Source of the DNA: Actinomycetota bacterium
GTDB taxonomy: Bacteria > Actinomycetota > Actinomycetes > Mycobacteriales > HKI-0501
DNA: 40,480 nt
NCBI GenBank assembly: GCA_030840805.1
Contig: JAVEDU010000063.1
Coordinates: 1-40,480, forward strand
Direction: 5' to 3'
Every line of letters starts with the position of its first letter. Position 1 is the stretch's first letter. The notes beneath the pieces are model-generated. The model worked only from the letters and a program-made list of their open reading frames with translations, searched no databases and was not told the origin of the DNA. Of this stretch, positions 1-40,480 are shown in pieces. Both the position numbers and the translations under genes were made by a program.

Positions 1-2
1 GC

Positions 3-416
3 TGGCTCGGCGCGCTCCGCGACGCGGTGGCCGGCGACGCCGCCGCGGACCGGCCCTTCGCGGTGCTCGGTGACTACAACGTGGCCCCCACCGACGACGA
101 CGTGTGGGACCCCGCCGCCTTCGTCGCGTCCACGCATGTCACGCCTCCCGAGCGTGCCGCGCTGGCCGCGCTCCGCGACACCGGGCTGGCCGACGTCCTG
201 CCGCGCCCGCTGAAATACGACCGCCCGTACACCTACTGGGACTACCGGGCCGGGATGTTCCACAAGAACCTCGGAATGCGGATCGACCTGGTCTACGGCA
301 ACCCGGCGTTCGCCGACGCGGTGCGCGACGCGTACGTGGACCGCGAGGCCCGCAAGGGCAAGGGCGCATCGGACCACGCGCCGGTGGTCGTCGACCTGGA
401 CCTCCGCTCGCGATGA
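3..416 (+). CDS. xthA: Exodeoxyribonuclease III, C-terminal part (5' end outside window)
   Basis: The frame is open from the first bases, so the gene starts upstream of the window; about 137 C-terminal residues are visible. Family motifs are clear: GDYNVAPTDDDVWDP (catalytic Asp/Asn loop), YTYWDYRAGMFHKNLGMRID, and the terminal GASDHAPVVVDL holding the catalytic Asp-His pair of the endonuclease/exonuclease/phosphatase fold. By family, it cleaves abasic sites and degrades 3' ends during base excision repair in the cytoplasm. The first GTG inside the window (27) is not the true start, because conserved sequence precedes it. The TGA stop lies inside the palindrome that follows, so that element probably ends the transcript. 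Confidence 0.9.
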   Translation, partial: WLGALRDAVAGDAAADRPFAVLGDYNVAPTDDDVWDPAAFVASTHVTPPERAALAALRDTGLADVLPRPLKYDRPYTYWDYRAGMFHKNLGMRIDLVYGNPAFADAVRDAYVDREARKGKGASDHAPVVVDLDLRSR

Positions 417-471
417 TCATGGGGTTTTCGCCAGCCGCGCCCGCGTGTCGGGCCGAATGCCCCATGATCAT
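413..471. terminator. Palindrome with TGATCAT arms after xthA, probable terminator
   Basis: Two 12-base arms (413-424 and 460-471) are perfect inverted copies of ATGATCATGGGG, and partial pairing continues inward (TTTTCG against CGAATG). The loop is about 35 bases and can itself fold. The stop codon of the upstream gene sits in the left arm. It resembles the palindromes at 7882-7935 and 19561-19612, which also carry TGATCA-type ends. A terminator role is inferred from its position and symmetry. Confidence 0.6.
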
Positions 472-581
472 TCCGGGTGGAAGAGGTTTCCTTCGCCGAG
501 TTGTCGATCGGCGGGCCGGCCGTTCGACGCGTAGGTGAGAGCCCGGAACGAGCCGGCGCCCGCGAACGAGGAGACGCCACC

Positions 582-995
582 ATGCGCGTCATGATGGTCG
601 TCGAGGCGACCCCGGAGTCCGAGACCGGGACCATGCCCCACCCGGAGGTCTTCGAGGCGACGGGTCGGTACCACGAGGAGCTGGCCGCTGCCGGCGTGCT
701 GCTCGCGGGAGAGGGGCTCCACCCGAGCGCCACGGGTGCGCGGGTGCGGTACGACGGCGACCGGCGCACGGTCGTGGACGGGCCGTTCGCCGAGACGAAG
801 GAGCTGGTCGCCGGCTTCTGGCTGATCCAGGTCGGGTCCAGGGACGAGGCGATCGAGTGGGCGAAGCGCGTGCCGTCCCGGGCGGGTGAGATCGAGGTCC
901 GCCGGGTGTACGAGACCGCCGACGTCGGTGACGCCCTCTCCCCTGAGCTGGCCGCCCGCGAGGACGAGCTGCGCAACCAGCTCGCCGGCTCCTGA
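582..995 (+). CDS. YCII/DGPF-domain protein
   Basis: A 137-residue protein with the DGPF signature near residues 66-76 (VVDGPFAETKE), followed by GFWLIQV and a ferredoxin-like alpha/beta fold typical of YCII-related proteins. ATG 582 is chosen because GAGGAG lies about 10 bases upstream and the family normally begins with a short MRVMMVV-type strand. The biochemical function of these proteins is unknown. In Actinobacteria and Proteobacteria they are typically encoded next to ECF42 sigma factors, and here the next gene is a broken ECF42 gene. The YCII gene itself looks intact, so it has outlived its usual partner. Confidence 0.85.
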   Translation: MRVMMVVEATPESETGTMPHPEVFEATGRYHEELAAAGVLLAGEGLHPSATGARVRYDGDRRTVVDGPFAETKELVAGFWLIQVGSRDEAIEWAKRVPSRAGEIEVRRVYETADVGDALSPELAAREDELRNQLAGS

Positions 996-1038
996 CGGTG
1001 GTTGCCGGCACGCCGCCGTCGGTGTCCTGATCGGCGAC

Positions 1039-1565
1039 GTGCCGGCAGCCGACGCCCACCGCGCGATCGACGCCGTCTGGCAGATCGAGTCGGCGCGGGT
1101 GATCGCGGGGCTCGCCCGGGTGGTCCGGGACGTCGGGCTCGCCGAGGAACTCGCCCAGGACGCCCGGGTCGCCGCGCTGGAACAGTGGCCGGAGTCCGGC
1201 ATACCGCGCAACCCGGTTGCCTGGCTGTTGGCCACCGGCAAACGCCGGGCAATCGACCTGCGGCCCTCGCCCAGCTCACCTCCTCGGCCGTCGGGGAGCT
1301 GAACCGGGCGGTCGCCGTCTCGATGGCTCTCGGCCCGGCCACCGGCCTCGCGCTCGTGGACGCGCTGGCCGCCGAGCCCGCGCTGAAGGACTACCACCTC
1401 CTGCCGAGCGTCCGGGGCGACCTGCTCGCGAAGCTCGGCCGGGTGGCGGAGGCCCGGGTGGAGTTCGAGCGCGCGGCCTCGCTCATCCGGAACGAACGGG
1501 AGCGCACGCTGCTGCGGGACCGCGCCGCCGCCTGCGCACCCGGACAGGCACCGCCCTCGGGGTGA
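1039..1565 (+). pseudogene. ECF42-type RNA polymerase sigma factor, central part deleted
   Basis: The first frame, from about GTG 1039, reads the normal ECF42 N-terminus (AHRAIDAVWQIESARVIAGLARVVRDVG, then NPVAWLLATGKRRAIDL) and stops making family sense at about 1260. The family C-terminus resumes at once in another frame (ALAQLTSSAVGELNRAVAV, then the TPR-like tail LLPSVRGDLLAKLGR and EFERAASL) and ends at 1565. Full-length family members are about 400 residues, so roughly 230-270 central residues are missing, including the rest of region 2 and all of region 4, and the join is out of frame. The product cannot work as a sigma factor. The start codon is uncertain because no clear ribosome site is visible. 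Neighbour: the usually co-encoded YCII gene, 44 bases upstream. Confidence 0.82.
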
Positions 1566-1583
1566 CGCCCCTGGTCCGGATCT

Positions 1584-1710
1584 GCCCGGGAATGTCCGGC
1601 CGGCACCGCCGGTTACACCTGGTGCCGGTCCGATCCATGCCCCCGGGCCTCACCCTCCGCCGCTCCGAGCGGCCACCCGCCGAGAGGCGGCTGGCGGGCC
1701 GGCACCGAAC
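1584..1710. repeat. Direct repeat, copy 1 (period 168 bases)
   Basis: This about 127-base unit recurs at 1752-1879 with roughly nine substitutions and one added C near the end. The core GGTTACACCTGGTGCCGGTC is identical in both. In copy 1, CCGGCACC and GGTGCCGG flank that core as an inverted pair. The two copies fill most of the 406-base gap between the broken sigma factor gene and the small gene at 1972. No convincing protein is encoded here. Confidence 0.8.
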
Positions 1711-1751
1711 GTCGCGGCACTGTCCCCGGCGTCACGCGGTCACCCGCGGGC

Positions 1752-1879
1752 GCCCGGGAATGTGCCGCCGGTATCACCGGTTACACCTGGTGCCGGTCCG
1801 ATCCATGTCCCCGGGCCTCACCCTCCGCCGCCCAGAGCGGCCACCCGCCGAGAGGCGACTGGCGGGCCGGCACCCGAAC
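1752..1879. repeat. Direct repeat, copy 2 (period 168 bases)
   Basis: Second copy of the unit at 1584-1710, separated from it by a unique stretch of about 41 bases. It ends about 93 bases before the DUF7455 start, so it may carry promoter or operator elements for that gene, although no clear -35/-10 pair stands out. The inverted pair around the core is weaker than in copy 1 (CCGGTATCACC against GGTGCCGG). Confidence 0.8.
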
Positions 1880-1971
1880 GTTCGATCACCTCCCCCTGCG
1901 TCGCTCCGGGTCTTCCGGCGGGCGCGGAACGAGGTGCGCACAGAGCACCTCTACGCGAAAGGAATGCCCCG

Positions 1972-2208
1972 ATGAGCGCTACGGCTCTCGACTCCCAGGT
2001 CCGGAAGTTGGTCAAGGGCGACCGTTGCGACAGCTGCGGCGCGGAGGCCTTCGTCCAGGCGACCATGCCCAGCGGCTACGAGCTGTTGTTCTGTGGTCAC
2101 CACTTCACCAAGAACGAGGACGTTCTGACGGCCCAGGGCGCGACCGTCACCATCGACGAGCGTCACACCATCAACGCCAAGCCGAGCGTCTCCGCGAACA
2201 CGGACTGA
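1972..2208 (+). CDS. DUF7455 small zinc-ribbon-like protein
   Basis: A 78-residue protein. CDSCGAEAF (residues 19-27) and LLFCGHHF (near residues 39-46) give a CxxC...CxxH pattern that looks like a metal-binding ribbon, as in DUF7455 proteins of Actinobacteria, whose role is unknown. ATG 1972 is preceded by GAAAGGA about 9 bases upstream. Longer readings upstream run into the direct repeat and lack family similarity. The gene stands alone and is followed by a strong hairpin terminator. Function is not inferred. Confidence 0.82.
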   Translation: MSATALDSQVRKLVKGDRCDSCGAEAFVQATMPSGYELLFCGHHFTKNEDVLTAQGATVTIDERHTINAKPSVSANTD

Positions 2209-2222
2209 CCTCGACGGACCTG

Positions 2223-2263
2223 GCCGGAGCCCGGAGAACCCACAGGGTTCTCCGGGCTCCGGC
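2223..2263. terminator. Strong hairpin terminator between convergent genes
   Basis: A perfect stem of 19 base pairs (2223-2241 with 2245-2263) closes on a 3-base ACA loop. It lies between the 3' ends of the DUF7455 gene (+) and the hydroquinone-reductase-like gene (-), so it can serve both strands. There is no clear T-run, as is common for actinobacterial terminators. Confidence 0.85.
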
Positions 2264-2285
2264 ATGTTCCGGGTCCGTCGAAAGG

Positions 2286-3299
2286 TCAGCGGGACGCCCG
2301 CCGGTCGATCGACGGGACCGCCTCGGCGGCGTCCACCGGACCCGGCGGGGTGCCGTCGCCGAACGGCCGGCCGCCGAGCGCCTCGCGCCCGTGCTGGGTC
2401 AGCCAGCCGGACAGGTCCGGGCCGGCGGGAACGATCCCTGCCGGGTTGAGCTGGCGGTGCACGGCGTAGTAGTGGCGCTTGATGTGGTCGAAGTGCACGG
2501 TGTCCCCGAAGCCCGGGGTCTGGTAGAGGTCCCGCGCGTACGCCCACAGCGCCGGCATCTCGGTGATCTTGTTCCGATTGCACTTGAACTGGCCGTGATA
2601 GGCGGCGTCGAAGCGCACCAGCGTCATCCACAGCCGGACGTCGGCCTCGGTGATCGTCTCCCCGACGAGGTAGCGGCGATCGCTCAGCCGCTCCTCCAGG
2701 GCGTCGAGGCGGCCGAACAGCGCGTCCACCGCCTTCTCGTACTCGCCCTGCTCGGTCGCGAACCCGGCCGCGTACACGCCGTTGTTCACGTCCCGGAACA
2801 CCTCGGCGTCGACCTCGTCGATCTCGTCCCGCAGGCACTCGGGGTACAGGTCGGGGGCGCCCTCGCGGTGGAACGCCGTCCACTCGGTCGACAGGTCGAG
2901 GGTGATCTGCAGGTAGTCGTTGGTGACCAGCCGGCCGCTCGGGATGTCGACGATTGCGGGCACGCTCACCCCTCCGTCGTAGCCGGGCTTCCGCGCCTCA
3001 TAGGCCTCGGCGACATACCGGATGCCGAGCACGGGGTCCCGATCGGCCGGGTCGAGGGTGAACCGCCAGCTCCGCTCGTCCTGGATCGGGTCGGTGATCC
3101 CGAGCGAGATCGCGCCCTCCAGCCCGAGCAGCCGCCGCACGGTCACCGCGCGGCTCGCCCAGGGACAGGCCCGGTTGATCACGAGCCGGTAACGGCCGGC
3201 CTCGACGGGCCACTCGGACGAGCCCTCCGCGGTGATCCGGTCGGTGAACTGGCTCGGCGAACGCTCGAAGTTCTCGGTGTCGGGGACGTGCGCGCTCAT
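2286..3299 (-). CDS. Glutathionyl-hydroquinone reductase-like (Xi-class GST family) protein
   Basis: A 337-residue thioredoxin-fold/GST-like enzyme related to YqjG/ECM4. NRACPWASRAVTVRRL near residues 43-58 contains the catalytic Cys of the CPWA motif. RYLVGETITEADVRLWMTLVRFD is the conserved helical C-terminal region and TPGFGDTVHFDHIKRHYY is a family signature. By family, it reductively removes a thiol from thiolated hydroquinones; in Actinobacteria the thiol is probably mycothiol, which is inference. Two adjacent ATGs (3302 and 3299) follow GGAG; the second has better spacing and was chosen. Divergent from the sigma factor gene at 3490 and convergent with the DUF7455 gene across a hairpin. 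Confidence 0.85.
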   Translation of the reverse strand: MSAHVPDTENFERSPSQFTDRITAEGSSEWPVEAGRYRLVINRACPWASRAVTVRRLLGLEGAISLGITDPIQDERSWRFTLDPADRDPVLGIRYVAEAYEARKPGYDGGVSVPAIVDIPSGRLVTNDYLQITLDLSTEWTAFHREGAPDLYPECLRDEIDEVDAEVFRDVNNGVYAAGFATEQGEYEKAVDALFGRLDALEERLSDRRYLVGETITEADVRLWMTLVRFDAAYHGQFKCNRNKITEMPALWAYARDLYQTPGFGDTVHFDHIKRHYYAVHRQLNPAGIVPAGPDLSGWLTQHGREALGGRPFGDGTPPGPVDAAEAVPSIDRRASR

Positions 3300-3476
3300 C
3301 ATCGCTCCGATTCGTCGTCGGCCGGGGTCCAGGTACGAGGAAACACGGTCGTTGCACCGTCGAACCATCCGGGGGGCTCGGACGTGATGGCGGTGGCCTC
3401 CGGCTCGCTGCCGCTGGACGACCATCAGGGCTGTACAGCTCGGAGGAGATCCCCTCGTGTCCGGCGGTCCCGGGCG

Positions 3477-3490
3477 TAGCATCCGCGGCG
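3477..3490 (+). promoter_or_regulatory. -10 box of a probable leaderless promoter for the ECF sigma gene
   Basis: TAGCAT (3477-3482) ends 7 bases before GTG 3490, the same geometry as at 16337, 18540, 20917 and 32912. No convincing -35 box is visible. If it is real, the transcript would begin at or next to the start codon. Confidence 0.45.
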
Positions 3491-4449
3491 TGACCCTCCC
3501 CGCCACCGAGGTCCGCCCCGAGGACCTGGAACTCCACCGTCGCGAGCTGACCGGCTACTGCTACCGCATGCTCGGTTCGGCCTTCGAGGCCGACGATGCC
3601 GTGCAGGAGACGATGGTCCGGGCGTGGCGCGCCGGCGACGACTTCGAGGGCCGCTCGTCGCTGCGGTCCTGGCTGTACCGGATCGCCACCAACGTCTGCC
3701 TCGACATGCTCCGCGGCACCCAGCGCCGGGCCCGGCCGATGGATCTCGGGCCGGCCGGTTCGGCGGACTCCTTCCAGGGGCTGACCCGCGCCGAGCACGC
3801 CTGGGTGACGCCCGTCGCGGACGGCCGGGTCCTCGACGGGCAGGACGACCCGGCCGAGGTGGCGGCGTCGCGGGACTCGGTCCGCCTCGCCTTCGTCGCG
3901 GCGCTCCAGCACCTGCCGGCGCGGCAGCGCGCGGTCCTGATCCTGCGCGAGGTGCTGCGCTGGCGGGCGACCGAGGTCGCCGAACTGCTCGGCACCACCG
4001 TCGCGTCCGTCAACAGCGCGCTACAGCGCGCCCGCACGACCCTCGCCGCCCGCGACCTCTCCCGGTCCGACCCGCTCGACGCCGCCCAGCGGGCGCTGCT
4101 CGCCGCCTACGTGGACGCCTTCGAGCGGTACGACGTGTCCCGGCTCGTCACGCTCCTGCACGAGGACGTGGTCATGTCGATGCCGCCGTACGACTTCTGG
4201 CTGCAGGGTCCCGGCCAGGTCGCCGACTGGCTCCTCGGCACGGGCAGCGGCTGCCGGGGCTCGCGGCTGGTCGCGACCGCGGCCAACGGCTGCGCCGCGT
4301 TCGGCTCGTACCGCGTCGATCCCGCCGGTGGCCACGTACCGTGGGCGCTGCAGGTTCTGGAGGTCTCCGGCGGCAGGATCACCGGGTACCACCATTTCCT
4401 CGACACCGAGCGGCTGTTCCCGGCCTTCGGCCTCCCCTCCCGTCTCTAG
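3490..4449 (+). CDS. ECF RNA polymerase sigma factor with SnoaL-like C-terminal domain
   Basis: About 319 residues resembling the SigG-type ECF group. Region 2 runs from [20 protein letters not shown] to [19 protein letters not shown], and region 4 is [26 protein letters not shown] plus [12 protein letters not shown]-terminal NTF2/SnoaL-like domain follows ([22 protein letters not shown], then [10 protein letters not shown]), as in sigma factors that act without a classical anti-sigma factor. By family it redirects RNA polymerase to stress promoters; its signal is unknown. GTG 3490 is preferred for the leaderless -10 spacing; GTG 3457 has a good GGAGGAG and would add 11 residues. Its last 4 bases overlap the convergent MoaD/ThiS gene (shared CTAG). 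Confidence 0.85.
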
Positions 4450-4742
4450 CCGCCGGCCATCGCGCCGATGATCAGGTACGGCTCGGTCCCGGCCACGACC
4501 GCGTCGGGCAGCGGGTCGTCGGGCGAGGAGTGGGACAGGTCCTCCCCCGACGCGTAGAACCGCACGAACGAGCGGCGCTGCTGGGTGACCTGGTCGCGGG
4601 TCGTCCCCCGCAGCGCCGGGTAGGCCGCCTCCAGCGCGTCGAGCACCGTGCGCTGGGTGACCGTCCCGTCCACGTCCAGCGCGACCTCGCCGTGGACGCG
4701 CGCGAGCGCCCGGAGATGGGCCGGCAGCACGACGCGGATCAC
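4446..4742 (-). CDS. MoaD/ThiS-family ubiquitin-like protein
   Basis: A 98-residue beta-grasp protein ending in Gly-Gly (IIGAMAGG), the tail that is adenylated or thiocarboxylated in MoaD, ThiS and related sulfur carriers. [14 protein letters not shown] starts the first strand and [19 protein letters not shown] matches the helix region. GTG 4742 overlaps the stop of the beta-propeller gene by 4 bases (GTGA), so the two are translationally coupled. Pairing with a BNR-repeat protein recurs in Actinobacteria as far as I recall, but its purpose is unknown to me. No MoeB/ThiF-type activating enzyme is encoded nearby. Confidence 0.82.
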
Positions 4743-5851
4743 GGCAGCGTCTGGACTTCCACGGAGAGCACCGCGGGGAGGTCCCGGACGATCGGTGCCC
4801 AGCTGTCCCCGGAGTCGGCCGACGCGTACACCTGCCCGCCGGTCGTCCCGAAGTACAGGCCGCACTCGTCCAGCGAGTCGACGGCGAACGCGTCGCGCAG
4901 CACGTTGACGTAGCAGTGCTCCTGCGGCAGTCCGGTGGTCAGCGGCTCCCACTCGTTGCCACCGGTCCGGCTGCGGTACACGCGGAGCTTGCCGTCCACC
5001 GGGACGTGCAGGTAGTCGCTCGTGATCGGGACGACGTAGATCGTGTCGGGCTCGTGCGCGTGGACCGCGATCGGGAACCCGAAGTCGGTCGGCAGGTTGC
5101 CGCTGATCTCGGTCCACGACTCGGCGCCGTCGTCGCTGCGCATGACGTCCCAGTGCTTCTGCATGAAGATCGTGTCCGGCCGGGACGGGTGCATCGTGAG
5201 GTTGTGGACGCAGTGGCCGACCTCCGCGCCCGTGTCGGGGATGCCCTCGGACCTCAGGCCGCGGTTCACCGGCCGCCAGGTCTTGCCGGCGTCGTCGGTA
5301 CGGAACACACCGGCGGCCGAGATGGCGACCGTGATCCTCGCGGGGTCCGTGGGATGCAGCAGGATCGTGTGCAGGCACAGGCCGCCCGCGCCCGGCTGCC
5401 ACGCCGAGCCCTGCTGTTGACGCAGGCCGGACAGCTCCTGCCAGGTCTGCCCGCCGTCGCCGGAGCGGAACAGCCCGGCGTCCTCCACCCCCGCGTACAC
5501 CGTGTCGGGGTCGGTGAGCGACGGCTCCAGGTGCCACACCCGGGTGAACTCCCACGGCCGGGGCGTGCCGTCGTAGTGCTGGTGGGTGCCGGGGTCGCCC
5601 TCGTACTCGAACCGGTTCCCGACCGCCTCCCAGGACTTGCCGCCGTCGTCGGAACGCTGGATCAGCTGCCCGAACCAGCCGCCGGACTGCGAGGCGTACA
5701 GCCGGTCCGGATCGACCGGCGAACCCTTCAGGTGGTACATCTCCCAGCCCGCGAAGAGCGGGCCCTCGATGTCCCACCGCTCGCGCGCCTCGTCGGAGGT
5801 GAGGACGAAGGCGCCCTTCTTCGTGCCGACCAGTACCCGTACTCCGCTCAT
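4739..5851 (-). CDS. WD40/YVTN/BNR-repeat (sialidase-like) beta-propeller protein
   Basis: A 370-residue protein with at least six Asp-box turns: [40 protein letters not shown] and SADSGDSW, spaced as in a beta-propeller. No signal peptide is seen, so it is probably cytoplasmic. ATG 5851 follows AGGAG at about 6 bases and gives the compact start [15 protein letters not shown]. Genome databases often call such proteins exo-alpha-sialidase or glycosyl hydrolase, but I see no catalytic residues supporting that. It is co-translated with the MoaD/ThiS gene. The operon runs opposite to the sigma factor gene. Confidence 0.8.
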
Positions 5852-5926
5852 CCCGGACTCCTGTCCACCGCGTCTCGTCGATCCTGGCAGGGAGAGGACG
5901 TCCGTGGGCACGGAAACTCATCGGTC

Positions 5927-6295
5927 TCAGAAGGCGCGACCCACCGCGTAGCCCAGCGCGGCCGCCCCGAACCCGGCGGTGAGGCTCGCGACGACGTTGA
6001 GGAGGGCCAGCAGGCGGGCGCCGCCGGACGCCAGCCGGACCGTCTCGTACCCGAAGCTGCTGTAGGTGGTCAGCGCCCCGCAGAACCCGGTGCCGAGCGC
6101 GGCGACCAGCCAGGGCGGCACGTCGTGGTGGGTCGCCGTTCCCACGAGCACGCCGAGAACGAGCGACCCGCCGACGTTGACCGCGAACGTGCCCCACGGG
6201 AACACCGTGTCGTGGCGCGCCTGGACGGCACGGTCGGTGAGGTAGCGGGCCGGCGCGCCGAGCGCGGCTCCGAGGCAGACGAAGAGCAGGGTCAC
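5927..6295 (-). CDS. crcB: Fluoride channel CrcB/Fluc, subunit 1
   Basis: A 122-residue protein with four hydrophobic segments. CrcB motifs: [28 protein letters not shown] (pore Asn) and [17 protein letters not shown] (membrane break with conserved TTYSSF). By family, Fluc proteins export fluoride as dimers in opposite orientations in the inner membrane. A second, divergent CrcB is encoded in the same operon, which fits a heterodimer. GTG 6295 overlaps the DUF190 stop by 4 bases. It is the last gene of the four-gene operon. Confidence 0.9.
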
Positions 6296-6636
6296 CGCGG
6301 ACCACGCCGTCCGGCGTACCGGTGGACGTGCACGTCGTCGAGCAGCACGAGGCCCTCGACCCCCAGCTCGTCCAGCTGCGGCAGGAACGCGTCGATCCTC
6401 TCGGCCGTGTCGACGATGACGACCGAGACGGGCAGGTCCTCGGAGAGGCTGAGGATGCGCGTCGTGTGGATGTGGTTCGAGGCGCCGTACCCCTCGATGC
6501 CGCGGAAGACGCTCGCGCCGGCCAGCCCGGCGCGGTGCGCCCGGTGCACGATCTCGGTGTAGAGCGGCCTGTGGTGCCAGCTGTCGTCCTCGTCCAGGAT
6601 CACGGTCAGCCGCCGAGCGGGGCCGGAGTCGGTCAT
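6292..6636 (-). CDS. DUF190 (PII-like) protein in the fluoride operon
   Basis: A 114-residue protein of the DUF190 family, which has a ferredoxin-like PII fold. Typical motifs: [43 protein letters not shown] and [21 protein letters not shown]190 genes are often found between or beside crcB genes, so a regulatory or sensory role for the channel is likely but unproven. The start overlaps the upstream crcB stop (ATGA) and its stop overlaps the downstream crcB start (GTGA). A T-loop ligand cannot be deduced here. Confidence 0.88.
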
Positions 6637-7184
6637 CGGTCGCCTCCGCCGGTCCGGTGGAGCGCGATCGCGCGGGTCAGGCCCGCGCCGAGCTGTACCG
6701 CCACGAGCGCCGCGATCGCGGTACCGAGGAGGTAGCCCAGCGCGAGTCCGGGCCGACCGGCGGTCAGGAGCTCCTGGGTCTCGACGGTGACACCGGAGAA
6801 CGTCGTGTACCCGCCGAGCACCCCCACGCCGAGGAAGGGGCGGATCAGCGGATGCGCCGCCCACACCTCGGCGATCAGCACCATCAGCACGCCGATCACC
6901 AGGCAGCCCGTCGTGTTGATCAGGAGCGTCGCGACCGGAAGCCCGCCGTGCGGGGAGGGGAGCGCGACACCCACGCCGTACCGCGCGGACGCACCGAGCA
7001 CGCCACCCGCGGAGACCACGGCGAGCACCCGCGCGGATCCGTGGCGCGCCGCGGTCCGCCCGGCGCCGTCCGCGCGTGCGGTCACGGGGTCCGGTGAGGT
7101 GCCGACGTGCTCCAACGGTCCCCCTCGCCACCGGTCCCCGGCGCGCCACGGCGCCGTCAGGGGCATCGTAGCGACGCGGCTCAC
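6633..7184 (-). CDS. crcB: Fluoride channel CrcB/Fluc, subunit 2, with N-terminal extension
   Basis: CrcB core motifs are [33 protein letters not shown] and [17 protein letters not shown], with four membrane segments and a C-terminal [12 protein letters not shown]. About 50 hydrophilic residues precede the first membrane segment, which is long for the family. GTG 7184 was taken because it overlaps the LuxR-ANTAR stop by 4 bases and AAGGAG lies 12 bases upstream. ATG 7166 or TTG 7115 (next to GAGGGGG) are alternatives that shorten the tail. It probably pairs with the second CrcB in the same operon. Confidence 0.86.
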
Positions 7185-7771
7185 CCGTCCCGCGGCTCCT
7201 TGCCGTCCGGCGGAGGCGCGGACAGGGTCAGCTCGGCCCGGACGGCCGCGGCGATGTCGGGGCGGGGGCGATGTCCGTCCTGGGCCGCCGCGTCGAGCAG
7301 TGACTGCGCGACCTCACGGACCTTGGTGTCGGTGTGCTGCGAGATCCGCACCAGACGGGCCCACACCTCGTCCGGGTCCCAGCCGCCCAGCGCGACGAGC
7401 GCACCCTTCGCCTGCTCGATCGAGGCGCGGGACGCCCTCGCGCGCCGGAGCCCCTCGGCCTCCGCGCGCAGTGCCTCCAGTGCGCGTTCCGCGGCGGTCC
7501 GGGTGCCGCCCTGGCGGGGCTCGGGTCCGCGGGCGTTCCGGGTCGGGACCAGCCGGGTCGGCTCGACCCGTGAGGCGATGTCGAGCTTGCGGTACGTGCG
7601 CCGCAGGTGGAAGGCGACGGTGTGCGGCGAGAGGAACATCCGGTCTCCGAGCTCGCGGTTCGTCAGTCCGCGCGCTACCAGTTCGGCGACCTCGCGCTCC
7701 GTCTCGGTGAGGCTCGCCCAGCCGGAGGCGGGACGCGGCGGACAGGAGAGGCGGGTCCGCGGCACGCTCAC
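7181..7771 (-). CDS. LuxR-type HTH plus ANTAR domain regulator
   Basis: About 196 residues with two nucleic-acid-binding modules. Residues 20-75 form a LuxR HTH ([20 protein letters not shown], then [20 protein letters not shown]) like the C-terminus of large LAL regulators. Residues 95-165 match the RNA-binding ANTAR domain ([18 protein letters not shown], then [16 protein letters not shown]). ANTAR proteins usually prevent transcription termination by binding paired hairpins. The usual GAF or receiver sensor is absent. The start is weak: GTG 7771 lacks a ribosome site and the same frame stays open upstream to a stop at 7888-7886, so the gene may be a shortened remnant of a longer regulator. 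It heads the fluoride operon with GTGA coupling. Confidence 0.75.
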
Positions 7772-8088
7772 CGTGCACGTCGTGCCGTCCGCGGGGGCGG
7801 CGGCACGATCGCCGAGCGGGTCCTCGCGGCCACGTCGGCCACGCGGGGCGGCCCCGGCGGTCCGCCGGCTCGTCTCTCCCCGTGGTCACCACCGCTTTCC
7901 GGGCGCTGTGGCGCCGAAAACGCGGTGGTGATCACGAGATGGGGAGCAGCAGGTCCGTCAGCGGCCGGTTCACAGCGAACTCCCGGGCTGTTCCCCGGAT
8001 GCTCCCAGCTTCGCCGTCGATGCTTCTCGCACCATCAGATACGCCCGAGGGACGTAGCCGTGCCACACACCAGACCGACGAGCTCACC
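7772..8088. other. 317-base region between divergent operons
   Basis: The region separates the fluoride operon (-) from the ferric-reductase operon (+). It contains the imperfect palindrome at 7882-7935 and otherwise no gene I can support. The minus frame of the LuxR-ANTAR gene stays open to about 7885 without another start. No match to the fluoride riboswitch consensus was recognised. Confidence 0.5.
7882..7935. repeat. Imperfect palindrome with GTGATCACCACCGC arms
   Basis: The arms 7882-7895 and 7922-7935 pair with one mismatch, and pairing continues inward (TTTC with GAAA, CGGGCGC with GCGCCG) with small bulges. The arm is the same motif as in the perfect palindrome at 19561-19612. It is followed at once by a non-coding leader, so it is probably a dispersed intergenic element or terminator. 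Confidence 0.65.
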
Positions 8089-9489
8089 GTGACCGCGACG
8101 ACCGGGGTGCCCGATACAGCGGCGCGCGCGACCCGCGTCCCGGGCCCGCGCGCGCCCCGCCGCTGGTGGGCGGACGTCGCCGGGTCGGCGGCCCTGCTCA
8201 GCGTCGTCGCCGTGGTGGCGCTGTGGCTCACCGGCGGCGGGGCCCGGCAGCTCACCGGGGCGGGCGTGCTCGCCACGTCGGCGGGCCGGCTGACCGGCCT
8301 CGTCGCCGCGGACCTGCTCCTGCTCCAGGTGCTGCTCATGGCCCGGATCCCCTGGGTGGAGCGCAGCTACGGGCAGGACGCGCTCGCCCGTCGGCACCGG
8401 CTGGTCGGCTTCGTCTCGTTCTGGCTGATGCTGGCCCACGTCGTGCTGATCACGATCGGGTACGCGCAGCAGGCCCGGACCGGCGTGCTGCGGGAGGCAT
8501 GGGACCTCGTCCTCACCTACCCGGGCATGCTGCTCGCCGCCGCCGGGACCGCCCTGCTGGTCGCCGTCGTCGTGCTGTCGGTCCGGGCCGCACGCCGCGC
8601 CCTGCGGTACGAGTCGTGGCATCTCCTTCACCTCTACGCCTATCTCGGGGTCGGCCTCGCCCTCCCTCACCAGTTGTGGACCGGACGGGACTTCGTCTCC
8701 TCACCGGTGGCCCGCGCGTACTGGTGGACGGCGTACGGCGGGACGCTCGCCGCGGTCGTCATCTTCCGCCTCGCCGTGCCGCTGTGGCGCTCGGCGTACC
8801 ACCGGCTGGAGGTCGCCGTGGTGGCCCCGGAGGCCCCCGGCGTCGTCTCGGTGTACCTCCGCGGCCGGCACCTCGACCGTCTCCCCGTCCGGGCCGGCCA
8901 GTTCTTCCTGTGGCGGTTCCTCGACGGACCGGGCTGGATGCGCGCCCACCCGTACACGCTCTCGGCCGTCCCCGGCACCGGCAGGCTGCGCATCACCGTC
9001 AAGGACCTCGGCGACGGCAGCGCGCGGGCCGCGACCCTGCGGCCCGGGACGCGTGTGCTGATCGAGGGGCCGTACGGCGCGATGACGTCGGTACGACGGC
9101 CGCGGCCCAAGGTCCTCCTGATGGCCGCCGGCGTGGGCATCACGACCATGCGGGCGCTGCTGGAAGACCTCACCGGTGACGTCACGCTGGTGTACCGCGT
9201 GAGCCGACTCGACGACGCTGTGTTCGCCGCGGAACTGGACGAGCTGGCACGGAGGCGCGGTGCCCGCGTGCTGTACCTCGACGGCCCCCGGCCCGACCGC
9301 GAGTCCTGGATGCCGCGGCGTTTCGCCCACGTCAGCGATGTGGCCGGCCTGCGGTGGCTCGTCCCCGACGTCGCCGACCGGGAGGTCTACCTCTGCGGGC
9401 CTCCACAGTGGATGGACACAGCCCGCGCCGCCGCCAGGGACGCGGGCGTCCCGGCCCGCCACCTCCACCTCGAAGAGTTCGCATGGTGA
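8089..9489 (+). CDS. Ferric-reductase-like membrane flavoprotein (FRD transmembrane plus FAD/NAD(P) domains)
   Basis: About 466 residues. Six hydrophobic segments (near residues 28-46, 66-85, 100-122, 143-165, 173-193 and 208-228) carry His residues in LMLAHVVL and SWHLLHLYAYLG, positions that hold heme in this family. The cytoplasmic half has RAHPYTLSA (FAD), LLMAAGVGITTMRALL (NAD(P)H) and VYLCGPPQWM. By family it moves electrons from NAD(P)H across the membrane. The next genes encode an FMN-binding protein and ApbE, so the acceptor is probably the covalently flavinylated partner. The start is uncertain: GTG 8089 gives a sensible TATTGVPDTAAR tail before the first helix, but only a weak GACGAG precedes it. 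Confidence 0.85.
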   Translation: MTATTGVPDTAARATRVPGPRAPRRWWADVAGSAALLSVVAVVALWLTGGGARQLTGAGVLATSAGRLTGLVAADLLLLQVLLMARIPWVERSYGQDALARRHRLVGFVSFWLMLAHVVLITIGYAQQARTGVLREAWDLVLTYPGMLLAAAGTALLVAVVVLSVRAARRALRYESWHLLHLYAYLGVGLALPHQLWTGRDFVSSPVARAYWWTAYGGTLAAVVIFRLAVPLWRSAYHRLEVAVVAPEAPGVVSVYLRGRHLDRLPVRAGQFFLWRFLDGPGWMRAHPYTLSAVPGTGRLRITVKDLGDGSARAATLRPGTRVLIEGPYGAMTSVRRPRPKVLLMAAGVGITTMRALLEDLTGDVTLVYRVSRLDDAVFAAELDELARRRGARVLYLDGPRPDRESWMPRRFAHVSDVAGLRWLVPDVADREVYLCGPPQWMDTARAAARDAGVPARHLHLEEFAW

Positions 9490-9980
9490 GCGAACCGAAG
9501 GGACTCTCCGTGCGCCGCATCACCTTCTGGATCATGTCGACCGTCGCGGCGCTGGTGCTGCTGTTCAGCTACCGCACCAGCACCGGCGGTACCGCGCCGG
9601 CCGCGGTCACCGCCGCGGCGCAGGCGCCGGGCATCGTGGCCGCACCGCCGGCGAGCCCGTCACCCGTCACGGGCTCGTCCGGCTCCGCCACCACGTCGCG
9701 GGCCACCACGGTGAACGGCAGCGTGGCGCAGACGCAGTGGGGTCCGGTCCAGGTCCAGGTGACCATCGCGGGCGGCCGGATCACCGACGTCACCACGCTC
9801 CGGTACCCGCAGGGCAACCCACGGGACGCCGAGATCAACTCCTACGCGCTTCCCGCCCTGCACGACGAGGTGCTCGCCGCGCAGAGCGCCGGGGTCGACG
9901 CGATCAGCGGGGCCACGGTGACCAGCGACGGGTACCGCACCTCGCTCCAGGCCGCCCTCGACACCGTCCACTTCGGATGA
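9483..9980 (+). CDS. FMN-binding domain protein, membrane-anchored, ApbE substrate
   Basis: A 165-residue protein with an N-terminal membrane segment (FWIMSTVAALVLLFSY, residues 15-30), a Ser/Thr/Ala/Pro-rich linker (31-75) and an FMN-binding domain. The ApbE target motif is VDAISGATVTSDGY; Thr145 is the expected site of phosphoester-linked FMN. It is probably exported and tethered, with the flavin outside the membrane. ATG 9483 overlaps the upstream stop by 7 bases; GTG 9486 gives a 4-base overlap and is equally possible. It fits as electron acceptor for the ferric-reductase-like protein and is modified by the ApbE encoded next. Confidence 0.88.
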   Translation: MVSEPKGLSVRRITFWIMSTVAALVLLFSYRTSTGGTAPAAVTAAAQAPGIVAAPPASPSPVTGSSGSATTSRATTVNGSVAQTQWGPVQVQVTIAGGRITDVTTLRYPQGNPRDAEINSYALPALHDEVLAAQSAGVDAISGATVTSDGYRTSLQAALDTVHFG

Positions 9981-10747
9981 CCGGGCTCGCCACCCGGACC
10001 GCACAGCTGCAGCAGATCATGGGGATGCCGATCAGTGTCCACCTGCGCGGCGCGGGCATGCCGGCGGACCGGGAGGCCGCGATCGACGCCGTGTTCGCCG
10101 AACTGCACGAGGTGGACCGGCTCTTCAGCACGTACGACCCGGACAGCGAGGTCCGTCGGCTCGACCGGGGCGAGCTGACCCTGGCCGAGTGCGATCCCGC
10201 GGTGGCCGAGGTTCTCGCGCTCGCCGACGAGGCACGGAGGCGGACCGGCGGGTACTTCGACGTCCGGTTTCCCGGTCCGACCGGGGTCCGCCGACTGGAC
10301 CCGTCCGGGCTGGTGAAGGGCTGGGCCGCCGAACGCGCGGCCCGGCATCTCGCCCGCGTGGCGCGCGACGACCACTACCTGAACGCGGGCGGCGACATCG
10401 CGATGCACAGCGCGGGCCCCGCGCCGTGGCGGGTCGGGATCGAGAACCCGGACTCGCCCCGCACCGTGCTCGGGGTCGTCGAACTGCGGTCCGGCGGGAT
10501 CGCCACCTCCGGGACCGCTCACCGCGACACGCATCTCGTGGATCCCACCACCGGCCTGCGGGCCACCGCGCTGCGCTCGGTCACCGTGTCGGGACCGTCC
10601 CTGCTGTGGGCCGACGTGTACGCGACGGCGGCGTTCGCGCGCGGTGCGGACGCGCTCGACTGGCTCGCGGAACTGGACGGTTACGAGGGTCTCGTCGTCA
10701 CGCGGACGGGCGCGGTACTGACGACGGCGGGGTTGCGGCTGCGGTAG
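9977..10747 (+). CDS. apbE: FAD:protein FMN transferase ApbE
   Basis: 256 residues with family motifs GMPISVHLRG, RLFSTYDPDSEVRRL, GYFDVR, LDPSGLVKGWAAERAA, YLNAGGDIAMH, HLVDPTTGL and the Mg-binding region LLWADVYATAAFARGA. It transfers FMN from FAD to a Thr of the target protein, here most likely Thr145 of the protein encoded just upstream (ATGA overlap). No signal peptide or lipobox is visible, although many ApbE proteins act outside the membrane; the site of modification is therefore open. It completes a three-gene electron-transfer operon. Confidence 0.92.
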   Translation: MTGLATRTAQLQQIMGMPISVHLRGAGMPADREAAIDAVFAELHEVDRLFSTYDPDSEVRRLDRGELTLAECDPAVAEVLALADEARRRTGGYFDVRFPGPTGVRRLDPSGLVKGWAAERAARHLARVARDDHYLNAGGDIAMHSAGPAPWRVGIENPDSPRTVLGVVELRSGGIATSGTAHRDTHLVDPTTGLRATALRSVTVSGPSLLWADVYATAAFARGADALDWLAELDGYEGLVVTRTGAVLTTAGLRLR

Positions 10748-10832
10748 CGCCGTGGGTTGTGTGCCCGTCCGGCACAGGTCCGCCGCGCCGCGGTGCCGGC
10801 CAGGACCTACGCAACGCGGTTCTTGCGTGCGC

Positions 10833-10874
10833 GTAACCGAACAGCAACAGAGCGGATGTCTACTCGCATGCAAC
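10833..10874. promoter_or_regulatory. Candidate GlnR binding region before the nitrogen operon
   Basis: GTAAC-N6-GCAAC at 10833-10848 and TCTAC-N6-GCAAC at 10859-10874 resemble paired a/b half-sites of the actinobacterial nitrogen regulator GlnR (gTnAC-N6-GaAAC). They lie 46-87 bases upstream of the glutamine-synthetase-like start codon. The spacing between the two pairs (10 bases) is not the standard 6, so this is a candidate only. Confidence 0.4.
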
Positions 10875-10919
10875 AGCGGTTCACGACATGAACCGCCCCG
10901 CGGCTTCCAGGAGCAGTCC

Positions 10920-12314
10920 ATGACGCTCGATGCAGTCACCGCCCCGCCCGTGCGGCCGGCGGCCTCCTCCACGGATGGCCTCCGCGCGGCCACGGCCCGG
11001 CCCGACGAGTCCGCCGGATCGGCCCTGGGCGCGCTGGCCCGCCGGGACGGGGTCGAGTTCATCCTCGCGGTCTTCGTCGACCTGACCGGCAAGCCCTGCG
11101 CCAAGCTGGTCCCGATCGAGGCCGTCGAGGAGCTCGCCACCGACGGCGTCGGGTTCGCCGGCTACGCCGCCGGGGCGCTCGGCCAGCAACCCAGCGACCC
11201 GGACGTCGTCGCGCGGCCGGACGTCTCCTCCTACACCCCGCTCCCGTTCGTCCAGCCGGGCCTCGCGCTCGTGCACTGCGACCCGTACGTGAGTGGGGAG
11301 CCGTGGCCGTACGCCCCCCGGGTGATCCTCAAGTCGATGTTGAACCGCGCCGCGGAGAAGGGCCTCGACCTCTTCGTGGGGGCCGAGGTCGAGTACTTCC
11401 TCGTCCACCGCGACGCCGCGGGCGCGCTGGGGGTCGCCGACCCGCGGGACACCGCGCAGCGGCCCTGTTACGACGCCCGGGACCTCACCCGGATGTACGA
11501 CCACCTCACCGCGGTGTCCCGCGCGATGAACGCCCTCGGCTGGGGCAACTACGCCAACGACCACGAGGACGGCAACGGGCAGTTCGAGCAGAACTTCGCC
11601 TACGCCGACGCGCTGACCACCGCCGACCGCGTCACGACCCTGCGGTACCTCATCTCGGTGCTCGCCGAGCAGCGCGGGATGACGGCGACGTTCATGCCCA
11701 AGCCGTTCACCGACCGCACCGGCAGCGGGCTGCACCTGCACCTGTCGCTGTGGCGGGACGGGGCACCCCTGTTCCCCGCGGCCGACGACGCCCGCGGGCT
11801 GGGACTGTCGCCGCTCGCGTACGCGTTCATCGCCGGGATCCTCGACCACGCGTGCGGACTCCAGGCCGTCATCGGGCCGACCGTGAATTCCTACAAGCGC
11901 ACCGGCGCCACCTCGACCCGGTCGGGGGCCACCTGGTCGCCACGCCGGGCCACCTACGGCGGCAACGACCGGACCCACTTCCTCCGGGTGCCAGACGGCA
12001 ACCGGGTCGAGCTGCGGGGCGGGGACGGCTCGGCCAACCCGTACCTCGCCGCGGCCGCCGCGCTGGCGGCCGGGCTCGACGGCATCGAGCGCGACCTCGA
12101 CCCGGGCGACTCCGGTGAGACCGGCCCGGTGCTCCCGTCGACCCTGCTGCACGCCGTGGAGGCCCTGGAGGCGGACCCGGTCGTCACCGGCGCCCTCGAC
12201 GCCGTCGGCCCGGGGGTCGGGGAGTACTTCGCGAACCTCAAGCGGGACGAGTTCTTCGACTGGCACGGCACCGTCACGCCGTGGGAGGTCGACCACTACG
12301 TGACGGCCTTCTAG
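10920..12314 (+). CDS. Glutamine-synthetase-like enzyme (GlnT / gamma-glutamylmethylamide synthetase type)
   Basis: 464 residues with the complete glutamine synthetase fold: VFVDLTGKPCAKLV (beta-grasp N-domain), AEVEYFLV near 155 (metal Glu), GNGQFEQNF, GSGLHLHLSLW (HxH), TVNSYKRTGA and NRVELRGGDGSANPYL. It differs from housekeeping GS and resembles the GlnT/GmaS group that joins an amine to glutamate using ATP. The operon context (three N-methylglutamate-synthase-like subunits and a sarcosine-oxidase-like enzyme) favours gamma-glutamylmethylamide synthesis, but ammonia or another amine cannot be excluded. ATG 10920 has AGGAG about 8 bases upstream. It is first in the operon, with GlnR-like sites in front. 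Confidence 0.82.
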   Translation: MTLDAVTAPPVRPAASSTDGLRAATARPDESAGSALGALARRDGVEFILAVFVDLTGKPCAKLVPIEAVEELATDGVGFAGYAAGALGQQPSDPDVVARPDVSSYTPLPFVQPGLALVHCDPYVSGEPWPYAPRVILKSMLNRAAEKGLDLFVGAEVEYFLVHRDAAGALGVADPRDTAQRPCYDARDLTRMYDHLTAVSRAMNALGWGNYANDHEDGNGQFEQNFAYADALTTADRVTTLRYLISVLAEQRGMTATFMPKPFTDRTGSGLHLHLSLWRDGAPLFPAADDARGLGLSPLAYAFIAGILDHACGLQAVIGPTVNSYKRTGATSTRSGATWSPRRATYGGNDRTHFLRVPDGNRVELRGGDGSANPYLAAAAALAAGLDGIERDLDPGDSGETGPVLPSTLLHAVEALEADPVVTGALDAVGPGVGEYFANLKRDEFFDWHGTVTPWEVDHYVTAF

Positions 12315-12336
12315 AAGACAAGGAGCTACCCACCTC

Positions 12337-13233
12337 ATGTGCGGAATCGTCGGGCTCCACCTGCGTGAGCCCGCCCTCTACCCCCGCCTCGGCGACCTGC
12401 TCACCACGATGCTCGGCCAGGTCGTCGAGCGCGGCCCCGACTCGGCCGGGGTCGCCGTCTACGGCGACCCCCGGATGACTCCCCCGGGCTCGGCGGCGGT
12501 GTCCGTGCTGTCCGCCGCCGTCCCGGCCCGGCGGGTCACCGCCCTCGTCGGGGCGCGGCTCGGCACGACGGCCGGGGTGTACGACGCCGGGGAGACGCTG
12601 GTCGTCCACGCGCCCACCTCGGTCGAGGTACTGACCCAGGCGGTGCGCGAGGTCCTGCCCGACGCGCTCGTCATCGGCTCCGGGTACGACCTCGCCGTCC
12701 TCAAGGGCATCGGCCACCCCGACGTGCTGGCGGGCGAGTTCGGGCTCCGGCAGGCCCAGGGCTGGCAGGGCGTGGCACACACCCGGATGGCGACCGAGTC
12801 GGCGGTCACCTCCGCCGGCTCGCACCCCTTCTCCGTCGGCGCCGACCAGTGTCTGGTCCACAACGGCTCGTTCGCGAACCACGCGACGATCCGCCGTGGG
12901 CTGCGGGCCCAGGGTGTGACGTTCGACAGCGAGAACGACTCCGAGGTCGGGGCGCGCTTCGTGGCGCGGCAACTGGCCGAGGGCGCCGACCTGGAGAAGG
13001 CCCTGCGCCTGCTCTGCGAGCGGTTCGACGGCTTCTACACGCTGCTCGTGTCCACCTCGGAGGAGTTCGCCATCGTCCGCGACGCCATCGCCTGCAAGCC
13101 CGCGCTCGTCGCCGAGACCCCGCAGTGGGTCGCGATGGCGTCCGAGTACCGCGCCCTCGCCGGACTCCCCGGCATCGAGGGCGCCCGCATCATCGAGCCC
13201 GAGCCGGAAGAGGTGTACGTGTGGAAGCGCTGA
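12337..13233 (+). CDS. mgsA: N-methylglutamate synthase subunit A-like (class II glutamine amidotransferase; GlxB)
   Basis: 298 residues starting MCGIVGLH, so Cys2 becomes the N-terminal nucleophile of a class II (Ntn-type) glutaminase. GWQGVAHTRMATESAV and CLVHNGSFANHATIRR are the Arg/Asn substrate-binding loops, and FDSENDSEVGARFVA is typical of the GltB-derived amidotransferase. In the N-methylglutamate pathway this subunit hydrolyses gamma-glutamylmethylamide and channels the amine to the FMN subunit. The protein stands alone as a domain that is fused to others in glutamate synthase. It follows the GS-like gene by 22 bases and overlaps the next gene by 13. Confidence 0.85.
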   Translation: MCGIVGLHLREPALYPRLGDLLTTMLGQVVERGPDSAGVAVYGDPRMTPPGSAAVSVLSAAVPARRVTALVGARLGTTAGVYDAGETLVVHAPTSVEVLTQAVREVLPDALVIGSGYDLAVLKGIGHPDVLAGEFGLRQAQGWQGVAHTRMATESAVTSAGSHPFSVGADQCLVHNGSFANHATIRRGLRAQGVTFDSENDSEVGARFVARQLAEGADLEKALRLLCERFDGFYTLLVSTSEEFAIVRDAIACKPALVAETPQWVAMASEYRALAGLPGIEGARIIEPEPEEVYVWKR

Positions 13234-13904
13234 TCGACAGCGTCCAGGTCGACCTGGCCGAGACGGAGGTGCGGGACCTCAACTCCGCGCTGCACTCCCC
13301 CGGGTCCAAGGCCTGGCGGGTCGCGAACCCCCTGGGCAAGCACAGCATCGCGTGCGGGCTGGACGCCCCGCTGACCGTCGACATCGACGGGCACGTCGGC
13401 TACTACTGCGCCGGGATGAACCAGCATGCGTCGGTGACGGTGCACGGCAATGCCGGGGTCGGCGTCGCCGAGAACATGATGTCCGGGACGGTGCGGGTGC
13501 ACGGCAACGCGTCGCAGTCCGCCGGGGCCACCGGCCACGGCGGCCTGCTGGTGATCGAGGGCGACGCCTCGGCGCGCTGCGGGATCTCGATGAAGGGCAT
13601 CGACATCGTCGTCGGCGGCAGCATCGGCCACATGAGCGCGTTCATGGGCCAGGCCGGCCGGCTCGTCGTCTGCGGCGACGCCGGTGACGCGCTCGGCGAC
13701 TCGCTGTACGAGGCCCGGATCTACGTCCGCGGCACCGTGACGTCGCTCGGCGCCGACTGCGTCGAGAAGCCCCTGCGCCCCGAGCACCTGGCCGAGCTCG
13801 CCGACCTGCTGGCCGCCGCCGGGTTCGACCACGACCCGGCGGAGTTCCGGCGGTACGGCTCGGCCCGTCAGCTCTACCACTTCCGCGTCGACAACGCGTA
13901 CTGA
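13221..13904 (+). CDS. mgsB: N-methylglutamate synthase subunit B-like (GXGXG domain; GlxC)
   Basis: 227 residues forming a right-handed beta-helix with repeating glycines: GHVGYYCAGMNQHASVTVHG, VHGNASQSAGATGHGGLLVI, GDASARCGISMKGIDIVVGG and GQAGRLVVCGDAGDALGDS. This is the GltB gamma-type GXGXG domain, which in glutamate synthase is structural and here is a separate subunit. GTG 13221 follows GAAGAGG at about 6 bases and overlaps the mgsA-like gene by 13 bases in another frame. It probably forms a complex with the flanking subunits. Confidence 0.87.
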   Translation: MEALIDSVQVDLAETEVRDLNSALHSPGSKAWRVANPLGKHSIACGLDAPLTVDIDGHVGYYCAGMNQHASVTVHGNAGVGVAENMMSGTVRVHGNASQSAGATGHGGLLVIEGDASARCGISMKGIDIVVGGSIGHMSAFMGQAGRLVVCGDAGDALGDSLYEARIYVRGTVTSLGADCVEKPLRPEHLAELADLLAAAGFDHDPAEFRRYGSARQLYHFRVDNAY

Positions 13905-13919
13905 TCCGGAGACCTGAGA

Positions 13920-15245
13920 ATGAGCAACGACCTGGCGTCCCTCGGCCTGCGCGAGTCCGCGACCTACGACCGCGCCACCATCCACGCGATCCAGCGTGCC
14001 GCCGAGACCGGCGTGTACGACATCCGTGGCTGGGGCGCGAAGCGGAAGCTGCCGCACTTCGACGACCTGCTGTTCCTCGGCGCGAGCATGTCCCGGTACC
14101 CGCTGGAGGGGTACCGCGAGAAGTGCGACACCGACGTGGTGCTGGGCTCCCGGTACGCGAAGTCCCCGCTGCACCTGGACATCCCGGTGACGATCGCCGG
14201 GATGAGCTTCGGTGCCCTGTCCGCCCGCGCCAAGGAGGCCCTCGGCCGGGGCGCCAGCGAGGCCGGGACCTCGACCACCACCGGCGACGGCGGGATGACC
14301 CCGGAGGAGCGCGGCCAGTCCAGGCACCTCGTCTACCAGTACCTCCCGTCGCGGTACGGCATGAACCCCGACGACCTGCGCAAGGCCGACGCCATCGAGG
14401 TCGTCCTCGGGCAGGGCGCGAAGCCGGGCGGCGGCGGCATGCTGCTCGGCCAGAAGATCACCGACCGCGTCGCCGGGATGCGCGCGCTGCCGGTGGGTGT
14501 GGACCAGCGCAGCGCGTGCCGGCACCCGGACTGGACCGGGCCGGACGACCTCGCCATCAAGATCGCCGAGCTCCGCGAGATCACCGACTGGGAGAAGCCG
14601 ATCTACATCAAGGTCGGCGCGACCCGGACGTACTACGACGTGAAGCTCGCCGTGAAGGCCGGCGCGGACGTGGTGGTCGTCGACGGGATGCAGGGCGGCA
14701 CGGCCGCCACGCAGGAGGTGTTCATCGAGCACGTCGGCATCCCCATCCTCGCGGCGATCCCGCAGGCGGTACAGGCCCTCCAGGAGCTGGGCGTCCACCG
14801 GGAGGTCCAGCTGATCGTCTCGGGCGGGATCCGCAACGGCGCCGACGTGGCCAAGGCGATGGCGCTGGGCGCGGACGCGGTCGCCATCGGCACCGCGGCC
14901 CTGATCGCCCTCGGCGACAACCACCCCCGGTACGACGCGGAGTACCGGGCGCTCGGCTCGGCCGCCGGCTACTACGACGACTACCAGGAGGGCCGCGACC
15001 CGGCCGGGATCTCGACGCAGGACGACGAGCTCGCCGCGCGGCTGGACCCGGCCGCGGGCGGACGCCGGCTGGCGAACTACCTGCGCGTGATGACGATGGA
15101 GGCCCAGACCCTCGCGCGCGCCTGCGGCAAGTCGCACCTGCACAACCTGGAGCCCGAGGACCTGGTCGCGCTCACGATCGAGTCGGCCGCGATGGCCCGG
15201 GTGCCCCTCGCCGGTACGTCGTGGATCCCGGGCGGTGGGCTGTGA
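13920..15245 (+). CDS. mgsC: N-methylglutamate synthase subunit C-like (FMN glutamate synthase domain; GlxD)
   Basis: 441 residues matching the FMN-binding TIM barrel of glutamate synthase: VTIAGMSFGALSARAKEAL, GDGGMTPEERG, GQGAKPGGGGML, PIYIKVGATRTYYDVKLAVKAGAD, VVVDGMQGGTAAT and LIVSGGIRNGADVAKAMALG. A Cys-containing patch (QRSACRHPDW) and EAQTLARACGKSHLHNL lie near where the 3Fe-4S ligands occur in GltB. It would reductively join the released amine to 2-oxoglutarate. It follows the GXGXG gene by 15 bases and ends with a GTGA overlap into the oxidase gene. Confidence 0.87.
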   Translation: MSNDLASLGLRESATYDRATIHAIQRAAETGVYDIRGWGAKRKLPHFDDLLFLGASMSRYPLEGYREKCDTDVVLGSRYAKSPLHLDIPVTIAGMSFGALSARAKEALGRGASEAGTSTTTGDGGMTPEERGQSRHLVYQYLPSRYGMNPDDLRKADAIEVVLGQGAKPGGGGMLLGQKITDRVAGMRALPVGVDQRSACRHPDWTGPDDLAIKIAELREITDWEKPIYIKVGATRTYYDVKLAVKAGADVVVVDGMQGGTAATQEVFIEHVGIPILAAIPQAVQALQELGVHREVQLIVSGGIRNGADVAKAMALGADAVAIGTAALIALGDNHPRYDAEYRALGSAAGYYDDYQEGRDPAGISTQDDELAARLDPAAGGRRLANYLRVMTMEAQTLARACGKSHLHNLEPEDLVALTIESAAMARVPLAGTSWIPGGGL

Positions 15246-16339
15246 CGTCCACTGTGGACGTGGTGGTCGTCGGCGCCGGGCTGATGGGCGCCGCGACCGC
15301 CTGGGAGCTGACCCGGCGCGGCCGTTCGGTGGCGCTGGTCGAGGCGTTCGAGCCCGGGCACACCCGGGGCAGCTCGCACGGCAGCTCCCGGATCTTCCGG
15401 CGGGCATACCCGGACCCGTTGTACGTCCGGATGACCGGCCGGGCCCGCGAGCTGTGGCGGGAGCTCGAACTGGACAGCGGCGCGGACCTGCTGACCGAGA
15501 CCGGTGGCCTCGACCACGGGCGGCACCGGGACCCGGCCGGCATGGCGGCCGGGCTCCGGGCCGAGGGCGTGCCGTGCGAGGTCCTGGCCGCCGCGGAGGC
15601 AGCCGAGCGGTGGCCTCACCTGCGCTTCGACGGTCCGGCGCTGTACCACCCCGAGGCCGGGGTGGTGGACGCCGACGCGACCGTGGCGGCCTGCGTGGCG
15701 AGGGCCGCCGCCCGGGGCGCGCTCGTCGTCACGGGCACCCGGGTGCTCGGCGTGGACGACCTGGGCGACCGGGCGCGGGTCCGCACCACCGGGCCGGAGC
15801 TGGTCGCGGACTCGGTCGTCGTCGCCGCCGGGGCGTGGTTGCCGGGACTCGACCTCGGGATCACCCTCCCGGCGATGCGGGTGACCCAGCAGCAGGTGTT
15901 CCACTTCCGGCAGCGGGACCCGCGGCTGCGGTGGCCGATCTTCGTGCACAAGCACGATCTCCAGACATTCGGGCTGCCGTCCGGATCGGACGGTGGCGCG
16001 CTGCCGGCGATGAAGGTGGCGCAGCACGACGGCGGGAGCCCGACGACCGCCGAGGAACGGTCCGGGACCGTCGACCCGGCGGCCCGCGCCCGGGTCGTGT
16101 CCCATGTGGAGCGGTGGCTCCCCGGCCTCGCGCCCGAGCCGGTGGCCGAGGCGTGCTGCCTGTACACGACGACGCCGAACGAGGACTTCGTGCTCGACCG
16201 GGTGGGCCCGATCGTCGTGGTGTCCCCCTGTTCCGGGCACGGCGCGAAGTTCACGCCGCTGATCGGCTCCCTCGCCGCCGACCTGGCGCTGGGGCTCGCC
16301 GAGGCGCATCCGCGATTCGCCCTCGGGGTCGGCGTCTAG
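15242..16339 (+). CDS. Monomeric sarcosine oxidase / N-methylamino-acid oxidase-like flavoprotein
   Basis: 365 residues of the DAO/MSOX-SolA family. VVVVGAGLMGAATAWEL (residues 7-23) is the dinucleotide-binding motif; SSHGSSRIFRRAY is typical of MSOX and SolA; ACCLYTTTPNEDFVLDR includes Cys306, which aligns with the Cys that binds FAD covalently in MSOX. The family oxidises N-methylamino acids to formaldehyde and the primary amino acid with O2. Translation is coupled to the FMN subunit gene, so N-methylglutamate is the expected substrate, although sarcosine or N-methyltryptophan are family alternatives. It would replace the four-subunit N-methylglutamate dehydrogenase of the known pathway. 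Confidence 0.85.
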   Translation: MTSTVDVVVVGAGLMGAATAWELTRRGRSVALVEAFEPGHTRGSSHGSSRIFRRAYPDPLYVRMTGRARELWRELELDSGADLLTETGGLDHGRHRDPAGMAAGLRAEGVPCEVLAAAEAAERWPHLRFDGPALYHPEAGVVDADATVAACVARAAARGALVVTGTRVLGVDDLGDRARVRTTGPELVADSVVVAAGAWLPGLDLGITLPAMRVTQQQVFHFRQRDPRLRWPIFVHKHDLQTFGLPSGSDGGALPAMKVAQHDGGSPTTAEERSGTVDPAARARVVSHVERWLPGLAPEPVAEACCLYTTTPNEDFVLDRVGPIVVVSPCSGHGAKFTPLIGSLAADLALGLAEAHPRFALGVGV

Positions 16340-16350
16340 AGTCACGCCCG
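16337..16350 (+). promoter_or_regulatory. Leaderless -10 box before the XRE-cupin gene
   Basis: TAGAGT (16337-16342) ends 7 bases before GTG 16350. It overlaps the last codon of the oxidase gene. It suggests that the regulator has its own promoter in addition to operon read-through. No -35 match is evident. Confidence 0.5.
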
Positions 16351-16946
16351 TGGAAACGGACGCCGTGGAGGGCACCCTGGAGCGGATCATCGCGATCCGG
16401 GTGCGAGAGTACCGCCACGCCGCCGGGCTCTCGGTGGGCGACATGGCGCAGCGGGTCGGCATCTCCAAGGCGATGCTGTCCAAGATCGAGAACGCCCAGA
16501 CCTCGTGCAGCCTCACCACGCTGTCCCGACTGGCGCGGGGGCTCGAGGTGCCGGTGACGTCGCTGTTCCGGGGCATGGACGCCGAGCGCGAGGCCGTGTT
16601 CGTCCCCGCCGGGCAGGGGTCGCGGATCGTCCGGCGCGGCACCCGGGTCGGGCACGAGTACGCGATGCTCGGCGCGCTCCGGGGTGCTCACAAGCGGATG
16701 GAGGCCCTGCTCGTCACGCTCACCGAGTCGAGCGAGGTGTTCCCGCTGTTCCAGCACAGCGGGACCGAGCTGATCTTCATGCTCGAGGGAACGATGGTCT
16801 ACGGACACGGGGAGTCCCGGTACACGCTGCTCCCCGGCGACGCGCTGCAGTTCGACGGCGAGGGCGCGCACGGCCCCGACGAACTGGTGGCGCTACCGAT
16901 CCGGTTCCTGTCGATCACGGCCTACGGCGACACCGCCGACCACTGA
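16350..16946 (+). CDS. XRE-family regulator with C-terminal cupin domain
   Basis: 198 residues. The N-terminal HTH_3 domain covers residues 18-72 (VREYRHAAGLSVGDMAQRVG, SKAMLSKIENAQTSCSLTTL) and the C-terminal cupin covers 100-190 (LFQHSGTELIFMLEGTMVYG, LLPGDALQFDGEGAHGP). Such proteins bind a small ligand in the cupin and control neighbouring catabolic genes. It directly follows the amine operon on the same strand, so it is the likely local regulator; the ligand may be an operon substrate or product. GTG 16350 has a leaderless -10 box and no ribosome site. Confidence 0.87.
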   Translation: METDAVEGTLERIIAIRVREYRHAAGLSVGDMAQRVGISKAMLSKIENAQTSCSLTTLSRLARGLEVPVTSLFRGMDAEREAVFVPAGQGSRIVRRGTRVGHEYAMLGALRGAHKRMEALLVTLTESSEVFPLFQHSGTELIFMLEGTMVYGHGESRYTLLPGDALQFDGEGAHGPDELVALPIRFLSITAYGDTADH

Positions 16947-17001
16947 GGGGTTCCGGCCACCCGGCGTCCACATCGGACCCGCCGAGACCGTGGCCGACCG
17001 C

Positions 17002-17844
17002 TCAGCTCGTCCGCTGCTGGGCGGCCGGTGACGTGTTCGGCACGGCGTCCCCGGACGCCGCCGGTGTGATCGCGCGGCCGGCCGCGCTCTCGCGAGCGAG
17101 GAACGCTCCGAGCTCGCCGATCGTGCTCATCAGCGGCGCCGGGAAGACGACCGTGGTGTTCCTGTCGACCCCGATCTCCACCAGGCTCTGCAGGTTCCGG
17201 AGTTGCAGGGCGAGCGGGTGGGCCATCATCACGTCGGAGGCCGCCCCGAGCGCGGCGGCGGCCAGCGACTCGCCCTCGGCGGCGATGATCTTCGCCCGCT
17301 TCTCCCGCTCGGCCTCGGCCTGGCGGGCCATCGCGCGCTTCATGGTGTCGGGCAGCTGGATGTCCTTGAGCTCGACCAGGGTCACCAGGATGCCCCACTC
17401 CGCGGTCTGGTCGTCGAGGATCTCGCGGATGCTGACGTTGATCCGGTCGGTCTCGGACAGCGTCTCGTCCAGGGTGTGCTGGCCGACGACCTTGCGGAGC
17501 GTGGTCTGGGCGATCTGGTTGGTGGCGGCGGCCACGTTCTCGATCGCGACCACCGACTTCACGGCATCCACCACGCGGTAGTACGCGACGGCGGACACGT
17601 CCACGCTGACGTTGTCCCGGGTGATGATGCCCTGCGACTGGATGGGCATCGTGACGATGCGCAGCGAGATCCGGTGCAGCACATCGATGATCGGGACGAT
17701 GAAGGTCAGGCCGGGCTCCCGTACCCCGATCACCCGGCCGAGGCGGAACAGCACCCCCTGCTCGTACTGCTTGACGACCCGGACCGACAGGGCGGCGAGC
17801 ACCACGACGGCGAACACGACGACGGCAACGACCACGACGGTCAT
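17002..17844 (-). CDS. Slipin (stomatin/prohibitin, SPFH band 7) membrane protein
   Basis: 280 residues. A single N-terminal membrane segment (residues 2-20) is followed by an SPFH domain: [44 protein letters not shown] and [23 protein letters not shown], then a helical [16 protein letters not shown] coiled-coil stretch. The family organises membrane microdomains; a specific client is unknown, and no NfeD partner is encoded here. ATG 17844 has GAGAGGA 7 bases upstream. It lies 19 bases after the DUF5994 gene on the same strand. Confidence 0.9.
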
Positions 17845-17863
17845 CGGACTGTCCTCTCTGGGC

Positions 17864-18397
17864 TCACCGGGCCGCGGCGACGAGGTGTCCGCCGTCGGCG
17901 CCGGAGCCCTGGACGGCGATCGGGTCCTGCGCCGGCCGACCGGCGATGCGGACGCCGAGCGAGTCGGCGAGATCGACGATCTGCGCGGCGGTGTGGGTGT
18001 CGCGGTGACGCCCGCCGACCGACAGGGCGCGCGCACCGAGACCGGGGTGGGACTCCGGCGGGATCACGACCAGGTCGAGGCTGCGACGGCCCGCCGCGTC
18101 GACGAGCGTCACCAGGTGGGGGTCCATCCGCCGGAACCCGCCGAGGTGCAGCACCCGGCCGCCCTGGTCGAGCTTGCGGGGCGCGGCGTCCCACGCGTCG
18201 AGGTGGTAGGCGATCCGGGTGAACGGCCGGGAGGCGGCCCACAGCGCCTCGAGCAGGGCGGGGAACTCCACGGCCAGGTCACGGGAGCGCGGCCACCACC
18301 CGCCGTCCACGAACTCGCGGGCGGCGGACGGCTGATCGCGCAGGCTGAACCGCGGCGCGTCGGCGTGGGCGGGCGGCGGAGCGATACGGACGGACAT
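17864..18397 (-). CDS. DUF5994 family protein
   Basis: 177 residues with the family core [57 protein letters not shown] and [12 protein letters not shown]. The function of DUF5994 is not known; the proteins are small, soluble and found mainly in Actinobacteria. The stop lies 19 bases before the slipin start, so the two are probably co-transcribed. ATG 18397 gives the compact family N-terminus; no good ribosome site is seen. Confidence 0.75.
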
Positions 18398-18539
18398 GGC
18401 GTGCGCCGATCCAGGCCCGGGGCCCGGTAGCTGAGCGCCGGGGGCGAGGCCGGACGTACCGGCGTGCGACGTGTCCTCGGTGCCGCGAGTCTACGCCGGG
18501 GACGCGTACCCGGACGGACCCTCGTCCGACCGGATGAGC

Positions 18540-18553
18540 GACACTGGACGGGA
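18540..18553 (+). promoter_or_regulatory. Leaderless -10 box before the acyl-CoA-dehydrogenase-like gene
   Basis: GACACT (18540-18545) ends 7 bases before ATG 18553. The spacing matches other likely leaderless genes in this window. It lies in the 155-base gap to the divergent DUF5994 gene. Confidence 0.45.
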
Positions 18554-19563
18554 TGAGCGCCGAACTCCGGGCCCGCTTCGCGGCCCACGCCGCCGCCGTC
18601 GACGCGGGCACCGAAGACGTCCGGGACGGGTTGCGCCGGCTCGGTGAACGCGGCCTCCTCGACGGCGGCCTCCCCCACCGCGTCGAGCTGGTCCGGACCG
18701 TGGCGGGCGGCTGCCTCGCGAGCGCGTTCGCGGTGTGGTCGCAGGCGATGGTGCTCGAGTATCTCGGCGCCGCGCCCCACCCGGAGGAACTGCCGTCCGA
18801 CCAGTTGCGGTCGGGCCTGGTGACCGGGGCGACCGCGCTCGCGCCGGCCATCGCCGACCTCGCCGGTCGGGCGGAGGTGCCCGTGCTCGCGCGGCCGGAC
18901 GGCGCCGGCTGGCGGCTGGACGGTCCGATCCGGTGGGCGTCGAACCTGTTCGGCGACGCGGTGGTCGTCACGCCGGCCCGGACCGAGGACGGGCGGCGGC
19001 TCGTCGCGATGTTCCGGCTCGACGCGCCCGGGGTGGAGCGGACCCCGCCCGCCGACCTGCTGGCGCTCAACGGCACCGGCACCGGTGCGCTCGAGCTCCA
19101 CGGGGTGGCGACGGAGGCGGTGCTCGGCCGCGACCTGCGGGCGTTCATGTCGCTGTGCCGCCCGGCGATGCTGCTGATGCAGTCCGCGCTGGCGGTCGGG
19201 GTGGCCGAGGCCGCGGCCGACGCCGCCGCCGGTGGCTTCACCGGGGCGAACGCGGTGCTCGCGGGTGACCACCGGGACCTGCGTGGCGCAGTGGCAGAGG
19301 CCGGTGAGCGACTGCGGGGCTACGCGAGCGGGCCGGAAGGGCTCACCGGTGCACAGCTCGCCCGGCTGCGCCTCGACGCGATGCGGCTCGCCGCGGAGGC
19401 GGTCCGGCTGGAGTCCGTGGTGGCCGGCGGCGGCGGGTACCGGGCGGGGAGCCCGACGAGCCGGCGCGTGCGCGAGGTCGCCTTCCTGCCCGTGCAGGCC
19501 CCGACCGAGGGACATCTCCGCACCGAGCTCGCCGCCGGCCGACCGCTCCCCCACCCCCCGTGA
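18553..19563 (+). CDS. Acyl-CoA-dehydrogenase-like flavoprotein, short
   Basis: 336 residues, about 50 shorter than typical acyl-CoA dehydrogenases. The N-terminal helices (LRRLGERGLLDGGLPHRVEL, ACAD-like ASAFAVWSQAMVLEYLG), the central beta domain (GAGWRLDGPIRWASNLFGDA, RTEDGRRLVAMFRLD) and the C-terminal helical domain (CRPAMLLMQSALAVGVAEAA) are recognisable. I could not place a catalytic Glu with confidence, so the enzyme could be an atypical dehydrogenase or a DszC-type flavin monooxygenase relative. No CoA or electron-transfer genes flank it. The TGA stop is the first codon of the 52-base palindrome. Confidence 0.7.
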   Translation: MSAELRARFAAHAAAVDAGTEDVRDGLRRLGERGLLDGGLPHRVELVRTVAGGCLASAFAVWSQAMVLEYLGAAPHPEELPSDQLRSGLVTGATALAPAIADLAGRAEVPVLARPDGAGWRLDGPIRWASNLFGDAVVVTPARTEDGRRLVAMFRLDAPGVERTPPADLLALNGTGTGALELHGVATEAVLGRDLRAFMSLCRPAMLLMQSALAVGVAEAAADAAAGGFTGANAVLAGDHRDLRGAVAEAGERLRGYASGPEGLTGAQLARLRLDAMRLAAEAVRLESVVAGGGGYRAGSPTSRRVREVAFLPVQAPTEGHLRTELAAGRPLPHPP

Positions 19564-19612
19564 TCACCACCGCTTTCTCGTCGCCATGGCGACGAGAAAG
19601 CGGTGGTGATCA
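19561..19612. terminator. Perfect 52-base palindrome between convergent genes
   Basis: The whole segment equals its own reverse complement: 26-base arms with centre CCATGG and no loop. It starts with the TGA stop of the upstream gene and lies between two convergent genes, so it is probably a bidirectional terminator. Its outer 17 bases match the arms of the palindrome at 7882-7935. Confidence 0.8.
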
Positions 19613-19634
19613 ACAGTGGGTCCGGCCGCCGTCG

Positions 19635-20393
19635 TCAGCTCCGGCGGGCCTGCTCGGCCGCGGTGAGGAACTTCTCGAACGCCGCGTTGAACGGTTCCCC
19701 GATCCGCTGGACGGCATGCGGACTGCCGTCGAAGAGCAGCCGCTCGGCGCCGAGCCGCTCGGCGAGGACGTCCGCCACCGCCTCGAACCCGGGCGTGCCG
19801 CCACCGGTGACCACCAGCTTCGGGAACGTCGTCTCCGCCAGCGCGTCGAGCGGCACTCCCGTCTCCCACGGCCGCTCGGTCTTGAGGTTGCCGATCGCCT
19901 CCGCCAGCGGGGGCGGCAGCGGGGACGGCATCGGGATCGTGACGTTCAGCGCCGCGAGGAACCCGGCCACGAACGTCTCGAGATCGGCGTCGCCGCTGCG
20001 TTCCCAGTGCCGCCGGAGCGCCTCCCGGAGCGCGTCCACGTCCGGATGGCCGATGCCGTTGGGCAGGGCCGGCGGCTCGATGACCGTCAGCGACCAGATC
20101 CGCTCCGGCGCCGTCGCGGCCGCCCGCATCGCGACGACGCCACCCATCGACGTGCCGACGAGGTGGGCACCCGCACCGACGACCTCCAGGATGTCGTCGG
20201 CGTCCCGGTCCGGGTCGATCCGGCCGGTGGCAGGGCTGGGGCTGTACCCCTGCCGGTACGGCGCGATCAGGCTCCAGCGCTCGGCGAGCACCTGCTGCTC
20301 CCCGAACGCCGCCGCGGCCGAGCTGAGGCTGCCGTGGACGAGAACGACCCTGGGGCCCTTCTCGCCCCACCGCTCGGCGGCCAGCCGTGCCAT
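19635..20393 (-). CDS. Alpha/beta hydrolase
   Basis: 252 residues with the alpha/beta-hydrolase fold: VVLVHGSLSSAAAAF (oxyanion loop), VGTSMGGVVAMRAA (nucleophile Ser82) and LLFDGSPHAVQRI (catalytic His). A catalytic Asp near DRIWS/VTGGG regions is likely but not assigned. It could hydrolyse an ester, lactone or C-C bond. ATG 20393 overlaps the stop of the SnoaL-like gene by one base (TGATG), so it belongs to the same transcript, divergent from the GntR gene at 20929 and probably part of the catabolic island. Confidence 0.85.
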   Translation of the reverse strand: MARLAAERWGEKGPRVVLVHGSLSSAAAAFGEQQVLAERWSLIAPYRQGYSPSPATGRIDPDRDADDILEVVGAGAHLVGTSMGGVVAMRAAATAPERIWSLTVIEPPALPNGIGHPDVDALREALRRHWERSGDADLETFVAGFLAALNVTIPMPSPLPPPLAEAIGNLKTERPWETGVPLDALAETTFPKLVVTGGGTPGFEAVADVLAERLGAERLLFDGSPHAVQRIGEPFNAAFEKFLTAAEQARRS

Positions 20394-20830
20394 CAGCTCG
20401 CGCTCGCGGCGGCGGCCTGCTCGGCGGCCGCGAAGACGCCCTTGTCGATGTCCAGCTTCCGGGACTCGAACTTCCAGCCGTCCGCGGTCCGTACCACCAC
20501 GTCGAGGTAGACGCCGGTCGCGATGATGAACGGCGGCTTCTCGACCTGGACCTTCACCACGAGGCTGTACACGTCGGCGCGGTCGCCGTCCCCGGTGATG
20601 ACGTAGTTGGTGCCCAGGTGGCGGGCGCCGTCCTCCTTGCCGGCCGCGATGTGGCCGTGCAGGAACTCCTTGATCGCGTCATGGCCCTCGTACGTGCCGT
20701 AGGTCGCGTAGAACACGCCGTCCGGTACCCAGCACCCCGCCCACTCGTCGACCTCGTGGCTGTCGAGGTGGCGGAAGTGGGCGTTCGAGAGTTCCTGGAT
20801 GGCGATCTTGTCGTCGGCGCTGAGGGCCAC
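20393..20830 (-). CDS. SnoaL/NTF2-like protein
   Basis: 145 residues with an alpha+beta-barrel (NTF2) pattern: IAIQELSNAHFRHLDSHEVD, WAGCWVPDGVFYATYGTY, GARHLGTNYVITGDGDRADV and YLDVVVRTADGWKFESRKLD. The motif resembles ring-hydroxylating-dioxygenase beta-type and SnoaL_4 proteins, which act as cyclases, isomerases or dehydratases, or as non-catalytic subunits. GTG 20830 follows AAGGGAG at 6-7 bases. It is first in a two-gene operon with the alpha/beta hydrolase and divergent from a GntR regulator. Confidence 0.83.
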   Translation of the reverse strand: MALSADDKIAIQELSNAHFRHLDSHEVDEWAGCWVPDGVFYATYGTYEGHDAIKEFLHGHIAAGKEDGARHLGTNYVITGDGDRADVYSLVVKVQVEKPPFIIATGVYLDVVVRTADGWKFESRKLDIDKGVFAAAEQAAAASAS

Positions 20831-20863
20831 GGTGCGCTCCCTTGTGTCGGGGTGAGTAACGAC

Positions 20864-20922
20864 ACGGTAGAACGGCTGGCACGTAACATACAAGATGTTC
20901 CATGTAAGTTCTGCGTTACGAT
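20864..20922. promoter_or_regulatory. Divergent promoter/operator region, first GntR gene
   Basis: On the minus strand TTGTAT (20893-20888) and TACCGT (20869-20864) form a -35/-10 pair with an 18-base spacer for the SnoaL-like operon. On the plus strand TACGAT (20917-20922) ends 6 bases before GTG 20929, a leaderless arrangement. Overlapping both are inverted pairs: CGTAAC/GTTACG (20882-20887 and 20915-20920) and TACA-N10-TGTA (20889-20906). They are candidate GntR sites. Confidence 0.5.
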
Positions 20923-20928
20923 CTCGGG

Positions 20929-21579
20929 GTGTCCACTCTGCGCGGTGTGTCCCCGGTCGAACGGCCCACGAGCCTCTCCCGCAGCGCGTACCTGCGGATG
21001 CGCCAGGCGATCCGGGACCGCGCCCTGGTGCACGGCACGCTGTACTCCGAGAACGAGATCGCCGCGACGCTCGGGATGTCCCGCACCCCGGTGCGGGAGG
21101 CGCTCATCACGCTCGCCCGCGAGGGGCTGGTGGAGATCGAGTCCCAGCGCGGCTTCCGGCTCCGGGAGCTGTCCGAGGCCCAGCGGCACGAGGTGTTCGA
21201 CCTCCGCGCGCTGTTGGAGTCCTACTCGGCGGAGCGCCTCGCCGGGCAGGCCACCGCGGAGCACATCACCCGGCTGTACGCGCTCGTCGAGCGCCAGGAG
21301 CAGCTCCACGCCGACCCCGAGGCGTTCCTCGCGACGGACGAGGAGTTCCACCTCCTCATCCCGCTGCTGCTCGGCCTGGAACGCACCCATGACACGCTGA
21401 CCAGCCTCCGCGGCGCGATGTGGCTCATCGGCTCGCAGGCACTGGCACTCCCCCAGCGGATCCCCGCCGTCCTCACCGAGCATCGCGCCATCGTGGACGC
21501 GATCGCGGCGGGCGACCCCGCCGCCGCCGCCCAGGCCGCGCGAGAGCACATTGCCCGGACGGCGGCGGCGGTCCGCTAG
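20929..21579 (+). CDS. GntR-family regulator with FCD domain (first)
   Basis: 216 residues. The winged-helix domain covers residues 15-75 (SAYLRMRQAIRDRALVHGT, SRTPVREALITLAREGLVEI), followed by an all-helical FCD ligand-binding domain with ALLESYSAERLAG, DEEFHLLIPLL and HRAIVDAIAAGD. These proteins usually repress divergent catabolic genes until a carboxylate ligand binds. It is divergent from the SnoaL-like/hydrolase pair and convergent with the MHS transporter gene (12-base gap). GTG 20929 is preceded by the leaderless -10 box TACGAT and has no ribosome site. Confidence 0.88.
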   Translation: MSTLRGVSPVERPTSLSRSAYLRMRQAIRDRALVHGTLYSENEIAATLGMSRTPVREALITLAREGLVEIESQRGFRLRELSEAQRHEVFDLRALLESYSAERLAGQATAEHITRLYALVERQEQLHADPEAFLATDEEFHLLIPLLLGLERTHDTLTSLRGAMWLIGSQALALPQRIPAVLTEHRAIVDAIAAGDPAAAAQAAREHIARTAAAVR

Positions 21580-21591
21580 CCGCACGGCCAC

Positions 21592-22953
21592 TCAGCGGAC
21601 GGGCACCGGAACCGGCTCCTCCTCGGCGACCTCCTCCAGCCGCATCCCGGACGTCTCCCGGGCCGCCAGCACCGCGACGAACGAGATCAGCGCCATCACG
21701 GCCAGGTAGAACGACACGGGCAGCGAACTGTCGAACTCCCGGAACAGCGCCAGCGCGATGAGCGGCGACAGCGACCCGGCCAGGACCGACGCGAAGCTGT
21801 ACCCGACCGAGACGCCGGAGTAGCGGACGTTCGTCCCGAACAGCTCCGAGAAGAACGCCCCGATCACCCCGGAGAACCCGGCGTGCGACAGCAGCCCGAC
21901 CGTGACCGCGAGGGCGACCAGGGCCGGCGACCCGGTGTCCAGGAGCGGGAAGAAGACGAACGCCCACACCGCGAGCAGGACACACGACACGTAGTACACC
22001 GGCCGCCGCCCCACCCGGTCCGAGACCGCGCCCACCACGGGGATCAGGAGGCACTCGATCGCGCAGCCGATCATCACCGCCTGGAGCGCCACGCTCGCGG
22101 ACAACGTGCCGACCTGGGTGACGTACGTCAGCACGAACACGGTGAACAGGTAGTACGACGCGTTCTCCCCGAACCGCGAGAGCATCGCGATGACCACCTC
22201 GCGCTTGTGCGCGCGCATCATCTCGGTGAACGGCAGCTTGCGAGTGCCGGTGGCGGCCTCCGCGGCGGCCCGCCTGGCCTGCGCCTCGGCGAACAGCGGC
22301 GACTCGTGGACGGTGAGGCGCAGCCAGAGCCCGACGATCAGCAGGACCGCGGACAGCAGGAACGGGATCCGCCAGCCCCAGTCGAGGAACGCCTCCTCCG
22401 GCATCACGCCGGCCATGATCGCCAGCACGCCGGCCGAGAGCAGGTTGCCCGCGGGTGCGCCGACGTTCGGCCACGAGGCCCAGAAGCCGCGACGCTCGGC
22501 GGAACCGTGCTCCGCGACGAGCAGCACGGCGCCGCCCCACTCGCCCCCGAGCGCGAAGCCCTGGATCAGCCGCAGGGCCACCAGGGCGAGCGGCGCGAGG
22601 ATGCCGATGCTCGCGTAGGACGGCAGGAGGCCGATGACGAACGTGGAGCCGCCCATCAGCATCAGGCTCACGATCAGCGTCGCCTTGCGGCCGAGCCGGT
22701 CCCCGAAGTGCCCGAAGATCACGGCGCCGAGCGGGCGGGCGAGGAAGCCGACCGCGTACGTCAGGAAGGCCAGCATCGTGCCGACGAGCGGGTCGTCGGC
22801 CGGGAAGAAGACCTTGTTGAACACCAGGGCGGCCGCGGCGCCGTAGAGGAAGAAGTCGTACCACTCGATCGTGGTGCCGATCAGGCTCCCGGCGACCACA
22901 TTGACCATGCGGGTCTTGCGGGCGGGGATACTGGGTGTGGCGGTACTGCCCAT
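21592..22953 (-). CDS. MFS transporter, metabolite:H+ symporter (MHS) type
   Basis: 453 residues with 12 membrane segments. MHS signatures: GTTIEWYDFFLYGAAAALVF, PLGAVIFGHFGDRLGRKATL, RLIQGFALGGEWGGAVLL and SDRVGRRPVYYVSCVL. Relatives import organic acids (citrate, alpha-ketoglutarate, aromatic or heterocyclic acids) with protons. Its position at the end of the catabolic island makes it the likely uptake system for the island's substrate. Start ATG 22953 is 84 bases after the cysteine-hydrolase gene on the same strand. Confidence 0.88.
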   Translation of the reverse strand: MGSTATPSIPARKTRMVNVVAGSLIGTTIEWYDFFLYGAAAALVFNKVFFPADDPLVGTMLAFLTYAVGFLARPLGAVIFGHFGDRLGRKATLIVSLMLMGGSTFVIGLLPSYASIGILAPLALVALRLIQGFALGGEWGGAVLLVAEHGSAERRGFWASWPNVGAPAGNLLSAGVLAIMAGVMPEEAFLDWGWRIPFLLSAVLLIVGLWLRLTVHESPLFAEAQARRAAAEAATGTRKLPFTEMMRAHKREVVIAMLSRFGENASYYLFTVFVLTYVTQVGTLSASVALQAVMIGCAIECLLIPVVGAVSDRVGRRPVYYVSCVLLAVWAFVFFPLLDTGSPALVALAVTVGLLSHAGFSGVIGAFFSELFGTNVRYSGVSVGYSFASVLAGSLSPLIALALFREFDSSLPVSFYLAVMALISFVAVLAARETSGMRLEEVAEEEPVPVPVR

Positions 22954-23037
22954 GCGAGTGCTCCGTTCAGACGCGATGCGTGGGTCGGCCGTCTGCCCGG
23001 CGGCCGTTGCCGCGGCCGCCGGGCCCTGCCCCTGGGG

Positions 23038-23835
23038 TTACGCCGAGACGGCGGCCGGCGTGCCGCGGGCCGCCACCGCGTCGGCGTACAACCGGTCGCC
23101 GTCGGTCAGGCAGCGGGCGATGGACTCCCCGTCCATGACCCGGGCGAAGCCCCGCCGCATGGTGCGCAGCGTGGCGACCTGGGCCGCGGCGTCGTCGGTC
23201 GCGTTCACGTCGGTTCCGAAGACGACGTGGTAATTGAGGAAGTACGCGGTCCGGGCGGTCGACTCGCAGCAGAAGTTCGTCAGGGTGCCGCACACGATCA
23301 CCGTGCGGATGCCCTGCCCGCGCATCACGTAGTCGAGATTCGTGCCGGCGAACGAGTCGTACGTGTGCTTGACGCTGATGACCCGGTCCCCGGGCTGCCG
23401 ATCGACCCCGTGGTACAGCGTCGTGCCCGGCTGTCCCTCCTTGATCGCGCCCGCGGCGATCGGCGGCCAGTACTGGTAGAAGTCCGCGCTGCAGTCCTCG
23501 GCGATGCTGTGCTCGGTGAAGAGGATCGGCATGTCCTTGGCGCGGCAGGCCGCGATCAGCGCGTTCACGCGCGGGATCTGCCGGTACGCCTCCGGCACGC
23601 ACATCGGATGCGCCGGGTTGACGAAGTCCTCCTGGAGGTCGACGACGACGAGCGCCGTCTCCTCCGGCGTGATCCGGAAAGCGTGGTGGCGGTCGGTGTC
23701 GTAGTCGCGATCCGCGAACCGGATGAACTCCGCCTCGCCCGCGTACAGCCCCGGCGCCGACAGGGTCTCGGCGTCGAGCAGTTCGTCCCGCCCGCGGTCG
23801 TACACCTCGAGGAAACGGTCGACCTGGTCTGTCAT
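23038..23835 (-). CDS. Isochorismatase-family cysteine hydrolase
   Basis: 265 residues with the triad of the family: Asp66 (VVDLQEDF), Lys156 (VISVKHTYDSF) and Cys189 (CGTLTNFCCESTAR). The first 50 residues precede the core, as in N-carbamoylsarcosine amidases. Members hydrolyse amides such as N-carbamoylsarcosine, N-formylmaleamate, maleamate or nicotinamide; the substrate here cannot be read from the sequence. GAGAGGA lies 7 bases upstream of ATG 23835. It is 14 bases downstream of the flavin reductase gene. Confidence 0.85.
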   Translation of the reverse strand: MTDQVDRFLEVYDRGRDELLDAETLSAPGLYAGEAEFIRFADRDYDTDRHHAFRITPEETALVVVDLQEDFVNPAHPMCVPEAYRQIPRVNALIAACRAKDMPILFTEHSIAEDCSADFYQYWPPIAAGAIKEGQPGTTLYHGVDRQPGDRVISVKHTYDSFAGTNLDYVMRGQGIRTVIVCGTLTNFCCESTARTAYFLNYHVVFGTDVNATDDAAAQVATLRTMRRGFARVMDGESIARCLTDGDRLYADAVAARGTPAAVSA

Positions 23836-23849
23836 GGTGCGTCCTCTCG

Positions 23850-24365
23850 TCAGTGGTACCAGAACTCGGCGGTATCGCCACGGTCGTCGAAGTCGCCATA
23901 GGTGCCGCCGAAGAACAGCAGCGGTGCGCCGTCCCGGTGGGACACGTCCTCCACCACGCCGAGCACGATGACGTGGTCCCCGCCGTCGAGGACCCGGTCC
24001 ACGCGGCACACCGCATGGGCGAGCGCACCCGGGATGAGCGGCACTCCGCTCGGGTGCTCCGGCGGTTCCACACCGGCGAAGTGGTCCTCCCCCCGCCGGG
24101 CGAACGCGTTCGACACGTGTTCCTGGCGGGCGCCGAGGATGTTCACCGCGAACCGGCCGGACTCCTCGACGCACTCCGCGGTACGGGCCCCGCGGTTGAA
24201 GCACACGAGCAGCATCGGCGGGTCCAGCGACACCGAGGTGAGCGAGTTGACGGTCATGCCGTGCGGCACCCCGTCGAGAGCGGTGGTGATGACCGCGACG
24301 CCGGTGGCGAAGCGGCCCATGGTCCGGCGCAGGGCGGCGGGGTCGAGGGCGGCCATCGTGGTCAC
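23850..24365 (-). CDS. Flavin reductase (HpaC-like)
   Basis: About 171 residues of the HpaC-type flavin:NAD(P)H reductase family: MGRFATGVAVITT, MTVNSLTSVSLDPPMLLVCF, ESGRFAVNILG and HAVCRVDRVLDGGDHVIVLG. It supplies reduced flavin to a two-component monooxygenase, here the HpaB-like protein encoded two genes upstream. GTG 24365 gives a GTGA overlap with the cupin gene; ATG 24356 is an alternative that removes three residues. Part of the island's main operon. Confidence 0.9.
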   Translation of the reverse strand: MTTMAALDPAALRRTMGRFATGVAVITTALDGVPHGMTVNSLTSVSLDPPMLLVCFNRGARTAECVEESGRFAVNILGARQEHVSNAFARRGEDHFAGVEPPEHPSGVPLIPGALAHAVCRVDRVLDGGDHVIVLGVVEDVSHRDGAPLLFFGGTYGDFDDRGDTAEFWYH

Positions 24366-24709
24366 GACGACCGGTAGCGCGCCTCGAAGGTGATGCAACC
24401 GTCCTCGGACACCCACGGTCCGTGGGCCATTCCCGGCGGGCGGCACGCGTACATCCCGGCGGTGAAGGTCTCCTTCAGGTTCAGATCGGTGAAGGAGCCC
24501 TCCAGGATGTAGACCTCCTCCCAGAAGTCGTGCACCTGCACCCCGTTCGCCGAAGTGTCGGTGCCGGGCTCGAACCGCAGCATCCGGGTTGCGACGCCAC
24601 CCTGGGGGTCGGCGGCGAGGATTCGCTCGGTGAGGCCGGTGACGTCGCCCGCGCAGGGCGTCCACTCGACCTTCGCGGCGGGGAAGAACTCGTACTCGGG
24701 CTTGGGCAT
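24362..24709 (-). CDS. Single-domain cupin protein
   Basis: 115 residues with HDFWEEVYILEGSFTDL and CRPPGMAHGPWVSEDG, the two cupin motifs with metal-binding His/Glu. Similar small cupins occur as dioxygenases, isomerases or ligand-binding proteins in degradation clusters. It sits between HpaB and flavin reductase genes (11-base gap from HpaB, 4-base overlap with the reductase), so it likely acts on the monooxygenase product. Its reaction is not determined. ATG 24709 is preceded by GGAACC. Confidence 0.82.
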   Translation of the reverse strand: MPKPEYEFFPAAKVEWTPCAGDVTGLTERILAADPQGGVATRMLRFEPGTDTSANGVQVHDFWEEVYILEGSFTDLNLKETFTAGMYACRPPGMAHGPWVSEDGCITFEARYRSS

Positions 24710-24720
24710 GGGGTTCCTTC

Positions 24721-26163
24721 CTAGGACGAGGACTCGACGCTGTACGTCGCGAGGAACGCCTCGACGGCGGCGAGCGGCTCGGAGTAGTCGTAGCCGCGGA
24801 ACGCGTAGCCCTTCGCGACGAAGGGGGCGCCCGCGTAGAACATCTCGTACTGGTGGTGCCGCCCGGCGAACTCGGAGCCGATCATGTCCCAGGCGAGCTT
24901 GAAGAGCTTGATCCGCTCCTCGCTGGTGGTGCCGGGCGAGTGGACGTAGCGGTCCATGTCCGCGCGCGTCTGGAGGTTGGTGAGCTCCTTGATGCTGGAC
25001 GGGACCTGAAGCACCCCGCCGCCGACCAGCTCGCGGATGATGTGCAGCACCTTCGGGTACAGCTCGGCCTGCTGGCCCATCGCGCCGTACACGTACCGGC
25101 CGGCCGGCCGGAACATCCCGCGGTCGTCCACGGTCGACTCGTACTCGGCGGCCAGGACGGCGCCCTCGATCAGCGCGGCCATCGAGGCGAGCTCACCGAG
25201 GTTGCCCTGCACCGGCGGGAACTTGTCGATGCCGTTGACCTGGGTGATCTTCCGGGCGACGCCGAGCAGGAACTTCAGCTTGGCGACGAGCCGCATCTGT
25301 GCCTGGCTGTTGCCGAGGACATGCGCGCCGGTCTCGAAGAACTGGGCCCGGACACCGCTCACGTCCCGGTCCACGAACACCCGCTCCCACGGGATGAACA
25401 CGTCGTCGAACACCAGCAGCGCGTCCGACTCGTCGAACCGCGTCGACAGTGGATAGTCGAAGCTGCTCGGCTGACCCGGGGCGTACGGCCGGCGGCAGTA
25501 GAACTTCAGCCCCGGCGTCGCGACCGGCAGCACGAAGGAGATCGCGAAGTCCTTGTCGTCCGGCGTGAGCGGCTTGATGCAGCTGATCAGGATCTCGTCG
25601 GAGATGGTCGCGCCGGTGCCGAGCATCTGCGAACCGCGGACGACGATGCCGTCCTCGCGCTCGGCCACGACGCCGACCTGGATGAACTCGTCGTCCCAGC
25701 CGCTCGCGGTCGTGGCGCGGGAGTGCTGCGGCGGGATGATCGCGTACGACACGTAGAGGCTCTCGTCCAGCAGCCGCTCGAAGTACGCGGTCACGTTCCT
25801 GCCGAAGTCGCCGAACACCTCGGGCGCCGACGCGAACGCCGCCAGGAACGCGCCGACGTGGTCGGGACTGCGGCCGACGAAGCCGCCGGAGAGGTTCGCC
25901 CAGGAGGTGATCGCCGCGCGGCGGGCCCTCAGGTCCTCCCGGCTCCGCGGGATCATGAAGACCTTGTTCGCCTCGCGGCCGGTCTCCGGCGCGGTGTAGA
26001 TCATGTCGTTGGCGGGGTCGGCGGCGTGGTCGTACAGGCCCGCGACCGTCTTCACGATCCCCGCGAACGCCGGGTGGGACACGACGTCGCGCACCCGCTC
26101 CCCGTCGACGTAGATCTCCCGGTCGTCCTTCAGCGCGGCCAGGTACTCGGCTCCGGTGCGCAT
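24721..26163 (-). CDS. HpaB-type FADH2-dependent monooxygenase
   Basis: 480 residues resembling 4-hydroxyphenylacetate 3-hydroxylase large subunits and PvcC/HadA-type oxygenases: RTGAEYLAALKDDREIYVDG, HPAFAGIVKTVAGLYD, SYAIIPPQHSR, DDVFIPWERVFVDRDV and KLAWDMIGSEFAGRHHQYEMFYAG. The acyl-CoA-dehydrogenase-like fold binds FADH2 supplied by the HpaC-like reductase. Known relatives hydroxylate phenols or attack pyridine and other N-heterocycles. The amide hydrolases around it hint at a nitrogen-containing substrate. ATG 26163 overlaps the DUF2848 stop by one base. Confidence 0.9.
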   Translation of the reverse strand: MRTGAEYLAALKDDREIYVDGERVRDVVSHPAFAGIVKTVAGLYDHAADPANDMIYTAPETGREANKVFMIPRSREDLRARRAAITSWANLSGGFVGRSPDHVGAFLAAFASAPEVFGDFGRNVTAYFERLLDESLYVSYAIIPPQHSRATTASGWDDEFIQVGVVAEREDGIVVRGSQMLGTGATISDEILISCIKPLTPDDKDFAISFVLPVATPGLKFYCRRPYAPGQPSSFDYPLSTRFDESDALLVFDDVFIPWERVFVDRDVSGVRAQFFETGAHVLGNSQAQMRLVAKLKFLLGVARKITQVNGIDKFPPVQGNLGELASMAALIEGAVLAAEYESTVDDRGMFRPAGRYVYGAMGQQAELYPKVLHIIRELVGGGVLQVPSSIKELTNLQTRADMDRYVHSPGTTSEERIKLFKLAWDMIGSEFAGRHHQYEMFYAGAPFVAKGYAFRGYDYSEPLAAVEAFLATYSVESSS

Positions 26164-26825
26164 CAGCTCGTCCTCCGCTTCACGTCGTAGGTGTGGCTCA
26201 GCGCCGTGCCGTCGGGCAGCCGCAGTTCGAGCTCGTAGGTCGTGCCGTAGACGAAGGTGCCGCCGAGCAGCGGCAGGGTGCCGCAGAACATCACACCGTC
26301 GCCGGTCATCGGCCCGTTCACGGCCGCGAGCTTGTCGAGGAGCGTGGCGGGCGGCAGCATCGCCGCGAGCTTCCCCTGCTGGTACACCGCGCCGTCGAGC
26401 CGGCACGTGATCTCGATGTCGTCCCAGACCGCCATCGCGCGGTCCAGCGGGACCACCTGCGCGCTCACCGGCTTCGGCGCGGACGCCTTGGACTCCGGGA
26501 TGTCGCGCTTCTCGACCTCGCGGTCGGTGTGGTCGCTGCCCACGCCGAGGTACAGCGTGCCGCCAGCCGCGATCACCACCGGCTCGACCTCCCCGGACGT
26601 CGCCGCGCCGTCGACCTCGATGGCCGGCTCGGTCGTGGCGAGACCCACCGGGACCTCGTAGAACATCGGGACGGACGGCGGCGGCGCCACGCCGATGTGC
26701 GCCAGCTCGTCGATGTGCGCCTGGACGGCGGCCCGGTCGCGGGCCGTGTAGCCGGCGATCACGAGCCGTTGCGGCGTGAGCGAGACGCTCTCGCCGGAGC
26801 CGGCAACGCGGAAGGACAGGGTCAC
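26163..26825 (-). CDS. DUF2848 protein
   Basis: 220 residues of the DUF2848 family, which is related in fold to fumarylacetoacetate hydrolase-like proteins. Seen: PMFYEVPVGLATTEPAIEVD, LYLGVGSDHTDREVEK (probable metal or carboxylate site) and GDGVMFCGTLPLLGG. The function of DUF2848 is not known to me; in catabolic operons it could open or hydrate a ring-cleavage product. GTG 26825 overlaps the hydrolase gene stop by 4 bases and its own stop overlaps the HpaB start. Confidence 0.75.
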   Translation of the reverse strand: MTLSFRVAGSGESVSLTPQRLVIAGYTARDRAAVQAHIDELAHIGVAPPPSVPMFYEVPVGLATTEPAIEVDGAATSGEVEPVVIAAGGTLYLGVGSDHTDREVEKRDIPESKASAPKPVSAQVVPLDRAMAVWDDIEITCRLDGAVYQQGKLAAMLPPATLLDKLAAVNGPMTGDGVMFCGTLPLLGGTFVYGTTYELELRLPDGTALSHTYDVKRRTS

Positions 26826-27634
26826 GTTCTCTCCTGGGGTCGACGGAAGGTCGGGGTGACGGCGAGCTTGCGGTCGCCCAGCACGGGGAACTCGGTTCGG
26901 ATGTCGGTGACGGTCTGCAGGTCCAGGTCGGCGTACAGCACCTGCTCGTCGTCCCCGGCCTCGGCGACGACGCGCCCCCACGGGTCGACGACGACGCTGT
27001 GGCCCCCGAGCCGCACGTCGCCCTGCGCACCGACGGCGTTGCAGGCGAGCAGGTACACCTGGTTCTCCACGGCCCGGGCGCGGGTGAACAGCTGCCAGTG
27101 CTCCAGCCGTGCCGCGGGCCACGCCGCCGGGACCACGACCAGCTGCGCGCCGCGGTCCAGCAGCACCCGGTACAGCTCGGGGAAACGGAGGTCGTAGCAG
27201 GTGGTCATGCCGATCCGCCCGAGCGGCGTCTCGGCGACGTCGGCGCGGTCGCCCGCGCTGAGAAGCTCTGCCTCCTGCGACTTGTAGCCGAAGACGTGCA
27301 CCTTGCGGTAGTCCAGCAGCACCCCGCCGTCCGGCCCGAGCAGCACCGCGGTGTTGTAGAGCCGGCCCGTCGCGTCCCGCTCCAGCACGCTGCCCGCGTG
27401 GACGTGGGTGCCGAGCGTGCGCGCCCAGCCGGCAATCTCGCCGAGCAGCGGCCCGTCGAGGGCCTCGGCGAGCTCGGCGTACCGGTCGAAGGCGAAATAG
27501 CCGGGCGCCCACAGCTCGGGCAACACCACCAGATCCACATCGGACAGTCCACGGACGGTCTCGCCGACGCGGGCGACCCGGTCGGCCACCGGCTCGTCGA
27601 GCGGGCTGGCGAGCTGAACCAGGGCGATCTTCAT
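26822..27634 (-). CDS. Carbon-nitrogen hydrolase (nitrilase superfamily)
   Basis: 270 residues with the Glu-Lys-Cys triad: Glu40 (VVLPELWAPGY), Lys111 (LLDYRKVHVFGYKSQE) and Cys146 (MTTCYDLRFPE). Members hydrolyse amides, nitriles or N-carbamyl compounds; omega-amidase and N-carbamoyl-amino-acid relatives are similar. It lies directly after the GntR gene (ATGA overlap) and before DUF2848, so it acts in the same pathway. GAGGAG lies about 9 bases before ATG 27634. Confidence 0.88.
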   Translation of the reverse strand: MKIALVQLASPLDEPVADRVARVGETVRGLSDVDLVVLPELWAPGYFAFDRYAELAEALDGPLLGEIAGWARTLGTHVHAGSVLERDATGRLYNTAVLLGPDGGVLLDYRKVHVFGYKSQEAELLSAGDRADVAETPLGRIGMTTCYDLRFPELYRVLLDRGAQLVVVPAAWPAARLEHWQLFTRARAVENQVYLLACNAVGAQGDVRLGGHSVVVDPWGRVVAEAGDDEQVLYADLDLQTVTDIRTEFPVLGDRKLAVTPTFRRPQERT

Positions 27635-28314
27635 GACGGGTTGCTCCTCACCGTTGCGAGCCACGGCATGGCCGCGGCACTCCGGCCCGGCTGTCGCAGG
27701 GCCACCAGGGTGTTGTCGAGATGGGTCTGTACCGCGGTGACCGCGAGCGGCCCGTCGAGGGCGCGGAGCGCGGTCATGATCGCCGTGTGCTCGTCGATGA
27801 CCTCCTGGCCGCGGCCGGGCCCGGCGCTGACGGCCTTCAGGCCGAGCCGGATCTGCCGGTCGCGGAGGGTCTCGTAGAAGTCGGCGAGGACCGGGTTGCC
27901 CGCGGCCAGCACGATCGCCCGGTGGAACCGCCGGTCGGCCTCGATGAAGCCCCGGGTCTCCCCGGCGTCGAGCAGCTCCGTCTGCTCGCGCAGGAGGTCG
28001 GCCAGGTGGTCGACGAGCAGCTCCGGGGCCACCGCGACCTGGGCGGCGGCCCACTGCTCGACCACGACGCGGGCCTGCATGGTGGCGTTCACCTCGGCGT
28101 CGGACACCGGCGGTACGAACGCGCCCTTCTTCGGCATGATCTGGAGCAGGCCCTCGGCCTCCAGCCGCAGCAGCGCCTCCCGCACCGGGGTACGGGACAC
28201 GCCCGCCTCCGCGGCGAGGCCGGACTCGGACAGGAAGACGCCCTCGCTCTGCGGGAGGGCGGCAATGCGGTTCTTCAGCCAGCGATACGTCGTGTCCTGC
28301 GCGTTCGATGCCAC
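27631..28314 (-). CDS. GntR-family regulator with FCD domain (second)
   Basis: 227 residues. The HTH covers residues 8-70 (TYRWLKNRIAALPQSEGVFL, SRTPVREALLRLEAEGLLQI) and the FCD domain has DAEVNATMQARVVVEQWAA, EADRRFHRAIVLAAGNPVL and DEHTAIMTALRAL. As first gene of the island's main operon it is likely auto-regulated; a palindromic site lies 48 bases upstream. GTG 28314 is preceded by GAGAGGA at about 13 bases. It shares little sequence with the first GntR protein outside the HTH. Confidence 0.9.
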   Translation of the reverse strand: MASNAQDTTYRWLKNRIAALPQSEGVFLSESGLAAEAGVSRTPVREALLRLEAEGLLQIMPKKGAFVPPVSDAEVNATMQARVVVEQWAAAQVAVAPELLVDHLADLLREQTELLDAGETRGFIEADRRFHRAIVLAAGNPVLADFYETLRDRQIRLGLKAVSAGPGRGQEVIDEHTAIMTALRALDGPLAVTAVQTHLDNTLVALRQPGRSAAAMPWLATVRSNPS

Positions 28315-28361
28315 GAGCCACCGGTCCTCTCGTACGCGGGTGCTGTACGACTGCTACGCAG

Positions 28362-28373
28362 CTTGTATACAAG
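28362..28373. promoter_or_regulatory. Candidate GntR operator CTTGTATACAAG
   Basis: A perfect 12-base palindrome, typical of FCD-type GntR operators. It overlaps a TTGTAT -35-like box (28372-28367) with TACAGC 19 bases further on the minus strand, so binding should block the second GntR operon. The half-site TTGTAT also occurs on the minus strand in the first GntR region (20893-20888). Confidence 0.6.
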
Positions 28374-28610
28374 ATGGAAGTCGGCGAGGGGAAGGGCTGC
28401 GCGCGAACTTTTCCGGTTCGTTACCCGGCGGAGGCACCGGGCCCGGGCCGCGGGCAGCGCCGATTCCGTGGTTCTCACGGCGGCGGCGGACCGCCCGGGC
28501 GCGCGACCGCGGGATCCGGTACACGAACTCCGCCCACCCGGTTGACGGCGTGCACGGATTGTGCTGCGGGACTCCCTCAGCTCTCCGGCCGATCGGTCGA
28601 ATGGGGCGTC

Positions 28611-31600
28611 GTGACCGTGAATCCCTCGCCTGCCTGGCGTCGCCCCCCGCCGTGGGCCGCGTTCCTGGGTGCCGGCGTACCGGCCACGGTCGCCTTCTTC
28701 CTGTTGCCGCAGGGCACACCGCGGGCGGCCTGGGTGGTGCTCGCGCACCTCGTGGCCGCCGCCGCCATCGCCGTCGGGGTCCGGATGAATCCGACCGCGT
28801 CCCGGTGGGCCTGGGTCACCCTCGGCGCCTCGCAGCTCTTCGCCACCGCCGCGTGGGTCCTGTTCTACCTACTGCCGTCGGTCACCCACACCGCGCCGGG
28901 GTGGACGATGGCCGGGAACGTCCTGTTCCTGCTGTCCCTCGCCGTGGCGACGGTGAGCCTGGTCCTGCCGACCCGGCCGGGGGGATGGCGCGATCGCGTC
29001 GTGGTGGTCGACGCCCTGCTGGTCACCCTCGGCGTCGGTGTGCCGCTGTGGGTGTTCGTCATCGGGCCCGCGGCGACCGCCTCCGTGGGTGCGCTCGGCA
29101 CAGCGGCGCGGGTCGTCACCGTGGCGTATCTCGCGATCGCGCTGGTGCTCCTCGCGCTCGCGGCGCGACTCGGTTTCCTGGACGGCGGTTCCCGGCGCGC
29201 GCAGCTCCTCGTCGGCTGGGCGGTGTGCCAGCTCGTCGCCGACAGTCTCTACTTCAAGCAGGCACTCGACGGCACGTTCACGCTGGGTGGGCCGGTGTTC
29301 GCGCCGTGGATGCTGTCGTTCGCGTTCCTCGGCGCGGCGGCACTGCACCCCTCCGGCGCGACCCGGTCCGCCCGGCGGCCGGTGGGCGGTCCCACCCCGC
29401 GGCGGCGTCTCGCCATCCTCGTCGCCGCGGTGGCGCCGCTGCCGGTACTGGTGTTCCTCCACATCGTCAGGCAGTCCGCGGACGGCATCTGGGTGATCGC
29501 GGCGGCCTCGGTCGCCATGACGGCACTGGCGCTCGTCCGCACCACCCGCGCGGGAGGAACGGCCACGCCGGCCGTGCGGCGCGCGCTCCGTCGGTCCACG
29601 CTGCGGCTGGTCGCCGCGTTCGTCGTCTGCGCGTTCCTGCCGCTGGCGAGCCTGGCGTACATCGGCGTGTACCAGTCCCGGCAGACCATGTCGGACCAGA
29701 TCCGCGGGCGGATGGCCACCGTGTCCGAGGCGAGCGGCACCTACGTCGCCGGGCAGCTGGAGGGCGTCGCGAGCCTGGTCCGGTCGTACGCCGAGCGGCG
29801 GTCCCTGGTGACCGCCCTCGACGGCGCCCCGGACCTGCCGGGCATCGAGCGGCACCTCGCCGAGCTCCAGGCCGCCCATCTGGAGGTGATCGCCGCCCTG
29901 GTCCTGGACCCCCGCGGCCGGGTCGTGGCCATCGCGCCGACCACCACGGATGTCGTCGGGCGCGACTTCTCCGACCGGGACTACTTCCGGGGCGCGCTGA
30001 CGGCCGACAGCACCTACGTCTCCTCGGCCTTCGCCGCCGAGCTCCCGGGACACCCCCGGGCCATCGGGATCGCCGCACCGATACACGACGCGTACGGACG
30101 CGTCGTCGGGGTCCTCGCCATGGGCTACCGCCTCGACGGGGTCCGCACGTACGCGGAGAAGCTGGGCAACGCGCAGCACGTGGACCTCACGATCACCGAT
30201 CAGACCGGCACCGTCCTGGCGGGCGCCGGGAGCGCCCCCAGCGGGATGGTGTCCGTCGCGACGGATCCGCGGATCGCCGCGGCGCTCTCCGGCCGCGCCG
30301 GGACGACCTCGGTCCGGACCGCGGACGGCCCCACCATCTCCTCCTACCACCGCGTGCCGCAGTACGGGTGGGTGGTGCTCGCCGAGACGCCGGAAAGTGT
30401 GGCGTTCGCCGCCGTGGACCGACTCGCGGACCGCCTCGTCGCCGTCGCCGTGCTGCTCGGGCAGGTCCTCCTGGCCTTCCTGATCACCGCGGTGCGGTCC
30501 GACCGCCGCCGGTACCTGACCGAGGTGCAGCTCGGGGACCGCGAGGAGCACCTCCGCGGCATCCTCGAGGCGGCGGGCGACGCCTTCATCGCCGTGGACA
30601 CCGGCAACCGGATCACCGAGTGGAATGCCCAGGCCACCGCCATCTTCGGGTACGCCCGCGCGGACGTCGTCGGTGCCGAGCTGGCCGAGCTCATCCTCCC
30701 GGCCGACGCCCGCGAGGACGCACCGCTCCTGGCCCTGGGCGCCGTCCCGCGGAACCTCGGCCGGCGGATCGAGATCACCGCACAGCGAGCGGACGGCGCG
30801 CGGTTCCCCGCCGAGCTGACCCCGTGGGCGACCCCGCACGACGGACCGGCCACGTTCAACGTGTTCCTCCGCGACGTCACCGACCGCAAGCGGCACGAAG
30901 CGGAGATCGCTGCGGCCCGCGACGCCGCGCTGGCGGCGTCCCAGCTCAAGTCGGAGTTCGTGGCCAACATGAGCCACGAGATCCGGACACCCATGAACGG
31001 CGTGCTCGGCATGTCGTCGCTGCTGCTGGACACCGCGCTGGACCCGGTGCAGCGCGACTACGCGGAGACGGTCCACAACTCGGCCGAGGCCCTGCTGACG
31101 GTCCTCAACGACATCCTGGACTTCTCCAAGATCGAGGCGGGCAAGCTCGACGTCGAGGTGGCCGACTTCCACCTGCGGCGTCTCGTCGAGGACGTCGTCG
31201 GCCTGGGGGCCGTGGCCGGTCAGGACAAGGGACTCGAGGTCACCGCGCTGGTGGATCCCGAGGTGCCGGCCGCGGTGTGCGGCGACTCGCACCGGCTGCG
31301 GCAGGTGCTGACCAACCTGGTCGGCAACGCGGTGAAGTTCACCGAACGCGGTGAGGTCGTCCTGCACGTCTCCACCACGGCGGACGGCGTCCGGTTCACC
31401 GTGCGGGACACCGGGATCGGGATCACCCCGGAACAGGGTGAGCGGCTGTTCCAGGCGTTCTCCCAAGCCGACACCTCGACCACCCGGCGGTACGGCGGGA
31501 CGGGACTCGGCCTGACCATCTGCCGGCAGCTCGTCGAGCTCATGGGCGGTGCGCTGCGGTTCAGCAGCGAGCCGGGAGCCGGCACGACGTTCCGGGTCGA

Positions 31601-32855
31601 CCTGCCCCTGACATCGGTCGCTCCGCCACCCGCGCCGATCCCCGTCCGCGGATATCCGACCGATGCCCGCGTGCTCGTCGTCGACGACAACGCGACGAAC
31701 CGCAAGGTGCTCCGGCAGTTCCTCGCGTCCTGGTCGCTCCAGCCGGAGTGCGTCCCCGACGGCCCGGCCGCGCTCGCCGCGCTGCGCGCCGCCGCGGCCG
31801 AGGGAACGCCGTTCCGTGCCGTCGTGCTGGACATGAACATGCCCGGCATGACCGGGCTCGAGGTGGCCCGCCAGGTCGGCGCCGACCGCGCCCTCGCCGG
31901 GACACCGATGGCGCTGCTGACGTCCGGCAGCAGCCAGGACGAGGCCGCGGCGGTCCGCGCGGCGGACGTGGGCGTGTACCTCACCAAGCCCGTCCGGGAG
32001 GCCCAGCTGTACGCCGGGCTGAGCCGACTGCTCGGCCAGAGTGCGCCCGTCGTCGCGGCCACCGCCGCGAACCCGGCCGCGCCCCGTTTTCCGCACCGGC
32101 TGCTCGTCGCCGAGGACAACCCGGTGAACCAGCAGGTCGTCCTGGCGATGCTCGACTCCCTCGGGTTCGACGCGGACGTCGCGGTCGACGGCCAGCACGC
32201 GGTCGAGCTCGTCTCGGTCGGGGACTACGCGGCCGTGCTGATGGACTGCCAGATGCCGCGCCTCGACGGGTACGCCGCGACCCGCGCCATCCGCCGGGTG
32301 CGCGGCCCGCAGTCCGGGGTACCGGTCATCGCCCTCACCGCGTCGGCCCTCGCCGACGACGAGCAGCGTTGCCGGGACGCGGGGATGGACGACTTCGTCA
32401 CCAAGCCGCTGCGTCCCGAGGTCCTCGGCCGCGTGCTCGCCCGCTGGCTCTCGGATGCCCGCGCGAACCCGGAGCGCCCGGCCCCGGCGGCCGTGCCGAT
32501 CCCGGAACGTCCGGCGGCGGCCGACGATCCGCTGGACCGAACCGCGCTGGCCCAGCTCGCCGAGGTCGGTTCCGGGCTGCTCGAGAGCGTGGTGACGGCG
32601 TTCCTCGGCACCGTGGCGGAGCGGATGCCGGAGCTGCGGGCCGCGGTCGCCGACGGCGCCGCGGCCGACATCGCCCGGATCGCTCACGGCGTGCGCGGGA
32701 GCGCCGGATACGTCGGCGCCACGGCGCTCGCGACGGCCTACGGCGTGCTCGAGACCGCGGACGTGTCCCGGTCCGCCGACCTGCTCGCCGTGGTCGAGGC
32801 CGAGCTCGCCCCCGCCGTCGAGGCACTCCGGGGCCTGCACAGCGACGCGCACTGA
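28611..32855 (+). CDS. Hybrid sensor histidine kinase: membrane helices, Cache, PAS, HisKA, HATPase, REC, REC, HPt
   Basis: 1414 residues. Multiple membrane helices occupy about 1-320. An extracellular Cache-type sensor (about 350-600) lies between two further helices (near 330 and 612). PAS spans about 644-765; HisKA has [12 protein letters not shown] with His789; HATPase (about 887-1000) has [17 protein letters not shown] and GGTGLGL. REC1 has Asp1074 (VVLDMNMPG), REC2 Asp1212 (VLMDCQMPR), and the C-terminal HPt has His1359 ([14 protein letters not shown]). A whole phosphorelay is therefore in one protein. GTG 28611 has no clear ribosome site; GTG 28617 is possible. No cognate output regulator gene is adjacent. 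Confidence 0.93.
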
Positions 32856-32911
32856 GCCGGCGCGCGGGGAACCCGCGGACCGGGACGGTTCCCACGCCAC
32901 CTCCCGGTTCC

Positions 32912-32924
32912 TATCGTGACCCCA
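32912..32924 (+). promoter_or_regulatory. Leaderless -10 box before the methyltransferase gene
   Basis: TATCGT (32912-32917) ends 6 bases before ATG 32924. No ribosome site precedes the ATG. It suggests a promoter separate from that of the hybrid kinase. Confidence 0.5.
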
Positions 32925-33625
32925 TGGCCTCGAGGAGACCGCGGAACACGGCCCGCACCGGACTCGGGTTCGCCCTCGAGGCGGCCCGGAGCCTCCGGTC
33001 CACGGGTTCCCTCACGCCGAGCGGCCGCCGTCTCGCCGAGCGGCTCGCCGACCCCGTCGCGTCGGTACCGTCCCCGGTGACCGTGCTGGAGGTCGGCGCC
33101 GGCACGGGTGTCGTGACCCGCGCGATTGCCGCCCGGCTTCGCTCGGCGGACCGCCTGGACGCCGTCGAGGTCAACCCCCGCTTCGCCGAGATCCTGAGGA
33201 CCTCACTCGTCGACGACCCCGTGCTGGCCGCGGTGGCCGACCGGGTCCGGGTCCTCCCCCGGTCGATCACCGAGATCCGCCTCGACCGGCGGTACGACAC
33301 GATCATCTCGGGTCTGCCGTTCATGAACTTCGACCCGGCCGAGGTGCGGAACATCCTCGACCGGTACCTCGCGGCACTCGTCCCGGGCGGGCAGCTGGTG
33401 CTCTACGGGTACGTCGGGACCCAGGTCGCGCGCAGGCTCGTCGGCAGCCGCACCGACGGGGCCCGCCCGCGGGCGGTCGGCGCCGTGCTGGCGGACTTCG
33501 AACGCGACTACGGCTGCGGCCACGCCGTCGTGTGGCGCAACCTGCCACCCGCCCGGATCCGCCATCTGCGCGCACCCGCTCCCTCGCCGCCCGCCTCGGC
33601 AGCGACGCGGGGTCCTAACAGCTGA
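32924..33625 (+). CDS. Class I SAM methyltransferase, phospholipid N-methyltransferase (PmtA)-like
   Basis: 233 residues. Motif I is VLEVGAGTGVVTRAIAARL, the acidic loop LDAVEVNPRFAEIL follows, and SGLPFMNFDPAEVRNILDRY is close to the PmtA motif after strand 4. Relatives methylate phosphatidylethanolamine or act on other lipids; a role here is inferred only. A basic N-terminal stretch (RRPRNTARTG) could touch membranes. It lies 68 bases after the hybrid kinase, and its last 11 bases overlap the convergent secreted protein gene. Confidence 0.82.
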   Translation: MASRRPRNTARTGLGFALEAARSLRSTGSLTPSGRRLAERLADPVASVPSPVTVLEVGAGTGVVTRAIAARLRSADRLDAVEVNPRFAEILRTSLVDDPVLAAVADRVRVLPRSITEIRLDRRYDTIISGLPFMNFDPAEVRNILDRYLAALVPGGQLVLYGYVGTQVARRLVGSRTDGARPRAVGAVLADFERDYGCGHAVVWRNLPPARIRHLRAPAPSPPASAATRGPNS

Positions 33626-34061
33626 TCTTGCCGGTGCCCGGCCGGGTCCACCGGCAGGAGTCCACGAGCACGTTGCCCGCGCTCCGGAGGAGGGCGGTGT
33701 CCCTGTCGTTGTTCCACACGTAGGCGTTCCGCCGCTGGTACCGGTAGGTCGAGGTGTCGGTTCCGGTGCCGGTGCGCACGGTGACGGTCGACCCGGCGCG
33801 GAGGGTGTACGTGCCGAAGAGGTAGATGTGGCCGCTGGTGTCCCGCAGGGTCCAGTTCTTCAGGGACACGGCCCGCGTGCCGGTGTTGGCGATCCGCACG
33901 TACTCGGCGTTGAGGGACCCGTTCGAGCCGTCGTCCCGGCCCGGCGAGTCGTAGTGGACGTACGTGATCTGCACGGCGGACGCGGCGTGCGCCGGGAGGG
34001 CCGACGCGGGAGCCAGCGTGGCGAGGAGACCGACCAGGACCGCCGCGATGCGTGTGCGCAC
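33615..34061 (-). CDS. Secreted lamin-tail-domain-like protein
   Basis: 148 residues. A signal peptide (RIAAVLVGLLATLAPASALP, cleavage near AHA-AS) is followed by an Ig-like LTD: ITYVHYDSPGRDDGSNGSLN, EYVRIANTGTRAVSLKNWTL, RDTSGHIYLFGTYTLRAGS and YVWNNDRDTALLRSAGNVLVD. Two Cys residues near the C-terminus (DSCRW and ISC) could form a disulfide. Lamin-tail domains in bacteria mediate surface binding; the partner is unknown. GTG 34061 places the signal peptide at the extreme N-terminus; no strong ribosome site is visible. Confidence 0.83.
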   Translation of the reverse strand: MRTRIAAVLVGLLATLAPASALPAHAASAVQITYVHYDSPGRDDGSNGSLNAEYVRIANTGTRAVSLKNWTLRDTSGHIYLFGTYTLRAGSTVTVRTGTGTDTSTYRYQRRNAYVWNNDRDTALLRSAGNVLVDSCRWTRPGTGKISC

Positions 34062-34360
34062 GAGGACACCATTCTGTTCACGGGTGGACAGGCGAACCCG
34101 CCGTCCGGCGGGCCCTGTGCGGCGCATACTCGCGTACCGGGAGGAGTCGCCGTGGCGGAATGCCGGACAACCAGCCTCTCGACGGCGGGAACCGGCGGTC
34201 GGCCGACCCGCGCCGGCGGGCGGACCGCGACGGTCTGGCGACCCCGACGGGGGCACGCGGTGTACCGCGGTCACGACGCCGCCGGTCACGCCCGGTCGCT
34301 CCCGGACGGCGGTCGCGTACCGAGGGCCGCCGGCCGCTCGTGCCGGGGCCGCAGGCCCCC
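34062..34360. other. 299-base region between secreted protein and ABC permease genes
   Basis: CATACT at about 34125, GGAGGAG near 34140 and GTG 34152 form a promoter-like, ribosome-site-like series on the plus strand. The frame that follows (and ATG 34160 in another frame) is rich in Arg and Gly, resembles no family I know, and runs antisense into the permease gene. I regard it as non-coding or a remnant. Confidence 0.4.
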
Positions 34361-35242
34361 TCAGCCGGTGCGCGAGAAGCGCCGGCTGGCCGCCGCGAGC
34401 GCCACCGCGGAGAAGCCGCCCACGATCGCCAGCTCCAGGCCGAGCGGCACGTGCCAGCTCCCCCAGGCCACCGGGTCGAACAGCATCGTCGACGGCCGCT
34501 GTGCGTGGTAGGCGAGCACCGTGTGCCGCATCGCGTCCACCGCGTAGGTGATCGGGTTGGCCAGGGTGAGCCCGGCCATCCAGCCCGGCATCGAGCCGAC
34601 GGGGAACATCATCCCGGACAGGAACAGCAACGGTCCCATCAGCACCGTGAGCACGGTGTTGAAGGTCTGGAGCCGCCGGATCGTGACGGCGACGACCGCC
34701 CCCAGCACGGTCATCGCCAGCGCGGCCAGCGCGAGCTCGGCCAGCAGGGCGGCGAACAGGTCGAGGCGGTACGGGACCCCGACGAGGCCCGCGCTGGCCA
34801 GCACCACCGCGCCCTGGCAGGTGGCCACGGCGGCACCGCCGAGGCACTTCCCGAGCAGCAGCGTGCTCCGCGCCACCGGTGCGACGAGCATCTCCCGGAG
34901 GAATCCGCTCTGGCGGTCCCAGACGATCGAGGAGCCGACCGAGATCGCCGGTGCCTGCGCGGCCATCACCAGCACCCCCGGGAAGAGGAAGAGCAGGTAG
35001 TCCCCCGCGGCCCGGGTGCCGCCCCCGGATCCCGCGAAGAGCCGAGCGAGGCCGATGCCCAGGACGTACAGAAAGAGCATCGGCTGGAGCAGCGACACGG
35101 CCATCCGCGTGCGGTCACGGAAGAAGTGGATCATTTCCCGTCGCCACACCATGCGGCCCACCCGGAGCTCGGCGGCGGCCCTGCCGAGAACTCCCTCGAC
35201 GGTGCGCCCACCGGCGGCCGGCCGCTCCAGGACACGCGTCAT
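34361..35242 (-). CDS. ABC transporter permease, DrrB/ABC-2 type
   Basis: 293 residues with six membrane segments and the ABC-2 pattern: WRREMIHFFRDRTRMAVSLL, YLLFLFPGVLVMAAQAPAIS, DRQSGFLREMLVAPVARSTL, FLSGMMFPVGSMPGWM and NPITYAVDAMRHTVL. It would export a drug, lipid or peptide with the ATPase encoded just upstream (one-base TGATG overlap). In this locus the cargo may be the lanthipeptide or its modified form. There is no peptidase domain. Confidence 0.88.
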   Translation of the reverse strand: MTRVLERPAAGGRTVEGVLGRAAAELRVGRMVWRREMIHFFRDRTRMAVSLLQPMLFLYVLGIGLARLFAGSGGGTRAAGDYLLFLFPGVLVMAAQAPAISVGSSIVWDRQSGFLREMLVAPVARSTLLLGKCLGGAAVATCQGAVVLASAGLVGVPYRLDLFAALLAELALAALAMTVLGAVVAVTIRRLQTFNTVLTVLMGPLLFLSGMMFPVGSMPGWMAGLTLANPITYAVDAMRHTVLAYHAQRPSTMLFDPVAWGSWHVPLGLELAIVGGFSAVALAAASRRFSRTG

Positions 35243-36249
35243 CAGAGACCTTCCGCGGCGGTCGGCACCGGGGTGGACTCGCGGATGCCGCGCCCGGTGT
35301 GGTGGAGGAAGACGTCGTCGAGGGTCGGCCGGGTGACCGTCACCTCGTAGACGGGGACGTCGAGCCCGGCGCAGAGGGCCGGGACAAGCCGCGCGCCGTC
35401 CTCCGCCTGGACGCACAGGCCGCGCTCGCCGACGGTCGGATCGAGACCGAACCGCTCCCGCAGCAGCGCGGCGGCGGCCGTGTCGTCCCCGGTGGACAGC
35501 TCGATCCGGTCCGCACCGAGCACGGACTTCAGCTCGGCCGGCGTCCCCTGCGCGACGATCCGGCCGGCGTCGATGATGGCGATGCGGTCGCACTGCTCCG
35601 CCTCGTCCAGGTAGTGCGTGGTGAGGAAGACTGTGGTGGCCTCGCGGGCCCGGACCTCGCGCAGGTACGTCCACACCTGCGCGCGCGTCTGCGGGTCGAG
35701 CCCCGTCGTCGGCTCGTCCAGGAAGAGCACCCGCGGCCGGTGCAGCAGGCCCCGCGCGATCTCCAGCCGGCGCTGCATGCCGCCCGAGAACGTCCGCACC
35801 AGCCCGTCCCGCCGGTCACTCAGTCCGACGAGGTCGAGCATGGCGTCGATCCTGGGCGGCAGCGTGCCCGTGGGCAGCGAGTAGAGGTCGGCGTGGAAGC
35901 GCAGGTTCTCCGCCGCGGTCAGTTCCACGTCCAGCGTGGTCTCCTGGAACACCAGCCCGAGGTTGCGCCGCACCGCGCGCGGCGCCGTCCGCGTGTCGTG
36001 GCCGGCGATCTCGATCCGCCCCGCGGTGGGGACGGCCAGCGTGCAGAGCATCGCGATCGTGGTGGTCTTTCCCGCCCCGTTCGGGCCGAGGAAGCCGAAC
36101 ATCTCCCCCTGCGCGACCGTGAGGTCGAGGCCCCGCACCGCCTCCATCCCGTCGTACGTCTTGCGCACGCCGGTCGCGAGGATCGCCGGCGGGGTCCCCG
36201 GCGGCTCCGCCGAGGACGCGGGCGCGTGCTGTCGTCGCACGGTGAACAT
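35242..36249 (-). CDS. ABC transporter ATPase, DrrA type
   Basis: 335 residues. Walker A is FGFLGPNGAGKTTTIAM, the signature is TFSGGMQRRLEIARGL, Walker B is PRVLFLDEPTTGLDP, and the switch His is in FLTTHYLDEAEQCDR. The C-terminal 80 residues are a DUF4162-like regulatory domain. It powers the permease encoded downstream. Its start lies 10 bases after the Nif11-domain gene, so it belongs to the LanM operon. No C39 peptidase domain is present, unlike LanT-type exporters. Confidence 0.92.
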   Translation of the reverse strand: MFTVRRQHAPASSAEPPGTPPAILATGVRKTYDGMEAVRGLDLTVAQGEMFGFLGPNGAGKTTTIAMLCTLAVPTAGRIEIAGHDTRTAPRAVRRNLGLVFQETTLDVELTAAENLRFHADLYSLPTGTLPPRIDAMLDLVGLSDRRDGLVRTFSGGMQRRLEIARGLLHRPRVLFLDEPTTGLDPQTRAQVWTYLREVRAREATTVFLTTHYLDEAEQCDRIAIIDAGRIVAQGTPAELKSVLGADRIELSTGDDTAAAALLRERFGLDPTVGERGLCVQAEDGARLVPALCAGLDVPVYEVTVTRPTLDDVFLHHTGRGIRESTPVPTAAEGL

Positions 36250-36259
36250 GCGGCGACCG

Positions 36260-37159
36260 TCAGGAGTTCCGCTCGAGGGCGTCCTGCCAGCCCTCCGGGA
36301 CCACGAAACCGAAGCTCCACCGGTGTCGCTCGGTGGGGTTGACGATGCAGTGCCAGAAGAGCCGGAGCGGGTCCTGCTCGGCCTTGAAGAACCGCACGAT
36401 CCGCTGCCGCTCCCGCAGCGTGACGATCTCGCCGGTCTGCGGGTTCTGGTACCGGAAGTACGACGTCTCCTCGGGGTCGTCGAACGGTGCGTCGACGTCC
36501 ACGATGTACATCCGCCAGCCCGGCTGGTTCTCGTTGGTGTGCCACAGCCGGTAGCTGGACGGCGGGTACCAGAGCGCGCCGGAGAACCGGATCCCGGTGC
36601 GGAAGAACTCCTCCAGCGCGGCGACGACGCGGATCTTCGCCGCGAAGTACTCCTCGTAGCCGGCGTGGTCGCTGTGCTCGTCCAGGTTCACGAGGTGGAA
36701 GTCCCGCCGCGGCGGGTCCGCCAGGGCGGGATCGCGCCACTGGAGGGCGGCCATCCTCTCGTGCCAGGCCCGGAACGCCGGGTCCGCCGGCGCCTGCGAG
36801 GTGGTCGCCAGGTCGTCCCCGCGGAACGTCGCGTCGAACCGTGCGAGGTCCACCGACGGCGGCTTGATCTCCAGCAACGGGAGCTCGTCGGCGACGGCCG
36901 CGAGTCCGGGGATGTCGGCGAGGTCGTACTCGTGGTGGAAGAACCGGGTGGCGGCCGGAGCGGCCTCCTGCTGCGGTGGGATCGGCGGCCCGGCCAGGGA
37001 GGACGACCCCCGCATCAGGTCGGTGTCGCTGAACGCGTAGCCGTGGCGGCGGCCGATCTTGACGATCTCACCGATCGCGGTGGACGCCTTCAGCTCCCGG
37101 CCGAGCTCTGGGGAGTCGGAGGCGACACGGAGGAAGTCTTGGCAGGACCGGACGGACAT
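36260..37159 (-). CDS. Nif11-type leader domain fused to a 2OG-Fe(II)-oxygenase-like domain
   Basis: 299 residues. Residues 1-55 match the Nif11 leader domain of lanthipeptide precursors (CQDFLRVASDSPELGREL, IVKIGRRHGYAFSDTDLM). After a Pro/Ala linker (56-70), residues 73-295 look like a double-stranded beta-helix oxygenase: YPPSSYRLWHTNENQPGWRM, SYFRYQNPQTGEIVT and LFWHCIVNPTERHRWSFGFV. His207, His270 and Arg280 (10 residues after His270) fit 2OG enzymes, but the usual HxD/E acid is Asn209, with Glu210 next to it. AGGAG lies 10 bases before ATG 37159. It sits between LanM (13-base gap) and the exporter genes. A cupin-type non-2OG fold is an alternative. Confidence 0.72.
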   Translation of the reverse strand: MSVRSCQDFLRVASDSPELGRELKASTAIGEIVKIGRRHGYAFSDTDLMRGSSSLAGPPIPPQQEAAPAATRFFHHEYDLADIPGLAAVADELPLLEIKPPSVDLARFDATFRGDDLATTSQAPADPAFRAWHERMAALQWRDPALADPPRRDFHLVNLDEHSDHAGYEEYFAAKIRVVAALEEFFRTGIRFSGALWYPPSSYRLWHTNENQPGWRMYIVDVDAPFDDPEETSYFRYQNPQTGEIVTLRERQRIVRFFKAEQDPLRLFWHCIVNPTERHRWSFGFVVPEGWQDALERNS

Positions 37160-37172
37160 GGCACAACCACTC

Positions 37173-40100
37173 CTATCTCTGGGGCGCGGTCGGAGGGTCG
37201 AGGAGCAGCACCGATGGGACCCGCGCCGGGTCCGCGAGCCGCAGGAGGTGCATGCCGAAGCCGGAGATCCCGAGCATCAGGCCGGGGAAGAAGTCGGCAC
37301 TGTTCTCGGTGATGCCGTGCTCGGCGTCGTCGAAGGTGCGCCACAGGGCCTGCACCTGGACGTTGGCCTCGAGCTGGAACGCCGGCTCGTCGCGGAGCTG
37401 GGCGTACCGCAGGAGCAGCTCGGCGTTGCCCGAGGTGCCGTGGCAGAGCGTGTGGTTCTTCAGCCGGGAGAAGTTCCGCATCGTCGCGGTGAGCGCCTGC
37501 TGCGACTCCCGCAGCAGCCGCTCGTCGGTCCTGCCCAGCGCCGCCCAGCTCGTGACCCGGCTCAGCCCGATCCCGGCGGCCCCGTTGCACCAGGCGTTGG
37601 CGTAGTGCCGGCCGTTGCGCGCGACGCCGCCGGTGTTGGTGCGCAGGTCGTACCAGTCCTGCTCGGTGTCGTCGAAGGACCGCCCCTCGTAGGCGAAGGC
37701 GCGGCGCCCGGCCTCGACCCAGTCCGGCCGGCCGGTGCGCTGCCCCAGGGCGACGAGCGCCCACCCGATGCCGGCCGTGCCGTGCGAGAAGCCGGTGAGG
37801 TTCGCGACCGCCTCCCCCGGCGCGGGCTGGGGCCAGCTGAGCGTGTCTCCGTCCGCCTCCGCATGCCGCAGCAGGTGCTCCGCGCATCGGCGGGCCTCGG
37901 TCAGGACCCGTTCGTCGCCGGTGCGGTCCGCGAGGCCGAGCAGCACGGGGATCAGGCCCGCCGCGCCCTGGAGCACGTCGAAGTGTCGGTCCGCCTCGAT
38001 CCGAGCCGGCAGCTCGTCCACCAGCCGCAGCGCGTGGTCGAGCAGCGCCGGATCCCCCCACAGCCCGTGCAGGTGGGTCAGCAGGTAGACGAGCCCGCCC
38101 AGACCGGTGAATGCCCCGATCCGCTCGACATCCGCACGGGCGACGGCGTGGGCGAGGCCGCGCTCGGCGGCGTGCCGGAACTCCGGCCGGGGCACCAGCC
38201 GGTCCAGGTGGGCCAGGAAGAGCGAGATGCCGGCCGAGCCGTGGTAGAGGTCCGCGTCGACGTCGACCGCGGCGATCCCGTCGGCGGTCACCTGGTACGA
38301 CGTCCAGGGCGCGCTCGCGGCGGGCTCGCGGAGCATCCCGCAGAGCCGGTCACCGATCTGTGCGGCGTGGTCGAGCGAGGCCGTGACGAACGTGGGGTTC
38401 GAGATCTCCGCGGTCGACAGGCTCGCGGCGATGTACCGGGCCTGCTGCGCACGGTTGCCCGGGGACAGCCGCCGGATCCGGTCCGCGGCATGGTCGGCGG
38501 GTGAGATCTCCAGGTACGCCGAGATCTTCTCGGTGTGGTCGTGCACCAGCTGCTCGCCGTGGGCGTCCGCGGTGAAGATCGGCACGTCGAGCTGCCACAG
38601 CGAGGCGACCTCGCGGTCCGCCAGGACCCCGTCGCGATCCCAGGTCCGCGGGAATGTCCGCACCGTGTTGGCGAGCAGGTCCACCTCGAGCGGCTCGGTC
38701 AGGCAGCGGGGATGCCGGGCGGACATCAGCAGCTGCGCGTACAGCTGGGTGCCCCAGTTGATGAATCGCGCCGACGACCCCGTGAAGAGCCCGCGGACAT
38801 ACGCCGCCGCGTCCTCGGGCTGCCGCTCGAACCAGGCGTAGACCCGGTCGAAGCCGGCCAGGATCTCCCCGACGTGGGCCTGCGGCTGGACCAGCTGTCC
38901 GTCGAGGAACACGCGGTTGGACGCGGACGGCGCGACGTGGACCCCGGCCCGGTGCACGATGCCGGCCTCGAACGTGAGCCGCCGGTCGTTGCGTTGCGGC
39001 ACGGGGATCGGCATGTCGTACTCCTCGCCGCCCGCGTACCCACTGATCTTCATCTGCGCCGCGGGGTCCGCGGTGGCCCGTGGCCACTCGAGCAACCCGG
39101 TCGCGAACACCGAGTCGAGCAGCGTGCCCTCGGATCGGTGCCGGCCCACGGGCAGCACCCCGAGCACGGTCTCGCCGTCGCAGACGTGCGCGTGGCCGTC
39201 CGCCACGAGGATGTTCTCGAAGTGCAGGTCGCCGCCGCCGAGCACGTAGAAGATCGCGAGGTGGCCGCCGAGCTCCCGGTACACCTCTGCCGCCTCGGCG
39301 GGGGACGTCACGGCGTTGTGCCCGGCCGGGATCAGCGCCTCGTACCCGTACCCGTCCATCGCCAGCACGGGACGCGTCGCAAAGCCGACCGCCCCGTCCG
39401 CGGCCAGCCGGCCGAGGAGCTGCTGCAGCGCGGCCTCGGACCGGATGCACCGTGGCTTGTAGACGACCGTGCCGGTACTGCCGTCGGCCAGCGTCACGTC
39501 CACCATGCCGACGGTGCGTCCCCCGGCGTGGTGGTCGGATCTCCCGAGCCGGATGGCGGTGTACTCGGCGATCTCCCGGCCGAAGACCGCGGCACCGACC
39601 CGCGGAGCGTCACCGGCGAGGTGGCGGAGGATCTCGCCGCCGTACACCGCGAGCTGACCCGTCACCTGCGCCAGCCAGCGGCCGAGGACCGGGAAGCGGA
39701 GATAGAACCGGTGGTACGCCGGACCGTCCGCGAAGGTCGCGTCGAGATACGCGAGGTAGTCCTCCCGCCGCGCCGTCGCGCGGTCCAGCCCGGTCTCCAC
39801 ACAGTGGACGTTCGCGTCCGCCTCGACGGCCCAGGCGAGCATCAGCTCGAACCGGTCGAGCAGGTGCCCCTGGAGGTCCCCGACCAGGCGGGGGCTCACC
39901 TTGTCGCGGTCCCGTGCGCCGAGGGTCGAGCGGACGTGCTCCAGCCGCCTGCCGAGCTCCAGCAGGAACGGCTCGCACGCCGTGGCGAGCCGGCCGTAGT
40001 ACTGGTCGAACTCCCGCCACGGGGCCTCGTCACCCTGCGCCGGGTCGACGTGGTCGAGCGCGGCCCGGTAGGTCGGCAGCCACGCCCGATGGACGTCGGC

Positions 40101-40385
40101 CAGGAGATCGGCCGCCTGCTCCGGCTCGTAGCGGCGGTATGCGGACAGGACGTCGGCCAGCTCCTCCCCGGCGTACCGGGCGGGGGTCGCGCGGTGCAGG
40201 GCCTCCTGGTCGAACTTCGCCGCCAGCTTCCCGCTCAGGCGGTCGATCTTCCAGGTGTCGAGCGCGCCGGGCGTCGCCGTACCGCCGGGCGTGACTCCCC
40301 CGCCGCGCAACGCCGCGACGATCCGCACCCGCTCGGACAGGTTGGCGGCCCGACCGGCGAGGTCGAGGTAGGCGAGGTCGACCAT
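37173..40385 (-). CDS. lanM: Class II lanthipeptide synthetase LanM
   Basis: 1070 residues. The N-terminal dehydratase domain (about 90-640) has LanM kinase-like motifs: VVYKPRCIRSE with Lys310, YVLGGGDLHFENILVADG with His388, and HVCDGETVLG. The C-terminal LanC-like cyclase (about 730-1060) has LYHGSAGISLFLAHL, GFSHGTAGIGWAL, NAWCNGAAGIGLSR and LCHGTSGNAELLL; Cys933, Cys981 and His982 are the zinc ligands. It dehydrates Ser/Thr and forms thioether rings on a precursor carrying a leader. ATG 40385 follows GAAGGAG at about 9 bases. No separate precursor gene is seen between 33.6 kb and the window end. Confidence 0.93.
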   Translation of the reverse strand: MVDLAYLDLAGRAANLSERVRIVAALRGGGVTPGGTATPGALDTWKIDRLSGKLAAKFDQEALHRATPARYAGEELADVLSAYRRYEPEQAADLLADVHRAWLPTYRAALDHVDPAQGDEAPWREFDQYYGRLATACEPFLLELGRRLEHVRSTLGARDRDKVSPRLVGDLQGHLLDRFELMLAWAVEADANVHCVETGLDRATARREDYLAYLDATFADGPAYHRFYLRFPVLGRWLAQVTGQLAVYGGEILRHLAGDAPRVGAAVFGREIAEYTAIRLGRSDHHAGGRTVGMVDVTLADGSTGTVVYKPRCIRSEAALQQLLGRLAADGAVGFATRPVLAMDGYGYEALIPAGHNAVTSPAEAAEVYRELGGHLAIFYVLGGGDLHFENILVADGHAHVCDGETVLGVLPVGRHRSEGTLLDSVFATGLLEWPRATADPAAQMKISGYAGGEEYDMPIPVPQRNDRRLTFEAGIVHRAGVHVAPSASNRVFLDGQLVQPQAHVGEILAGFDRVYAWFERQPEDAAAYVRGLFTGSSARFINWGTQLYAQLLMSARHPRCLTEPLEVDLLANTVRTFPRTWDRDGVLADREVASLWQLDVPIFTADAHGEQLVHDHTEKISAYLEISPADHAADRIRRLSPGNRAQQARYIAASLSTAEISNPTFVTASLDHAAQIGDRLCGMLREPAASAPWTSYQVTADGIAAVDVDADLYHGSAGISLFLAHLDRLVPRPEFRHAAERGLAHAVARADVERIGAFTGLGGLVYLLTHLHGLWGDPALLDHALRLVDELPARIEADRHFDVLQGAAGLIPVLLGLADRTGDERVLTEARRCAEHLLRHAEADGDTLSWPQPAPGEAVANLTGFSHGTAGIGWALVALGQRTGRPDWVEAGRRAFAYEGRSFDDTEQDWYDLRTNTGGVARNGRHYANAWCNGAAGIGLSRVTSWAALGRTDERLLRESQQALTATMRNFSRLKNHTLCHGTSGNAELLLRYAQLRDEPAFQLEANVQVQALWRTFDDAEHGITENSADFFPGLMLGISGFGMHLLRLADPARVPSVLLLDPPTAPQR

Positions 40386-40437
40386 GGCGGCGGGCTCCTT
40401 CGTCGGGCGATCGGGGCGATGGTGACTCCGGCACGGA

Positions 40438-40468
40438 CGCGGGGGGCCGCTTTGGGCGGCCCACCGCG
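40438..40468. terminator. Hairpin upstream of lanM, possible read-through terminator
   Basis: Stem arms 40438-40450 and 40456-40468 pair over 13 positions with one mismatch (G40443/A40463) around a 5-base loop. It is 53-83 bases upstream of the lanM start on the minus strand. In many lanthipeptide operons a weak terminator lies between the precursor gene and lanM, so a precursor could be encoded just beyond the window. This is inference. Confidence 0.5.
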
Positions 40469-40480
40469 GCACGCCCCCCA

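What the first reader, a model, noticed from the sequence alone, without database searches (positions are those of the whole stretch)
36260..37159. Nif11 leader domain fused to an oxygenase-like enzyme beside LanM
Seen: a Nif11-type leader (residues 1-55), a linker, then a beta-helix domain with His207, His270 and Arg280. Known: Nif11 domains normally serve as leader peptides on short RiPP precursors. Here the leader is attached to a large enzyme-like domain inside a lanM operon with no free precursor visible. Either the fusion protein uses its leader to dock onto LanM or LanM's product as a tailoring oxygenase, or the enzyme itself is modified by LanM. Both would be unusual. The HxN instead of HxD/E in the iron site adds to the oddity.
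Basis: partly seen in the sequence, partly recalled or inferred. Interest (0 to 1): 0.8.

Follow-up and report, generated by a model that had tools for sequence, protein, structure and literature searches.

The report
Hydroxylase of a cinnamycin-type lantibiotic cluster
The protein is CinX, the known enzyme that adds a hydroxyl group to one aspartate of cinnamycin-like antibiotics; it looked odd only because the genome assembly broke just before the antibiotic's own gene, although what its extra leader-like front domain does is still an open question.

Summary
ORF 36260-37159 lies on the minus strand and encodes 299 aa: a Nif11 domain (residues 1-48, Pfam E = 3e-6), a linker, and a domain with H207, N209, H270 and R280. 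AlphaFold (mean pLDDT 90.8) models that domain as a 2-oxoglutarate/Fe(II)-type double-stranded beta-helix. The missing precursor is an assembly artefact: the window is a whole contig ending about 95 bp before the lanM start, and contig C75 of the same genome overlaps that end. C75 carries a cinnamycin-family precursor (core CVQSCSFGPFTIVCDGSTK), a DurN homologue, a SARP regulator, a CinK/CinR-like pair and a phospholipid-methyltransferase-like gene. The gene is therefore a CinX/DurX/KyaX orthologue (55% identical to X of Streptomyces cinnamoneus); characterised relatives beta-hydroxylate Asp15. The 'fusion' and the 'HxN' occur in 37 of 37 aligned homologues. LanM modification of the enzyme is unlikely. 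I found no explanation of the Nif11 domain in the passages I could read; I favour an accessory recognition or docking role, untested. New member of a known kind; the open question gives modest interest.

The parts
36260..37159 (-). CinX-type Asp15 beta-hydroxylase (299 aa) with N-terminal Nif11 domain
   Evidence: 55% identical (tblastn) to X of S. cinnamoneus JCM 4633 (L026)
37016..37159 (-). Nif11 domain, residues 1-48
   Evidence: Pfam PF07862 E = 3e-6; found again at G000:C97:37016-37159
36287..36949 (-). 2OG/Fe(II)-type double-stranded beta-helix domain, about residues 71-291, with H207, N209, H270, R280
   Evidence: AlphaFold model; structural matches span residues 71-290
37173..40385 (-). 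LanM (CinM-type class II lanthipeptide synthetase, 1070 aa)
   Evidence: TIGR03897 E = 8e-159; start codon and ribosome site read
35242..36249 (-). CinT-type ABC transporter ATPase
   Evidence: ABC_tran; drrA-like, just below that model's cut-off; 80% identical to its S. cinnamoneus counterpart
34361..35242 (-). CinH-type ABC-2 permease
   Evidence: ABC2_membrane; drrB-like, below that model's cut-off; 73% identical to its S. cinnamoneus counterpart
32924..33625 (+). Phospholipid N-methyltransferase-like gene, possible second immunity gene
   Evidence: Best NCBIfam matches are ornithine-lipid and phospholipid N-methyltransferases, far below cut-off; 55% identical to a gene beside the kinase-regulator pair in S. 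cinnamoneus and 56% to the copy on contig C75
40330..40480 (-). Contig end that overlaps the end of contig C75; the precursor, DurN-like, kinase, regulator and SARP genes lie on C75 (L015), outside the window

Best explanation
The protein is a CinX/DurX/KyaX orthologue, a 2-oxoglutarate- and Fe(II)-dependent peptide hydroxylase. Its double-stranded beta-helix domain converts Asp15 of the cinnamycin-type precursor to beta-hydroxyaspartate. The hydroxyl group is needed for activity of the finished lantibiotic in known family members. LanM makes the thioether rings, the DurN-like protein makes the lysinoalanine bridge, and CinT/CinH export the product. The N-terminal Nif11 domain is a constant part of the enzyme family examined here; most likely it is an accessory recognition or docking module (towards LanM or the LanM-bound precursor). 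Shown: domain make-up, gene order, precursor in the same genome, conservation. Predicted: the fold. Carried over from characterised relatives: the reaction. Inferred only: the role of the Nif11 domain.
For: The own genome holds the precursor on the adjoining contig; it matches NCBIfam cinnamycin family (E = 4e-33) and Pfam DurB-like (2e-31), with Cys14-Asp15-Gly16. A DurN homologue matches Pfam DurN (5e-40). The contig ends overlap (149 columns, score 204; best of 200 shuffles 35; the window's other end 29). S. cinnamoneus JCM 4633 (L026) has a 55% identical X of 325 aa, the length given for CinX in PMC6974636, in the same gene order behind a cinnamycin-type precursor. A lanM match lies upstream on the same strand in 37 of 37 named loci (partial in L024, L047, L051) and a precursor is found in 33 of 37. 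Papers, passages read: deletion of cinX gives inactive deoxycinnamycin (PMC5408092); KyaX/DurX assigned to Asp15 hydroxylation, DurX confirmed biochemically (PMC6974636); DurX needs the Gly next to the Asp (PMC10373908). The model's structural relatives are 2OG hydroxylases.
Against: No activity was measured for this protein. The metal site is H-T-N...H, without the usual acidic ligand; S. cinnamoneus X shares this. The domain has no Pfam or NCBIfam oxygenase match and no oxygenase hit in the PDB by sequence. Foldseek E-values are good (to 8e-7) but the TM-scores are low (0.26-0.37 by query length in the 50 rows shown). The two contigs were linked by an imperfect overlap of contig ends, not by reads. 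Nothing computed here shows what the Nif11 domain binds.
Confidence: 0.95

Rival explanations
1. The Nif11 domain docks CinX onto LanM: it mimics a leader peptide and brings the hydroxylase to the LanM-bound precursor (a built-in leader).
For: The domain aligns over its whole length with free-standing Nif11 proteins, some with leader-like GG sites (hhalign probability 99.3%, E = 4.5e-20; sequences; that set was itself gathered with the X profile, so the E-value is flattering; the independent Pfam match is). It is kept in 37 of 37 aligned X proteins and lanM is nearby in 37 of 37 loci. T27 and E31 are invariant in X but variable in 37 free Nif11 proteins.
Against: The real precursor's leader is not detectably Nif11 (hhalign probability 5%) but weakly NHLP-like (below cut-offs), so LanM of this system need not bind Nif11 domains. 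No binding data.
Confidence: 0.25
2. The Nif11 domain binds the precursor (leader or core) or serves folding or dimerisation of CinX itself.
For: Conservation as above; a helical N-terminal module on a low-confidence (probably flexible) linker is predicted.
Against: No direct evidence; linker length varies widely and the module is less conserved (mean pairwise identity 0.42 against 0.69 for residues 151-290).
Confidence: 0.4
3. LanM modifies the CinX fusion protein itself, using its Nif11 domain as a leader.
For: Nif11 domains serve as leaders of lanthipeptide precursors elsewhere (PMC2887384, passages).
Against: The stretch after the domain has no Cys in 36 of 37 members; Ser and Thr are present there but, by eye, in no fixed pattern. 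A dedicated precursor exists.
Confidence: 0.02
4. The enzyme is not a cinnamycin-type hydroxylase but acts on another peptide or has lost activity because of the HxN site.
For: An Asn in place of the Asp/Glu iron ligand is unusual for 2OG oxygenases in general (recalled).
Against: X of S. cinnamoneus, encoded behind a cinnamycin-type precursor, has the same H-T-N, and cinX deletion in that species gives deoxycinnamycin (PMC5408092).
Confidence: 0.03

Closest known systems
CinX / DurX / KyaX / DivX / RumX (Asp15 beta-hydroxylases of cinnamycin-type lantibiotics)
   Same: Gene set N-A-M-X-T-H, full-length similarity including the Nif11 domain, the invariant H-T-N...H...R residues, precursor with Cys-Asp-Gly
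   Different: Only in sequence (55% identical to X of S. cinnamoneus) and in its precursor: three changes from the core of L026 (R2V, F12I, N17S). DurX, KyaX, DivX and RumX sequences were not fetched by name; they are known to me here from passages
Nif11-type RiPP leaders (PF07862, TIGR03798)
   Same: Full-length match of the domain
   Different: Here at the front of an enzyme; an enzyme domain follows, not a cleavage site with a Cys/Ser/Thr core
Aspartyl/asparaginyl beta-hydroxylase AspH (PF05118)
   Same: Same kind of reaction on Asp (recalled); same His+9 Arg and His+10 Arg spacing as in the PF05118 protein of L053 (by eye); AspH too lacks the acidic iron ligand (recalled)
   Different: No significant profile match (hhalign probability 0.5%; no PF05118 match)
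Prolyl hydroxylases (PHD2, Pseudomonas putida P4H)
   Same: Predicted fold: Z 11.6, 155 residues, 3.5 A to PHD2
   Different: Sequence identity 6-11% in the rows shown; HxD there (recalled), HxN here

Membership tests
CinX family of cinnamycin-type clusters | Full-length similarity to X of a cinnamycin producer species | tested here: met
   L026 (S. cinnamoneus JCM 4633), query residues 1-299 at 55%
CinX family of cinnamycin-type clusters | Encoded with a cinnamycin-family precursor, CinM and DurN homologue | tested here: met
   precursor and DurN homologue on contig C75, which overlaps the window's end
CinX family of cinnamycin-type clusters | Substrate Asp15 followed by Gly16 | tested here: met
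   Core CVQSCSFGPFTIVCDGSTK
CinX family of cinnamycin-type clusters | Fe(II)/2OG-dependent hydroxylation of Asp15 | not testable with these tools
   Needs enzymology; reported for relatives in PMC5408092 and PMC6974636 (passages)
Nif11 (PF07862) | Profile match above the gathering score | tested here: met
   27.8 bits against 23.8
Nif11-type RiPP precursor (TIGR03798) | Score above the curated cut-off | tested here: not met
   21.2 of 32.3 bits; an enzyme domain follows the Nif11 part
2OG/Fe(II) oxygenase superfamily (fold) | Double-stranded beta-helix fold | tested here: met
   On a predicted model only: Foldseek E to 8e-7 with low TM-scores (0.26-0.37), VIA Z to 11.6; the rows shown are 2OG oxygenases by title or by recall, except the uncharacterised 2rg4
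Canonical HxD/E...H group of 2OG oxygenases | HxD/E...H facial triad | tested here: not met
   HxN in 37 of 37 aligned members; 2OG enzymes without the acid exist (recalled), so this is a variant site, not an exclusion from the superfamily
AspH family (PF05118) | Significant sequence-profile match | tested here: not met
   No PF05118 match at E <= 1; hhalign probability 0.5%

The most novel reading that the evidence does not exclude
CinX carries a captured RiPP leader domain as a permanent docking tag: the Nif11 module recruits the hydroxylase to LanM, or to LanM with its bound precursor, so that one enzyme wears another substrate family's leader to join an assembly. The conserved H-T-N iron site would in addition be a carboxylate-free variant of the 2OG site.
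Probability: 0.25. Interest if true: 0.55.

Novelty: new member of a known kind. Interest (0 to 1): 0.3.

Why it matters
It adds one more, apparently complete, cinnamycin-type cluster whose predicted core differs from the other cores listed, and shows that the first impression of an orphan LanM-oxygenase operon came from a contig break. The useful residue is a question that can be tested at once: why all 37 aligned X proteins, from Actinomycetota and Cyanobacteria, keep a leader-type Nif11 domain at their front. If it docks onto LanM it would be a handle for attaching tailoring enzymes to lanthipeptide synthetases. The shared HxN iron site also deserves a structure.

Tried and rejected
Plasmid records (E <= 1e-5) and viral contigs gave no homologue. 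Single-sequence comparison with the PDB gave nothing. The five-sequence profile gave one weak Nif11 hit, 9zn4 (E = 0.11); the 37-sequence profile gives 9zn4 at 4.5e-5, the next hits (fatty-acid-binding proteins, E >= 0.56) being taken as chance, and no oxygenase. Membership in AspH (PF05118) was tried because of the matching His-Arg spacings; comparison with a profile of PF05118 proteins from six loci (the script did not print how many entered) gave nothing significant. AspH structures are not among the 50 rows shown, which does not exclude them. Common origin of the Nif11 domain and the precursor's own leader: not supported (hhalign probability 5%; some of the leaders in that set were cut at an inner Met by the script). 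A tree of X and free Nif11 domains did not make X monophyletic under any rooting tried; the domain is short. A possible natural LanM-CinX fusion in L051 was checked and turned out to be a decayed remnant with frameshifts. A literature search on non-heme iron with Asp15 and cinnamycin found no paper. One for HXN facial triads gave one paper in whose main text the term was not found. The primary papers on CinX and DurX biochemistry (PMC3163434, PMC5244291) are not held, so a role of the Nif11 domain may be discussed there.

Rows dropped and biases: L051 was left out of the alignment of 37 (36 named loci plus the window). The scan used two peptide patterns, one containing HTN, so the 37 of 37 for HTN is partly built in; L037, L042, L044, L046, L047 and L052 could match only the other pattern and have HTN too, while the decayed L051 has HTD. 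The regular expressions used to find cores all but require Cys-Asp (one search also allowed Cys-Asn), so they cannot count against Asp15. Genome searches score a limited number of candidates per genome (5, 6).

Full report
What is there. The reported coordinates hold an open reading frame on the minus strand, 13 bp after the lanM stop and with an AGGAG site. Residues 1-48 match Pfam Nif11 from end to end (E = 3e-6, above the gathering score); NCBIfam's leader_Nif11 matches below its cut-off. The remainder has no match of weight (Pfam Cu-oxidase_2 at E = 0.14, below its cut-off). The neighbours are LanM (37173-40385), an ABC ATPase (35242-36249) and an ABC-2 permease (34361-35242), all on the minus strand.

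Why no precursor was seen. The window is the whole of contig C97 (40480 bp), and lanM starts about 95 bp from its end. Besides the own genome, 4 of 393 genomes of the class carry a full-length homologue; in all 4 a precursor ending in a cinnamycin-like core lies just before lanM. Searching the own genome with such a precursor and with a DurN-like protein found both on contig C75 (the precursor query also gave two chance-level matches, E 0.6 and 0.9). C75 is 10608 bp long and ends inside the start of lanM. Its last bases align with the end of C97 over 149 columns, with mismatches (score 204; best of 200 shuffles 35; the window's other end 29). The stretch after the precursor gene folds into a hairpin (-59.4 kcal/mol, z = -2.1, 7 of 200 shuffles at least as stable), which is only moderately unusual. 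An attenuator at this place is described for the cin cluster (PMC5408092, passages), and the hairpin may be why the assembly broke (inference).

What the cluster is. The C75 precursor matches the cinnamycin family (E = 4e-33) and DurB-like (2e-31); its predicted core is CVQSCSFGPFTIVCDGSTK, against CRQSCSFGPFTFVCDGNTK in S. cinnamoneus JCM 4633 (L026; I recall the latter as cinnamycin's). Asp15, Gly16, Ser6 and Lys19 are kept. The DurN homologue matches Pfam DurN (5e-40). C75 also holds a SARP-type regulator, a kinase-regulator pair (64% and 77% identical to the S. cinnamoneus pair) and a phospholipid-methyltransferase-like gene (63%). This fits the published make-up of the cinnamycin cluster, where methylation of PE gives immunity (PMC5408092, start of abstract and passages). 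X of L026 is 325 aa long, as given for CinX in PMC6974636.

The family. A scan of named genomes found 37 loci: 28 Actinomycetota and 9 Cyanobacteria, judged from the record titles. A lanM match lies upstream of X on the same strand in 37 of 37, within about 1.1 kb; in L024, L047 and L051 only part of lanM matches; in L041, L044, L048 and L052 a gap of 0.6-1.1 kb lies between. A precursor is found in 33 of 37 (not in L020, L024, L047, L051) and a DurN homologue in 33 of 37 (not in L020, L024, L040, L051). L020 ends at a contig edge; L051 is decayed. All 37 proteins aligned (the window plus 36 loci, L051 left out) match Nif11 at E <= 1, the best at 2e-12. In 386 cyanobacterial genomes 93 have a match; only 3 have a full-length X (E around 1e-140), and all other listed matches end at profile position 92 or before, that is, in the Nif11 part or just behind it (at most six candidates per genome scored). 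In 396 genomes of the own phylum only the own genome matched (at most five candidates scored). So within these searches no catalytic domain was found without a Nif11 domain in an intact gene, and none away from lanM among the loci whose surroundings I examined. In the own genome and in that of S. cinnamoneus, X is the only Nif11 match at E <= 0.001.

Active site and fold. The model from 37 sequences is confident (mean pLDDT 90.8): helices 3-15, 17-25, 29-38 and 45-54 (the Nif11 module), a low-confidence linker, then a double-stranded beta-helix. Structure matches are 2OG hydroxylases (best Z 11.6 over 155 residues, 3.5 A, to PHD2; Foldseek E 8e-7 to a prolyl hydroxylase, though with TM-scores of only 0.26-0.37 by query length in the rows shown). 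H207, T208, N209, R216, H270 and R280 are invariant in 37 of 37, with the pattern bias told under Tried and rejected. The HxN is thus a shared property of the family, S. cinnamoneus X included, not of this protein. The Arg spacings equal those of the PF05118 protein in L053 (by eye), but sequence comparison gives no support for kinship.

The Nif11 domain. It aligns fully with free-standing Nif11 proteins, several of which look like leader-plus-core precursors with a GG site (that set was gathered with the X profile itself, so the independent evidence is Pfam). It does not align significantly with the precursor's own leader, which weakly resembles NHLP-clan leaders (below cut-offs). T27 and E31 are invariant in X and variable in 37 free Nif11 proteins. 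The following linker has no Cys in 36 of 37 members, so LanM modification of the enzyme is improbable. [quoted passage not shown] The main texts of PMC5408092, PMC6974636 and PMC12837462 do not hold the word Nif11. Searches for Nif11 with cinnamycin or with leader, fused and hydroxylase listed eight different papers; I read passages of four (PMC6165096, PMC12636437, PMC12328550, PMC9505594) and saw no discussion of the domain's role; the other four I saw only in the listing. The primary CinX/DurX papers are not held.

Verdict. The finding is a real and correctly seen CinX orthologue in a cinnamycin-type cluster split by an assembly gap: a new member of a known kind. What remains interesting is the unexplained leader-type domain shared by the whole aligned family and the carboxylate-free iron motif.

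Noticed in passing
window 32924-33625 (+): A second phospholipid-methyltransferase-like gene, 56% identical to the copy on contig C75 and 55% to the gene beside the kinase-regulator pair in S. cinnamoneus. Of 37 named loci 7 show one match to the C75 copy and none two, within the stretches held. Possibly a duplicated immunity gene.
   Followed up: partly
L051 7982-9487: Actinomadura sp. DC4 carries a decayed lanM-X remnant: missing parts of both genes and frameshifts, with HTD instead of HTN.
   Followed up: partly
L024 8290-9900 and L047 8046-9909: Full-length X beside a match to only the C-terminal part of lanM and without a precursor found in the stretch held; remnants or rearranged clusters.
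   Followed up: no
L044 and L048, before lanM: Cyanobacterial clusters with two different cinnamycin-like precursors each.
   Followed up: no
L042 4828-5118, L046 5033-5341, L045 5080-5409, L025 5250-5564: Precursors whose core departs from the usual Gly-Pro stretch (for example CASTCSASIFTIVCDGTTK in L042), so the ring geometry may differ.
   Followed up: no
window 33615-34061 (-): Small protein, secreted by the look of its N-terminus, with a Lamin Tail Domain (E = 3e-24), next to the transporter genes.
   Followed up: no
window 28308-32855 (+): Very large hybrid sensor kinase with Cache, PAS, kinase, two receiver and Hpt domains.
   Followed up: no
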